A stretch of 51,371 nt of DNA, from positions 1 through 51,371 of the forward strand of contig JAFQEO010000015.1 of assembly GCA_017399005.1 (NCBI GenBank), read 5' to 3'. The notes under the pieces were generated by a model. It worked only from the letters and a program-made list of their open reading frames with translations. It was not told where the DNA came from and did no database searches. Both the position numbers and the translations under genes were made by a program. The DNA is from Peptococcaceae bacterium (GTDB lineage: Bacteria > Bacillota > Peptococcia > Peptococcales > Peptococcaceae). Shown one piece after another: positions 1-51,371 of the stretch (the stretch's first letter is position 1; the number at the start of each line of letters is the position of its first letter).

Positions 1-90
1 CACCTGTACCCATCCCGAACACAGAAGTTAAGTCCTCCAGCGCCGATGGTACTGCGTATTCTTTTCGTGGGAGAGTAGGTCATTGCCAGG
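1..90 (+). rRNA. rrf: 5S ribosomal RNA, 3' part
   Basis: The window opens inside a 5S rRNA. The conserved block with CCCATCCCGAACACAGAAG and the later GTGGGAGAGTAGG are both present. Roughly the first quarter of the gene lies outside the window. The 3' end is placed near 90, just before a strong terminator, so this marks the end of an rRNA operon. Confidence 0.95.
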
Positions 91-96
91 ATAGAG

Positions 97-140
97 AAAG
101 AGAAGAGAGCTAATCTGACGGATTAGCTCTCTTCTCTTTT
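97..140 (+). terminator. rRNA operon terminator
   Basis: A perfect 19-bp inverted repeat (97-115 with 121-139) with a 5-nt loop ends in a T-rich 3' arm and a short T run. It directly follows the 5S gene. Confidence 0.9.
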
Positions 141-304
141 GTTGTCTGAAATTCTATTTCAGAAACGCTGATAGATTTATGTCTAATAAGGGTATATAAT
201 AAAAAACTTCTGTTGAGACACAACGTGATGTATAGAAAAAGACTATAAGGATAAAGAAAGAAAGCTCTTTTCATTTAACTGCCAATATGATATAGTAATT
301 AAAC

Positions 305-320
305 GAACTATATCTAGTGA
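305..320. promoter_or_regulatory. NrdR box 1
   Basis: The 16-mer GAACTATATCTAGTGA fits the NrdR consensus (acaCwAtATaTwGtgt) at all the strongly conserved positions. It overlaps the -35 region of the probable nrdDG promoter. A second box lies exactly 42 bp downstream, four helical turns, which is the usual paired arrangement for NrdR. Confidence 0.8.
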
Positions 321-331
321 TATTTTGTTAA

Positions 332-337
332 TATAAT
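332..337 (+). promoter_or_regulatory. Probable nrdDG -10 element
   Basis: A perfect TATAAT lies between the two NrdR boxes. No good -35 hexamer lies 17 bp upstream (the sequence there is TATATC, inside box 1). Transcription would start near 344, so the 5' UTR would be about 80 nt. The bracketing by NrdR boxes supports this as the regulated promoter. Confidence 0.55.
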
Positions 338-346
338 TGGAAAATT

Positions 347-362
347 TCACTAGATTTAGTTT
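347..362. promoter_or_regulatory. NrdR box 2
   Basis: TCACTAGATTTAGTTT keeps the core C-w-A-n-A-T-n-T-w-G of NrdR boxes. It lies just downstream of the presumed transcription start and 42 bp from box 1, so NrdR bound to both would cover the promoter. Confidence 0.75.
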
Positions 363-426
363 GTTTGATAGACAATACAAGAAGTTAAGTTAAATAGAAG
401 TTATTACTGAAGGGGGAACGCGCAAT

Positions 427-2553
427 ATGGAAGGATATTATGTAATAAAGAAAGACGGAACAAGAGAGGCATTTGATGTTTCAAAAGTAACGAAAGCTGT
501 TAATAAATCGGCTTATCGTGCAATGGTAGAATTTACAGAGTCTGATTTGAATTTTATTTCCGGCTTTGTTGAAGCCAAAGTGCGTTCTAGAACAACAAAA
601 GAAGTGCCTATCAGTGAAATGCATAATATTGTGGAAAGTGCGCTGGACAACACAAATCCTCTGGTTGCGAAAAGCTATCGTGATTACCGGAATTACAAAC
701 AGGATTTTGTGCATATGCTAGATGAAGTGTATAAAAAAAGTCAGTCGATCATGTATATCGGCGATAAAGAGAACAGCAATACTGACAGTGCGCTAGTTTC
801 TACCAAACGCAGTCTGATTTTTAATCAGCTTAATAAGGAATTGTATCAGAAATTTTTCCTGACCACGGAAGAACTGCAGGCCTGCCGGGAAGGCTATATT
901 TATATTCATGATATGTCGGCTCGTCGTGATACTATGAACTGCTGCCTCTTTGATGTACAAAATGTGCTGAAGGGCGGCTTTGAGATGGGGAATCTGTGGT
1001 ACAATGAACCAAAAAGCCTGAATGTTGCTTTCGATGTTATCGGTGATATTGTTTTGAGTGCAGCCAGCCAGCAGTATGGGGGGTTTACGATTCCAAGCGT
1101 GGATCTGATTCTGGAACCATATGCAGAGCTGAGCTACAGTAAAGATGTAGCCAAATATCTGGAACTGGGGTTAACACAGGAACGGGCCGAAGAAGAGGCA
1201 CTGAAAAATATTGAATATGAATTCCGGCAGGGATTCCAGGGCTGGGAGTATAAATTCAATACTGTCGGTTCCAGCCGTGGGGATTATCCGTTTATTACAG
1301 TGACCACCGGTACAGGCACAGGGCGTTTTGCAAAGATGGCATCGATTACAATGTTTGAAGTGCGTCGCGGCGGACAGGGAAAAGCCGGTTTCAAAAAACC
1401 AGTGCTGTTCCCGAAAATCGTATTTCTGTATGACAAAGAACTGCATGGTCCGGGAAAATGCTGCGAAGATGTTTTTGAAGCGGGGATTCTGTGTTCCAGC
1501 AAAACCATGTATCCTGACTGGCTCAGCCTGACAGGAGACGGTTATGTAGCCGGTATCTATAAAAAATACGGAAAGATTATCAGCCCGATGGGCTGTCGTG
1601 CCTTCCTGTCTCCATGGTTTGAACGTGGCGGCATGAAACCTGCCGATGACGATGACCAGCCGGTGTTTGTTGGGCGATTCAATATTGGTGCAATCAGTCT
1701 GCACTTGCCAATGATTCTGGCAAAATCCCGTCAGGAAAGCAGAGATTTCTACGAAGTGCTGGATTATTATCTGAATCTGATTCGGAAACTGCATATCCGC
1801 ACCTATGATTATCTGGGTGAAATGAGAGCATCCACCAATCCGCTGGCTTATTGCGAAGGCGGGTTTTATGGTGGTAACCTGAATATTCACGATAAAATCA
1901 AGCCGCTTTTAAAAACAGCAACAGCATCTTTTGGAATTACTGCGCTGAATGAATTGCAGCAGCTGTATAATAAAAAATCGCTGGTAGAAGACGGTGCATT
2001 TGCACTGGAAGTATTGGAATATATCAATAAAAAAATTAACGAGTTTAAAGAGGAAGATGGCAATCTGTATGCGATTTACGGGACACCGGCAGAATCTCTG
2101 ACTGGGCTGCAGGTGCAGCAGTTCCGTGCAAAATTCGGAATTATTGAAAATGTTTCTGACCATGCCTATGTAAGCAACAGCTTCCACTGCCATGTGTCTG
2201 AAGATATTACTCCGATTGAAAAACAGAACCTGGAATACCGTTTCTGGGAGCTGTGTAATGGCGGCAAAATCCAGTATGTGAAATATCCGATTGATTATAA
2301 TATGGAAGCGCTGAAAACTCTGGTGCGCCGTGCGATGGATATGGGCTTTTATGAAGGTGTAAACCTGTCGCTGGCTTACTGTGATGAATGTGGTCATCAG
2401 GAACTGGAGATGGATGTCTGCCCGAAATGCGGCAGCCGGAATCTGACAAAAATTGAGCGTATGAATGGTTATCTGTCCTATTCCCGTGTGAAAGGCGATA
2501 CCCGTTTAAATGATGCGAAAATGGTTGAAATTTCAGAAAGGAAGAGCATGTAA
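427..2553 (+). CDS. nrdD: Anaerobic (class III) ribonucleoside-triphosphate reductase
   Basis: This oxygen-sensitive glycyl-radical enzyme reduces NTPs to dNTPs. The 708-aa protein begins with an ATP-cone (about residues 4-93, starting YYVIKKDGTREAFD), which senses ATP/dATP. The long catalytic barrel includes MNCCLFDVQN. The C-terminus has the structural zinc site (Cys652, 655, 665, 668) followed by the radical loop RMNGYLSYSR, with the radical on Gly681. The ATG at 427 follows the ribosome-binding sequence GAAGGGGGAA. The stop codon overlaps the nrdG start by one base (TAATG), so the activase is translationally coupled. Two NrdR boxes upstream and nrdR itself 1.2 kb downstream indicate feedback repression. 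The family call is secure. Confidence 0.97.
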   Translation: MEGYYVIKKDGTREAFDVSKVTKAVNKSAYRAMVEFTESDLNFISGFVEAKVRSRTTKEVPISEMHNIVESALDNTNPLVAKSYRDYRNYKQDFVHMLDEVYKKSQSIMYIGDKENSNTDSALVSTKRSLIFNQLNKELYQKFFLTTEELQACREGYIYIHDMSARRDTMNCCLFDVQNVLKGGFEMGNLWYNEPKSLNVAFDVIGDIVLSAASQQYGGFTIPSVDLILEPYAELSYSKDVAKYLELGLTQERAEEEALKNIEYEFRQGFQGWEYKFNTVGSSRGDYPFITVTTGTGTGRFAKMASITMFEVRRGGQGKAGFKKPVLFPKIVFLYDKELHGPGKCCEDVFEAGILCSSKTMYPDWLSLTGDGYVAGIYKKYGKIISPMGCRAFLSPWFERGGMKPADDDDQPVFVGRFNIGAISLHLPMILAKSRQESRDFYEVLDYYLNLIRKLHIRTYDYLGEMRASTNPLAYCEGGFYGGNLNIHDKIKPLLKTATASFGITALNELQQLYNKKSLVEDGAFALEVLEYINKKINEFKEEDGNLYAIYGTPAESLTGLQVQQFRAKFGIIENVSDHAYVSNSFHCHVSEDITPIEKQNLEYRFWELCNGGKIQYVKYPIDYNMEALKTLVRRAMDMGFYEGVNLSLAYCDECGHQELEMDVCPKCGSRNLTKIERMNGYLSYSRVKGDTRLNDAKMVEISERKSM

Positions 2554-3044
2554 TGCGATACCATAATATTACTCATGATGATATGCTGAACGGTGACGGG
2601 CTTCGCGTTGTGCTCTGGGTGGCTGGCTGCACACATCAGTGTGAGCAGTGTCAGAATCCGATTACCTGGGATATTGAAGGCGGAATTCCGTTTGATGATG
2701 CGGCTCGTGAGGAAATTTTTGCAGAGCTGCAGAAAGATTATATTTCCGGCATTACATTCAGTGGCGGGGACCCGCTTCATCCGCACAACCGTGCCGAAGT
2801 GGCTGCCCTTATCCGGGAAATTAAAGAGAAATTTCCGCAGAAAACCATCTGGCTGTATACCGGCTATGTGTGGGATGCGGTAAAAAATCTTCCGTACATT
2901 GCTGATGTGGATGTGCTGGTGGACGGGCCGTTTCAGATTGACAAGCTGGATGTAAAACTGCACTGGCGTGGAAGTGCCAATCAGCGAGTGATTAATGTAA
3001 AAGAGACATTGCGCCTGGGACAGATGGTGCTCTGGTCTGAATAA
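2553..3044 (+). CDS. nrdG: Anaerobic ribonucleotide reductase activating protein
   Basis: NrdG is a radical-SAM activase that uses a [4Fe-4S] cluster and S-adenosylmethionine to put the glycyl radical on NrdD. The 163-aa protein has the CxxxCxxC cluster motif at Cys26, Cys30 and Cys33 (GCTHQCEQC) and the SAM-binding ITFSGGDPL. Its length is normal for the short NrdG family. It shares one base with the nrdD stop codon and is followed by a strong terminator, so nrdDG is a two-gene operon. Confidence 0.96.
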   Translation: MRYHNITHDDMLNGDGLRVVLWVAGCTHQCEQCQNPITWDIEGGIPFDDAAREEIFAELQKDYISGITFSGGDPLHPHNRAEVAALIREIKEKFPQKTIWLYTGYVWDAVKNLPYIADVDVLVDGPFQIDKLDVKLHWRGSANQRVINVKETLRLGQMVLWSE

Positions 3045-3053
3045 AAATATTGA

Positions 3054-3095
3054 AACCTTCAGTTCGGGGAAGTGCCTCGGACTGAAGGTTTTTTT
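3054..3095 (+). terminator. nrdDG terminator
   Basis: A long stem (AACCTTCAGT pairing with ACTGAAGGTT, extended inward to a small AAGTG loop) is followed by seven T residues. Confidence 0.9.
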
Positions 3096-3112
3096 GAATG
3101 AATCTATGTACC

Positions 3113-3140
3113 TTGACTCTGAAATGTGGTAAAATAAAAT
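3113..3140 (+). promoter_or_regulatory. dut promoter
   Basis: TTGACT and TAAAAT are separated by 16 bp. The predicted start near 3147 leaves a leader of about 45 nt before the chosen dut start codon, and rules out the longer upstream reading of that gene. Confidence 0.7.
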
Positions 3141-3190
3141 GTGATTTATTTACAACGCACTTTAATTTTTACGATATTAGAGGTGTTTCT

Positions 3191-3694
3191 ATGCAGAGAG
3201 TCGCAAAATTTTATAAAGTGAGCCTGAAACAGTTTCAGGAAGGCTGGCAGGATACTTTTGGACAGGCTGCAGAGCAGGAAGTTTATGAATCTTTAAAACT
3301 GCCTGTACGTGCTACCGCCGGTTCGGCCGGTTATGATTTCTTCAGCCCGCTGACATTTTCACTGGCTCCGGGAGAAACTATCAAAATTCCAACAGGAATC
3401 CGTGCAGAAATCAGTGAAGGCTGGGTGCTGCAGTGTTATCCGCGCAGCGGTCTGGGCTTCAAATTCCGCCTGCAGCTGAATAATACGGTTGGAATTATTG
3501 ACAGTGACTATTTTTATTCGGATAATGAAGGTCATATCTTTGCGAAAATCACCAATGACAGCAAAGAAGGAAAAACGCTGACCGTGGAAGCGGGGCAGGG
3601 CTTTATGCAGGGTATTTTTATGCCGTTTGGTATCACCGTGGATGATGAAGTGACTGCTGTTCGCAACGGCGGATTTGGCAGCACAACAAAATAA
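3191..3694 (+). CDS. dut: dUTP diphosphatase (dUTPase)
   Basis: This enzyme hydrolyses dUTP to dUMP and pyrophosphate. It keeps uracil out of DNA and supplies dUMP for ThyX, encoded later in the window. The trimeric dUTPase motifs are visible in order: AGSAGYDFF, PRSGLGFKF, NTVGIIDSDYF, and the C-terminal glycine-rich GGFGSTTK that closes over the active site. I start it at the ATG at 3191, behind AGAGGTG. The frame is open back to 3098, but that extension would begin upstream of the promoter. The result is 167 aa, slightly longer than the usual 140-155 because of an N-terminal extension of about 35 residues. nrdR follows 41 bp later, probably in the same transcript. Confidence 0.93.
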   Translation: MQRVAKFYKVSLKQFQEGWQDTFGQAAEQEVYESLKLPVRATAGSAGYDFFSPLTFSLAPGETIKIPTGIRAEISEGWVLQCYPRSGLGFKFRLQLNNTVGIIDSDYFYSDNEGHIFAKITNDSKEGKTLTVEAGQGFMQGIFMPFGITVDDEVTAVRNGGFGSTTK

Positions 3695-3735
3695 ATTGCA
3701 GTTAACAGACATCATGTTTGAAGGGGGCAACGATT

Positions 3736-4185
3736 ATGCAGTGTCCGGTTTGTCAGGGTGACAGCAAAGTATTAGATACAAGATGGATTGAAGAAGAAAA
3801 TTCGATTCGTCGCAAACGGGAATGCATACAATGTAACAAACGATTTGTTACTTATGAAAAAATTGAGGACAAACCTCTGGTCGTTATCAAAAAAAGCGGG
3901 CGCAGAGAGCTGTTTGATGATTCCAAACTTCTGAAAGGTCTGGCAAAGGCCTGTGAAAAACGGCCGGTTAGTATTGATCAGCTGAAACAGATGATTGCGG
4001 ATGTAGAGAAAGAACTGAAAAACCAGTATACAGAAGTACCAGTCAGCGAGATTGGGGAGTGCATTATGCGCAAACTGTTGCAGATGGATGAAGTGGCTTA
4101 TGTGCGTTTTGCCTCTGTTTATAAAGAATTCAGTGATGTACAGACTTTTATACGGGAAATTGAAGTCATGAAGGAGAGAAAGTAA
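3736..4185 (+). CDS. nrdR: Transcriptional repressor NrdR
   Basis: NrdR is a nucleotide-sensing repressor of ribonucleotide reductase genes. The 149-aa protein has an N-terminal zinc ribbon (Cys3, 6, 30, 33; MQCPVCQGDSKVLDTRW) and an ATP-cone (about residues 48-138, VVIKKSGRRELFD). The ATP-cone is related to the one at the start of NrdD. The ATG at 3736 is preceded by GAAGGGGG and gives the canonical MxCPxC start; an upstream in-frame TTG at 3718 is not needed. The likely targets are the two boxes upstream of nrdD in this window. No NrdR box was seen in front of dut or nrdR itself. Confidence 0.97.
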   Translation: MQCPVCQGDSKVLDTRWIEEENSIRRKRECIQCNKRFVTYEKIEDKPLVVIKKSGRRELFDDSKLLKGLAKACEKRPVSIDQLKQMIADVEKELKNQYTEVPVSEIGECIMRKLLQMDEVAYVRFASVYKEFSDVQTFIREIEVMKERK

Positions 4186-4188
4186 TTC

Positions 4189-4683
4189 ATGGATGAACAG
4201 GTACTGCGCTATCGGGAAGCAAAACTGATGGAGCCGATTTATCGTATGTTCAAAGTCATTGAACAGGAAGATGTACTGAAGGCACAGACGCTGATGTCCG
4301 TTACCATGCAGTATATTATCGAGCATTACAGTGGAAAAAATCTGACACCGGCTGATGTACAGCAGATTCTTCGGGCGGTATTGCTGAAAGAGGAAGACGG
4401 CAGATATTATGCCATGTATGTATATAATGAGATTCAGGTAAAGGCCGCTGGCTGGCTGACAATTCTGGCTGTTGACTGTCCGGTAACGCTGGAAGCGCTC
4501 GGGGCAATGGCAGACAAGCTGGCAGAAGAACTGCAGAAAAAGGATTTTATCACCTTAACGGCAGCTGAGGTTATGAATCTGCTGGAACAGATTGTGATGC
4601 CGGTGGATGCTGTGGTTCTGGAACGGCTGCAGCTGAACAGAGAGCGTTATCTTGCAGAATTAAGAACTTTTTTAGTACAATGA
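4189..4683 (+). CDS. Hypothetical protein downstream of nrdR
   Basis: I do not recognise this 164-aa protein. It is soluble, probably mostly helical and mildly acidic, and has no signal peptide, membrane segment or cysteine cluster (one Cys, in AVDCPVTLE). It starts 3 nt after the nrdR stop with a good AAGGAGAG site inside the end of nrdR, so the two are cotranscribed and probably translationally coupled. Its place in the dut-nrdR transcript is the only hint to a role. Confidence 0.85.
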   Translation: MDEQVLRYREAKLMEPIYRMFKVIEQEDVLKAQTLMSVTMQYIIEHYSGKNLTPADVQQILRAVLLKEEDGRYYAMYVYNEIQVKAAGWLTILAVDCPVTLEALGAMADKLAEELQKKDFITLTAAEVMNLLEQIVMPVDAVVLERLQLNRERYLAELRTFLVQ

Positions 4684-4767
4684 GCGTCTAATAAACAGGA
4701 AACTGTCTGCGTTTAGCAGAAAAGAAAGACAACAGGGCAGAATAACTGGCAAAAGGAGCGTTGACCA

Positions 4768-6189
4768 TTGGATAAAGAAAAAGGGACGAGCGGTCAGAGC
4801 CGCTCAGAAAAACATACAAAACATAGCAAAAGTAAAAGAGTAAATGGCAAAAAAATTGCACTGATTGTATTTCTGGTAATTGTTTTACTGGCAGCCAGTG
4901 CTATTGCAATGGCTTTTATGAATATTAAGCCGCCTGTAATCGGCGATATCATTGATGGTAAAAAAGATGAGGGGCGGACAGATGGTGTTTACAGTGTTCT
5001 GGTTGTCGGTACTGACAAAGTAGGGTTGAATACCGATACGATTCTGGTGGCATCTCTGGACAGTGTAAATAATCGTGCCAGTGTGATGAGTATTCCGCGC
5101 GATACGATGTCTAATGTGAATCGCAATGTAAAAAAAATCAATGCAGCGTATTCGATTGGTGCGAAAAATGGCAAAGGCAATGTGAAAAAACTGAAAGAGG
5201 AAGTATCTGACCTGATAGGGTTTGAGGTAGATAATTATGTGGTTGTAAATCTCAAGGCTTTTGAAGAACTGATTGATGCTATCGGCGGTGTTACCATTGA
5301 CGTGCCGCGTAATATGAACTATGATGATCCGTATCAGGATTTGCATATTCATATTGACAAAGGTCTGCAGACTTTAAACGGGGAGCAGGCAATTGGATTT
5401 GTTCGTTACCGCAGCGGGTATGCAGAAGGCGATATCGGTCGTGTAAAAGCCCAGCAGCTGTTTATCGAGGCTCTGGTAAATCAGGTGGCATCTCCGTCTA
5501 CGGTTACCAAAATGCCAAAACTGATTGACATTGTGCTGGAAAACATGGATACAGATTTAACGAACGGTGAATTAATCTGGTTCGGGAAAGAAGTTCTGGA
5601 TATTGATATGGAAAACGACTTCCACATGTTTGTACTGCCGGGTGAAGCGCAGTATGTAGGCAATGTATCATATTATTTACCAGATAAAGCGGGAATTCTG
5701 GAAGTTGTAAATAACTACTTTAATCCAAATGAAGAACCGATTACAAACCTGAATGTGGTGGATATGGCTGCAATTCGTCAGAAAGAGGCCGCTCGTCAGG
5801 AAGCGTTAACCGAAGAACAGCGTCGGCAGGCAGAAGAACTGAAGGAACAGCTGGAAAACGATGTAATCATTCTTGATGAAAACGGAAATCCGGTGGAACC
5901 TTTGCCGGATGAAGGAGACAATGGAGAAATCGGCAGTGAAACAGATACTCCATCAGGTGAAGGTCAACAGGAACTGACTGGAACAGATGAACATACAAAC
6001 GGGAATGGTACACTGGAACAGCCGGCAACACAGCCTGGCAGTATTCCAGGTGAGGTGCTGCAGGGTCAGGAACCGCCTGTGAATCCAAATCCACAGCCAG
6101 AAATACCACCTGCTGATACTGGCAGCAATACCGTAGAAACACAGCCTGGTGCTATTCCGGGTGAAGTGCTGAAACAGGATCCCGTGTAA
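4768..6189 (+). CDS. LytR-CpsA-Psr (LCP) family cell-wall ligase
   Basis: LCP proteins transfer lipid-linked glycopolymers onto peptidoglycan outside the membrane. The order is: a basic cytoplasmic tail rich in Lys, Ser and His; one membrane segment (about residues 30-50); and an LCP domain (about 72-250). The catalytic signature is present: TDTILVAS, the Arg of IPRDT, and RYRSGYAEGDIGRVKAQQ. A hydrophilic C-terminal tail of roughly 140 residues follows, rich in Glu, Pro and Gly and carrying a duplicated QPG(S/A)IPGEVL segment. The start is a TTG behind AAAGGAG; no ATG fits better. It sits apart from any visible polymer-synthesis genes, so the glycopolymer is unknown. Confidence 0.92.
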   Translation: MDKEKGTSGQSRSEKHTKHSKSKRVNGKKIALIVFLVIVLLAASAIAMAFMNIKPPVIGDIIDGKKDEGRTDGVYSVLVVGTDKVGLNTDTILVASLDSVNNRASVMSIPRDTMSNVNRNVKKINAAYSIGAKNGKGNVKKLKEEVSDLIGFEVDNYVVVNLKAFEELIDAIGGVTIDVPRNMNYDDPYQDLHIHIDKGLQTLNGEQAIGFVRYRSGYAEGDIGRVKAQQLFIEALVNQVASPSTVTKMPKLIDIVLENMDTDLTNGELIWFGKEVLDIDMENDFHMFVLPGEAQYVGNVSYYLPDKAGILEVVNNYFNPNEEPITNLNVVDMAAIRQKEAARQEALTEEQRRQAEELKEQLENDVIILDENGNPVEPLPDEGDNGEIGSETDTPSGEGQQELTGTDEHTNGNGTLEQPATQPGSIPGEVLQGQEPPVNPNPQPEIPPADTGSNTVETQPGAIPGEVLKQDPV

Positions 6190-6216
6190 CAGGCATTAAA
6201 TAAAAGGAGAATTGTT

Positions 6217-6594
6217 ATGTTTGCAGAACAGAAAGATACGATTTTAGAAACTATTCGTTTAGCAAAAGAAAGAGAAGAAGCCCGCATTGCATATGAGGCA
6301 GAGAACGGTCCTAAAAAATGGGGGGTCTATCTGCCGGAAGAAAAGGCACTGAATGAATATCTGCTGACGGTAGAACGCGAAGTGGTAGAGGTTTTGGAAG
6401 TACTGATGCTGCTGGGGCGTAATGATGAACGTCGCAAAGAAGGTCTAACACCGGAAGAAAACTATCTGGAACTGCAGCAGGAACGGTATCATCATCATCC
6501 GGATCAGCTGGCAGCTGTATATTATTTAACCGGCAAACGTCCTCTGCATAAATTCATTGAAGATGGTCTGGAATATCTGGGCGTTGTGCTGTAA
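6217..6594 (+). CDS. Small conserved protein, possibly DUF3775-like
   Basis: This is a 125-aa soluble protein with charged helices. The C-terminal pattern, LLGRNDERR followed by QLAAVYYLTGKRPLHKFIEDGLEYLG, resembles what I recall of the DUF3775 family, but I could not run a comparison. It lies 27 bp after the LCP gene with its own AAAGGAG site and is followed by a terminator, so it is probably the last gene of that transcript. No function can be given. Confidence 0.8.
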   Translation: MFAEQKDTILETIRLAKEREEARIAYEAENGPKKWGVYLPEEKALNEYLLTVEREVVEVLEVLMLLGRNDERRKEGLTPEENYLELQQERYHHHPDQLAAVYYLTGKRPLHKFIEDGLEYLGVVL

Positions 6595-6613
6595 AAAAAT
6601 AATATCGAAATGG

Positions 6614-6649
6614 CGACAGAAGAAGAATTAATTCTTCTGTCGTTTTTTT
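6614..6649 (+). terminator. Intrinsic terminator
   Basis: An 11-bp perfect stem (CGACAGAAGAA with TTCTTCTGTCG) with a 7-nt loop is followed by a T tract. Confidence 0.9.
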
Positions 6650-6696
6650 ATAGGATAGACCATATTATTTGAAGCAAAAAGGAGATGAATGAGGCT

Positions 6697-7383
6697 GTGA
6701 AACGATCCATTTGTTATCGATGGTTTTTTTATTTGAGCGGATTAACGATTCTCGCCTTTGGTCTAACATTAAATACAAAAGCAGATTTAGGTGTTTCGCC
6801 CATTCTTTCGTTATCGTATTGTGTCTCAGAACTATCGGAAATCAGTCTTGCGAACACAACCTTTGTTATGTACTGTTTTTTTGTGATTATGCAGCTAGCA
6901 TTGCATTGCCTTGAAAAAAAGAAATCTGTGATTTTGCTTCAGGATATACTGCAGCTTCCTCTCAGCCTTATTTTTACCAGAGTAATGGGCATTTTTGTAT
7001 ATTGGATTCCGGATTTTGCAGAAGATTTTTCCGGTCAGTTTGCAGGAACGACAGGTTTTCGGATTATAATACTTGTTGTGGCGATTATCTGTACTGGCAT
7101 TGGGACGGCCATGTCTATTAATATGCGGATTGTGGCCAATCCGGCAGATGGTTTTGTACAGGCATTATCTGATTTCAATGGAAAAAATGCAGGTCTGATG
7201 AAAAACTGCGTCGATGGATTCTGCCTGATGATTGCCCTGTGCATTGGCCTGGCGGTGGCGCATCAACCGGTTGGGGTAGGAATTGGCACAATTCTGGCAG
7301 TGCTTGGAACAGGGCGGGTGGTAGCGCTATTTAACTATTTCTGTATGAGAAAAATGAAGCGGCTTGCTGCTGTGGCAGAGTAA
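6697..7383 (+). CDS. YczE/DUF6198-type integral membrane protein
   Basis: This is a hydrophobic protein with about five or six membrane segments and the family's hallmark N-terminus (GLTILAFGLTLNTKADLGVSPI). A second conserved stretch, GIGTAMSINMRIVANPADGFVQALSD, is also typical. The role is unknown; members are annotated as YczE/YyaS/YitT-like. I choose the GTG at 6697 (228 aa) because AAAAGGAGATG lies 9-10 nt before it. The in-frame ATG at 6685 overlaps that site and would be too close to it. Confidence 0.85.
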   Translation: MKRSICYRWFFYLSGLTILAFGLTLNTKADLGVSPILSLSYCVSELSEISLANTTFVMYCFFVIMQLALHCLEKKKSVILLQDILQLPLSLIFTRVMGIFVYWIPDFAEDFSGQFAGTTGFRIIILVVAIICTGIGTAMSINMRIVANPADGFVQALSDFNGKNAGLMKNCVDGFCLMIALCIGLAVAHQPVGVGIGTILAVLGTGRVVALFNYFCMRKMKRLAAVAE

Positions 7384-7589
7384 CCTGGATGTGATTTGAT
7401 AATATCGTAAAAAAATGGATGGGGCAGTGCTGTTCAAAAGCCGCAGGTGCCCTTCTCATAAAAATATTGGGTAAAGACAACAGCCGGTATTTTGAAACAG
7501 AAAGCCATAATCAACCTGTGTATCAGACATTAGAAAAAGTATGCTGTAGAAACTGCTGAGCTTCTGAAAAACACAACAGAAAAAACACA
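7384..7589. other. Intergenic stretch without recognisable gene
   Basis: About 200 bp lie between the YczE-like gene and the tatD terminator. I see no coding potential, clear promoter or repeat here. Confidence 0.6.
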
Positions 7590-7638
7590 ACGGCTCTCAT
7601 CCGTGGAATATGTGTAAACATATCAGGATGGGAGCCGT
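7590..7638. terminator. Terminator of metG-tatD, probably bidirectional
   Basis: A long hairpin has ACGGCTCTCATCC pairing with GGATGGGAGCCGT, and a second inner stem ATATGT/ACATAT. It has T runs on both strands and closes the minus-strand metG-tatD operon as well as the plus-strand gene. Confidence 0.8.
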
Positions 7639-7650
7639 TTTTGTATGTGT

Positions 7651-8421
7651 TTATTTTATGCCGTAAATTCGTTTGCCGTTCTGATAGGTGGCTTCTACCA
7701 GTTCTTCCACTGACATGTTGCGAATCTCGGCAATTTTTGCAGCGGTGTGCTGCACCAGCATCGGTTCGTTGCGTTTACCGCGGAATGGTACCGGAGCCAT
7801 GTACGGGCAGTCAGTTTCGATTACCAGATAATCTAACGGGATAGCAGCAGCAACTTCCACTGTTTTGCGTGCATTTTTGAAGGTTACAGGGCCGCCTAAA
7901 CCAATGTAAAAGCCCATTTTGATGACTTCCAGAGCCATTTCCACGCTGCCGGAAAATGCGTGGAGGATACCGCCTACCTGGCGGGCATTGCTGTTTTTTA
8001 AAATATCCAGCGTATCTCCGTGGGCTTCTCTGTCGTGAATCACCAGAGGTTTTTTCAACTGACAGGCTAAATCGATATGCTGCTGGAACAACACTTTTTG
8101 TGCATCTTTTGTGGAGGTATCCCAGTAATAATCCAGTCCGGTTTCGCCAATGCCGACAACTTTGGGATGTTCGGCAAGTTTGCATATCATGTCCCAGCCT
8201 TCCGGTGTATAGGTTTTTACATCTTCCGGATGGAGTCCTACAGCGGCGTACAGTTTATCGTACTGTTCTGCCAGCGCTACCGTGCGGGGGCAATCATCCA
8301 GATTACAGCCGATGTTTACCACCAGAGCCATATTATCATAAATATTGCGGATAACCTGCTCCCGGTCATCGTTAAACTGGTCGTCCAGAATGTGTGCATG
8401 AGTATCGAATAAATTCATCAT
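7651..8421 (-). CDS. tatD: TatD family metal-dependent deoxyribonuclease
   Basis: This 256-aa TIM-barrel hydrolase (YcfH/TatD family) is a 3'-5' exonuclease or nuclease active on DNA. The metal-binding motifs are all present: DTHAHILDDQF near the start, GETGLDYYWD in the middle, VIHDREAH, HAFSGS, and the late ETDCPYMAP. It follows metG on the same strand with a 15-bp gap, a common pairing in Bacillota, so the metG T-box controls it too. Two adjacent ATGs start the frame, behind GGAGAG. Confidence 0.95.
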   Translation of the reverse strand: MMNLFDTHAHILDDQFNDDREQVIRNIYDNMALVVNIGCNLDDCPRTVALAEQYDKLYAAVGLHPEDVKTYTPEGWDMICKLAEHPKVVGIGETGLDYYWDTSTKDAQKVLFQQHIDLACQLKKPLVIHDREAHGDTLDILKNSNARQVGGILHAFSGSVEMALEVIKMGFYIGLGGPVTFKNARKTVEVAAAIPLDYLVIETDCPYMAPVPFRGKRNEPMLVQHTAAKIAEIRNMSVEELVEATYQNGKRIYGIK

Positions 8422-8436
8422 AACACGCTCTCCAGA

Positions 8437-10434
8437 TTAGCAAACGGTGGAGCCGGATGGAATATCTTCGTGGGTTACCTGTAATACCTGCAGTAAGCTG
8501 TCGTCATCGGTTGCAGCGGATAACAGCATCCCGTGAGACATAATGCCGCGAATTTTTTTCGGTGCCAGGTTTGCCACCAGAACCAGTTTTTTACCGATTA
8601 AAGCTTCCGGATTTTCGTAGAATTTTGCGATGCCGGATACAACGGTGCGGATTTCATCGCCCATTTTTAATTTGAACTGCAGAAGTTTGTCTGCTTTTTC
8701 TACTTTGCTGCATTCCAGAACTTCTACAACACGTAAATCAAGTTTTGCAAAGTCATCGTAAGTGATTTCTGCTTTGCCTTCTGCAGCAGGAGTATCTTCT
8801 TTTTTGGCTTCCTGTTTTGCTTCTTTCTTAGCTTCTTTTACAGGGGCATCGGCTTTTGCTTCTTCTTTTGGCAGATCCAGTGTTTTTGGATCGATACGAG
8901 GGAAGATGGCTTCTTTCTTGCATACTTTTACGCCAGTTTCCACATTGCCCCATGTGCAGCCGTCTGCCCATGTGCGGCCTTCCAGATGCTGACCGGTCTG
9001 TTCTGCAACTTTACCAGGCACCAGAGGCATAAATGGTGTCAGCAGAATGGTGCTGATACGGATGCATTCCATCAGATTATACAGAACGGTTCCTAAATCA
9101 GCTTTTTTGCTTTCGTCTTTTGCCAGAACCCAAGGCGCAGTTTCATCGATGTATTTGTTTGCGCGGCTGATTAATTTCCAGATGGAGGCCAGTGCGTTCG
9201 GGAAGTCCATTTTTTCCAGATATGCAGCGGCATCATTGCCTACGGTTTCAGCCAGTGCTTTCAGGTCTGCGTCAAATTCACTGGCAGGAGAAGAAGCCGG
9301 AGCAGGTACGATACCTTCAAAATATTTGTCAATCATAGCAACCGAACGGCTTACCAGGTTGCCGTAGTCATTTGCCAGGTCAATGTTGATACGGTTTACC
9401 AGAGCTTCTTCCGAGTAGTAACCGTCAGAGCCGGTGGAGATTTCGCGCAGCAGGAAATAACGGATTGCATCAACGCCGTATTTGTCTAACAGAACATTCG
9501 GGTCAACCACATTGCCTTTGGATTTGGACATTTTACCGCTGTTCAGCAGTACCCAGCCGTGACCGAATACCTGTTTTGGCAGAGGCAGATCTGCAGCCAT
9601 CAGGATGCAAGGCCAGATAATTGCATGGAACCGTGCAATGTCTTTCCCTACCAGATGAATATCTGCCGGCCAGAATTTCTGGAACAGCTCATCGTTGTCG
9701 GTTGTGTAACCCAGTGCGGAAATATAGTTGGTTAATGCATCAAACCATACATAGATAACATGTTTGTCGTTGATTGGAACAGGAATCCCCCAGTCAAAAG
9801 TGGTACGGGAGATGCACAGATCTTCCAGCCCCTGTTTGATAAAGTTAATCATTTCGTTGCGACGTGCAACCGGCTGAATGAAATCCGGATGGTCTTCAAT
9901 ATACTGCAGCAGCTGATCCTGATATTTGCTCATTTTAAAGAAGTAGCTTTCTTCTTTGATTACTTCTGTTGGACGGCCGCAGTCCGGGCAGTTGCCATCT
10001 ACCAGCTGACGTTCGGTGAAGAAAGTTTCACATGGTGTGCAGTAATGACCTTCGTATTCGGATTTATAGATGTCGCCTTTTTCATAGATTGTTTTGAAGA
10101 TTTTCTGAACCACTTCCATATGACGAGGCTGTGTGGTACGAATAAAGTCATCGTTGGAAATCAGCAGACGTTCCCACAGTGCCTGGAAAGTGGCAACAAT
10201 TTTGTCGGTATATTCGATTGGGGTTACGCCTTCTGCTTTTGCTACGCGTTCAATTTTCTGGCCGTGTTCGTCAGAACCGGTTAAGAAATAGGTTTCATAT
10301 CCCTGCATACGTTTGTAACGGGTCATGGTATCCGCCATAACAGTGCAATAGGCATGGCCGATGTGCAGGTTGGCACTTGGATAATAAATTGGAGTTGTGA
10401 TGTAAAAACGTTTTGTTTCAGCAGATTCAGTCAT
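8437..10434 (-). CDS. metG: Methionyl-tRNA synthetase
   Basis: MetRS charges tRNA-Met with methionine. The 665-aa protein has the class I HIGH motif at residues 24-27 (NLHIGHAY), a four-Cys zinc knuckle (CTPCETF...CPDCGRP), and KMSKSKGN around residue 300. An Ala/Lys/Glu-rich linker leads to a C-terminal EMAPII-like tRNA-binding domain (DLRVVEVLECSKVEKADKL) that also makes the dimer. This is the usual Bacillota architecture. Expression is governed by the T-box leader upstream. The two Met tRNAs at the other end of the window are its substrates. Confidence 0.97.
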   Translation of the reverse strand: MTESAETKRFYITTPIYYPSANLHIGHAYCTVMADTMTRYKRMQGYETYFLTGSDEHGQKIERVAKAEGVTPIEYTDKIVATFQALWERLLISNDDFIRTTQPRHMEVVQKIFKTIYEKGDIYKSEYEGHYCTPCETFFTERQLVDGNCPDCGRPTEVIKEESYFFKMSKYQDQLLQYIEDHPDFIQPVARRNEMINFIKQGLEDLCISRTTFDWGIPVPINDKHVIYVWFDALTNYISALGYTTDNDELFQKFWPADIHLVGKDIARFHAIIWPCILMAADLPLPKQVFGHGWVLLNSGKMSKSKGNVVDPNVLLDKYGVDAIRYFLLREISTGSDGYYSEEALVNRINIDLANDYGNLVSRSVAMIDKYFEGIVPAPASSPASEFDADLKALAETVGNDAAAYLEKMDFPNALASIWKLISRANKYIDETAPWVLAKDESKKADLGTVLYNLMECIRISTILLTPFMPLVPGKVAEQTGQHLEGRTWADGCTWGNVETGVKVCKKEAIFPRIDPKTLDLPKEEAKADAPVKEAKKEAKQEAKKEDTPAAEGKAEITYDDFAKLDLRVVEVLECSKVEKADKLLQFKLKMGDEIRTVVSGIAKFYENPEALIGKKLVLVANLAPKKIRGIMSHGMLLSAATDDDSLLQVLQVTHEDIPSGSTVC

Positions 10435-10530
10435 GAAAAAGCCTCCTTGAAAATAATTTTGCAGGAACGGCTGGCTCCTGCTGCGAAAATACGATTAAGA
10501 AATATGCTGCAGATGAAATGCAGAGCTAAA

Positions 10531-10781
10531 AAGAAAAACCCGTTCCTGTTTCAGTAACAGGGACGAGTTTAAAATCGTGGTACCACCCTGCTTCATTCTG
10601 CGAAAATACAGAATCTCAGCAGATTGTATAACGGCAATCAACCGGGCCGACGGCCATGCTCCTGGCTCATTTTCGCCGACGCTGACAGTCTGAACTCGCA
10701 GCAAATGTTCAGCTCTCTGGGCTGCAGCTTTTCGGGTACTCTACCATTCATCGCATTACAGGCATATTTTAAATGAATATA
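10531..10781 (-). promoter_or_regulatory. T-box riboswitch (methionine) in the metG leader
   Basis: Read on the minus strand, this leader contains the T-box core AAGCAGGGTGGTACCACGAT (plus positions 10574-10593). It is followed by a terminator hairpin (about 10538-10569) and a U run. Stem I has the AGAGAGCTG element and a specifier region GAAAATGAG, in which AUG (plus 10668-10670) matches the gene's amino acid. Uncharged tRNA-Met would stabilise the antiterminator and allow metG-tatD transcription. Confidence 0.93.
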
Positions 10782-10787
10782 AAATAT

Positions 10788-10816
10788 AGTATAGAAAAAG
10801 ACGAGCTCTCCGTCAA
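10788..10816 (-). promoter_or_regulatory. metG-tatD promoter
   Basis: On the minus strand, TTGACG and TATACT are separated by exactly 17 bp. The predicted start is near 10781, at the beginning of the T-box leader. Confidence 0.85.
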
Positions 10817-10902
10817 GAGGTTCTTTCAAATTCCTGTAAAAAGAAATAAGCCATCGAATAAAGAAGGAATTTGAAATATTTTACACTTTTTTGTAAATTA
10901 GA

Positions 10903-10931
10903 TTGACTTTTTTCGAGCTTGATGGTATTAT
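10903..10931 (+). promoter_or_regulatory. abrB promoter
   Basis: TTGACT and TATTAT are separated by 17 bp, about 70 bp before the abrB start codon. Confidence 0.8.
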
Positions 10932-11004
10932 CAGTACAAGGCTAGAAAAGAATGTAAGTTCTGTTTGATTACAGGAATTCTGAAAAATACGAGGGGGAAC
11001 GGTT

Positions 11005-11271
11005 ATGAAATCCACAGGCATCGTTCGTAAAGTTGACGAATTAGGACGTGTAGTTATTCCAATTGAGTTAAGAAGAACTCTGGGTATTGATGAAAAAGAC
11101 GCGCTGGAAATTTATACTGACAACGAAAAAATCGTGCTGAAAAAATATGAACCAGCATGCATTTTCTGTAACAACGCAGAAGGCGTACAGAATTACAAAG
11201 GCAAACTGGTTTGCACTGAATGCGTGAAAAAAATGGTGGAAAATCTGGATCAGGCCAGCGACATCGTTTAA
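11005..11271 (+). CDS. AbrB family transition-state regulator with zinc ribbon
   Basis: AbrB-like proteins are small dimeric DNA-binding regulators of stationary-phase genes. The N-terminal swapped-hairpin domain is nearly canonical (STGIVRKVDELGRVVIPIELRRTLGI, residues 3-28). The C-terminus carries four cysteines (52, 55, 70, 73) spaced as a zinc ribbon, as in many clostridial AbrB proteins. The 88-aa length is normal, and the start follows GAGGGGGAACG. It is a single-gene unit between its own promoter and terminator. Its regulon is not visible here; sporulation genes in the same window make a role in that switch plausible. Confidence 0.93.
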   Translation: MKSTGIVRKVDELGRVVIPIELRRTLGIDEKDALEIYTDNEKIVLKKYEPACIFCNNAEGVQNYKGKLVCTECVKKMVENLDQASDIV

Positions 11272-11286
11272 TTTTGCGAAATGCAG

Positions 11287-11345
11287 GCGGGATGGATATG
11301 CGCTTTACCGAATGGTGGAGAGTATATTCGTCCCGCTTTTTGTTT
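11287..11345 (+). terminator. abrB terminator
   Basis: A stem of about 12 bp (GCGGGATGGATAT pairing with ATATTCGTCCCGC, two G-U pairs) is followed by a T-rich run. Confidence 0.8.
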
Positions 11346-11498
11346 TACTAGTGAAAATTATAATAAACAAAACAGTTTTCTGAATTTAAAAACTGCTTGT
11401 AATTTCAGGCAGCGCTTTTTATAATAAATTTGTAGAATCAAAATATAAAAGCACGAACAGCTTATCATCAGAATGTTAGCAGAGGGAGGTGTGCGATA

Positions 11499-12380
11499 AT
11501 GTATCTGGATGAATTTTCATTGCCGTCTCAAGGATGGGAGGAAATCTATTTAAGCCTGGAATCCAATCCAGAGATGAAACGCACCTGCTATACGAATTAT
11601 TATCCATTTCGGGTATTTCCCCAAAAAAGGCTGGAACTATTAAAATTTGAGCCGGTTACATTTTTATACGGAGGCAACGGTTCCGGTAAAACAACACTGC
11701 TGAATCTGATTGCAGAACGTCTGCAGATAAAACGAGGCGCTCGGTTTAACCGAAGCTCGTTCTATGCGGCTTATGTGGCGCAGTGCAGTTTTGAAGCGCC
11801 GCGGCTCACAGAAGAAATTCGCGAAAACAGCCGGATGATTACCAGTGACGATGTGTTTGATTATCTTCTGGATTTGCGCTGCCTTAACGATGGTGTGGAT
11901 CAGCGCAGAGAAGAACTTCTGGAGGAGTATCGGGAAGAACGATATGCTTCTTTTCGTATGCAGTCGCTGGAGGATTATGAAAAGCTGAAACGAAATAATG
12001 ATGCTAAACGTTATAGCGGGTCAAAGTATGTGAAAAAGAATGTGATGGAGAATATACCGTCAAAATCCAACGGAGAAAGTGCCTTTGGATTTTTTACCGA
12101 ACATATCCGGGAGAATGCACTATATCTTTTAGACGAACCGGAAAACAGCCTGGCTGCCGATTTGCAGATTGAATTAAGCCGGTTTCTGGAAAATTCCGCC
12201 CGGTTTTATCACTGCCAGTTTATTATAGCGACACACTCTCCATTTTTGCTGGCAATGAATCATTGTAAAATTTATGATCTGGATAGTGTGCCGGTTTGTG
12301 CCAGACGCTGGACAGAATTAAAACATGTGAGAACTTATTATGAATTTTTTAAACAGCATCGGGATTCTTTTGAAGAATAA
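11499..12380 (+). CDS. AAA/ABC-type ATPase of unknown role
   Basis: This 293-aa soluble protein has a Walker A motif (YGGNGSGKTTLL), a short signature-like SNGES, a Walker B (ALYLLDEPENSLA) and a switch histidine (IIATHSPFLL). The closely spaced motifs are those of stand-alone ABC-class ATPases (COG3910-like), not of transporter subunits, and no membrane partner is adjacent. It starts after AGAGGGAGGTG and is followed 20 bp later by a YdcF-like membrane protein, likely cotranscribed. No substrate or partner can be named. Confidence 0.85.
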   Translation: MYLDEFSLPSQGWEEIYLSLESNPEMKRTCYTNYYPFRVFPQKRLELLKFEPVTFLYGGNGSGKTTLLNLIAERLQIKRGARFNRSSFYAAYVAQCSFEAPRLTEEIRENSRMITSDDVFDYLLDLRCLNDGVDQRREELLEEYREERYASFRMQSLEDYEKLKRNNDAKRYSGSKYVKKNVMENIPSKSNGESAFGFFTEHIRENALYLLDEPENSLAADLQIELSRFLENSARFYHCQFIIATHSPFLLAMNHCKIYDLDSVPVCARRWTELKHVRTYYEFFKQHRDSFEE

Positions 12381-12400
12381 CAGAGAGGAGAAAACGGTTT

Positions 12401-13156
12401 ATGACTTCACAGAAAGAAAAACATGAAAAAGATGCAAAGAGAATTACTCTGGCAGTTCTGTTTTTTGCACTGGGCTGTTTTTTCCGGTTTGTGTTGATTG
12501 GTTATCAGACAATTGCGTTAATCTGCTGGGGCATCGGTGTGCTGATTCTTCTGTTGTCTTATCTGCCGTGGAGATGGATGCGCCGGCTGATTGCAGGATT
12601 AACGCTGACCGGCGTTTTATGCCTGTGTCTGATAGAAATCCCGATTGTTAAGGCTTCTCATGGGGATTTGAATACGGATGCCGAGTATCTGATTGTGCTG
12701 GGTGCTGGTGTAAATGGACGGGAACCGTCGCTTTCGCTTTATCATCGTCTTGTGGCTGCTGAAACCTGGCTGAAAGAACATCCGGACAGTATTGCGGTGC
12801 TGAGCGGCGGGCAGGGGCCGAAAGAAGAAATCAGTGAAGCTGCGTGTATGTATCAGTGGCTGGTTGATAACGGAATTGCAGCGGAGAGGTTGTATAAAGA
12901 AGAAGCATCCACGAACACCCGCGAGAATTTTCAGTATTCAGCGGATATCCTGCAACAGCTGAATAACGGTACTATGCCGCAACCGGTTGCGGTAATCAGC
13001 AGTGAATACCATCTGTATCGTGCGAAAAAATTTGCCGAACAGGAAGGAATCAAAGCGTTAGGAATACCGGCAGAAACAACATGGCCGGTTTTGCGGTTAA
13101 ACTATTTTATCCGTGAGGGGGCAGCGGTGGCGCGTCTCTGGGCGTTTGGATACTAG
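12401..13156 (+). CDS. YdcF/SanA/ElyC-like DUF218 membrane protein
   Basis: The 251-aa protein has three hydrophobic segments in the first 90 residues, then an extracytoplasmic DUF218 domain. Its signature is EYLIVLGAGVNGREPS, AVLSGGQG and EEASTNTRENFQYS, followed by VAVISSEYHLYRAKKFAE. DUF218 proteins such as SanA and ElyC are linked to envelope integrity, but their chemistry is unclear. It begins behind AGAGAGGAG, 20 bp after the ATPase gene. Confidence 0.9.
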   Translation: MTSQKEKHEKDAKRITLAVLFFALGCFFRFVLIGYQTIALICWGIGVLILLLSYLPWRWMRRLIAGLTLTGVLCLCLIEIPIVKASHGDLNTDAEYLIVLGAGVNGREPSLSLYHRLVAAETWLKEHPDSIAVLSGGQGPKEEISEAACMYQWLVDNGIAAERLYKEEASTNTRENFQYSADILQQLNNGTMPQPVAVISSEYHLYRAKKFAEQEGIKALGIPAETTWPVLRLNYFIREGAAVARLWAFGY

Positions 13157-13230
13157 AACAGTCTTGTGAAACCCCAAAGACCGGAATATAATAATAGTCA
13201 GAATTAAGTGACATTTGGAGTGCGATTATT

Positions 13231-14145
13231 ATGTTAAGTAGAAAAATGATACACAATATTTATTATGTATATATTCTGGCAGCTGGTGTGCTGTGGGGGA
13301 TGATTGCGCTGTTTTTCAATCATCTGTCCGACCTGGGGCTGGACCGGTTTCAGATTATGCTGCTGCGTGTAGGGATTGCGGCTATCTGTCTGGGAATTTA
13401 TATTGCGATTACAAACAGAGAGTTATTCAAAATTGATTTACGGGACTGGTGGATGTTTTTTGGCACAGGTATCTGCAGTCTGATGTTTTTTAATTACTGC
13501 TATTTTACCTGTATTGCTATGGTATCGGTTTCTGTGGCGGCGGTACTGCTTTATACTGCACCGATGATGGTTATGGTAATGTCGATTATTCTTTTTAAAG
13601 AAAAGTTTACGGCCAAAAAAGGGATTGTTGTGCTGATGACATTTGCAGGCTGTGTTCTCGTAACTGGATTAAGCAGCGGGAGTTCTATCGGGGCAGCCGG
13701 GATTCTGGTTGGCCTTGGTGCAGGGTTTGGATATGCACTGTACAGTATTTTCAGTACCTATGCGCTGCGAAAATATCACAGTATCACTATCACATTTTAT
13801 ACCTTCGTGCTGGCGGCGCTGGGAACTCTTCCGTTGAGCCATGTAACAGAACTGGTGCCGATGCTGGGAAACCCTTCGGTGATTCTGAACGGAATCGGGC
13901 TGGGTGTATTTGCCTGTATGTTCCCGTATCTGCTGTATACACGCGGGCTGACCGGAGTTGTTGCCAGTCATGCTTCGGTAATGGCGACGGTTGAGCCGGT
14001 GGTGGCTACGATTATTGGTGTAGTAGTATTTCATGAAGTAATGACGATAAGCAAAGTGGCCGGCATTATCCTGATTCTGGCAGGGATTGTTGTATTAAAT
14101 GTAAATCAGCCCAAACCTTTGCCGAAAAATTCAATTATTCGATAG
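13231..14145 (+). CDS. EamA/DMT family transporter
   Basis: This 304-aa drug/metabolite transporter has ten predicted membrane segments in two EamA halves (the second starts near GAAGILVGLGAGFGYALYS). YTAPMMVMVMS and MATVEPVVATIIGVVVFHE are typical ends of EamA repeats. Substrates in this family include amino acids and metabolites; the direction is usually export. It is a stand-alone gene with its own terminator. Confidence 0.92.
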   Translation: MLSRKMIHNIYYVYILAAGVLWGMIALFFNHLSDLGLDRFQIMLLRVGIAAICLGIYIAITNRELFKIDLRDWWMFFGTGICSLMFFNYCYFTCIAMVSVSVAAVLLYTAPMMVMVMSIILFKEKFTAKKGIVVLMTFAGCVLVTGLSSGSSIGAAGILVGLGAGFGYALYSIFSTYALRKYHSITITFYTFVLAALGTLPLSHVTELVPMLGNPSVILNGIGLGVFACMFPYLLYTRGLTGVVASHASVMATVEPVVATIIGVVVFHEVMTISKVAGIILILAGIVVLNVNQPKPLPKNSIIR

Positions 14146-14154
14146 AATTTCTGA

Positions 14155-14187
14155 GCGACATTGTTGTTAAAACGGTGTCGCATTTTT
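14155..14187 (+). terminator. Intrinsic terminator
   Basis: A 6-bp GC-rich stem (GCGACA with TGTCGC) is followed by a T run, just after the EamA gene. The stem is short but the position fits. Confidence 0.6.
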
Positions 14188-14332
14188 GTTTGTTTTCTGT
14201 TAGGTGCAATGACGAACTTAGAAACGACAGTACCTATAAAGAAAGTCTATTTCTAAAAAGAAAGAAAATAATGGCTCTTTGCAGAAAATATACTACAATA
14301 AGAATACATTTATTCACAGGAGGTAGACAGAT

Positions 14333-15700
14333 ATGACAATGAAAACACCATTCAGTTATTATATTGCAGAAAAAGCGGCAATCTGTGAAAAGAACTGTCG
14401 GATTGATCAGAAACTGTACGATGAATACGGTGTAAAAAAAGGGCTGCGCGATAAAAATGGTACCGGTGTACTGGCAGGGATTACAAATATTTCTCATATT
14501 CAGGCATACGAAGATGAGCCGGATGAAAACGGGAATCGCATTCCGTGCGAGGGGAAACTCTTATATCGTGGATACGATGTTACCCGACTGGTAGAAGGTT
14601 TTGTAAAAGAAAAGCGTTTTGGTTTTGAGGAAACTACATATCTGCTGCTTTTTGGTCGTCTGCCGGACAGAGCGGAACTGAAGCAGTTTACCAATGTACT
14701 GGCACAGATGCGCACACTGCCTACCAATTTTACGCGCGATGTTGTGCTGAAAGCGCCGAGTAAAGATATCATGAACACGTTATCCCGCAGTGTGCTGACG
14801 CTGGCGGCTTATGATGATGATGCTTCCGATTTATCGATGACCAATGTACTGCGGCAGTGCCTGATGTTAATCAGTGTATTCCCGATGCTGACAGTGTATG
14901 GTTATCATGCGTATAATCATTATGAATGTGATGAGAGCCTGTATATTCACCGTCCGGACCCGGAACTCGGCATGGCGGAAAATATTCTGCGGATGTTGCG
15001 GCCGGATAAAAAATATACACCGCTAGAGGCGCATGTGCTGGATATCGCTCTTGTGCTGCACATGGAACATGGCGGCGGGAACAATTCCTCGTTTACAACT
15101 CATGTTGTTACTTCATCCGGTTCGGATACCTATTCGGTTATCGCAGCAGCGTTATCTTCGCTGAAAGGACCGAAACACGGTGGTGCCAATATTAAAGTGG
15201 TAGAGATGATGGAAGACCTGAAAAAGAATGTAAAAGATACATCGAATCGGGAGCAGGTACGTGCTTACCTGGAAAAAGTAGTAGATAAACAGGCTTTTGA
15301 TCAGAAAGGGCTTATTTATGGTATGGGTCATGCGGTGTACAGCATTTCCGACCCTCGTGCAAAAGTATTTAAACGTTTTGTGGAACAGCTGGCGGCTGAA
15401 AAACATCATGAAGAAGAATATGCGATGTATACACTAGTTGAAGAACTTGCGCCTGAAGTGATTGCAGAAAAACGTAAAATTTACAAAGGCGTGAGTGCCA
15501 ACGTGGACTTCTACAGCGGCCTGGTATACAGCTTGCTCGATATTCCAGAAGAATTGTATACACCGATTTTTGCGATGGCACGTATCGTTGGGTGGAGTGC
15601 ACATCGTCTGGAAGAACTGACCAATGTGGACAAAATTATTCGTCCGGCATATCGCAGCATTGGTGGCGAAAAAGAATACGCTGAACTGGCAGAACGATAA
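14333..15700 (+). CDS. Citrate synthase
   Basis: Citrate synthase condenses oxaloacetate with acetyl-CoA. The 455-aa protein starts at an ATG behind a perfect AGGAGG. Active-site regions are visible: HGGGNNSSFTTHVVTSSGSD with the substrate-binding His, GMGHAVYSISDPRAKVFK with the catalytic His, and the late catalytic Asp in NVDFYSGLVYSLL. The family also contains 2-methylcitrate synthases; with no propionate-degradation genes nearby, citrate synthase for glutamate synthesis in an incomplete TCA pathway is more likely. It is monocistronic. Confidence 0.93.
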   Translation: MTMKTPFSYYIAEKAAICEKNCRIDQKLYDEYGVKKGLRDKNGTGVLAGITNISHIQAYEDEPDENGNRIPCEGKLLYRGYDVTRLVEGFVKEKRFGFEETTYLLLFGRLPDRAELKQFTNVLAQMRTLPTNFTRDVVLKAPSKDIMNTLSRSVLTLAAYDDDASDLSMTNVLRQCLMLISVFPMLTVYGYHAYNHYECDESLYIHRPDPELGMAENILRMLRPDKKYTPLEAHVLDIALVLHMEHGGGNNSSFTTHVVTSSGSDTYSVIAAALSSLKGPKHGGANIKVVEMMEDLKKNVKDTSNREQVRAYLEKVVDKQAFDQKGLIYGMGHAVYSISDPRAKVFKRFVEQLAAEKHHEEEYAMYTLVEELAPEVIAEKRKIYKGVSANVDFYSGLVYSLLDIPEELYTPIFAMARIVGWSAHRLEELTNVDKIIRPAYRSIGGEKEYAELAER

Positions 15701-15715
15701 AAAATGGATAGATAT

Positions 15716-15760
15716 AAACGGATGCCTTTCTGTGTTTGTACAGAAAGGCATCCGTTTTTT
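15716..15760. terminator. Terminator between citrate synthase and GNAT genes
   Basis: AAACGGATGCCTTTCTGT pairs with its complement across a 6-nt loop and is followed by seven T residues. It lies between convergent genes and can serve both. Confidence 0.9.
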
Positions 15761-15777
15761 TGTAAAAATGTTTATTG

Positions 15778-16227
15778 TTATTTTAAATTCTTTTTCAGAT
15801 AATGGCGTTCGTAACCGTGGACTACCGGTGTATCATAGATCTCAAAGCCATACTGAAGATAAATACCTAATGTTCTTTTAAACTTTACATTGGTATTTAA
15901 ACGACATTCTGATTTCCCTTTTGCCAAAATAAATTGTTCTGTAAAATCCAAAAGACTACGGCCGATACCTTTTCCCTGATGTTCTGGTTGAACGGCTAAT
16001 ACATCTAACCACATATAGTCGTCCGCTGTGTCTTGAATTAATGCAAAGCCGAGGACTTCATCGTTTTCGCAAGCAACGAACAGATGATTATTTTTTAGTT
16101 CTGCACTAAAATCTGTCATCATGGGAGCCGGTGCGCGATTAATTAAAGTGATATAATTTTTGAAGGCGTTGATATTACATGTGAAAATATCTGCTAAATC
16201 TTCTATCGTTGCGCGTCTGATTTCCAT
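15778..16227 (-). CDS. GNAT family N-acetyltransferase
   Basis: This 149-aa acetyl-CoA-dependent acetyltransferase begins MEIRRATIEDLADIF. It has the acetyl-CoA pyrophosphate loop in motif A, LAVQPEHQGKGIGRSLL (Q/RxxGxG/A), and the late YLQYGFEIYDT typical of motif B. The acceptor substrate cannot be deduced. On the minus strand it follows ATTGGAGGAATCCC. Confidence 0.93.
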   Translation of the reverse strand: MEIRRATIEDLADIFTCNINAFKNYITLINRAPAPMMTDFSAELKNNHLFVACENDEVLGFALIQDTADDYMWLDVLAVQPEHQGKGIGRSLLDFTEQFILAKGKSECRLNTNVKFKRTLGIYLQYGFEIYDTPVVHGYERHYLKKNLK

Positions 16228-16524
16228 AGGGATTCCTCCAATATTGCTGATAAAATGATTTATATACTATCATATTTAATTATATCCAATTTAAGAAAAA
16301 TAGCAATTCGCAGTTTAATTCCAAATTGGAACGCATTGCAATATATCTGTTTGTAAATTTTATAACAATAAAATACACAGCAACTAAAAGTTGAAAACAT
16401 AAAAATATAGAACTACAAAAAATTTGCAGGTTCATGTTAAAATAAAGTTATTAATAAAAAAACAGAGTCACGGTATAGTTGCTATGCATGGAATATATTA
16501 GTTGCATTCTACGGAGGTGATTTT
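16228..16524. other. AT-rich divergent intergenic region
   Basis: About 300 bp separate the divergent GNAT and asparaginase genes. It is strongly AT-rich and presumably holds both promoters. I saw no convincing -35/-10 pair, operator or structured RNA, only a short CAACT/AGTTG inverted repeat. Confidence 0.5.
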
Positions 16525-17517
16525 ATGAAACGGTTGTTATTGTTAACTACTGGCGGCACTATTGCCTCGCGGCAAATGGAAGAGGGACTTGCTCCTGATA
16601 TGGATGGGTCAACTATTGCCCGGTATCTTGGAGAAGTAATGTTTAATTATAATGTTACTGTGCAGGATATCCTGCAGTTAGATTCTTCTAACATCCAGCC
16701 AGAGGAGTGGCGCCTTATTGCTAATCATGTGTATGAGGCTTTTCCTCATTATGATGGCATCATCATTTCCCATGGGACAGATACCATGGCTTACACGGCT
16801 TCAGCGCTCTCATATATGGTATGCAATATCCCAATTCCTGTAGTGCTTACAGGGGCACAATTACCTATTGAACATCCTCTTACTGATGGAGTGGATAATC
16901 TGCGTACGGCATTCTCTATGGCTTCCTCTGGATATCCGGGAGTATTTATCGCATTTAACCGCAAAGTTATTCTGGGGTGCCGCGCAGTAAAAACTCATAC
17001 CATGGATTTTGACGCTTTTTCTAGTGTTAACTGGCCTGTGGTGGCTACAGTTAGTGGTTCTGGCCTTACGGTAAATGAAGAAGCTATTCCTCCTGTAATG
17101 GGAGAATGTCTGTTGCGAGATAAATTGTGCCAGGATGTGTTTTTGATTAAACTTACTCCTGGTCTCAACCCGGAAATTTTTGACATGCTCTTGCAGATGA
17201 ACTACCGTGGAGTAGTTATTGAAGCTTTTGGTGCCGGGGGACTTCATTTTATTCGTCGCAATCTTATTGAAAAACTTCACAAAATTGCAGCAGCGGGAAT
17301 GATTGTGGTGGTGTGCAGCCAATGTCTGTACGAAAGCAGCGATTTTACTCTTTATCAGGCGGGTCAGAAGGTGCTGGCAGAGGGTGCGATTCAAGGTTAC
17401 GACATGACTACCGAGGCGGCCGTAACGAAACTCATGTGGGCGTTGGGGCAAACAGACAATCCTGATAAGGTGCGTGATATTTTTGCCGCAAGCCTCGCTG
17501 GAGAAAGAGGGGTGTAG
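16525..17517 (+). CDS. L-asparaginase, type I-like
   Basis: This enzyme hydrolyses L-asparagine to aspartate and ammonia. The 330-aa protein has both catalytic threonine motifs: LLTTGGTIAS at the N-terminus and ISHGTDTMAYTA near residue 90. There is no signal peptide, so the enzyme is cytoplasmic, and the start follows GGAGGTG. It stands 120 bp before an M20 hydrolase gene and a peptide importer on the same strand, suggesting a joint role in using imported peptides or amino acids. Glutamine or asparaginyl peptides are possible alternative substrates. Confidence 0.92.
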   Translation: MKRLLLLTTGGTIASRQMEEGLAPDMDGSTIARYLGEVMFNYNVTVQDILQLDSSNIQPEEWRLIANHVYEAFPHYDGIIISHGTDTMAYTASALSYMVCNIPIPVVLTGAQLPIEHPLTDGVDNLRTAFSMASSGYPGVFIAFNRKVILGCRAVKTHTMDFDAFSSVNWPVVATVSGSGLTVNEEAIPPVMGECLLRDKLCQDVFLIKLTPGLNPEIFDMLLQMNYRGVVIEAFGAGGLHFIRRNLIEKLHKIAAAGMIVVVCSQCLYESSDFTLYQAGQKVLAEGAIQGYDMTTEAAVTKLMWALGQTDNPDKVRDIFAASLAGERGV

Positions 17518-17569
17518 GAGAATATGGCAAATAAGATTTTATAGCTTTTAAATTATATAAATATTCGCA

Positions 17570-17598
17570 TTGTATATTCAATTGAAATGTGCTATGCT
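17570..17598 (+). promoter_or_regulatory. Promoter of M20 hydrolase gene
   Basis: TTGTAT and TATGCT are separated by 17 bp, about 40 bp before the start codon at 17639. The -35 is imperfect. Confidence 0.5.
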
Positions 17599-17638
17599 GA
17601 ATTTACTTTAGGGTAATATCACATAGGGGGAACGCATA

Positions 17639-18823
17639 ATGGATTTATTAAATTTACAAACTTTTTTAAATACTGTGGATGTATCTCGTGTGCAGCAGAT
17701 TTTAGTTGATCTGGTACGATTGCCTTCAGAGAATCCAGGAGGAACTGAGCAGCAGGTTTCAGAATATTGTAAAGATTTTCTGACAGCGTTAGGCTATGAA
17801 GTTTCTTTTGTCGAACTTATGCCGGGACGAAATAATGTTATAGCGAGGTTGAAAGGACAAGGCATCGCCAAGCCGATTGTCTTCAGCGGTCACATGGATG
17901 TTGTTCCTGTGAGTACTGAAACGGAAAGCGAATGGCGTTTTCCACCGTTTTCTGGAACCATTAGTGAAGGGTATATCTGGGGCCGTGGTGCTTGCGATAT
18001 GAAAGGCGGGATTGCTGCGGCTCTGGCAGCAGCAGAATTATTGGCAAAACAGAACATTGTGCCGCCGGGAGACATTATGTTTGCTTTGACAGTTGATGAA
18101 GAAGATTTGATGCGTGGAGCAAAGCAGCTGGCTCAAATGGATGTATTACGTGATGCAGGCAGTATTGTTGTATGTGATACTTCTCATATGCGTGCTGAAA
18201 TTGCTAGTAAAGGTCGTACCTGGGCGGAAATAAAGATTCTGGGGAAAAGTGCACATGCTTCAATTGATGGTGCAGGTGTCAATGCTATTTATAAGGCGAT
18301 AGAGTTTATTCAGCGTGTAAAACAATATCCAATTCCGTATGTAGAACATCCAAAAGCCGGCAAATTCTTTTTAAATGTTAATCTGATTAATGGTGGTACA
18401 GAACCGGCGATGGTACCAGACCGATGTGTTTTGACTGTAGATGCCCGGCTCGTTCCGGGGCAGACAGCAGGAATGGTTTGGGAAAAAGTACAGGAACTGA
18501 TTGATATTATGCATCAGGAAGATGAAACATTTCAGGCAGAAATCAGAGTAATAGAGGAGCGGGAAGCCTGGGAAACCGCTGCGGATAGTGCGTTGTTAGG
18601 GAATTTACGACAGATTAGTGAAATCCTGAAATGCGACATAAAAACAGGTGCAGAAGTTGGAACGACAGATGCAACATTCTTGAAAAAAGAGGGTGTTGAT
18701 GTGATTATTTTTGGACCGGGAAAAACAGAAGAAATTCATTGTGTAGACGAAAGAATTGAAATCGCAGAATTAGAACAGGCTGTGCGCTTTTATTTAGGTT
18801 TGATGATAAATAATTATACATGA
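17639..18823 (+). CDS. M20 family metallopeptidase/deacylase (ArgE/DapE type)
   Basis: These dizinc hydrolases remove acyl groups or cleave short peptides. The metal and catalytic motifs are in order: FSGHMDVVPV, GRGACDMKGG, TVDEEDLMRG (catalytic Glu), VCDTSH and the late EEIHCVDERI. The dimerisation domain lies between roughly residues 185 and 300. Its 394-aa length fits ArgE, DapE or generic M20 dipeptidases, and sequence alone does not separate them. Lack of arginine- or lysine-biosynthesis neighbours and the adjacent peptide ABC importer argue for a catabolic peptidase or acyl-amino-acid hydrolase. It begins with ATG behind TAGGGGGAACG. Confidence 0.9.
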   Translation: MDLLNLQTFLNTVDVSRVQQILVDLVRLPSENPGGTEQQVSEYCKDFLTALGYEVSFVELMPGRNNVIARLKGQGIAKPIVFSGHMDVVPVSTETESEWRFPPFSGTISEGYIWGRGACDMKGGIAAALAAAELLAKQNIVPPGDIMFALTVDEEDLMRGAKQLAQMDVLRDAGSIVVCDTSHMRAEIASKGRTWAEIKILGKSAHASIDGAGVNAIYKAIEFIQRVKQYPIPYVEHPKAGKFFLNVNLINGGTEPAMVPDRCVLTVDARLVPGQTAGMVWEKVQELIDIMHQEDETFQAEIRVIEEREAWETAADSALLGNLRQISEILKCDIKTGAEVGTTDATFLKKEGVDVIIFGPGKTEEIHCVDERIEIAELEQAVRFYLGLMINNYT

Positions 18824-18864
18824 ATCAATTTATAAACATTAATAAATGAATATGCATATAATTA

Positions 18865-18893
18865 TTGACAAATATAAAGAATTTTCTTATACT
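18865..18893 (+). promoter_or_regulatory. Promoter of peptide importer operon
   Basis: TTGACA and TATACT are separated by exactly 17 bp, about 80 bp before the solute-binding-protein gene. This is close to full consensus. Confidence 0.88.
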
Positions 18894-18970
18894 GGCTATA
18901 GGTTATTGCTAATATGCAAAGAAAGATGCCGTTTAGGTATCTAAAAAATTTATAAGAATGAGGTGTTTTT

Positions 18971-20524
18971 ATGCAAAAGAAATTGATTAGTATCCTGTTA
19001 ATCGCAGCCATGATGTTCTGTCTGGTGGGCTGCGGCGGTGGTGGCGGTAATGCTGCTGACTCGGATTCTGATGCTGGTGCAGTATTGGTGTTTGCAACAG
19101 CTAGTGATCCAATTGGTTTAGACCCTGCATTTGTAGATGATATGGAGTCTTCTCGTGTAAATGGGAACATTTATGAAGGTCTGCTGAAATATTCTGAAGA
19201 TTCCACAGATCCACAGCCATGCCTGGCTGAAAGTTGGACAGTAAGTGAAGACGGTCTGTCCTATACCTTTGCATTAAAACAGGGTGTAAAATTCCATGAC
19301 GGTACAGACTTTAACGCAGAAGCAGTTAAAGTAAACTTTGATCGTTTATTACCTGGCAATGCAACAGAAGATATGCCATACGCTGAATTTGTATTCGGGA
19401 TGGTTAGTAATGTTGAAGTGGTAGATGAGTATACTGTAAAAGTTAATCTGACAGAAGTTTGTACTCCATTCCTGAACAATCTGTGCATGCCAATGGCAGC
19501 TCCAATCGTTAGCCCTGCAGCATTAGAAGCAAGCGGCGGTAATGTAACTGAAAATCCGGTTGGTACCGGTCCTTTCAAATTTGTTGAATGGGCGAAAGGC
19601 GAAAATGTAATTATTGAACGTAATGATGCATACTGGGGCGAACCGGCAAAAGTTCAGAATGTAATTTACAAAATTATTCCTGATACAGCGGCTCGTGTAG
19701 TAGCGTTAACAAACGGTGAAGTAGATATCGTTGCTGATGTTGATATTAACCTGGTTGGTCAGATTGAAGAAGCAGGCATGAACGTTTATGAAGTAGAAGG
19801 TATGAATACTAGCTACATGGCATATAACACAACTCGTGCACCTTTTGACAATCCGGAAGTAAGACAGGCTCTGACCATGGCAATCAATGTACCGGAACTG
19901 GTAGAAAACCTGTATCAGGGCTATGCAACTGTTGCAGATACTATCCTGCCATCTAGTATTCCAGGCTATGATGAATCTATTAAACAGGTAGAATACAATC
20001 CAGAAAAAGCAAAAGAAATTTTAGAAAAATATAATGTAACAGAAGTTCATATGATTACCCACACTGTTGCGAGAGCATACAATACTCTGGGTGGTCAGGT
20101 ACTGGCAGAAGCAATTCAGTCTTACTGGAGCCAGGTAGGTCTGGAAGTTACAATCGATGCATCTGACTGGGGCGCATATAAACAGAAAATGAACTCTGGC
20201 GATTACGATGTATGTTTCTGGGGCTGGTTAGGTGATAACGGTGATGCGGATAACTTCCTGGCATTACTGGGTTCTGATGATATGACCATGAACGTAGCAC
20301 ATTATGATAATCCGGAATATAAAGCGTTGCTGGCAAAAGCACTGACAGTGCCGAACGGTGAAGAACGTAACGCATTATATTCTCAGGCTGAAAAAATTGT
20401 AGCTGAAGATTGTCCGTGGGCGAAATTCACACACTTAACTGTATTATCTGCATATAATCCAGAAGTACAGAACTATAAAGTACATCCAACAAACAATATT
20501 TTCTTTGTAAATATGAGCAAATAA
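18971..20524 (+). CDS. Peptide ABC transporter solute-binding lipoprotein (SBP family 5)
   Basis: This lipoprotein captures peptides (or similar solutes) outside the membrane. The signal peptide ends in a lipobox with Cys21 (CLVGCGGGGG), and the mature protein follows the family 5 pattern. DPIGLDPAFVDD, IYEGLLKYSE, LAESWTVSEDGLSYTFAL and VKFHDGTDFNAEAVKVNFDR are all typical. The length of 517 aa is normal. It is followed by a strong terminator before the permease genes, which would let it be made in excess. It could bind dipeptides, oligopeptides or glutathione-like molecules; the ligand is not evident. Confidence 0.95.
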   Translation: MQKKLISILLIAAMMFCLVGCGGGGGNAADSDSDAGAVLVFATASDPIGLDPAFVDDMESSRVNGNIYEGLLKYSEDSTDPQPCLAESWTVSEDGLSYTFALKQGVKFHDGTDFNAEAVKVNFDRLLPGNATEDMPYAEFVFGMVSNVEVVDEYTVKVNLTEVCTPFLNNLCMPMAAPIVSPAALEASGGNVTENPVGTGPFKFVEWAKGENVIIERNDAYWGEPAKVQNVIYKIIPDTAARVVALTNGEVDIVADVDINLVGQIEEAGMNVYEVEGMNTSYMAYNTTRAPFDNPEVRQALTMAINVPELVENLYQGYATVADTILPSSIPGYDESIKQVEYNPEKAKEILEKYNVTEVHMITHTVARAYNTLGGQVLAEAIQSYWSQVGLEVTIDASDWGAYKQKMNSGDYDVCFWGWLGDNGDADNFLALLGSDDMTMNVAHYDNPEYKALLAKALTVPNGEERNALYSQAEKIVAEDCPWAKFTHLTVLSAYNPEVQNYKVHPTNNIFFVNMSK

Positions 20525-20541
20525 TAACGAATGGATGATTT

Positions 20542-20578
20542 ACGCAGGGACGAAAGATTTCTTTCGCCCTGCGTTTTT
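20542..20578 (+). terminator. Intra-operon terminator after the binding protein gene
   Basis: ACGCAGG and CGAAAG pair with CTTTCG and CCTGCGT in one long stem, followed by TTTTT. The permease gene starts only 33 bp later, so partial read-through is expected. Confidence 0.85.
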
Positions 20579-20610
20579 AATAAGAATGATTTGGAAAGGA
20601 TTTGGAATAG

Positions 20611-21630
20611 ATGATAAAATATATCATAAAAAGAATCCTGCAGACAATACCGGTATTAATTGGTGTATCTATTATTGTATTTGTAATCTTGCGTGTATTT
20701 GCGCCTGACCCGGCACCGATTGTTCTGGGTGACCATGCATCTGCGGAGGCAACTGCTGCATGGAGAGAGGCGTATGGACTGAATGAACCGATTGTTATGC
20801 AGTATTTACACTATATGCAGGGTGTTTTGACTGGTGATTTTGGAGATTCGTATTTTACAAAAACATCTGTAGCACAGGAAATTTTTTCTCGTTTTCCTGC
20901 AACTATTGAATTAGCGGTTGGAGCAATTCTGTTTGCGTCCATATTTGGTATTCTGTTTGGTACAATTGCTGCGGTAAAAAAAGGCACATGGATTGACAAT
21001 ATCAGCATGCTGTTTTCTCTGGTTGGGGTTGCTATGCCGGTATTCTGGCTGGGGTTGATAATGATTATTTTTTTCTCTGGATTTCTCGGATTGTTCCCTT
21101 CCACAGGACGAATATCCTCTCCGCTTATGCGACCAGATGATATTACTGGGTTATATGTCATAGACAGCATTTTAACTGGTGATATGAAGGCCTTGAAAGA
21201 TTCGTTATGGCATCTGACATTGCCGGCAGTTGTTCTGGGTATGTATTCGATGGCAATTATTGCCCGAATGACACGTTCCAGCCTGTTGGAAGTATTAAGT
21301 CAGGATTACATTCGTACGGCGAAAGCAAAAGGGTTAAACAGTAAACAGATTGTGCTGCGACATGGTTTAAGAAATGGGCTGATTCCGGTCATTACAGTTA
21401 TTGGCTTACAATTTGGGACGATGCTGGGTGGTGCATTATTAACAGAGTCTGTATTCTCATGGCCAGGTATTGGCGCATATACCGTTAGCTGTATTTTGAA
21501 ATCAGATTTTCCGGTTGTACAGGGTGTGGTTCTGTTAGTGGCAACTATTTTCGTTACCTTAAACTTGTTGGTTGATATCATTTATGCCGTAGTCGATCCG
21601 CGTATTAAATACGGGAAGAAGGAGGAATAG
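20611..21630 (+). CDS. Peptide ABC transporter permease, DppB/OppB type
   Basis: This 339-aa inner-membrane subunit has six predicted membrane segments. It opens with the family hallmark MIKYIIKRILQTIPVLIGVS. The ATPase-coupling loop carries DYIRTAKAKGL and LRHGLRNGLIPVITVIGLQ, as in DppB. It pairs with the next gene product to form the channel. It is two bases from the next start region and belongs to a four-gene block with the ATPases. Confidence 0.95.
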   Translation: MIKYIIKRILQTIPVLIGVSIIVFVILRVFAPDPAPIVLGDHASAEATAAWREAYGLNEPIVMQYLHYMQGVLTGDFGDSYFTKTSVAQEIFSRFPATIELAVGAILFASIFGILFGTIAAVKKGTWIDNISMLFSLVGVAMPVFWLGLIMIIFFSGFLGLFPSTGRISSPLMRPDDITGLYVIDSILTGDMKALKDSLWHLTLPAVVLGMYSMAIIARMTRSSLLEVLSQDYIRTAKAKGLNSKQIVLRHGLRNGLIPVITVIGLQFGTMLGGALLTESVFSWPGIGAYTVSCILKSDFPVVQGVVLLVATIFVTLNLLVDIIYAVVDPRIKYGKKEE

Positions 21631-21632
21631 CA

Positions 21633-22481
21633 ATGGAACGAGAATCCACATTGAAACAAATCTGGGGCTCGCTGTCACAGAATAAAGGCGCAATGGCTGG
21701 TTTAGTTATCATTGTTATTCTGGCTATTATTGCGGTTATTGGGGACAGTATAGCACCATATGATCCAGAGTATTCTGATATGACGGCCTGTTTTGTGGCA
21801 CCTTGTGCAGAACACATTTTTGGTACAGACCAGTTAGGGCGAGATATTTTTTCTCGTGTATTAAGTGGCACCAGAATTTCCCTGACCGTTGGGATTATTG
21901 CTGTTTCGATTTCTTTGACAATCGGTACCGTTGTAGGGGCGCTTGCAGGTTATTGCGGTGGAAAAGTGGATATGGTTATCATGCGTATTATGGATATGAT
22001 GTTAGCTGTACCATCTATTCTGCTGGCAATTACTTTTATGGCGGCATTAGGGAAAGGGATAGACAAAGCGGTTATTGCAATTGGTCTTGTATCCATTCCA
22101 GAATATGCCCGTATTGTACGCGGGTCTGTACTGTCGATGAAACAGAATGAATTCGTACAGGCCGCAAGGGTTATGGGGAATAAAGACTCCGTAATTATCT
22201 TCAAACACATTTTACCGAATATTTTGTCGTCGATTATTGTTAGAGCAACTTTAGGGATTTCGACGGCTGTTTTAGATACTGCTGCTTTAGGGTTCCTTGG
22301 TTTGGGTGTTCAGCCTCCAGCGGCAGAATGGGGCGATATGCTGGGTCGTTCGAGAAGCTTTATTTTTAATGCACCGCATACACTGATTTTCCCAGGTTTG
22401 GCAATTACATTGACTGTACTGGCATTTAATATGCTGGGTGATGGTCTGCGCGATGCATTAGATCCAAAACAACGGAAGTAA
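21633..22481 (+). CDS. Peptide ABC transporter permease, DppC/OppC type
   Basis: This 282-aa second permease has an N-terminal membrane segment (residues about 21-45), then IAPYDP, FGTDQLGRDIFSRVLSG and five more segments. The coupling loop QAARVMGNKDSVIIFKHILPN and the C-terminal LGLGVQPPAAEWGDML are diagnostic for DppC. The ATG directly follows the upstream stop, with GAAGGAGGAAT as ribosome-binding site. Confidence 0.95.
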   Translation: MERESTLKQIWGSLSQNKGAMAGLVIIVILAIIAVIGDSIAPYDPEYSDMTACFVAPCAEHIFGTDQLGRDIFSRVLSGTRISLTVGIIAVSISLTIGTVVGALAGYCGGKVDMVIMRIMDMMLAVPSILLAITFMAALGKGIDKAVIAIGLVSIPEYARIVRGSVLSMKQNEFVQAARVMGNKDSVIIFKHILPNILSSIIVRATLGISTAVLDTAALGFLGLGVQPPAAEWGDMLGRSRSFIFNAPHTLIFPGLAITLTVLAFNMLGDGLRDALDPKQRK

Positions 22482-22495
22482 GGCGGTGACAGATT

Positions 22496-23467
22496 ATGTT
22501 GGAAATTAAAAACTTGTCAGTTGGCTTTCAGCAGAAAAAAGGGACAGTAAATGCAGTACGCGATGTTAGTTTTAATGTTGGCGATGATGAAATTGTAGCG
22601 ATTGTAGGGGAGTCCGGGTCAGGGAAAAGCGTGTCTTCGCTGGCGGTTATGGGACTTCTTGCAGATAATGCTAAAATAGATGGCGAAATTCTGTTGAATG
22701 GAGAAAATCTTCTTCTTAAAAATGAAAAAGAATTTCAGGAAGTTCGTGGAAACAAAATCTCAATGATTTTTCAGGAACCTATGACATCATTAAATCCGAC
22801 TATGCGCGTTGGAGATCAGATTTGCGAAGCAATTTTGACTCATGAAAAAATCAGCAAGAGAGAAGCGATGGGAAGAGCTGTAGAATTATTATGCAGCGTG
22901 GGGATTCCAGCTCCAGATAAACGTGTGAAAGATTTTCCGCATCAGATGAGTGGCGGGATGCGACAGCGCGTGATGATTGCAATGGCATTAGCATGTCGTC
23001 CAAAAATTCTGATTGCAGATGAGCCAACAACAGCGCTGGATGTAACGATTCAGGCACAGATTATGAAATTAATTCAGGATTTGCATGTCTCCTACAATAT
23101 GGCGGTAATTCTGATTACACATGATTTAGGTGTTGTTGCAGAAGTTGCAGATAGAGTGTGTGTTATGTATTGTGGGCAGATTGTGGAGAATGCTCTTGTA
23201 GCTGATTTATATGACAATCCCAAACATCCATATACAAAAGGTTTATTGGAATCAATTCCGCGTATTGATGAGGATAAGGAACGTCTTTATATGATTGATG
23301 GTGTGGTGCCGAGTCCACAAAATCTACCAGAAGGATGTGCTTTTGCACCGCGGTGCCCAGATTGCATGGAAATATGTAAAAAAAGCAGACCTGCATTAGT
23401 GGAATCTGAGGGCAGAATGCTGAGATGTTTCTTGTATCATTCCGTATGTGAGGGGGAACAGAAATGA
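22496..23467 (+). CDS. Peptide ABC transporter ATP-binding protein, DppD/OppD type
   Basis: This 323-aa ATPase has Walker A GESGSGKSV, a signature MSGGMRQRVMIAMAL, Walker B ILIADEPTTALD and the switch His in ITHDLG. The C-terminal oligopeptide-transporter domain carries CAFAPRCPDCMEICKK, the cysteine-rich motif common to this subfamily. It drives the DppB/DppC-type channel together with the next gene product. Its stop overlaps the next start by four bases (ATGA). Confidence 0.95.
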   Translation: MLEIKNLSVGFQQKKGTVNAVRDVSFNVGDDEIVAIVGESGSGKSVSSLAVMGLLADNAKIDGEILLNGENLLLKNEKEFQEVRGNKISMIFQEPMTSLNPTMRVGDQICEAILTHEKISKREAMGRAVELLCSVGIPAPDKRVKDFPHQMSGGMRQRVMIAMALACRPKILIADEPTTALDVTIQAQIMKLIQDLHVSYNMAVILITHDLGVVAEVADRVCVMYCGQIVENALVADLYDNPKHPYTKGLLESIPRIDEDKERLYMIDGVVPSPQNLPEGCAFAPRCPDCMEICKKSRPALVESEGRMLRCFLYHSVCEGEQK

Positions 23468-24438
23468 ACGAAGCTGTAATACAATTAAAAAATCTAAGTA
23501 AATATTTTACGGTTGAAACAAATTTCTGGGGAAAACCAACATCGGTATTAAAAGCAGTTGATGATTTTACACTTGACATTTTTCGCGGAGAAGCATTTGG
23601 TTTAGTTGGTGAGTCGGGTTGTGGTAAATCAACAGTTGGGAAAATGATTGCCGGCCTGTATAAACCAACAAGTGGAGAAATTATCTTTCAGGACGGGACG
23701 GATTTAGCAAAATTGTCAACGAAAGACAGACGGAAGTATTGCCAGAATATTCAGCTGATTTTTCAGGATCCATATGCTTCGCTGAATCCGAGAATGAAAG
23801 TAGAGGAAATTATTGCAGAACCATTAAAATTGATTGGAAAAACAGATAGCGGTGAAATATACGACAGAACAAAATATCTGATGGAATGTGTTGGTTTGAG
23901 TGATTATCACATGGATCGATATCCGCATGAGTTTTCTGGTGGCCAGCGTCAACGTATTGGTATTGCACGAGCCCTAGCCATGAATCCTGATATTATTGTG
24001 TGTGATGAACCAGTTTCTGCACTGGATGTTTCAGTACAGGCACAGGTGCTGAATCTGCTAGATGATTTGAAAAAAGAATTTTCTCTGACATATCTGTTTA
24101 TTGCACACGGATTAAATGTTGTAAAACATATTAGTGACCGTGTAGGTGTTATGTATATGGGTCAGCTAGTAGAATATGCTGAGAAGAATGAATTGTATAA
24201 TAATCCACAACATCCATATACTCAAGCATTGTTGTCTGCGATTCCGTCACCAAATCCACATCGCAAAAAAGAACAGATTTTGTTGAAAGGCGAAGTTACA
24301 AGCCCTATCGATCCTCCTGACAAATGTCGTTTCTGTACAAGATGCTTCCGGAAAGAAGAGAAATGTGAGAAACTCAGCTGTCCAACCTGGACGGAGGTTT
24401 CTCCTGGTCACTTTGTCAGCTGCCATCTGTTCCAGTAA
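23464..24438 (+). CDS. Peptide ABC transporter ATP-binding protein, DppF/OppF type
   Basis: This 324-aa partner ATPase has Walker A GESGCGKST, a signature FSGGQRQRIGIARAL, Walker B IIVCDEPVSALDVS and the switch region IAHGLNVVKH. In the last, the residue after His is Gly, where Asp is usual. The C-terminal domain has CRFCTRCFRKEEKC. Translation is coupled to the previous gene by the ATGA overlap. A long terminator closes the operon. The H-loop is otherwise normal, so activity is expected. Confidence 0.94.
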   Translation: MNEAVIQLKNLSKYFTVETNFWGKPTSVLKAVDDFTLDIFRGEAFGLVGESGCGKSTVGKMIAGLYKPTSGEIIFQDGTDLAKLSTKDRRKYCQNIQLIFQDPYASLNPRMKVEEIIAEPLKLIGKTDSGEIYDRTKYLMECVGLSDYHMDRYPHEFSGGQRQRIGIARALAMNPDIIVCDEPVSALDVSVQAQVLNLLDDLKKEFSLTYLFIAHGLNVVKHISDRVGVMYMGQLVEYAEKNELYNNPQHPYTQALLSAIPSPNPHRKKEQILLKGEVTSPIDPPDKCRFCTRCFRKEEKCEKLSCPTWTEVSPGHFVSCHLFQ

Positions 24439-24515
24439 TTAAATTGTGAGATTTTGAAAAAAACAGGATAATGAAAACTGCTTTTGTTAACAAAGCAGGA
24501 AAACTACACAAAAAG

Positions 24516-24566
24516 AAAGAACTTCTTTTCAGTAAGAGAGTTTACTGTGAGAAGTTCTTTTTTTAA
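24516..24566 (+). terminator. Peptide importer operon terminator
   Basis: AAGAACTTCT pairs with AGAAGTTCTT, with an inner CAGTAA/TTACTG stem, followed by a run of T. Confidence 0.88.
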
Positions 24567-24576
24567 TATCTTTGTT

Positions 24577-25074
24577 TTAACGATTGTCTACTTTTTCCGG
24601 ATACAAATCATGGTTTGCCAGCCGGTTGAAAGCAACCTCTGCCCATGGGGTGCCTGGTTTTCCGTAGTTGCAGTAAGGGTCAATGGAAATGCCGCCGCGC
24701 GGTGTGAATTTGCCCCATACTTCAATATACTTTGGATCCATCAGTTTGATTAAATCTTTCATGATGATATTCACGCAGTCTTCGTGAAAATCTCCATGAT
24801 TACGGAAGCTGAACAGATATAGTTTCAGCGATTTGCTTTCCACCATGCGCTCTCCTGGAACATAGGAAATATAAATGGTGGCAAAGTCCGGCTGTCCGGT
24901 CATTGGACAGAGGCTGGTGAATTCAGGACAATTAAATTTTACAAAATAGTCGTTTTCCGGATGTTTGTTTGGAAATGTTTCCAGCATTTCCGGAGCATAA
25001 TCATCTGGATATCTGGTTTTCTGGCTGCCCAGCTGGGTTACGCCCTGCAGTTCTTCAGCGTTTCTGCCTGCCAT
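24577..25074 (-). CDS. queF: NADPH-dependent 7-cyano-7-deazaguanine (preQ0) reductase
   Basis: QueF reduces the nitrile preQ0 to preQ1 in queuosine biosynthesis. The protein is of the short, YkvM type (165 aa). The catalytic Cys56 and Asp63 lie in [17 protein letters not shown], and the NADPH/substrate motif [16 protein letters not shown] follows. I start at the ATG at 25074 because AAAGGAG lies at the right distance; the in-frame GTG at 25083 overlaps that site. No other queuosine gene (queC, queD, queE) is in the window, and I saw no preQ1 riboswitch in the leader. Confidence 0.96.
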
Positions 25075-25197
25075 GAAAATCACTCCTTTATGTATTGATA
25101 AATTATTACTAAAACTATATCAAATTCGTGTGTGTTTCGCAAGGGAATCTGAAGGTTCCATTGGTGAGATAAATAAAAAGACTGGGAGGCAAACGGT

Positions 25198-25581
25198 ATG
25201 AGTAAGGGAAATACGACGCGTGCTGCGGTATTATCGGCAGCGGGGATTCTGGGAAGTGTCCTGTGGCAGAAAAAAGATGTGCTGAAAGCAGTGGCACAGC
25301 TGAAAAAATATCCGGAAGGCTGGGTACAGATTCAGCACAGTCCGGAAGTTTTTCTGACCAAAATAAATGAAAAAAGCAGACAAAATCTGTTTGAACATAT
25401 CGGACATGGACAGTGGCGTCTGGTAGATCATGTGGCCGACGGCTATTTCTGGATGAACAGCAGGGAGGAAGTGCTGCTGCTTACACAGAAAAAAGTCATG
25501 AAAGATTACTGGAGCTGGACTGCCTCACGGCCGATTTTTGAAAAAGAACCACATAAAAATGAAGACATATCCGATGAATAA
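25198..25581 (+). CDS. Hypothetical protein, 127 aa
   Basis: I do not recognise this protein. It begins with a basic stretch and a moderately hydrophobic segment (AAVLSAAGILGSVLW, residues 9-23) that could be a membrane anchor or uncleaved signal. A mixed region rich in Trp and Lys follows, with no cysteines. The start has GGGAGG about 9 bp upstream. It is divergent from queF and convergent with an amidase gene, and it is flanked by a terminator, so it is a single-gene unit. Confidence 0.75.
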   Translation: MSKGNTTRAAVLSAAGILGSVLWQKKDVLKAVAQLKKYPEGWVQIQHSPEVFLTKINEKSRQNLFEHIGHGQWRLVDHVADGYFWMNSREEVLLLTQKKVMKDYWSWTASRPIFEKEPHKNEDISDE

Positions 25582-25587
25582 AAAAGG

Positions 25588-25630
25588 GAGTCACATCAAT
25601 CCAGTAAGATTGATATGTGACTCTTTTTTA
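25588..25630. terminator. Bidirectional terminator
   Basis: GAGTCACATCAAT pairs with ATTGATATGTGACTC (two-base bulge), with T runs on both strands. It sits between the convergent hypothetical and amidase genes. Confidence 0.88.
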
Positions 25631-26359
25631 TTGTGGATTTTGTGCTGCGAGGTAATTGCTGATTCCCATATAAACTGCCCAGGCAAGCTGCTGCTGATAA
25701 GCCGGGTCCTGAAGGCTGGCAGCTTCTTCTTTGTTAGAGAGAAAACCGCATTCAACAATAACGGTAGGTACGGTTGCATTTTTGAACAGATAGGTATCTT
25801 CACGGGGCAGGGCCTCCCGGTCATAATCACCGAGATGCTCCACCAGCATCTGCTGGATGGATTGAGCCAATGCTTTGCTTTCCGGATCTTCCGGATTATA
25901 GAATGTCTGGGCACCGCGCCATTTCTCATTTGGGATACTGTTACAGTGAATGGAGATAAAATAATCAGCCTGAGCCTGGCTGCTCATTTGTACGCGCTGT
26001 TCCAGATCTGCTCGCTGCTGTAATAAAAGTTTTTCCTCTTTGCTTTCCTGCGGAACCAGGTCAACATCACTTCGGCGTGTCATAACAACCTGCGCCCCGG
26101 TTTCCTCGAGAAGCTGATCCAGTTTTAGTGCGATATCCAGATTGATATCCTTTTCCAGTACATTGCTTTCGTTTACCCGACCGGGAAAAGTTCCCCCGTG
26201 GCCAGGGTCAATCAGAAAGGTTTTTTCTGCCATCATCCACGATAGCGTTGGTGCAGTTGCAGGCTGATTCTGAAGAACCAGAAAACATCCTCCTGCTACC
26301 AGAATGAATGTAAGGATAACAACGGTATAAAAACTGCGTTTTCGAAACAGCAGAAACAT
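25628..26359 (-). CDS. N-acetylmuramoyl-L-alanine amidase (CwlD-like)
   Basis: Amidase_3 enzymes are zinc hydrolases that cut the peptide from muramic acid in peptidoglycan. The 243-aa protein has an N-terminal membrane segment (about residues 10-28) and an extracytoplasmic catalytic domain. Zinc ligands are in FLIDPGHGG, the Glu near ESNVLEKDINLDIA, and SIHCNS. The catalytic Glu is in TVIVECGFLSNKEE. The length and layout resemble CwlD, which makes spore-cortex muramic lactam, but general cell-wall amidases look alike. The spoIIA operon 10 kb away makes the CwlD reading plausible. Confidence 0.92.
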   Translation of the reverse strand: MFLLFRKRSFYTVVILTFILVAGGCFLVLQNQPATAPTLSWMMAEKTFLIDPGHGGTFPGRVNESNVLEKDINLDIALKLDQLLEETGAQVVMTRRSDVDLVPQESKEEKLLLQQRADLEQRVQMSSQAQADYFISIHCNSIPNEKWRGAQTFYNPEDPESKALAQSIQQMLVEHLGDYDREALPREDTYLFKNATVPTVIVECGFLSNKEEAASLQDPAYQQQLAWAVYMGISNYLAAQNPQ

Positions 26360-26526
26360 AAGACATCCTCCTTTGTAAATGCTTTGTTTAAGAATATGCG
26401 GAGAATGTCTGGAGTATGTGCGCAGGAATTATAGAAATAGTTACAATGCTGTAGAATTATAGACAGTAGATAGCGTGCATGATAATATAAACGCAAGAGA
26501 TTGTATTATCTGACAGGAGGTTTTGT

Positions 26527-27969
26527 ATGAAACACAAAAAAATTCTGGCTACAGCCGTATTAACAGGAGCTATGATGGTTTCTGGAACTGCATTTGCAGC
26601 GGATATTCCAGATGTAAGCCGTGCTGATTACCGCTATTATCTGGAAGATTATGCGTGGGATTATGTAGAGAAAGGAGAATATGCATATCATACTGATGAA
26701 GAGTTGAAGGCTCTGCTGAATGAAACACTGGCGAAAGACAATACCAGCTATCCGCAACTGGTGAAGGAGAAGTTGCAGGATGAGTACCATTATACAGCAG
26801 ATGAATTGAATGGCCATACAGAGAATGAACTGGAAAAACTTCTGGCATATGAATATATGCAGCAGCAACGCAAATTTATGAAGGACACGTTACAGGAGTA
26901 TTACAATACAGATGTTGATATCGAACGTTATACTTCACTGGAACTGCTGGAAATCTATTACGAAGAACTCTTACAGCAGGATTATCAGGTTACAGCCGAA
27001 TTGAATGGAAAGACCGGTTATGAAATGGCTTCTGTATACGACAGAACGGGCGCAATTCATTCTTTGCAGGAACGCTATGGTGTAGATGTCGATTTTGATA
27101 AATATACGCTGGATGAACTGCGTGATATGGGGTACTGGTATATTTATTCAGAACAACTCAGAGAAAATTGGGGTGTGCAGGAGGATTTATCGGCCTATAC
27201 AGGTGAAGAACTGGAAACAATGGTGAGCAAATACCGGTCGGCCGGTGTTTTAAAAGAACAGTATAATATAGAAGTAGATATAAACGATTACACGGCGGCG
27301 GAATTGAGTGAATGGAGAAACCGGCTGGATACAGAAAAGGCATTGCGTGGCATGGGTGTAACGGAGGATCTGTCAGATTATCGCAATGATGAAGTACAGC
27401 GTCTCTGGCTGGAACGAAGCTGGGAGAAAGTAATCGGTGACGATACAGATTTATCGCAGTATGATAATGATGCATTATATAAATTGTATCTAGAGAAATC
27501 TACAGAACTTCTGCTTGGCGATTTACTAGCTGAAAAGGAGCAGATGAAAGTAGAAAAAGAAGCAGCAAAGGCGGAGAAACTTAAAATTCGCGTAAATGGA
27601 GCGCTTATGTATCTGCCGGATGAGGAAAAGTGCTGTAAGGCAATTGGTTATTTGTATGAATCCTCGGAGGCGGCTGTGATAGAAAATGGCAGATGCTATC
27701 TTACATGTCAGGCATTAGCGGATGCATTGAGGGCAGAGGCGGTATTCGATGATAAAACCGATAATGTGACGATGAAGAAGGACGATTATTCCATGCAGCT
27801 GCAAATTGGAAACAGTGAATGTATTATGAATAACAACAGGGCTATAATGGATGCGGTACCATTTATACAGCATGGAGAAATCTATATTCCTGTACGGCCG
27901 ACAGCAGAAGCGTTAGGCGCAGATATACAGTGGGATGATGCAAGTAACACAATGTATATCCGGTATTGA
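26527..27969 (+). CDS. Secreted repeat protein with copper-amine-oxidase-N-like domain
   Basis: The 480-aa protein has a clear signal peptide (MKHKKILATAVLTGAMMVSG, cleavage likely after AFA). Residues about 45-335 consist of seven or eight divergent helical repeats of roughly 30-40 residues. Each has a core like D-hydrophobic-x-x-YT-x-x-EL (for example VDIERYTSLELLE, VDFDKYTLDELRD, EDLSAYTGEELET, VDINDYTAAELSE). A short charged coiled segment leads to a C-terminal domain (about 358-480). Its YIPVRPTAEALGADIQWDD ending is typical of the copper amine oxidase N-terminal-like family, which is common in surface proteins and is not an enzyme. The repeat family is not one I recognise. The start follows CAGGAGG. 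Confidence 0.85.
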   Translation: MKHKKILATAVLTGAMMVSGTAFAADIPDVSRADYRYYLEDYAWDYVEKGEYAYHTDEELKALLNETLAKDNTSYPQLVKEKLQDEYHYTADELNGHTENELEKLLAYEYMQQQRKFMKDTLQEYYNTDVDIERYTSLELLEIYYEELLQQDYQVTAELNGKTGYEMASVYDRTGAIHSLQERYGVDVDFDKYTLDELRDMGYWYIYSEQLRENWGVQEDLSAYTGEELETMVSKYRSAGVLKEQYNIEVDINDYTAAELSEWRNRLDTEKALRGMGVTEDLSDYRNDEVQRLWLERSWEKVIGDDTDLSQYDNDALYKLYLEKSTELLLGDLLAEKEQMKVEKEAAKAEKLKIRVNGALMYLPDEEKCCKAIGYLYESSEAAVIENGRCYLTCQALADALRAEAVFDDKTDNVTMKKDDYSMQLQIGNSECIMNNNRAIMDAVPFIQHGEIYIPVRPTAEALGADIQWDDASNTMYIRY

Positions 27970-27997
27970 ATGCGTCTGTGAAGTAGGAACAACCGGG

Positions 27998-28026
27998 TTG
28001 ACCGAATAGGGAATATTTGTTAAAAT
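27998..28026 (+). promoter_or_regulatory. Promoter of the PIN-like gene leader
   Basis: TTGACC and TAAAAT are separated by 17 bp. The predicted transcript starts near 28033, about 105 nt before the coding region, and meets a terminator hairpin first. Confidence 0.65.
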
Positions 28027-28071
28027 GGTAGTATAGTTATAGAACAACAGAAAAAGAGCCTAAACCATTAC

Positions 28072-28122
28072 ATGCAGAACAACGATGAACCACAATGGAT
28101 TTGTCTTGTTCTGCATTTTTTG
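28072..28122 (+). terminator. Terminator-like hairpin in the leader of the PIN-like gene
   Basis: ATGCAGAACAA pairs perfectly with TTGTTCTGCAT across a 23-nt loop, followed by TTTTTT. It lies between the likely promoter and the gene, so it may act as an attenuator, or it may simply terminate the upstream gene. Confidence 0.75.
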
Positions 28123-28139
28123 TTTTGGGAGGAGTGCTT

Positions 28140-28814
28140 GTGGTACATTTTATGATTGACTGGGAAAACATACAACATAATGGATTACGTGGAAGCCGGT
28201 ATTTGAAGCCATCTGACAATATTACAATTTTCTATAGTAAAGCCTGCAACCAGATTGAACAGGGGGATTTACAGGAAATCCTGAACTCTGGCTGTACGCT
28301 GGAATTGTGCCGGCTGGTGAATCCGGGAAAGAATGCGCTGGATCATTATATTTCAAGCAGGATTGGTACATTGTTTGGCAGTGGCTATTCAGGGGATGTT
28401 GCAATTATAAGCCGGGATAAAGGATTTCAGGCTGTTCAGGATTACTGGAGGCATTGTGTTAAGCCAAGTCGAAATATTGTGATTCGTCCGAATATTGAAT
28501 CCGGGATTGTATCGCTGAATGAAAATACGGAGCGCCGTCGACAGATCCAGCAGGAAATGAAGATTGTAAATATGGAGGAAGAGTTTGAAAAATATAAAGA
28601 AGAACAAAGAATACGCAGTGAATTGAAAAAACTTTTCGCAGATACTGCGTATCAGGAGTCGGTAAATCTGATTATGGATATTGTGAAAAATAATAAAAAA
28701 CAGAGTAAAGTAGTCTACCTCAATACATTAAAACAGTTTGGCAAAAAAGACGGGCTGGAAATTTATCGGAAGCTTCGGCAGTGGAGTAATGAATATAATA
28801 TAACATCAAGATAA
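28140..28814 (+). CDS. PIN-like domain protein (predicted ribonuclease)
   Basis: The 224-aa protein begins VHFMIDWENIQ, the first acidic motif of NYN/PIN-like nucleases. The other acidic positions are found at NALDHYISSRIGTL and VAIISRDKGFQAV. Together these would coordinate Mg2+ for RNA cleavage. The second half is a charged helical extension (EEEFEKYKEEQRIRSEL) that may bind RNA or a partner. I use the GTG at 28140, 5 nt after GGGAGGAG; the frame is open to 28095 but that would start inside the terminator hairpin. The target is unknown and no antitoxin-like partner is present. Confidence 0.85.
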   Translation: MVHFMIDWENIQHNGLRGSRYLKPSDNITIFYSKACNQIEQGDLQEILNSGCTLELCRLVNPGKNALDHYISSRIGTLFGSGYSGDVAIISRDKGFQAVQDYWRHCVKPSRNIVIRPNIESGIVSLNENTERRRQIQQEMKIVNMEEEFEKYKEEQRIRSELKKLFADTAYQESVNLIMDIVKNNKKQSKVVYLNTLKQFGKKDGLEIYRKLRQWSNEYNITSR

Positions 28815-28818
28815 AAAA

Positions 28819-28846
28819 TCCCTGCATCGAATAATCGATGCAGGGA
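28819..28846. terminator. Bidirectional terminator
   Basis: A perfect 12-bp stem (TCCCTGCATCGA with TCGATGCAGGGA) has a 4-nt loop. The T run on the minus strand is strong, serving the oxidoreductase gene; the plus strand has a weaker one. Confidence 0.88.
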
Positions 28847-28878
28847 TACTGTTTTACTTATGAAAAGCTGTGAGGCAA

Positions 28879-30558
28879 TTATTTGCCCAGAGGCCAGAAC
28901 TGGATACCGCCCTGTACGAATTTAACGTTGTCGTAGCCAGCGTTGTTCAGTATTAACTGACCTTCGAAGCCACGAGTACTTAAGATACAGAATACAACAA
29001 CTTCTTTATCTTTTGGTACTTCGTTTGCACGAGCGCGCAGTTCTTCGATTGGAATATGCAGCTGGTTTTTCGCTGGAATTGGTTTCTGTGCACGTTCATG
29101 TGCAGTACGCAGGTCAACGAATACTACATCGTCGCTGTCCAGTTTGGAATTGAATTCTTCAAAACGCATGTCATGTGCTTTGCCGTCCATGGTGTTACGC
29201 ATAACGTTTGCAGCGTTTGTCAGGTTTTCCATAGCGGAAGACAGTGGAGGAGCGTAGCTCAGGTCGATGTTAGCCAGCTGGTCAGCAGTTACGCCGAAGC
29301 TCAGAGCTGCAGCCATAGTATCGATACGTTTGTCAACTTTACCAGGACCTACAATCTGTACACCCAGAATTTTGCGTGTTTTGCGGTCAGCAACCAGACG
29401 GGTCATAATCAGTTTTTTACCAGGCATAAAGTGTGTGATGTCTGGACCAGGAACGATAGCGGTGATGGTATCGTAGCCCAGCTGTTTTGCAACGCGTTCG
29501 GATAAACCGGTAGCACCTAAGGACCAGTCGAACATTTTGCATACAGCAGTGTTCAGAACGCCTGGGTGGGTATCGTTACCGCCGGTGATGTTGGTACCGA
29601 TTACACGGCCCTGACGGTTTGCGGTGGAACCCATTGGAGCGTATACTCTCTGACCGGAGACAATGTTGGTGGTCATTACGCAGTCGCCGCCAGCATAGAT
29701 GTCTGGATCGCTTGTCTGGCAGTATTCATTGATGATAATACCTTTATCCACTTCCAGGCCAGCGTCAACAGCCAGCTGTACGCATGGACGAACACCAACA
29801 GCAACCAGTACCATCTGAGCGTCTACAGTACCTTTGTCGGTCTGTACACCAGATACTTTGCCTTCTTCGTTCACCAGAATTTTTTCTACTTTTGTGTTCA
29901 GCATGAAGTTCAGGTCTTCGCCTTCCAGGTAGTTCTGGAATACAGCACCCATTTCAGCATCTAATACCTGAGGGAAGATGGAGTTCTGCATTTCGATAAT
30001 GGTTACATCCAGACCCCAGTTTGCGAATGCTTCTGCACATTCCATACCGATTAAACCTGCACCGATAACAACAGCGCTTTCAACGCCTTCTACTTTAATG
30101 TAGTTCTGCATGTCAACAGCATCTTTTGGTGTTTTCATACCGAATACGCCAGTAGCATCGATACCTTCCATTGGTGGTTTGAAGTTGTCAGCGCCAGTAG
30201 CGATAACCAGTTTGTCGTATGGCAGTACTTTTACTTCGCCGGTTTTTACTTCTTTTACTTCAACAGTTTTTTCTTCACGGTTGATTTTAGTAGCTTCCCA
30301 GCCCAGCAGAGTGTCGATATCTTTTGTGTTTTTCATGAATTCAGGTGTACGAACTGCTTCCCAGGAAGTGGTCATCAGGTCGTTCAGATCTTTTACGGTT
30401 GCACCTAAATAGTATGGCAGACCGCAGCCGCCGTAAGAAATCCATTCACCTTTTTCGATTAAAGTTACCTGAGCATCTGGATTGCATCTTTTTGCTCTTG
30501 CAGCAGCTTTAGGACCGCAGGCAACCCCACCGATTACAACAATTTTTAATTCTGACAT
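28879..30558 (-). CDS. CoA-disulfide-reductase-like FAD/NAD oxidoreductase with rhodanese domain
   Basis: This 559-aa flavoprotein has three parts. Residues 1-330 carry the FAD and NAD(P)H domains (VVIGGVACGPKAAARAKR; VVIGAGLIGMECAEAFANWG), with the single redox Cys45 in YGGCGLPYYL. Residues about 330-450 form the dimerisation domain. Residues about 465-559 form a rhodanese domain with Cys524 in FCILSTRG. Such fusions reduce CoA disulfide, CoA persulfide or polysulfide; NADH oxidase activity is also known in the family. The rhodanese loop differs from the common CxxGxR pattern. Its very regular, highly adapted codon use suggests abundant expression. It is monocistronic. Confidence 0.92.
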   Translation of the reverse strand: MSELKIVVIGGVACGPKAAARAKRCNPDAQVTLIEKGEWISYGGCGLPYYLGATVKDLNDLMTTSWEAVRTPEFMKNTKDIDTLLGWEATKINREEKTVEVKEVKTGEVKVLPYDKLVIATGADNFKPPMEGIDATGVFGMKTPKDAVDMQNYIKVEGVESAVVIGAGLIGMECAEAFANWGLDVTIIEMQNSIFPQVLDAEMGAVFQNYLEGEDLNFMLNTKVEKILVNEEGKVSGVQTDKGTVDAQMVLVAVGVRPCVQLAVDAGLEVDKGIIINEYCQTSDPDIYAGGDCVMTTNIVSGQRVYAPMGSTANRQGRVIGTNITGGNDTHPGVLNTAVCKMFDWSLGATGLSERVAKQLGYDTITAIVPGPDITHFMPGKKLIMTRLVADRKTRKILGVQIVGPGKVDKRIDTMAAALSFGVTADQLANIDLSYAPPLSSAMENLTNAANVMRNTMDGKAHDMRFEEFNSKLDSDDVVFVDLRTAHERAQKPIPAKNQLHIPIEELRARANEVPKDKEVVVFCILSTRGFEGQLILNNAGYDNVKFVQGGIQFWPLGK

Positions 30559-30628
30559 GGTGTGTTCATCTCCTTAAAATTTATACCGGAAACGGTAAAT
30601 TAAAAACTATGCATAAAAAGCTATCTTC

Positions 30629-30657
30629 ATTATAACGCGAACAGTACAAGAAAACAA
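30629..30657 (-). promoter_or_regulatory. Promoter of the CoA-disulfide-reductase-like gene
   Basis: On the minus strand, TTGTTT and TATAAT are separated by 17 bp, about 70 bp before the start codon. Confidence 0.65.
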
Positions 30658-30759
30658 TCATAATTCCCTATGCTTTGTAATGAATTATTTTAATTGCAAA
30701 TCTTTGCAGGATTAATAATTATTTTCACATAGCGGGATGCATAGCGTTCTGTTTTGTTG

Positions 30760-30909
30760 TATAATGCAGATAAATATACGACAATGATAAAAAATTACAA
30801 ATTAATTACAAAATACAGAAGGAAATTTTCAGGAAGGTATCGAATAAAGAATTAACCATGCAACTGTCGTATTTTTATTTAGGCATCTGAAAGAAAAGAG
30901 GGGATTGAC
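30760..30909 (+). promoter_or_regulatory. Probable promoter and leader of the SLH protein gene
   Basis: A perfect TATAAT lies at 30760-30765, without a good -35. The following leader of about 140 nt holds an 8-bp inverted repeat (ATACGACA near 30776-30783 with TGTCGTAT at 30865-30872) and a T run. This could form a long-loop hairpin before the ribosome-binding site GAGGGG. Confidence 0.45.
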
Positions 30910-33534
30910 ATGTATCACAAAAAGAAAGTATCAGTGATTCTGCTGATTGCATTTGTTTTGACAATGATTTGTCCGGTCAGCGCATTTGCAGCCAGTTTCT
31001 CTGATGTACCGGGCAATCACTGGGCGGTTCAGCAGATTGACCGCATGAATGCGAGAGGAATTATCGTAGGTTATGAAGACGGAACCAACCGTCCGAATAA
31101 TCCGGTAACCCAGTTTGAGGCACTCACCATGGCCACCAGAATGATGGGGCTGGAGTATGATGAGGCAACTCACAAAGGAACTTACATTCCGTTTAAATAT
31201 CCGGACTGGACAGGCGCATACAGCGTAGCGGTTCTGGGGCAGGAAGCCGGGCTGGTAGATGCCAGTGACTTCTCTCACGGTTCTGCAGCCAGCCGTGAAT
31301 GGATTGCCAAACTGTTAATTATGGCAATGGATGCAGAAGATGAGCTGAGCCGTGTAAAAGATGAAACATTATCGTTTGGTGATGCCGGTTCTATTGGCAG
31401 TGACTATCTGAATTATGTAAAACTGGCTTACGACAAAGGGTTAATCGGCGGTTATACCGACGGCACCTTTAAACCGAAAAACACAGTAACCAGAGCTGAA
31501 ATGGCAGCATTTATGTGCCGTGTGGAAGATAAGCTGAATGCGGACCTGAACAACGTGGTACGCGGTGAAGTTACTGCGGTAAATGGTGTAAATGTAACCA
31601 TTAAGGGCAATGATGGAAAAACATACAGTCTGTATGCTACTACCAATACTGTTCTGTACAGCAGTCAGGCGCAGAAAATGGGCGTGACCGGGCTGAAAGT
31701 CGGCGATAGTGTATATGCGGTTTACAAAAACAGTCTGCTGCTTTATCTGGAACAGCGTGCAGAATCTACTGTGAACAAACAGGAGACTCTGGCAAATGTT
31801 ACCGGGACCATCGAGTCGGTAATTGCAGCAAAACAGGCAATTGTTGTTCGTGACCAGGATGGCGATTTACAGACTGTTCTGGTAGATGACAAAACTACCA
31901 TCAATAAATACGGCAGCAGTGTTGCGTTAGAATTTTCGGACTTACTGGCGGATATGCCGGTTCGCGTGAGTGTCAGCGAGACAGACCAGACTGCTGACCA
32001 GATTGTAATCGAGGAAAGCACCAGTGGGCAGCGTTCCGGTACCGTTTACAATGTAGATGTATACAGCAATCTGATTATCATGGATGAAAAGACCGAACTG
32101 GTAACCTACCGGATGTCTAAAAATATTGAAGTAAGCATTTCCGGTATGCTGACTGCTACAACCAGCAGCCTGAAAGAAGGCGATATGGCTACCTATACTA
32201 TTTCTGACGGTATGATGACAGCCATTGCTGTTGGCGGAAGCAGTGAAAATTACGGCGGCAACGCAACTGTGAAATCCATTGATACTACCAACCGGATTGT
32301 TACGTACATTACCGGTTCTGACGAATTAAAAGCAGCTTTCTATAACAGTGGACAGGCTGTGAAATTTAAAAACGGTGATACCGGTACTATGAGCGACCTG
32401 CAGGCAGGAGACAGCATCAGCATTTCTGTGGATGACAACAGAATCACATCCATTACTGTTACCAGCCGCAATCTGACCGATGGTGCCATTAAAGGGACTC
32501 TGTACTCTATCAATACTGCTTCTGACTACATTATCATCACAACTTCCAGCGGCAGCAGAGTGACATACGATTTAGCGAACAATGTAAAAGTAACCTTATA
32601 TGGCTCCACATCTTCTCTGGGCAATCTGACACAGGGTATGAAAGTGGAACTGACCATGCAGGGCGATGAAGTAACCCGCATTAAAGCCAATGACATGGTG
32701 GAAGGTGTTGTAAAAGCGATTAACAACAGTGCGGATACAATCACTGTAACCACCGATGACGGCACCGAAATTTATGATGTATCGGATGATGTGGATGTTA
32801 TCACCTACAGCACCACATATTATCGTCTGAGCGCTGTTTCTGTTGGCGATACGGTCAGCATGAAAGTATCGGGTGATGAAGTTACAGAAATCAATATCAA
32901 CGAACAGGTTGATATGGTTATTGACAGCATTTACAGCAGCAGTGACTGGATTCGTCTGGAAGACTCCAACGGCAAAACCGTAAGTGCCGATCTGGATGAA
33001 GCAGAATTCTATATTGACGGTTCCTACACCAGCGATATTGATGACTTCAGTATCGGTGATGAAGTGGTAGCTACTTTTGCGGGCAGAACCCTGATTAAGG
33101 TAGAGGCTGTGAGCCAGGTAAAAGGGGAAGTAACCAAAGTAAACACTTCTGCAAAAACCTTCAATGTAAAAACAGCCGGCGGCGATACCAGAACCGTAAC
33201 ATTCAGCTCCAACAGTGCCATTGTGAAAAACGGTTCCAGTTACAGCAATCTGAACAATTTAAATGTTGGTGACCGGGTAATCGTTGGCGGTAGTGCATCC
33301 AGCAAAACCATTACCGTTATGAAATCCAGAACAGCAGATGTGCGTTATGCAACCAGTGGTCTGATTCAGTTCCTGGCTGATGCGCAGGGTGATTCCTACA
33401 AACTGGTGAATGGCTGCTACTGTCATTACAAAAATTCTACTTCTCAGTTCAGTGCATCTACACTGACCAGAAATGACAATGTAACCATTTACTACACCGC
33501 ACAGGATTCTGTTTACGAAGTAGTGAAAAACTAA
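30910..33534 (+). CDS. S-layer homology (SLH) domain surface protein with beta repeats
   Basis: This 874-aa exported protein is probably anchored to the cell wall. A signal peptide (ending near AFA) is followed by three SLH domains (about residues 28-215). The first starts FSDVPGNHWAVQQIDRM; the third has YVKLAYDKGLIGGYTDGTF and TRAEMAAFMCRV. From about residue 218 to 810 there are roughly eight degenerate repeats of 65-75 residues. Each has the layout G-x-V-x-x-(V/I), a strand, a TTV-like turn, and a closing (L/V)-x-x-GD-x-V (for example GLKVGDSVYAVY, DLQAGDSISISV, NVGDRVIVGG). These recall DUF5666-type beta units. SLH domains bind pyruvylated polymers or, in Negativicutes, polyamine-modified peptidoglycan. 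Ligand and partners are unknown. Confidence 0.93.
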   Translation: MYHKKKVSVILLIAFVLTMICPVSAFAASFSDVPGNHWAVQQIDRMNARGIIVGYEDGTNRPNNPVTQFEALTMATRMMGLEYDEATHKGTYIPFKYPDWTGAYSVAVLGQEAGLVDASDFSHGSAASREWIAKLLIMAMDAEDELSRVKDETLSFGDAGSIGSDYLNYVKLAYDKGLIGGYTDGTFKPKNTVTRAEMAAFMCRVEDKLNADLNNVVRGEVTAVNGVNVTIKGNDGKTYSLYATTNTVLYSSQAQKMGVTGLKVGDSVYAVYKNSLLLYLEQRAESTVNKQETLANVTGTIESVIAAKQAIVVRDQDGDLQTVLVDDKTTINKYGSSVALEFSDLLADMPVRVSVSETDQTADQIVIEESTSGQRSGTVYNVDVYSNLIIMDEKTELVTYRMSKNIEVSISGMLTATTSSLKEGDMATYTISDGMMTAIAVGGSSENYGGNATVKSIDTTNRIVTYITGSDELKAAFYNSGQAVKFKNGDTGTMSDLQAGDSISISVDDNRITSITVTSRNLTDGAIKGTLYSINTASDYIIITTSSGSRVTYDLANNVKVTLYGSTSSLGNLTQGMKVELTMQGDEVTRIKANDMVEGVVKAINNSADTITVTTDDGTEIYDVSDDVDVITYSTTYYRLSAVSVGDTVSMKVSGDEVTEININEQVDMVIDSIYSSSDWIRLEDSNGKTVSADLDEAEFYIDGSYTSDIDDFSIGDEVVATFAGRTLIKVEAVSQVKGEVTKVNTSAKTFNVKTAGGDTRTVTFSSNSAIVKNGSSYSNLNNLNVGDRVIVGGSASSKTITVMKSRTADVRYATSGLIQFLADAQGDSYKLVNGCYCHYKNSTSQFSASTLTRNDNVTIYYTAQDSVYEVVKN

Positions 33535-33562
33535 GAACTAAATAAAAATCGATAACATAACA

Positions 33563-33606
33563 AAGCGCAGACGCAATATCCAGAATGGATTTGCATCTGC
33601 GCTTTT
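33563..33606 (+). terminator. SLH gene terminator
   Basis: AAGCGCAGACGCAA pairs with TTGCATCTGCGCTT (one G-U type mismatch), followed by TTTTT. Confidence 0.88.
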
Positions 33607-33638
33607 TGCATATGTGTTTAGTTTCGTGTGAGAGCTGC

Positions 33639-34076
33639 TTAATAACGGAGCTTTCGCTGTTGAAGAAACTTATTCAGTTTAGCCATATTATCCGGGTTGG
33701 AGGAGATATAGGCATAATGTTCTGATACAAGTTCAGCAAGCTGACTGGCCGAAATATTCATTGCCCGTGCCAGATATACCAGGTCGTCAATCTGTTCACT
33801 AAGTTTCATAAGGCCAAGTTCTCGCAGCCGTTCTGTATAGCGTGAAGAAACAAAGGTGCCTTTTGCAGGTGTGGTAATTACATAACCCTCCCGTTCCAGT
33901 TCGGTATAGGCGCGACGGGTTGTGATAACGCTTACTCCCAGTTTTTCAGCCAGAGCCCGTACGGAAGGCAGAGGATAGCTATCGGGGAGTTCACCGGAAA
34001 CAATCAACTGTTTCAGTTGTTCGGCAATCTGTTCATATAAGGCAACACCGGATGCGGTATTAATCTGTAGATTCAT
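33639..34076 (-). CDS. GntR family regulator, YtrA subfamily
   Basis: This is a 145-aa transcription factor. The N-terminal winged helix spans residues about 10-75 (LYEQIAEQLKQLIVSGEL, LPSVRALAEKLGVSVITTRRAYTELEREGYV), and a short helical C-terminal dimerisation tail is characteristic of YtrA proteins. I use the ATG at 34076, 9 nt after AAAGGA; the in-frame TTG at 34082 is too close. It is divergent from two small genes, and a palindrome overlaps its own promoter, so it probably autorepresses. YtrA regulators usually control ABC transporters, but none is adjacent here. Confidence 0.93.
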   Translation of the reverse strand: MNLQINTASGVALYEQIAEQLKQLIVSGELPDSYPLPSVRALAEKLGVSVITTRRAYTELEREGYVITTPAKGTFVSSRYTERLRELGLMKLSEQIDDLVYLARAMNISASQLAELVSEHYAYISSNPDNMAKLNKFLQQRKLRY

Positions 34077-34102
34077 AGGCAATCGTCCTTTCTCTGTACA
34101 TA

Positions 34103-34119
34103 ACTGTTACGATAACAGT
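34103..34119. promoter_or_regulatory. Palindromic operator for the GntR regulator
   Basis: ACTGTTACGATAACAGT is a perfect 7-bp inverted repeat around CGA. It overlaps the -10 of the regulator's own promoter and lies 40 bp from the divergent promoter. Related but looser half sites (AACTGT, AACAG) flank the -10 of the divergent promoter. Confidence 0.65.
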
Positions 34120-34143
34120 ATAACAAATTAAATTTTTTGTCAA
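34117..34143 (-). promoter_or_regulatory. Promoter of the GntR regulator gene
   Basis: On the minus strand, TTGACA and an extended -10 (TGTTATACT) are separated by 15 bp. The short spacing is offset by the TG extension. Confidence 0.6.
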
Positions 34144-34158
34144 GTGAAAAAAATATTG

Positions 34159-34187
34159 TTGACATAACTGTGTATATACTATATAAT
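34159..34187 (+). promoter_or_regulatory. Promoter of the small-protein pair
   Basis: TTGACA and TATAAT, a full consensus match, are separated by 17 bp. It should be a strong promoter unless repressed. Confidence 0.9.
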
Positions 34188-34260
34188 AACAGACATAGAC
34201 AATAAGATAACAATGAAAAAATATATATGAACTGCATCTCCTGAAAGGAGTGAAAGAAAA

Positions 34261-34488
34261 ATGGATGAACAGGCAAGACAAATTCGAAGAGAGATTATAA
34301 GAGAATATCGCAGGGAAATTGCAGAAACTCAGGCAAAACGCCGCACCATTCTGGAAGCAGAGCGTCAGGAACGGCTGGCTCTACAGAGAGAGGCTGCTAT
34401 GGAACGGCGCATAATGCGTCGGATTGCACAGGAGGAACAGCGAAGCAGAATTATTCTGGTGCTTCGCAACAACCTGCTGATTCGATAA
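34261..34488 (+). CDS. Small Arg/Glu-rich coiled-coil protein
   Basis: This 75-aa protein is made almost entirely of charged helix (RQIRREIIREYRREIAET and similar), very rich in Arg, Glu, Gln and Ala, with a short hydrophobic end (IILVLRNNLLIR). It lacks cysteines and a signal peptide. The start is well supported by AAAGGAG, and a consensus promoter lies upstream. I do not recognise the family; such proteins can bind nucleic acid or act as small adaptors. It is read divergently from the GntR regulator and is likely its target. Confidence 0.75.
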   Translation: MDEQARQIRREIIREYRREIAETQAKRRTILEAERQERLALQREAAMERRIMRRIAQEEQRSRIILVLRNNLLIR

Positions 34489-34561
34489 CAGGCAGGTCTG
34501 GAAAATGTGAGTAAGAGGAAAATAACGCAAGTGGTTTGTAAAAGACTAGGAGGAATGTCTT

Positions 34562-34903
34562 ATGTTTCGACCATCCAAATCGGTAACCCGCTGCCCGATA
34601 TGCGGGGAACCGTTAACATATGAAACCATCGACCAGTTTGGTGTACCGGTGGGTTATAATGTACAATGTACAGAATGCAGCAATTACAGTGATATCTGGG
34701 TAAATGGGCTGCGGGAAGTGCAGTGTGGGCAGTGGCTCAGCCCGGATTATGAGTCGGATTATGGTGCGATGACGGCCAGAGAAAAATGGCAGGCACTAAA
34801 AATTCTGTGTGAACTGAATCTTCGGCTGGCAGCGGAAAAAATCCGGTATGCGGTTCAGCAGGTACAGGAACCGCAGATTAGAGAAAAACAGGTACATGCA
34901 TAA
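34562..34903 (+). CDS. Small zinc-ribbon protein
   Basis: This 113-aa protein has four cysteines spaced as a zinc ribbon (Cys11, 14, 36, 39; TRCPICGEPL and QCTECSNYSD), followed by a helical C-terminal half (AREKWQALKILCELNLRLAAEKIRYAVQQ). There is no signal peptide or membrane segment. The start follows AGGAGG. It lies 73 bp after the coiled-coil gene with a terminator behind it, so the two form a small operon. The family is unrecognised; a regulatory or nucleic-acid-binding role is only a guess. Confidence 0.8.
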   Translation: MFRPSKSVTRCPICGEPLTYETIDQFGVPVGYNVQCTECSNYSDIWVNGLREVQCGQWLSPDYESDYGAMTAREKWQALKILCELNLRLAAEKIRYAVQQVQEPQIREKQVHA

Positions 34904-34962
34904 TAAACGCTGTTCCAGATCTTTCCCCCGAAAGACTGAACAATAGATTACCCTAGGCAAAG

Positions 34963-35000
34963 ATGGACTGTAGCACATAACGATGCGGCAGTCCATTTTT
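34963..35000 (+). terminator. Terminator of the small-protein operon
   Basis: ATGGACTG pairs with CAGTCCAT across an 18-nt loop, followed by TTTTT. Confidence 0.75.
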
Positions 35001-35017
35001 GCTGCTCTCAAAAAAGA

Positions 35018-35046
35018 TTGTCATATAGGTCTACATGGTGTAGACT
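35018..35046 (+). promoter_or_regulatory. Promoter with BlaI-type operator
   Basis: TTGTCA and TAGACT are separated by 17 bp. A perfect palindrome, GTCTACATGGTGTAGAC (35029-35045), fills the spacer and -10. Its TACA/TGTA half-sites match the operators bound by BlaI/MecI repressors. The next gene resembles the end of BlaR1, the usual partner of BlaI. Confidence 0.75.
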
Positions 35047-35095
35047 TGAAACAGAGGAAAGTTTACAGTATGTAAAGCGATGGAGGTGAAGTGCC

Positions 35096-36220
35096 ATGAC
35101 AGATTATACATTCGGTGAAGGCGATATAAAGATGCGCATTGCCAATATTATGCGTTATGAGAAGCCGGCGAAAAGTGTGGTTCTGGTTTCGATTCTGGCG
35201 GTAATCCTGCTGACCTTGACCATTGGTACAAACCCGGTAGAAAAACAAACAGAACTGCTGGGTGCCGATTATCAGATGGTGGATGTGATTTATGCCAGTG
35301 GCTCTGTGGAACAGCTGGATAATGGCCATGATGTGATGAATGTGCCGTACTGTGCAGGAGAATACAGTTTTGCAACGGACGGTTATCTGTATGAGCGGTA
35401 CAATACCGGAGAAGGCTGGAAAGAACTTGGCCAGATGGAACCATATCCGCTGACGAAAAAAGAACTGCTGAGTTACTGCCGCGAGCTGCCTTCTCACAAA
35501 GTTGCCGGTATTACCGACGCCGCCATTCTGCGGATGCCTGATGAAAACGACCGCTTTTATCTGCTGATGCAGACGAAAAAAGGCGAAACCCTTCTGGCAT
35601 GCGGCTGGGAAGATATCGGTGAGCGAGGCCAGGGCGCATCCGATGATACCTATATTCGCTGGATTGTACGGCTGGAATCGGAATTTAACCCGGATGGTAT
35701 ACAGGTGAATTATTTTATGCGCTCGCTGCGCCATGTTGTAAATGACAGCGTAGATACTTTTGAATTCTGGGAAAACAGCAAATATACACCGGGCTATCTG
35801 ATTGTGGGCTTTACTGCGGATGGCAGCAGCGAAGAATCAGACATGGGGTACGCTATTTTCCGATGGGTGGGCAATTGCCTCAAAATGTTGGACTGTTATG
35901 TATATCCCGATGCAGCGTTGAGTGAAAACGGTATTTATTTTGCAGAATGGGCCATGTTGACGGAAAAAGGCAGCGCGAACTATGAAGTAACCTACGATGT
36001 GATTCTGTGCAATAATCCGAATCTTGACCGAGTGGAGCGGGTAATCACCTATGATGACGGGACACAGAAAAATTTGTCGGCCAAGGTAGTTAGTGTACCT
36101 GCAATTGTCACATTCCGCTGGGCAGATCAAAATAGTTCTACGCAATATTTTAATAGTGAAACAACGTATTTTTATGACAAACATGGTGAAATTATTTATG
36201 TTACAGAATGTTTAGAATGA
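35096..36220 (+). CDS. Stand-alone C-terminal part of a BlaR1-like sensor
   Basis: The 374-aa protein begins with the sequence that normally follows the M56 protease domain in clostridial BlaR1-type sensors: YTFGEGDIKMRIANIMRYEKPA, then one membrane segment (about residues 25-43) ending TNP. The remaining about 330 residues would lie outside the membrane (a repeat-free mixed domain with DDTYIRWIVRLESEF and GYLIVGFTADG). The zinc protease (HExxH) and the first membrane helices are absent. The start has its own GGAGGTG, and the frame is intact, so it looks like a maintained gene and not recent debris. No BlaI gene lies in the window. Confidence 0.75.
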   Translation: MTDYTFGEGDIKMRIANIMRYEKPAKSVVLVSILAVILLTLTIGTNPVEKQTELLGADYQMVDVIYASGSVEQLDNGHDVMNVPYCAGEYSFATDGYLYERYNTGEGWKELGQMEPYPLTKKELLSYCRELPSHKVAGITDAAILRMPDENDRFYLLMQTKKGETLLACGWEDIGERGQGASDDTYIRWIVRLESEFNPDGIQVNYFMRSLRHVVNDSVDTFEFWENSKYTPGYLIVGFTADGSSEESDMGYAIFRWVGNCLKMLDCYVYPDAALSENGIYFAEWAMLTEKGSANYEVTYDVILCNNPNLDRVERVITYDDGTQKNLSAKVVSVPAIVTFRWADQNSSTQYFNSETTYFYDKHGEIIYVTECLE

Positions 36221-36243
36221 AAATGAATAGCAAAAACTATAAG

Positions 36244-36276
36244 CAGGCTGATGCAGAAATGTGTCAGTCTGTTTTT
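36244..36276 (+). terminator. Intrinsic terminator
   Basis: An 8-bp stem (CAGGCTGA with TCAGTCTG, one G-U pair) across a 12-nt loop is followed by TTTTT. Confidence 0.7.
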
Positions 36277-36450
36277 GTATTGTGTTGAATATTTTGCTGT
36301 TTTGCTGTTTGTGATGTTGGAACGACTGAATAGTCTGAAGGGTCTGAAGGATTTTCCATAAACCTTTTATTATTTTCTTTATTACAGAAATTTTTTTCAG
36401 CAATAATCATTCAAATCATTCAGAACGGTATTGGTTAAGCCAATCGTCTA
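36277..36450. other. Gene-free region upstream of spoIIA
   Basis: This stretch has no open frame of note. It holds three CTGAA units at 9-bp spacing (36326, 36335, 36344), which are TTCAG on the other strand, and two or three plus-strand TTCA units (36396, 36410, 36419). TCTGAAGGATT at 36343-36353 is a perfect inverted copy of AATCCTTCAGA at 36468-36478. Confidence 0.6.
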
Positions 36451-36499
36451 TTCAGGAATCGTTCAGGAATCCTTCAGAATCCGTCAGCTGGAGTATAAT
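36451..36499 (+). promoter_or_regulatory. spoIIA promoter with phased TTCAG repeats
   Basis: TTCAG occurs at 36451, 36462 and 36473, with GTCAG at 36483, giving spacings of 11, 11 and 10 bp. TATAAT follows at 36494-36499, with no -35 hexamer other than the repeats. The layout fits an activator bound on one face of the helix. AGGAAT (36454 and 36465) and GAAT (36477) also resemble sigma-H promoter parts, with slightly wrong spacing. Confidence 0.55.
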
Positions 36500-36576
36500 A
36501 TTTTCCAGTCGCTGGAAGGAAATGACGAGTACATCCCGAAAAAGATAGTATCTGGAATAAAAAGGAAGTGAGTATT

Positions 36577-36927
36577 TTGGACTGGAAGATGGAAAAAGAT
36601 ACGCTGACATTGTATCCGCAGGGCGATCTGGATCTGGTATCGTCACAGAATGTGCGGGATGCTCTGGATATGATTCTATACAGTCACGGCGGATTAAAAC
36701 AGCTGATAGTGAATCTGGGGGATGTGACATTTATCGACAGTTCCGGCCTGGGAATGCTGATTGGATGCTATAAAACGATGCATGGCAGGCAGGGACGCAT
36801 GATGATTTGTGATGCTGCGGATAATGTATATCGGGTGCTGGAGCTGTCCGGCATGAAAAAACTGATGCCGGTGCTGCGGCAGGAAACACAGAAATCGGTG
36901 AGAGGTGAAGGCTATGGGAAACGATAA
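36577..36927 (+). CDS. spoIIAA: Anti-sigma F factor antagonist (STAS domain)
   Basis: SpoIIAA binds SpoIIAB and releases sigma F in the forespore. The 116-aa STAS-domain protein has the phosphorylation loop VTFIDSSGLGMLIG, with the target serine at about residue 55. I choose the TTG at 36577, 8 nt after AAGGAAG; the in-frame GTG at 36568 overlaps that site. Its end overlaps the next gene by 14 bases. Position ahead of an anti-sigma kinase and a sigma F gene identifies it. Confidence 0.93.
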   Translation: MDWKMEKDTLTLYPQGDLDLVSSQNVRDALDMILYSHGGLKQLIVNLGDVTFIDSSGLGMLIGCYKTMHGRQGRMMICDAADNVYRVLELSGMKKLMPVLRQETQKSVRGEGYGKR

Positions 36928-37363
36928 TCAGGTAACACTGCATGTGAAAAGTATCGGGGAGAATGTATCGCTGGTGCGAATGATGGCTGGCGGATTTCTG
37001 TATCCCTACGACTTAACACTGGATGTGCTGGATGAAATCAAGATTGCGCTGTCGGAGGCAGTGTCCAACTGTATGATTCACGGTTACGAAAACCGTGAGG
37101 ATGAAACAGTAACCGTAATCATGAACGTGCAGAACCGGCATCTAACCATTGAGGTACAGGATACAGGCATCGGTATCGCCGATATTGAACAGGCCATGGA
37201 ACCGGCATTTTCAACAAAAGAGGAGCATATGGGTCTGGGATTTGTGTTTATGCAGACGTTTATGGACAATATTGAAGTGTTTTCCGAGCCGGGCCGAGGC
37301 ACAACGGTTGTGATGAAAAAACAGCTGCCGGCGATGGAAACACAGATGAGTGAAGTAGGATAA
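36914..37363 (+). CDS. spoIIAB: Anti-sigma F factor, serine kinase
   Basis: SpoIIAB holds sigma F inactive and phosphorylates SpoIIAA. The 149-aa GHKL-fold protein has the N box LSEAVSNCMIHGY, the G1 box VQDTGIGI and the G2 region HMGLGFVFMQTF. The ATG at 36914 has AGAGGTG upstream and lies within the end of spoIIAA, so the two are translated together. The length is normal for the family. Confidence 0.95.
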   Translation: MGNDNQVTLHVKSIGENVSLVRMMAGGFLYPYDLTLDVLDEIKIALSEAVSNCMIHGYENREDETVTVIMNVQNRHLTIEVQDTGIGIADIEQAMEPAFSTKEEHMGLGFVFMQTFMDNIEVFSEPGRGTTVVMKKQLPAMETQMSEVG

Positions 37364-37372
37364 GGTGATTCG

Positions 37373-38140
37373 ATGGCAGGTAGATTAAGTGATATGAATT
37401 TACCGCGCTTTCCCTTATTATCCAACGATGAAGTACAGGCTCTGCTGAAGCAGGCCAAAGCAGGAGACGACGCAGCACGAGAGCGCCTTATTAATTGCAA
37501 TTTGCGACTGGTATTCAATCTGATTCAGCGATTTGCCGGCCGCGGCTGTGAGATGGAGGATTTATTTCAGATTGGCACCATCGGCCTGATGAAAGCAATC
37601 GATAAATTTGACACTACCTACGATGTGCGGTTTTCCACCTATGCTGTGCCGATGATTGTGGGAGAGATTCGCCGCTTTCTGCGGGATGACGGGCCGATAA
37701 AAATCAGCCGTTCTCTAAAAGAAACGGGCATCCGTATCCGATATGCCCAGGAACAGCTCACAAAAGAACTGGGCCGTGCGCCCCGCTTAAACGAGGTGGC
37801 CGAGAAACTGGAACTGACTCCGGAGCAACTAACCGAGGCGCTGGAGGCTACCCAGTATCTAACCTCGATACATGAGGAAGTATATCAGGATAACGGCGAT
37901 GCCATTTATGTGATTGACCAGTTGGCGAATCAGGAAGATGACAGCCGGTTTCTGGAGCATATGGCACTGGGTGAAGTGATGGAACGTTTGCCGGAACGGG
38001 AGAAACATATTCTGTATCTGCGTTTTTTTCGCGACCAGACGCAGACGGAGGTGGCAAAGCGAATCGGCATTTCGCAGGTGCAGGTGTCCCGGCTGGAACG
38101 CAGTGCTCTGAAAAAAGTACGAGAAATGTTATCCGGCTGA
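37373..38140 (+). CDS. sigF: RNA polymerase sigma-F (forespore) factor
   Basis: This is a 255-aa sigma-70 family protein of the SigB/F/G class. Region 2 has ERLINCNLRLVFNLIQRF and DLFQIGTIGLMKAIDKFD. Region 3 starts RSLKETGIRIRYAQEQL, and region 4 is LPEREKHILYLRFFRDQTQ followed by the helix-turn-helix VAKRIGISQVQVSRLERSALKK. It is the third gene of the spoIIA operon, 9 bp after spoIIAB. Sigma F directs the first forespore-specific genes. Sigma G looks similar, but the operon context decides for F. Confidence 0.95.
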   Translation: MAGRLSDMNLPRFPLLSNDEVQALLKQAKAGDDAARERLINCNLRLVFNLIQRFAGRGCEMEDLFQIGTIGLMKAIDKFDTTYDVRFSTYAVPMIVGEIRRFLRDDGPIKISRSLKETGIRIRYAQEQLTKELGRAPRLNEVAEKLELTPEQLTEALEATQYLTSIHEEVYQDNGDAIYVIDQLANQEDDSRFLEHMALGEVMERLPEREKHILYLRFFRDQTQTEVAKRIGISQVQVSRLERSALKKVREMLSG

Positions 38141-38228
38141 ATAGACAAACTATAACCCTATATGATAAAATATATAAATGGATTTTCATATTATTCAAAA
38201 TAACTTATGAAACAGGGAGCTGGATACA

Positions 38229-39908
38229 ATGGGTTTTAAAAGTGACATTGAAATTGCACAGGAAACACAGATGACAGTAATCAACGAGATTGCTGACAAA
38301 CTGGAAATTAAAGATGAATATGTAGAAAACTACGGCAAATACAAAGCAAAAATTGACTATCGTATGCTGAAAGAATATCAGGATAAACCAAACGGTAAAC
38401 TGATTCTGGTAACAGCTATCAACCCTACCCCTGCTGGGGAAGGCAAAACCACCACTACAGTTGGTTTAGGGGATGCGTTATCCGCTATGGGCAAAAAAAC
38501 CGTTATCGCTCTGCGTGAACCATCCTTAGGGCCTGTATTTGGGGTAAAAGGCGGTGCTGCAGGCGGCGGTTATGCACAGGTTGTACCAATGGAAGATATC
38601 AACCTGCACTTCACAGGCGATATGCATGCAATTGGCGCGGCAAACAACCTGCTGGCAGCTATGATTGACAACCACATTCAGCAGGGTAATGTATTAGGCA
38701 TCGACCCTCGCAGAATCACATGGAAACGCTGCGTGGACATAAATGACCGTCAGCTGCGTTATATTGTAAGCGGTCTGCACGGCAAAGCAAATGGTATGCC
38801 TCGTGAAGACGGTTTTGACATCACAGTAGCATCTGAAATCATGGCAATTCTGTGCCTGTCCAGTGATATCGACGACTTAAAACAGAAACTGGCAAGCATC
38901 GTAATCGGTTACAGCTATCAGGATGAACCAATCACTGCTGGTCAGTTAAACGCACAGGGCGCTATGGCAGCTCTGCTGAAAGATGCTCTGAAACCAAACC
39001 TGGTTCAGACTCTGGAAAAAACACCTGCATTCATCCACGGCGGTCCGTTCGCAAATATTGCACACGGCTGCAACAGTATCATGGCTACCGGTATGGCTCT
39101 GAAACTGGGCGACTATGTAGTAACCGAAGCTGGTTTCGGTGCTGATCTGGGTGCAGAAAAATTCCTGGATATCAAATGCCGTAAAATGGGCATTCAGCCA
39201 GATGTAGTTGTTATCGTTGCAACTGTACGTGCGCTGAAATACAACGGCGGCGTTGCAAAAGCAGATTTGAACAATGAAAATCTGGAAGCTCTGGAAAAAG
39301 GGATTCCAAATTTACTGCGTCATATCGAAAACATTACTCAGAGCTTCGGTTTACCTGCAGTGGTTGCAATCAACCGCTTCCCAACCGATACCGAGGCAGA
39401 ACTGCAGCTGATTTACGATAAATGTAAAGAGCTGGGTGTTAACGTTGCTCTGTCTGAAGTCTGGGGCAAAGGCAGCGAAGGCGGTAAAGAACTGGCAGAA
39501 GAAGTTATCCGCTTGACTGATGCTGGTGCTGGCAAACTGCAGTTCACCTACGATGTAAACGAAAGCATTATGGATAAAATCAACGCTGTTGTGACCAAAA
39601 TTTATCACGGCGCTGGCGTAGATTACACCCCTGCTGCGAAAAAAGCAATCAAACAGCTGGAAGATCTGGGCTACGACAAACTGCCAGTCTGCATGGCAAA
39701 AACCCAGTACTCCTTCTCTGACAACCAGGCTCTGCTGGGTGCTCCGGAAGGGTTCCGCATCACCATCAGCAATGTAAAAGTATCTGCTGGTGCTGGTTTC
39801 ATCGTTGTTTACACCGGTGATATCATGACCATGCCAGGTCTGCCAAAAGTTCCATCTGCAGAAAAAATTGACGTGGACAACGACGGCAGAATCTCCGGCC
39901 TGTTCTAA
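38229..39908 (+). CDS. fhs: Formate-tetrahydrofolate ligase
   Basis: This enzyme makes 10-formyl-tetrahydrofolate from formate, ATP and THF. It feeds one-carbon units to purine synthesis, ThyX and, in some anaerobes, the acetyl-CoA pathway. The 559-aa protein has the ATP loop [19 protein letters not shown] and the family signatures [23 protein letters not shown] (split by function) and [14 protein letters not shown]. The length is standard. Highly uniform codon use, close to that of the symporter and oxidoreductase genes in this window, suggests abundant expression. It is monocistronic between sigF and a terminator. Confidence 0.97.
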
Positions 39909-39931
39909 TTTGAAAACGGAAAACGATTTTC

Positions 39932-39966
39932 ACTGCATCACGAATCCTCGTGGTGCAGTTTTTTTA
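39932..39966 (+). terminator. fhs terminator
   Basis: A 12-bp stem (ACTGCATCACGA with TCGTGGTGCAGT, one G-U) has a 4-nt loop and is followed by eight T residues. Confidence 0.92.
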
Positions 39967-39978
39967 TTTTTGTGATAG

Positions 39979-40142
39979 ACGCAGGAACAGGCAGTTTGCT
40001 CTCTCGGCTTTTCCTCAATATCTGGACAGCATCTTGATTTGTTTTCTTCGTTCAGACTTCGTCTGACTCATAAAAACAAATCGGCGCTGCTGTCCATCTG
40101 GTTTCGAAATGTGCCGGTTCGCAAATCTGGCTGTTCCTGCGT
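39979..40142. repeat. 164-bp intergenic palindromic (hairpin-forming) element
   Basis: The two ends are perfect complements (ACGCAGGAACAG at 39979-39990, CTGTTCCTGCGT at 40131-40142). Further inside, TGGACAGCA (40023-40031) pairs with TGCTGTCCA (40088-40096), GATTTGTTTT (40036-40045) with AAAACAAATC (40073-40082), and TCAGAC (40052-40057) with GTCTGA (40061-40066) at the tip. No coding frame is present. It could be a non-autonomous palindromic repeat (REP/MITE-like) or a structured RNA. Confidence 0.8.
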
Positions 40143-40246
40143 ATTGATGAATAAGAAAAACAGTACCAGAAAAATTTGTATTTCTGATTGTAATACAGCA
40201 GAATATTTGTTATAGTTGGAACAGCAAAAAAGAGGAGGAATTAATT

Positions 40247-40609
40247 ATGGAGGGTATGTTATCATCGGCTCAGTCACTGCTGATGCTGTTAGGTGTTCTG
40301 GTTATTCAGTATTTTCTGGTGAAACGTCCACAGAAATGGATGGCATTTATTTTACCGGCACTTTATTTCGGCTTATCTATTCGTGATGTGGTGCTGAGTG
40401 TACAAAATGGTGCTGTTATATTTGGCGGCAGTATTGGAACTGCGCTAATTACATTTTTTACATCTAATATTATCACGGCCATGCTGCTGATGGTCTGGTG
40501 GAAGAAAGACTTTGACAAAAGTATCATTGCTATTGCTGTATTTGCAGTATATATTCTGTCCAATGTGATACTGATGCTTCTCTTAATGCTTATTGGTGTG
40601 TTTGTATAG
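40247..40609 (+). CDS. Small integral membrane protein, 120 aa
   Basis: The protein has about four membrane segments (around residues 10-25, 33-50, 58-82 and 92-118) separated by short basic loops such as VKRPQKW and WKKDFDKS. No conserved domain is recognised. The start is supported by AGAGGAGGAATT. It is a single gene between the palindromic element and a terminator. A transporter accessory or stress-related membrane protein is possible, but nothing in the sequence shows it. Confidence 0.8.
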   Translation: MEGMLSSAQSLLMLLGVLVIQYFLVKRPQKWMAFILPALYFGLSIRDVVLSVQNGAVIFGGSIGTALITFFTSNIITAMLLMVWWKKDFDKSIIAIAVFAVYILSNVILMLLLMLIGVFV

Positions 40610-40673
40610 CAAACGGAAATGCACTGTGTGACAGACAACATGGGAAAAGTTGTTAGCTGTCTGATGATAATAA

Positions 40674-40715
40674 AAAACAGGAGCTTTTGCAGAAATCTGC
40701 ATTGGCTCCTGTTTT
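40674..40715. terminator. Bidirectional terminator
   Basis: AAAACAGGAGC pairs with GCTCCTGTTTT across a 20-nt loop. It lies between the convergent membrane-protein and ABC exporter genes and carries T runs on both strands. Confidence 0.85.
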
Positions 40716-40720
40716 GTGTT

Positions 40721-42553
40721 TTAGTCTAATTCAAACATGCCGTTATACAGCTGATAGTATTTGCCTTTCTGTGCCAGCAGGGATTCGTGATTGCCCTGTT
40801 CGATAATCTGGCCGTGTTCTAATACAAGAATCTGGTCGGCGTTACGTACAGTGGATAAACGGTGTGCGATAATAAATACGGTGCGGCCCTGCATGAGCTG
40901 GTCCATACCGCGTTCAATTAAGAGTTCGGTTCTGGTATCAATAGAACTGGTTGCTTCATCTAAAATCAGTACCGTCGGGTTGGCAACAGCAGCACGGGCG
41001 ATGGCTAACAACTGGCGCTGCCCCTGGCTTAGATTGGTACCGTCGGATGTCAGCACGGTCTGGTAGCCGTCCGGCAGGTGCTGGATAAAGGAGTGGGCAT
41101 TGGAAAGTTTTGCAGCCGCCATAACCTCTTCATCGGTGGCATCTAATCGTCCATAACGGATATTTTCCATAACAGTACCGGTAAACAGGTGCGTATCCTG
41201 CAGAACCATTGATAAGGTGCCGCGCAAATCCGCTTTGCGGATATCCTGAATGTTGATTCCATCATACGTGATACTGCCGTCGGCAATGTCAAAGAAGCGG
41301 TTAATCAGATTTGTGATACTGGTTTTCCCGGCACCGGTGGAACCCACCAGAGCGATTTTCTGGCCGGGATGTGCAGTCAGGCTTACATTACGCAGAACCG
41401 GTTTATCTGGTTTGTAGTGAAAGAACACATGACTGAAAGCAATTTTGCCCTGCAGCGGTACCAGCTTTGTGCCGCCGTCGGTTTGTGGAACCTGCCACAT
41501 GTTTTTTTCGCGGTCAAGCGTTACATTGCCCGGGTCTGCTTCCGGCAGTTCATCCATCAGATTAAAGATGCGTTCTGCACCGGCCAGTGCATTCAGCAGT
41601 GCATTAAACTGCTGCGAAATCTGGGTAATCGGATGAGAGAACGAGCGGGTATACTGCAGAAACGCTGCAACGGTCCCTAAATCCAGACGGCCCGCAATTG
41701 CCATCATGCTGCCGAACATAGCGGTCAGTGCGTAGTTGATATAGGATAAATTCCCCATGGTAGGCATCAGAATATTGGCAAAGGTGTGGGCTCTGGTTGC
41801 TGCCTGGCACAGATTGCCGTTTAACTGGTCAAACTGGTCTTTGGCACGGTCCTCATAGCAGAATACTTTTACCACTTTCTGCCCTTCCATCATTTCTTCA
41901 ATATAGCCATTCATAGCACCGATTGCCTGCTGCTGCTGGCGGAAATACATTCCGCTTTTACCGCCGATGGTGCCAACTGCAAAAATCATAACGGCAACCA
42001 TCACCATAACCAGCATGGTTAACATCGGACTCAGGATAATCATCATCGTAAATACCCCGGTAACGGTAATAAACGATGAGATGAACTGGGTCAGGCTGGA
42101 ACTCAGCAGGTCGCGCAGTGTATCCGTATCGCTGGTGAATCGGCTCATCAGTTCCCCGTGTGTATGTGTGTCAAAAAATCCAATTGGCAGTGCCTGCATT
42201 TTATTAAACAGTTCCGTTCGGATTTTAAATAAGGCACCGGTCGAGATTACCAGCATAATCCGGCTGGAGGTATACGATGCGGCTGCACCGAGTAGATAAA
42301 TCAGTCCCATGACGGATAATGCGGTGATGAATTCGGATAAATCCGGATTCTGCTGCCCGATAAACGGCAGAATATAGTTATTGATTAACGGTTTCAGAAA
42401 ATAGGTTCCGGCGATGGATGCCGCTGCACTGAAAATAATGCAGACAACGGCAAACAGCATCAGAAGACGATATCCTTTAATGTAGCTGAGGATGCGCAGC
42501 ACGGTCTGTTTTATATTTTTCGGTTTCCCGTATCCTTTTGGTTTTGGGGGCAT
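40721..42553 (-). CDS. Heterodimeric ABC exporter, catalytic-site subunit
   Basis: This 610-aa half-transporter has six membrane helices (about residues 25-330) and an ATPase domain. The ATPase has Walker A LVGSTGAGKTS, a variant signature NLSQGQRQLLAIARA, and Walker B VLILDEATSSID with the catalytic Glu intact. The switch His is in FIIAHRLSTV. The start at 42553 is set by AAAGGAG; the frame upstream only overlaps the previous gene. It begins one base after that gene's stop, so the two halves are made together as in LmrCD or TM287/288. The likely substrate class is drugs, lipids or peptides. Confidence 0.93.
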   Translation of the reverse strand: MPPKPKGYGKPKNIKQTVLRILSYIKGYRLLMLFAVVCIIFSAAASIAGTYFLKPLINNYILPFIGQQNPDLSEFITALSVMGLIYLLGAAASYTSSRIMLVISTGALFKIRTELFNKMQALPIGFFDTHTHGELMSRFTSDTDTLRDLLSSSLTQFISSFITVTGVFTMMIILSPMLTMLVMVMVAVMIFAVGTIGGKSGMYFRQQQQAIGAMNGYIEEMMEGQKVVKVFCYEDRAKDQFDQLNGNLCQAATRAHTFANILMPTMGNLSYINYALTAMFGSMMAIAGRLDLGTVAAFLQYTRSFSHPITQISQQFNALLNALAGAERIFNLMDELPEADPGNVTLDREKNMWQVPQTDGGTKLVPLQGKIAFSHVFFHYKPDKPVLRNVSLTAHPGQKIALVGSTGAGKTSITNLINRFFDIADGSITYDGINIQDIRKADLRGTLSMVLQDTHLFTGTVMENIRYGRLDATDEEVMAAAKLSNAHSFIQHLPDGYQTVLTSDGTNLSQGQRQLLAIARAAVANPTVLILDEATSSIDTRTELLIERGMDQLMQGRTVFIIAHRLSTVRNADQILVLEHGQIIEQGNHESLLAQKGKYYQLYNGMFELD

Positions 42554-42554
42554 C

Positions 42555-44285
42555 TTACTCAGCTCCTTTCTGCTGGGAGGAATACACTTCCTGATAAATA
42601 GCATTATTGGCCAGCAGGTCTTCGTGGGTTCCTATAGCATTGATAGTACCCTCATCCATTACGATAATGCGGTCAGCATCCTGCACCGATGTAACGCGCT
42701 GTGCAATGATAATGGTGGTGGTATCCTTTAAATTCTGGCGGAACGATTGACGGATGCGGCTGTCGGTAGCGGTATCCACAGCACTGGTGCTGTCGTCCAG
42801 AATGATAATTTTCGGTTTTTTCAGCAGAGCACGGGCAATACAGAGCCGCTGTTTCTGGCCGCCGGACAGGTTTACGCCGCCCTGGCTTAAGTCGGTATCG
42901 TATCCCTGCGGGAAGGATGTAATAAAGTCATGTGCCTGTGCTGCCTGACATGCCTGAATGATTTCCTCATCGGTTGCGTCAGGGTTCCCCCAGCGGAGAT
43001 TTTCGCGGATACTGCCGGAGAACAGCACATTTTTCTGCAGTACCATAGCAACGGCGTCGTGCAGGGTATTCAGCCGGTATTCTTTTACATTGCGTCCTCC
43101 AACCAGAACATCGCCTTCGGTGGCATCGTACAGGCGTGGAATCAGCTGAACCAGCGTTGTTTTGGAAGAACCGGTACCGCCTAAAATCCCGATGGTCTGG
43201 CCGGATTCAATTTTCAGATTGATATCGTGCAGCACCGGCTTTTCGGCCTGACTGTCATTATACTGGAACGAAACATTGCGAAACTCGATGGAGCCGTCGT
43301 CCGGCTGCGGGTCATCGGAAATGTGTTCGTCAGTTAAATCCAGCGGTTCGTCAAATACTTCACAGATACGCTGAATCGATGCGCGCGACATGATAAACAT
43401 AATGAAAATCATAGAAATCATCATCAGAGACATCAGAATCTGAGAAATATAGCTGATAAAACTGAGCAGTTCCCCGGTTTCCATGTCACCGGCAATGATG
43501 AAGTTGCCGCCAAACCAGCAGACAGCAATAATACAACTATACATAACCAGCTGCATAATCGGACCGTTCCAGAGCAGAATTTTTTCAGCTTTCAGCTGTG
43601 CTTTCCGCAGCTGATCCGATGCATCATAAAAGGTCTCTTTTTCGTAGTCTTCGCGTACGAAGGCTTTTACCAGATGGATGGCTGTGAGGTTTTCCTGTAC
43701 ACGGGCATTCAGCTTATCGTATCTGGTGAGCATCTCCTGAAACAGTGGAAACGCTTTTGTAGAAATGACGTACAGAGCAATTCCCAGTACCGGAATGGCA
43801 AACAGAAAGATTTTTGCCAGCTGGCTGTTGATGTAAAACGCCATGAAGGTTGCGCACAGCAGCATCATAGGAGAGCGAACTGCGGTACGAATCAGCATCA
43901 TAAATGCCATCTGGGTATTATTAACGTCTGTTGTCAGGCGGGTAATCAGCGATGCTGTTGTGAAGCGATCGATATTGCGGAAGGAGAACTCCTGCACTTT
44001 ATAGAACAGCTTCTGGCGGATGCCTTTGGCAAATCCGGCCCCGGCGATGGCGGCAAAGCGACCGGCCAGAACACCGGCAGTTAAAGACAGGAGTGCCATG
44101 CCGATCATCAGCAGCCCCATGCGGGTTACATAGCCCACATCTCCGTTGGCAATCCCCACGTCAATAATTTTTGCCATAACCAGCGGCATCAGAATTTCCA
44201 TAAATACTTCAATTAATATAATGGATGGTGCAAGTAATGCGTATTTTCGATACTGTCCCAGACAGGACAATAAATGTTTAATCAT
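42555..44285 (-). CDS. Heterodimeric ABC exporter, degenerate-site subunit
   Basis: This 576-aa half-transporter has six membrane helices and an ATPase domain with Walker A ILGGTGSSKTTLV and a canonical signature NLSGGQKQRLCIARAL. Walker B is IIILDDSTSAVD: the catalytic Glu is replaced by Asp. The switch residue before RVTSV is Gln (IIIAQRVTS) where His is expected. Both substitutions mark the inactive half of a heterodimeric exporter. I start at the ATG at 44285, 8 nt after AAAGGAG; the frame extends to 44327 without a ribosome-binding site. Confidence 0.93.
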   Translation of the reverse strand: MIKHLLSCLGQYRKYALLAPSIILIEVFMEILMPLVMAKIIDVGIANGDVGYVTRMGLLMIGMALLSLTAGVLAGRFAAIAGAGFAKGIRQKLFYKVQEFSFRNIDRFTTASLITRLTTDVNNTQMAFMMLIRTAVRSPMMLLCATFMAFYINSQLAKIFLFAIPVLGIALYVISTKAFPLFQEMLTRYDKLNARVQENLTAIHLVKAFVREDYEKETFYDASDQLRKAQLKAEKILLWNGPIMQLVMYSCIIAVCWFGGNFIIAGDMETGELLSFISYISQILMSLMMISMIFIMFIMSRASIQRICEVFDEPLDLTDEHISDDPQPDDGSIEFRNVSFQYNDSQAEKPVLHDINLKIESGQTIGILGGTGSSKTTLVQLIPRLYDATEGDVLVGGRNVKEYRLNTLHDAVAMVLQKNVLFSGSIRENLRWGNPDATDEEIIQACQAAQAHDFITSFPQGYDTDLSQGGVNLSGGQKQRLCIARALLKKPKIIILDDSTSAVDTATDSRIRQSFRQNLKDTTTIIIAQRVTSVQDADRIIVMDEGTINAIGTHEDLLANNAIYQEVYSSQQKGAE

Positions 44286-44343
44286 TGCATCAGCTCCTTT
44301 TTCAGAAATAACATAAAGAAATAGCATGATATGTAACCTTTAT

Positions 44344-44373
44344 ATTATAACGGTTAGGAAGCAGTGATTGCAA
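44344..44373 (-). promoter_or_regulatory. ABC exporter promoter
   Basis: On the minus strand, TTGCAA and TATAAT are separated by 18 bp, about 60 bp before the first exporter gene. Confidence 0.65.
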
Positions 44374-44504
44374 TACCTTGTCATGTTACGTTTTGATTAC
44401 AAACCAGAAGTAAGCGGGATGGCCTGTGCACGTTCAAAAAAGAACGCAGGACGAAACAGAATGTGATATAATAAACGGTAGAAAACATAAAGAGGGGATT
44501 GCAG

Positions 44505-45254
44505 ATGACGGAACAGAAAAAAGAAATTGTGCTGGTGACCGGTGCATCGGGCGGTATTGGAAAAGCAGTGGCAGAAAAATTTGCACTGGCCGGATATCCG
44601 GTAGTGCTGCATTATCATAAAGGAACAGAACGGGCAGAGGCTTTACAGAAAGAGTTAGCGGAGCAGGGCTGTATTGTTATGACGCAGCAGGCAGATTTGC
44701 GCAGCAGCACACAGGTGACGCAGATGATTGAGCGGATAACACAGCAATGGGGCCCGGTCGGGATTCTGATAAACAATGCCGGTATTGCGCAGCAGAAGTT
44801 GTTTACCGATATTACCGATGAAGAATGGCGCGATATGTTTGCGGTTCACGTAGACGGAGCCTTTTATTGCAGCCGTGCGGTTCTTCCTGCTATGATTCAG
44901 AAAAAACGGGGATGCATTATCAATGTGTCGTCTATGTGGGGGCAGATTGGCGGTTCCTGTGAAGTGCATTACTCAGCAGCCAAAGGTGCCCTTCAGGCTA
45001 TGACACAGGCACTGGCCAAAGAAGTGGGGCCGTCAGGCATTCGTGTGAACTGCGTGGCACCGGGTGTGATTCTGACCGAGATGAATACCCGGATGTTTGA
45101 TGAAGAAACGCTGGATGCCCTGCGGGAAGAAACACCGCTGGAAAAACTGGGGGCTGCAGAGGATGTGGCAAGTATGATTTATTATCTGTCCACAGAAGAA
45201 GCCGGTTTTATCACCGGGCAGATTATCGGTGTAAATGGCGGCATGGTAATCTGA
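44505..45254 (+). CDS. Short-chain dehydrogenase/reductase (FabG-like)
   Basis: This 249-aa NAD(P)-dependent oxidoreductase has the cofactor loop VTGASGGIGKAVAEKF, the structural INNAGIAQQ, and the catalytic Ser of NVSSMWGQ with the YxxxK in HYSAAKGALQ. The C-terminus ITGQIIGVNGGMVI is typical of classical SDRs such as FabG (3-oxoacyl-ACP reductase). With no fatty-acid genes adjacent, the substrate is uncertain. I use the ATG at 44505, 7 nt after AGAGGGG; an upstream TTG at 44499 is too close. A TATAAT at 44467-44472 is the probable -10. Confidence 0.92.
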   Translation: MTEQKKEIVLVTGASGGIGKAVAEKFALAGYPVVLHYHKGTERAEALQKELAEQGCIVMTQQADLRSSTQVTQMIERITQQWGPVGILINNAGIAQQKLFTDITDEEWRDMFAVHVDGAFYCSRAVLPAMIQKKRGCIINVSSMWGQIGGSCEVHYSAAKGALQAMTQALAKEVGPSGIRVNCVAPGVILTEMNTRMFDEETLDALREETPLEKLGAAEDVASMIYYLSTEEAGFITGQIIGVNGGMVI

Positions 45255-45279
45255 TAATAAACGGAATACTGTAATTGTA

Positions 45280-45310
45280 TGCAGCTTGTAGAGAAACAGG
45301 CTGCATTTTT
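45280..45310 (+). terminator. Terminator of the SDR gene
   Basis: GCAGC-T-TGT pairs with ACA-G-GCTGC across a short loop, followed by TTTTT. Confidence 0.75.
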
Positions 45311-45534
45311 ATTGATTAGTATATATAAATAGAGGCGCTGTCTGAAAATCATAACTGGTAAAAATAGAAATGTGTCGATAATTTGAAAGTAAAACTTTTA
45401 TTAAGCTGCACAAATCAACCGGAAATCTGCATATGAAATGCACAATTGCGATTTTTAGTACAATTTTGCATCAAAAAGAAAGGGCGCATAGAGAAATATA
45501 ATACTGGCATTAGTTATACTTATTGAAAAAGGGG
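45311..45534. other. Intergenic region upstream of the symporter gene
   Basis: About 220 bp of AT-rich sequence has no gene. I looked for a glycine riboswitch because of the downstream transporter and did not see one; no repeat or operator stands out. Confidence 0.5.
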
Positions 45535-45563
45535 TTGCAATTTTCAGAATAGTATAGTATTAT
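45535..45563 (+). promoter_or_regulatory. Promoter of the AGCS symporter gene
   Basis: TTGCAA and TATTAT are separated by 17 bp, about 65 bp before the start codon. Confidence 0.7.
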
Positions 45564-45627
45564 TATCCACAAGAAAAAGACATGTATCCTTAAGAAGAGG
45601 ACATTGTCAAGAGGGGGATTAATTATT

Positions 45628-47022
45628 ATGGTTCAAACAATTGAAAGCGTTAATGGTATTATTAACGGCTTCGTGTGGGGTCCGGTTATGCTGTTACTGC
45701 TGGTAGGCACCGGGATTCTGCTGACAATTCGTGCGGGGTTCCCGCAGATTCTGAAACTGGGTTCGATTCTGAAACACACAGTAGGGACATTATTCGGACC
45801 TGATGCACACAAAAAAGATGAAGCTGGGATTTCTCCTTATCAGGCTGTAGCAACAGCTCTGGCTTCCACAGTAGGTACTGGTAACATCACAGGGGTAGCA
45901 ACTGCAATCGTAGCAGGGGGTCCTGGTGCTGTATTCTGGATGTGGATCAGTGCTCTGTTCGGCACCATGACCAAATTCGCCGAAGTTACTCTGGCTGTTA
46001 AATTCCGTCAGAAAAACGAACGCGGTGAATGGGTAGGGGGCCCGATGTACTACATGGAAAACGGCCTGAACATGAAATGGCTGGGTGTTATCTTCGCATG
46101 TCTGGCAACACTGGCTTCTTTCGGTATCGGCAACATGACACAGTCTAACTCCATCGCTACTGCATTAAACACTACAGTAGGGATTCCTAACGAAATCACA
46201 GGTATTGTGGTAGCAGCAATTGTTGGTATCGTTATTTTAGGCGGTATCAAACGTATCGCACAGGTTACAGAAAAATTAGTGCCTGCAATGGGTGCTCTGT
46301 ATGTAATCCTGGGTCTTGTTACAATCATTATGAACCTCGACAAACTGCCGGGTGCATTTGCAATCATCTTCCAGTGCGCATTTAACCCTCAGGCAGCTAT
46401 GGGTGGGGTATTAGGTTACACCATCATGAATGCAATCCGCTTCGGTTTTGCCCGCGGCGTATTCTCCAACGAAGCTGGTTTAGGTAGTGCGCCTATCGCT
46501 CACGCAGCAGCAAACACCGACAATCCTGTAAAACAGGGTATGTGGGGTGCATTTGAAGTTCTTTTCGATACCTTCATCATTTGTACCATTACCTCTCTGG
46601 TAGTAGTAATGAGTGGTCTGTGGGATCCAACTCAGAACCTGGGCTTAGACGGTGCAGCATTATCTATCGCAGCGTTCCAGGCATCTCTGGGCAGTGTAGG
46701 TGCAGCTGGTGTTACCATCGGTACTGTACTGTTCGCATTATCCACTCTGCTGGGCTGGTCCTACTATGGTGAAAAATCCATCGAGTACCTGTTCAAAACA
46801 AAATCCTGGGTTGGTTATGTAAAACTGGGTTACAAAGTAGTATTTATCGTAGCTGCATTTATCGGTTCCATTGGTGGTCTGCAGCTGATCTGGGCTATTG
46901 CAGATACCCTGAACGGCTTAATGGCAATCCCTAACTTAATTGCTCTGGTACTGTTAAGCGGCACTGTAACCAAAATGGTTAAAGATTACTTTAAAGAAGA
47001 AAAAGCTAACAAAAAAGCATAA
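45628..47022 (+). CDS. Alanine/glycine:cation symporter (AGCS family)
   Basis: This is a Na+-coupled uptake carrier for alanine or glycine. The 464-aa membrane protein has about ten helices and the family signatures ALASTVGTGNITGVATAI (Na+/substrate site), GGPGAVFWMW, GGPMYYMENGL and FSNEAGLGSAPIAHAAA. I use the ATG at 45628 behind AGAGGGGGA; the frame extends to a TTG at 45604 that overlaps the ribosome-binding site. Codon use is strongly biased, as in fhs, suggesting high expression, which would fit growth on amino acids. Confidence 0.95.
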   Translation: MVQTIESVNGIINGFVWGPVMLLLLVGTGILLTIRAGFPQILKLGSILKHTVGTLFGPDAHKKDEAGISPYQAVATALASTVGTGNITGVATAIVAGGPGAVFWMWISALFGTMTKFAEVTLAVKFRQKNERGEWVGGPMYYMENGLNMKWLGVIFACLATLASFGIGNMTQSNSIATALNTTVGIPNEITGIVVAAIVGIVILGGIKRIAQVTEKLVPAMGALYVILGLVTIIMNLDKLPGAFAIIFQCAFNPQAAMGGVLGYTIMNAIRFGFARGVFSNEAGLGSAPIAHAAANTDNPVKQGMWGAFEVLFDTFIICTITSLVVVMSGLWDPTQNLGLDGAALSIAAFQASLGSVGAAGVTIGTVLFALSTLLGWSYYGEKSIEYLFKTKSWVGYVKLGYKVVFIVAAFIGSIGGLQLIWAIADTLNGLMAIPNLIALVLLSGTVTKMVKDYFKEEKANKKA

Positions 47023-47044
47023 GAACTGCGCTGAGAAAGCGTTT

Positions 47045-47079
47045 AAAGGGGGAGGCCAGCTTTGGCCTCCCCCTTTTTT
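47045..47079 (+). terminator. Symporter gene terminator
   Basis: A 13-bp GC-rich stem (AAGGGGGAGGCCA with TGGCCTCCCCCTT) has a 4-nt loop, followed by a T run. Confidence 0.95.
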
Positions 47080-47216
47080 GCAGATTTTCAGTTTTAAAAT
47101 AAAATAACAAGAAAGACTATTACAAAGAAAGTAAATATGATATAATATTTATTTAGCCAAGTAAATAAATAGTGGCTGGCCATTGAATAGTTTAGATGTA
47201 AAAGGGGCGATTTCCG

Positions 47217-47618
47217 ATGCTGGATATTACATACGAAGGAAATCCGGCGGAGTTGCCGGGCTTAACCTTAGCTTATGTAGGGGATGCAGTTTATGAACTG
47301 TATGTGCGGGAAAAAATTCTGAAACAGAGCGTGAAAGCACATAATCTGCATTATCTTGCAGTAAAACGAGTAAATAATAATACACAGGCAGCACTGCTTC
47401 TGAAAGTGGAGCCGGAACTGACTGAAATCGAGCAGAGCGTAGCGCGCAGAGGCCGCAATGCCAAAGGGATTGTGCCCAAAAATGCCGATGTACAGACCTA
47501 TCGTAAAAGTACCGGGCTGGAAGCTCTGGTAGGGTATCTGTATTTAAAACAGGACAAAGAGCGTTTAAACTGGCTGCTGAATCAGATTGAGGAGGTTGTG
47601 CGTGATGCGGCTCACTAA
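47217..47618 (+). CDS. mrnC: Mini-ribonuclease III
   Basis: MrnC is a ribonuclease III without the RNA-binding domain that trims 23S rRNA precursors. The 133-aa protein has the RNase III fold motifs LAYVGDAVYELYVRE (metal-binding Asp) and STGLEALVGYLYL (metal-binding Glu). It starts a conserved block (mrnC-thyX-rlmB-yacP-sigH) and overlaps the thyX start by 14 bases. Confidence 0.96.
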   Translation: MLDITYEGNPAELPGLTLAYVGDAVYELYVREKILKQSVKAHNLHYLAVKRVNNNTQAALLLKVEPELTEIEQSVARRGRNAKGIVPKNADVQTYRKSTGLEALVGYLYLKQDKERLNWLLNQIEEVVRDAAH

Positions 47619-48933
47619 TTATGAGGGAACTGATTTTCTTCCGGTTTCGGTTTTTCTGGAACAGAATCCGGATGCCGATAGAGAAACCGTGCAGGAACTG
47701 TTGAAAACCTGCAATGTATCGTTTGTGCTGGAAGGGATTAACCGCTGGCAGAGCACGATGATCTGCGAACGCAAAGACTCTTATGTGCAGCAGAGCCAGC
47801 GATATGTCACCATGACCAGTGATGGCTATACACTGCCTGCCATGGATGAAGAAGATACCAGAAAAGCAGAAGAACTGATTGGGAAAGCATTTGCTTTATA
47901 TGAAGAAATGTCAAAACTGAAAGGCGAGTTTAAAGGCCGTCCAAAAGCGGAACATTATCTGTACGGGATTCCTGTGGAAGATGCCCGTTATATCCTGCCG
48001 CTGGCGGTAAAAACAAATCTGAGTGTGGCTACCACCGGAGATAAACTGCTGGAATGGTTTAAAATGATAAAACATCCGCAGGATAGGCATCTGTTTGCCG
48101 ATGTACATGAGGCATTGATGCATGTTTTACCGGATGCACTGGCAAGATGGCTGGATAACCAGGTATATATCTATGCCAATGAAGAGGTACTGAATCAGTA
48201 CTATCAGGCGGAATTGCAAGAAATTACACCGGAGAAACCGGTAGTACTGCTTCGTACATTTGAACAGCCGGAACTGAAAGCGGGGCTGGGTTCTTTAACC
48301 AGTACCAAGGCGGAACCTCCATCGGAAGTGCTGCAACAGTGGGGCGAAGAAGCCGCGGTAAAAGCCAAAGGTGTGACAAAGCGTGTAATGAGCTATGGGC
48401 ATACCAGTGTGGCGGAACAGTGCCGCACCACATTTGGGATGATGTTCAGTCTGGTAACATGGCATCAGCAGGTGCGTCATCGTCTGCCGAATACATTCCG
48501 CGAATCCTGGGAGAATCTCCTGCTGGATGAAAACCGTCCGCCTGTAATTCCGCAGACGGTTATCGATGGCGGCTTTGCAGAGCCTTATTATAATCTGGTA
48601 AAGGAAATGCAGCGTTTTCAGCGGTATCTGGCAGAGCGATATGACGGAGGACAGTGGCGGTATTTTCTGCTGAACTGTCAGCAGGTGAAAGTGATTACCA
48701 GTACCAATGCCCGCATGGATTGCGGCATGCTGCAGGAAAGAATCTGTAACAATGCCCAGTGGGAAATTAACCGGATAGCCGTTGCCAAGCTGGCAGAACT
48801 GCGAAAGTTATCCGATATTTTATATCAGTACGCAGTGCCGTCCTGTGTGTACGGTGCCTGCAAAGAAGGAAAAATGACCTGCGGCCGGGCGGCAGAAATG
48901 CGGGAGAAATACCGGCTGAAAGAGGACGTATAG
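47605..48933 (+). CDS. thyX: Flavin-dependent thymidylate synthase with two tandem ThyX-like halves
   Basis: ThyX makes dTMP from dUMP using FAD, NADPH and methylene-THF. At 442 aa it is about twice the usual 220-250. The C-terminal half (from about residue 205) is a standard ThyX: SYGHTSVAEQC, the signature RHRLPNTFRES (RHRx7S), LNCQQVKVITSTNARMDCGM and a late CVYGACKEGKMTCG. The N-terminal half is a diverged copy (NRWQSTMICERKDSYVQQSQRYVTM, YGIPVEDARYILPLAV), in which the RHR triplet has become ERK. I start at 47605, 9 nt after GAGGAGG and inside the mrnC end. It depends on the folate pool that Fhs helps feed. Confidence 0.92.
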   Translation: MRLTNYEGTDFLPVSVFLEQNPDADRETVQELLKTCNVSFVLEGINRWQSTMICERKDSYVQQSQRYVTMTSDGYTLPAMDEEDTRKAEELIGKAFALYEEMSKLKGEFKGRPKAEHYLYGIPVEDARYILPLAVKTNLSVATTGDKLLEWFKMIKHPQDRHLFADVHEALMHVLPDALARWLDNQVYIYANEEVLNQYYQAELQEITPEKPVVLLRTFEQPELKAGLGSLTSTKAEPPSEVLQQWGEEAAVKAKGVTKRVMSYGHTSVAEQCRTTFGMMFSLVTWHQQVRHRLPNTFRESWENLLLDENRPPVIPQTVIDGGFAEPYYNLVKEMQRFQRYLAERYDGGQWRYFLLNCQQVKVITSTNARMDCGMLQERICNNAQWEINRIAVAKLAELRKLSDILYQYAVPSCVYGACKEGKMTCGRAAEMREKYRLKEDV

Positions 48934-48978
48934 AGATATCGTTATTTTGAAAAACGGGAAAGAATAGAGGCGTATATT

Positions 48979-49710
48979 ATGGGAGATATTTTTGGACGCA
49001 ATCCGGTTATGGAAGCATTAAAAACCAATCGCACCATCAATAAAATCTGGGTAGTAAAAGGGGAACAGAAAGGTTCCATTCGTGAAATCCTGGCTCTTGC
49101 AAAAGAAAAACGGGTTATGGTGCAGATGGTGGAACGCAATAAATTAGACAGCATGTTTCCACATCAGAACCATCAGGGTGTAGCAGCTTCGGTTGCTTCC
49201 GCTGATTATGTAGACTGGCAGGATATTCTGGATTCTGCTCGCAAAAAAGGGGAAGATCCGTTTATCGTAATTCTGGACGAACTGGAAGACCCGCATAACT
49301 TAGGTGCCATTCTGAGAAGTGTGGATGCTGTTGGCGCTCATGGTGTTATCATTCCAAAACGTCGTGCTGTTCCGCTGACAGATGGTGTTGCAAAAGCGTC
49401 TGCCGGTGCCATTGAACATGTGCCGGTAGCTCGTGTAAGCAATATTGTACAGGTTATTGAAGAATTGAAAAAACAGGGTGTATGGGTTGCGGGAGCGCAT
49501 ATGCATGGCAACTATATGCACAAACAGGATTTAACCGGCCCGCTGGCAATCGTTATTGGCAGTGAAGGCAAAGGCTTAGGCAAACTGGTCAGCGAAAGCT
49601 GTGACTATATTGTATCCATTCCAATGCAGGGCAAAATCAATTCTCTGAATGCATCTGTAGCAGCCGGTGTGCTGTTATATGAGGCTTATCGGCAGCGCCA
49701 TGCGGAGTAA
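48979..49710 (+). CDS. rlmB: 23S rRNA (guanosine-2'-O-)-methyltransferase RlmB, TrmH/SpoU family
   Basis: This 243-aa SPOUT methyltransferase uses S-adenosylmethionine to methylate G2251 of 23S rRNA. The N-terminal RNA-binding substrate domain begins FGRNPVMEALK. The three SPOUT motifs follow: ILDELEDPHNLGAILRS, IVIGSEGKGLGKLV and VSIPMQGKINSLNASVAAGVLLYE, which form the knot and SAM site. It lies 45 bp after thyX and ends 3 bp before yacP. Confidence 0.95.
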   Translation: MGDIFGRNPVMEALKTNRTINKIWVVKGEQKGSIREILALAKEKRVMVQMVERNKLDSMFPHQNHQGVAASVASADYVDWQDILDSARKKGEDPFIVILDELEDPHNLGAILRSVDAVGAHGVIIPKRRAVPLTDGVAKASAGAIEHVPVARVSNIVQVIEELKKQGVWVAGAHMHGNYMHKQDLTGPLAIVIGSEGKGLGKLVSESCDYIVSIPMQGKINSLNASVAAGVLLYEAYRQRHAE

Positions 49711-49713
49711 TGC

Positions 49714-50223
49714 ATGAAAGAATATTTAATTGTAGATGGATATAATATTATTGGAGCCTGGCCGGAATTGCAGGAACTGAAGGAAGAAAATCTGGAATAT
49801 GCCAGAGTGCGGCTCATTGAACTGCTTTCGGTTCATGCAGCGCTGAGCAAACGCAAGGTCATTCTTGTATTTGATGCCTATCAGGTAAAGCATAACAATG
49901 GTTCCCGGGAAACCATCCAGGGAATCGAAGTGATTTATACCAAAGAAAATGTGACGGCGGATATGGCTATCGAGCGGCTTACCGCACAGATACCAAAGCA
50001 TCAGAAAGTATTTGTGGCCACTTCTGACCGTTTACAGCAGGAAACCATCTGGGGAAAAGGCGCATTTCGCATTTCTGCGAAAGAGCTGAAACGGGAACTG
50101 GAACTAACCGAGAAAGAACATAAGCCACACTACACACCGCAATTGTATGTATCCAATCGGCTGGAGGACCGGATTGATCCGGAAGTAAGAAAGAAACTGG
50201 AAAAATTATCTAGAAACAACTAG
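49714..50223 (+). CDS. NYN domain ribonuclease (YacP/Rae1 family)
   Basis: This 169-aa PIN/NYN-fold nuclease has YLIVDGYNIIGAWPEL at its start and acidic positions at LVFDAY, TKENVTADMAIER and VATSDRLQQ. These form the metal site. The Bacillus relative YacP (Rae1) cuts mRNA in the ribosomal A site. Its usual chromosomal place, between rlmB and sigH, is kept. It starts three bases after the rlmB stop. Confidence 0.93.
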   Translation: MKEYLIVDGYNIIGAWPELQELKEENLEYARVRLIELLSVHAALSKRKVILVFDAYQVKHNNGSRETIQGIEVIYTKENVTADMAIERLTAQIPKHQKVFVATSDRLQQETIWGKGAFRISAKELKRELELTEKEHKPHYTPQLYVSNRLEDRIDPEVRKKLEKLSRNN

Positions 50224-50229
50224 GGTTCA

Positions 50230-50258
50230 TTGACAGCTGGAAAAGGCAGCTATATAAT
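50230..50258 (+). promoter_or_regulatory. sigH promoter
   Basis: TTGACA and TATAAT, a perfect consensus, are separated by 17 bp, 29 bp before the start codon. Confidence 0.9.
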
Positions 50259-50287
50259 TGTGGTAAAAAGTGGAAAGGGGCGGAATG

Positions 50288-50941
50288 ATGGAACAGACCG
50301 CACAACAACTGGATATGCTTGAACTGGAACATCTGAGTGATGAGGAAATTGTGGAGCTGGCCAAATACGGAAATGTTGGCGCGCTGGAATATCTCATTAA
50401 TAAATATAAAAACTTTGTCCGGGCAAAAGCGAGAACCTATTTTCTGATAGGGGCAGACAGAGAGGATATTATTCAGGAAGGCATGATTGGTTTATATAAG
50501 GCTATTCGTGACTATCGATATGATCGCCAGGCATCGTTTCGCGCCTTTGCCGAAATCTGCGTAACCAGACAGATTATTACGGCCATCAAAACCGCCACCC
50601 GGCAGAAACATATCCCTCTGAATTCTTATGTTTCTCTAAATAAACCGGTGTTTGACGAAGAGTCGGAGCGAACACTGGGTGAAGTGGTGGTAACAGAAAA
50701 AGACGGGAACCCGGAAGATCTGTTTATCAATCAGGAGAATCTGATGGATATTGAAAGCACCATGCACAAAATTCTCAGCCCTCTGGAGCAGGAAGTTGTG
50801 AATCTGTATCTGGAAGGAAAGTCTTATCAGGAAATTGCAGAACATCTGGGACGGCATGTGAAATCGGTAGATAACGCTCTGCAGCGCGTAAAACGCAAGC
50901 TGGAGCAGTATCTGGACAAGCGGGAAGACGTCGTAAAATAA
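50288..50941 (+). CDS. sigH: RNA polymerase sigma-H factor
   Basis: Sigma H serves early-sporulation and transition-phase promoters. The 217-aa protein has region 2 (ALEYLINKYKNFVRAKART, REDIIQEGMIGLYKAIRDY, FAEICVTRQIITAIKTATR) and a region 4 ending GKSYQEIAEHLGRHVKSVDNALQRVKRKL. It is assigned as SigH, not SigF/G, by this pattern and by its place after yacP and before the tRNA/secE-type region. Two ATGs (50285, 50288) follow AAAGGGG; I take the second for spacing. It would be the sigma factor expected to help read spoIIA. Confidence 0.95.
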   Translation: MEQTAQQLDMLELEHLSDEEIVELAKYGNVGALEYLINKYKNFVRAKARTYFLIGADREDIIQEGMIGLYKAIRDYRYDRQASFRAFAEICVTRQIITAIKTATRQKHIPLNSYVSLNKPVFDEESERTLGEVVVTEKDGNPEDLFINQENLMDIESTMHKILSPLEQEVVNLYLEGKSYQEIAEHLGRHVKSVDNALQRVKRKLEQYLDKREDVVK

Positions 50942-50977
50942 AAAAAGAAAAAAACTAAAAAAAGTTTGAAAAAGTTG

Positions 50978-51006
50978 TTGACAATTTGGTAGGGTGCATA
51001 TATAAT
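50978..51006 (+). promoter_or_regulatory. tRNA operon promoter
   Basis: TTGACA and TATAAT, a perfect consensus, are separated by 17 bp, with transcription expected about 15-20 bp before the first tRNA. Confidence 0.93.
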
Positions 51007-51028
51007 ATCATTTGTTGGCAGTACTTCT

Positions 51029-51110
51029 GGAGGGGTTCCCGAGTGGCCAAAGGGGACGGACTGTAAATCCGTTGGCTCCGCCTTCGAAGGTTCGAATCCT
51101 TCTCCCTCCA
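51029..51110 (+). tRNA. tRNA-Tyr (GTA)
   Basis: This is an 82-nt class II tRNA with acceptor GGAGGGG paired to TCCCTCC (one G-U), the anticodon GTA at 51063-51065, a long variable arm and a TTCGAAT T-loop. CCA is not encoded. Confidence 0.95.
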
Positions 51111-51120
51111 CTTTTTCTAT

Positions 51121-51196
51121 CGCGGGATGGAGCAGTTGGTAGCTCGTCGGGCTCATAACCCGAAGGCCGGAGGTTCGAGTCCTTCTCCCGCAACCA
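51121..51196 (+). tRNA. Initiator tRNA-fMet (CAT)
   Basis: The anticodon is CAT (51154-51156). Base 1 (C) faces an A at position 72, an unpaired end that marks initiator tRNAs. The anticodon stem has the three consecutive G-C pairs (GGG/CCC) needed for initiation. The 3' CCA is encoded. Confidence 0.95.
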
Positions 51197-51200
51197 ACTT

Positions 51201-51273
51201 GCTTGTATAGCTCAGTCGGTAGAGCGTTACCTTGGTAAGGTAAAGGTCACCAGTTCGATTCTGGTTACAAGCT
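51201..51273 (+). tRNA. tRNA-Thr (GGT)
   Basis: GCTTGTA pairs with TACAAGC in the acceptor stem. The anticodon loop TTGGTAA gives GGT at 51234-51236, and the T-loop is TTCGATT. CCA is not encoded. Confidence 0.95.
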
Positions 51274-51296
51274 TTTTTATAAAGTTTATATAATAT

Positions 51297-51371
51297 GGCG
51301 GCATAGCTCAGCTGGCTAGAGCATACGGTTCATACCCGTAGTGTCCGGGGTTCAAGTCCCTGTGCCGCCAC
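51297..51371 (+). tRNA. Elongator tRNA-Met (CAT), cut by the window end
   Basis: GGCGGCA pairs with TGCCGCC, and the anticodon CAT is at 51331-51333. Base 1 is paired, unlike the initiator. The body resembles elongator tRNA-Met more than tRNA-Ile2. The last base of the window is the C after the discriminator A. Confidence 0.9.

Follow-up and report, generated by a model that had tools for sequence, protein, structure and literature searches.

The imperfect palindrome at positions 39978..40143 (+ strand) of the window, by which we mean the whole analysed contig JAFQEO010000015.1 of a Peptococcaceae bacterium (51,371 nt), probably represents a new family of palindromic repeats, non-autonomous, non-coding and confined to one genus, which insert into the gaps between genes, are mobilised in trans, and include some old copies that are under constraint. 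We compared the window's own genome (G000) with seven other genomes of the same genus (G001-G007).

The boundaries of the core element come from folding and from a covariance model, which places the window copy on the + strand at 117.3 bits (E 9.7e-25). By folding, the 164 nt from 39979 to 40142 form one end-to-end hairpin of -74.4 kcal/mol on each strand, which none of 200 dinucleotide shuffles matched (z -9.67 for the + strand and -11.24 for the - strand). On the + strand, the 5' arm of the outermost stem, ACGCAGGAACAG (39979..39990), pairs with the 3' arm CTGTTCCTGCGT (40131..40142), and the sequence of this stem varies among copies with compensation. The 5' arm of the middle stem, TGGACAGCA (40023..40031), holds a conserved GGACA block and pairs with TGCTGTCCA (40088..40096), which holds a conserved GTCC block, as judged from conservation in the alignment. 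Inside lies a hairpin with a TTC tip (40036..40082; GATTTGTTTT...AGACTTCGTCT...AAAACAAATC), the tip differing in length and sequence among copies. The helices, asymmetric internal loops and TTC tip described in an earlier, sequence-only reading of this DNA are thus borne out, the tip being AGAC-TTC-GTCT. The same is true of the placement in a gap between a terminator and the next gene: the stop of fhs (formate-tetrahydrofolate ligase) is at 39908, its terminator (39932..39967, + strand; hairpin 39932-39959 plus a T-run) lies upstream, outside the element, as the context of the insertion and is the same in G003 and G004, and a 120-aa ORF starts at 40247. A weaker, AT-rich inverted repeat extends outward (39961-39997 with 40124-40160, 73% complementary). 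Based on this complementarity and on comparison of the empty site in G004 and analogous copies, the full extent may be 39961..40160 (+ strand), starting from the T-run of the terminator. Elsewhere in the window, a T-box leader (Rfam RF00230) occupies 10556-10760 on the - strand, and a 5S rRNA fragment (1-91) and a cluster of four tRNA genes (51029-51370), both on the + strand, lie at the ends; as the window comprises an entire contig, rRNA operons are probably where the assembly was interrupted.

BLASTN revealed a second clear copy plus fragments in the window's own genome and, within the genus, matches that included one of 91% in species G003, at the same locus, while a G004 copy used as query gave about 18 long matches in G004. 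The covariance model, built from an alignment of 26 copies, matched all eight genomes at E <= 0.01, with 6 to 132 matches each (G000 36, G001 7, G002 12, G003 13, G004 49, G005 33, G006 132 and G007 6); these counts include some places matched on both strands, and G000 has at least 18 distinct places. The richest genome thus holds on the order of a hundred copies. The search of own genome and relatives proposed in the sequence-only reading therefore returned dispersed copies, and a single-copy artefact is rejected in view of the many copies found by BLASTN and by the model. Outside the genus, five genomes of the same family gave no match, nor, at E <= 0.001, did these five together with eight more of the order (13 genomes, 12 genera in all). 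Because several of the genus genomes are drafts with a completeness of 68-82%, the absence of a copy or a transposase from them is weak evidence. The element is about 150-175 bp long in the family and has no evident coding capacity. Of 107 copies, 74 have their nearest relative in the same genome, indicating species-specific expansion. Carriage by phages or plasmids is rejected, as no match was found, with one query or pattern each, in viral contigs (IMG/VR, 18-base core pattern), plasmids (PLSDB, L029 copy as query) or phage records (window copy as query).

Some arrangements of the copies are recorded here as observations. Tandem triplets, with a spacing of about 190 bp, and head-to-head pairs occur in G006 (C46:644-1187, and on C41, C28, C38, C27 and C13) and in G005 (C147); the pairs resemble each other between loci, like composite BIMEs. 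Short forms that look as though they had lost their interior, and hold barely anything beyond the outer stem, are found at L046 (G003:C11) and L146:690-747 (G004:C87). Three loci of G004 (L143:3735-3965, L144 and L145) carry half elements, in which the 5' end of the element is followed by an unrelated terminator-like hairpin. Many element copies in several species have close by them a second dispersed repeat, which spans about 85-130 bp around CAAGGCGGCTTT...GTACGCAAGGCGAG: it is downstream of the element at L158 (G000:C34) and L029 (G004:C1), and is also seen at L172, L175, L189, L191, L196, L200 and L141.

Variation among copies affects the outer stem, the tip and some portions of the middle stems, whereas the internal loops and the short blocks CTTTCC-CTCA, GGACATTTCC-T, TGTTC-CTTT, CACRG, GTCC and AATTCGGAAGGCGCC are conserved. 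This reverses the sequence-only reading, which took the ends and tip to be conserved and the interior to be mismatched. The covariation analysis it had suggested was run on the 26-copy alignment with RNAalifold and gave 32 pairs, 19 of them with two-sided changes. Paired cells amounted to 94%, against 31-49% when partners were slid by one to three columns, a percentage biased towards the structure because the latter was derived from the same sequences; the excess of two-sided changes (97 against 9-17 with slid partners) is harder to explain in this way. Each copy scored far higher in the + reading than in the - reading, which means that the element has a polarity.

The site of the window copy is polymorphic in the genus. 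In G004, fhs is followed by the same terminator and next gene but not by the element, giving a syntenic empty site, while G003 carries a copy there (L161). The flanks of 13 other copies were also used to locate orthologous loci, and among 37 candidate loci, the window's site included, the model matched only L161; the other 36 gave no match. Alignments showed clean empty sites at several loci, the sharpest being that of a G000 copy on C36 (L005) against G003 (L229), where about 178 nt are inserted at the T-run of a terminator with no duplication; the other junctions are blurred by divergence. The target-site duplication that the sequence-only reading had proposed to look for was thus absent from this sharp junction, and overall the words shared by the two flanks did not exceed in length those of shuffled pairings (direct repeats -2.2 sd, inverted repeats +2.7 sd). 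Presence/absence polymorphism at syntenic sites and multiple dispersed non-coding copies of less than about 200 bp, the marks of a MITE-like palindromic repeat in the broad sense, are both observed. The dispersed copies, syntenic empty sites and species-specific expansions support the mobile palindromic repeat that had been suggested from the sequence.

Some old copies nevertheless appear to be under constraint, as orthologues have diverged less than neutral sites. Two or three species share a copy at each of at least six sites. The window copy is 88% identical to its G003 orthologue, whereas the 45-nt flanks reach 0.60 against 0.56-0.57 for shuffled ones, and fourfold sites of the neighbouring genes are 49% and 75% identical; a 130-codon ORF at this site with 100% identical fourfold sites was taken as an antisense artefact. 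Similarly, the elements of L158/L029, L157/L153/L031 and L004/L038 are 86-92% identical (length-normalised), against 45-65% at fourfold sites. L139/L216 (72%) and L172/L189 (64%) are less clear cases: for both, closer relatives exist at other places, so that they may be separate insertions. The conservation might in part reflect exchange between copies, and exchange or duplication is likely for L153/L154. The next best relative of the window copy is only 71% identical, so it has no close paralogue, and exchange does not explain its conservation. The changes between orthologous copies include compensated pairs, three of them at the window's site.

The mismatches within helices bear on whether pairing is kept in DNA or in RNA. 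They were counted only where Watson-Crick pairs flank both sides, all kinds being handled alike, and in 116 copies G.T (87) and A.C (90) were equally frequent, both in the first 76 copies (59:60) and in the later 40 (28:30). Control hairpins with a T-run tail (terminators) from the fetched sequences had 26 G.T and 9 A.C (Fisher p 0.009 against the copies, which are related, making the p-values rough). This equality makes a function in RNA of one strand unlikely, and pairing kept without G.U bias fits a DNA hairpin better. On the + strand, pyrimidine-pyrimidine mismatches outnumbered purine-purine ones (318 vs 105) because of the conserved loops. The DNA cruciform site among the earlier suggestions is thus a possibility, as pairing is kept without G.U bias; as for the structured non-coding RNA, its one-strand form is disfavoured by the 87:90 ratio and the mixed orientation relative to genes, and a role on both strands retains some probability.

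The gene context bears on such a role. Among 85 gaps with called neighbours, 46 were tandem, 33 convergent and 6 divergent. The excess of convergent over divergent gaps has a p of 1.4e-5, although it should be taken as indicative because ORFs were called mechanically and the two kinds of gap differ in length. In tandem gaps the element showed no preferred direction (19 with the genes, 27 against), and no motif shared by the flanks of 73 copies was seen by eye. The hairpin could be a REP-like element of transcript ends that stabilises or terminates the mRNAs on either side, its spread being incidental. Apart from the convergent excess, this is favoured by the long stable hairpin on both strands, by some copies that lie 5-30 nt from both stop codons (L174 and L197) and by the constraint on old copies, and a 1:1 ratio of G.U to A.C would be expected as well. 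However, when tandem copies were oriented by gene sense, the excess of G.U over A.C was not significant (52:40, p 0.25), the T-run after the hairpin is inconsistent in the family, the window already has a complete terminator upstream, and genes manage without the element at empty sites. We consider this explanation a possible but rather unlikely one. An intrinsic terminator as such is rejected, there being no T-run after the window copy and no consistent one in the family, as is an in-frame protein insertion like those in Rickettsia, since the copies are intergenic (two overlap long ORF calls).

A classical MITE, derived by deletion from a DDE-type insertion sequence and moving via terminal inverted repeats, would agree with the size, the copy number, the intergenic position and the absence of coding capacity; but the outermost bases are the least conserved and form no conserved terminal inverted repeats, target-site duplication was not above chance, and no parent insertion sequence with matching ends was seen beside or among the copies in the fetched neighbourhoods. 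Nor was a transposase gene recognised by eye among the ORFs of these neighbourhoods. This origin is unlikely.

REPs are palindromic, lie between convergent and unidirectional genes, and often occur as oppositely oriented pairs (PMC3733652, PMC3116915). The present element resembles REPs, REPINs and BIMEs in its palindrome, in the same distribution over gene gaps (PMC3733652) and in opposite-orientation pairs, and a REPIN moved by a RAYT/Y1 (HUH) transposase would account for hairpin DNA in gene gaps, for the head-to-head pairs and tandem groups in G006, and for the fixed polarity. However, REPs are 20-40 bp long and have unpaired GTAG or CGTC tags, while our element is several times that length and its alignment lacks such a tag. 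Moreover, the Y1_Tnp domain (RAYT, IS200; PF01797) was detected in G000 but not in any of G001-G007, which include the copy-rich G004 and G006 (incomplete drafts), leaving this reading very improbable. Within G000, IS200-like Y1 transposase genes lie near contig ends (C23:90-446 and C34:6-221). The weakest reading, a strand-specific structured small RNA or riboswitch family, has excellent covariation and conserved asymmetric internal loops in its favour, but the missing G.U excess, both orientations relative to genes, the want of a consistent gene partner, the turnover of copies between species, and Rfam, where nothing covering the element matched at gathering score or at E up to 1, make it hardly credible.

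Integron attC sites are imperfect hairpins with conserved mismatches, a variable tip and a fixed polarity. The element shares all these features, but differs in that the integron integrase IntI (TIGR02249) was over the cut-off in none of the eight genomes, no cassette arrays were seen, orientation is mixed, and the R-box consensus was unmatched by eye; attC is rejected on the missing integrase. The IS110 family, examined in G000, G004, G005 and G006, was over the cut-off only in G006, which does not track copy number, and is rejected as the mobiliser. The element thus lacks the features tested here as defining a REPIN, an attC site or a classical MITE.

Compared with other known families, the element is most readily likened by description to bcr1 of the Bacillus cereus group, a chromosomal imperfect hairpin of about 150-170 bp with tens to 130 copies (PMC6542083, PMC2267715), which it resembles in size, hairpin form and copy number and in being confined to a single group of Firmicutes. 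It is set apart, also by description, because a TTTAT motif accompanies bcr elements, for which a mechanism resembling site-specific recombination has been proposed (PMC6542083), whereas no duplication was detected here. YPAL/RU-2 of Yersinia (about 168 bp) is likewise palindromic and intergenic, with termini lacking a TA motif (PMC2229807). It belongs to the same size class and is also similar in shape, copy number and confinement to one clade, but is enterobacterial and has been reported with a target-site duplication (PMC2229807), of which none was seen here. We therefore file the family within the broad kind of non-autonomous bacterial palindromic repeats. Our literature search, of partial coverage, found no such family described for Clostridia.

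In the favoured reading, the copies insert into intergenic gaps that are mostly free of promoters, lying between convergent genes or downstream of stop codons and terminators. The palindrome may be extruded as a DNA hairpin and recognised in that form by an enzyme of the host or of an insertion sequence acting in trans, as suggested by the kept pairing, the missing G.U bias, the conserved loops and the variable ends. This enzyme would read the hairpin through the conserved internal loops, which would also set the polarity of the element. The least certain step is that old copies are probably kept for a host role at gene 3' ends, which might be protein binding or a transcript-end function on both strands. 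We put forward only tentatively, as a rather doubtful whole, the more specific proposal that a loop-recognising enzyme other than a Y1/RAYT transposase or an integron integrase propagates the hairpin without target-site duplication, and that old copies were co-opted at gene 3' ends under a constraint exceeding that on synonymous sites.

The mode of movement has not been established for most small bacterial palindromic repeats (PMC2229807). With its conserved loops, compensating stems and empty sites, and with no RAYT or integron integrase found in the copy-rich genomes, this family makes the question of the mobiliser testable. Meanwhile, young copies turn over while some shared old ones are strongly conserved, a contrast through which the co-option of such repeats for host functions can be put to the test.
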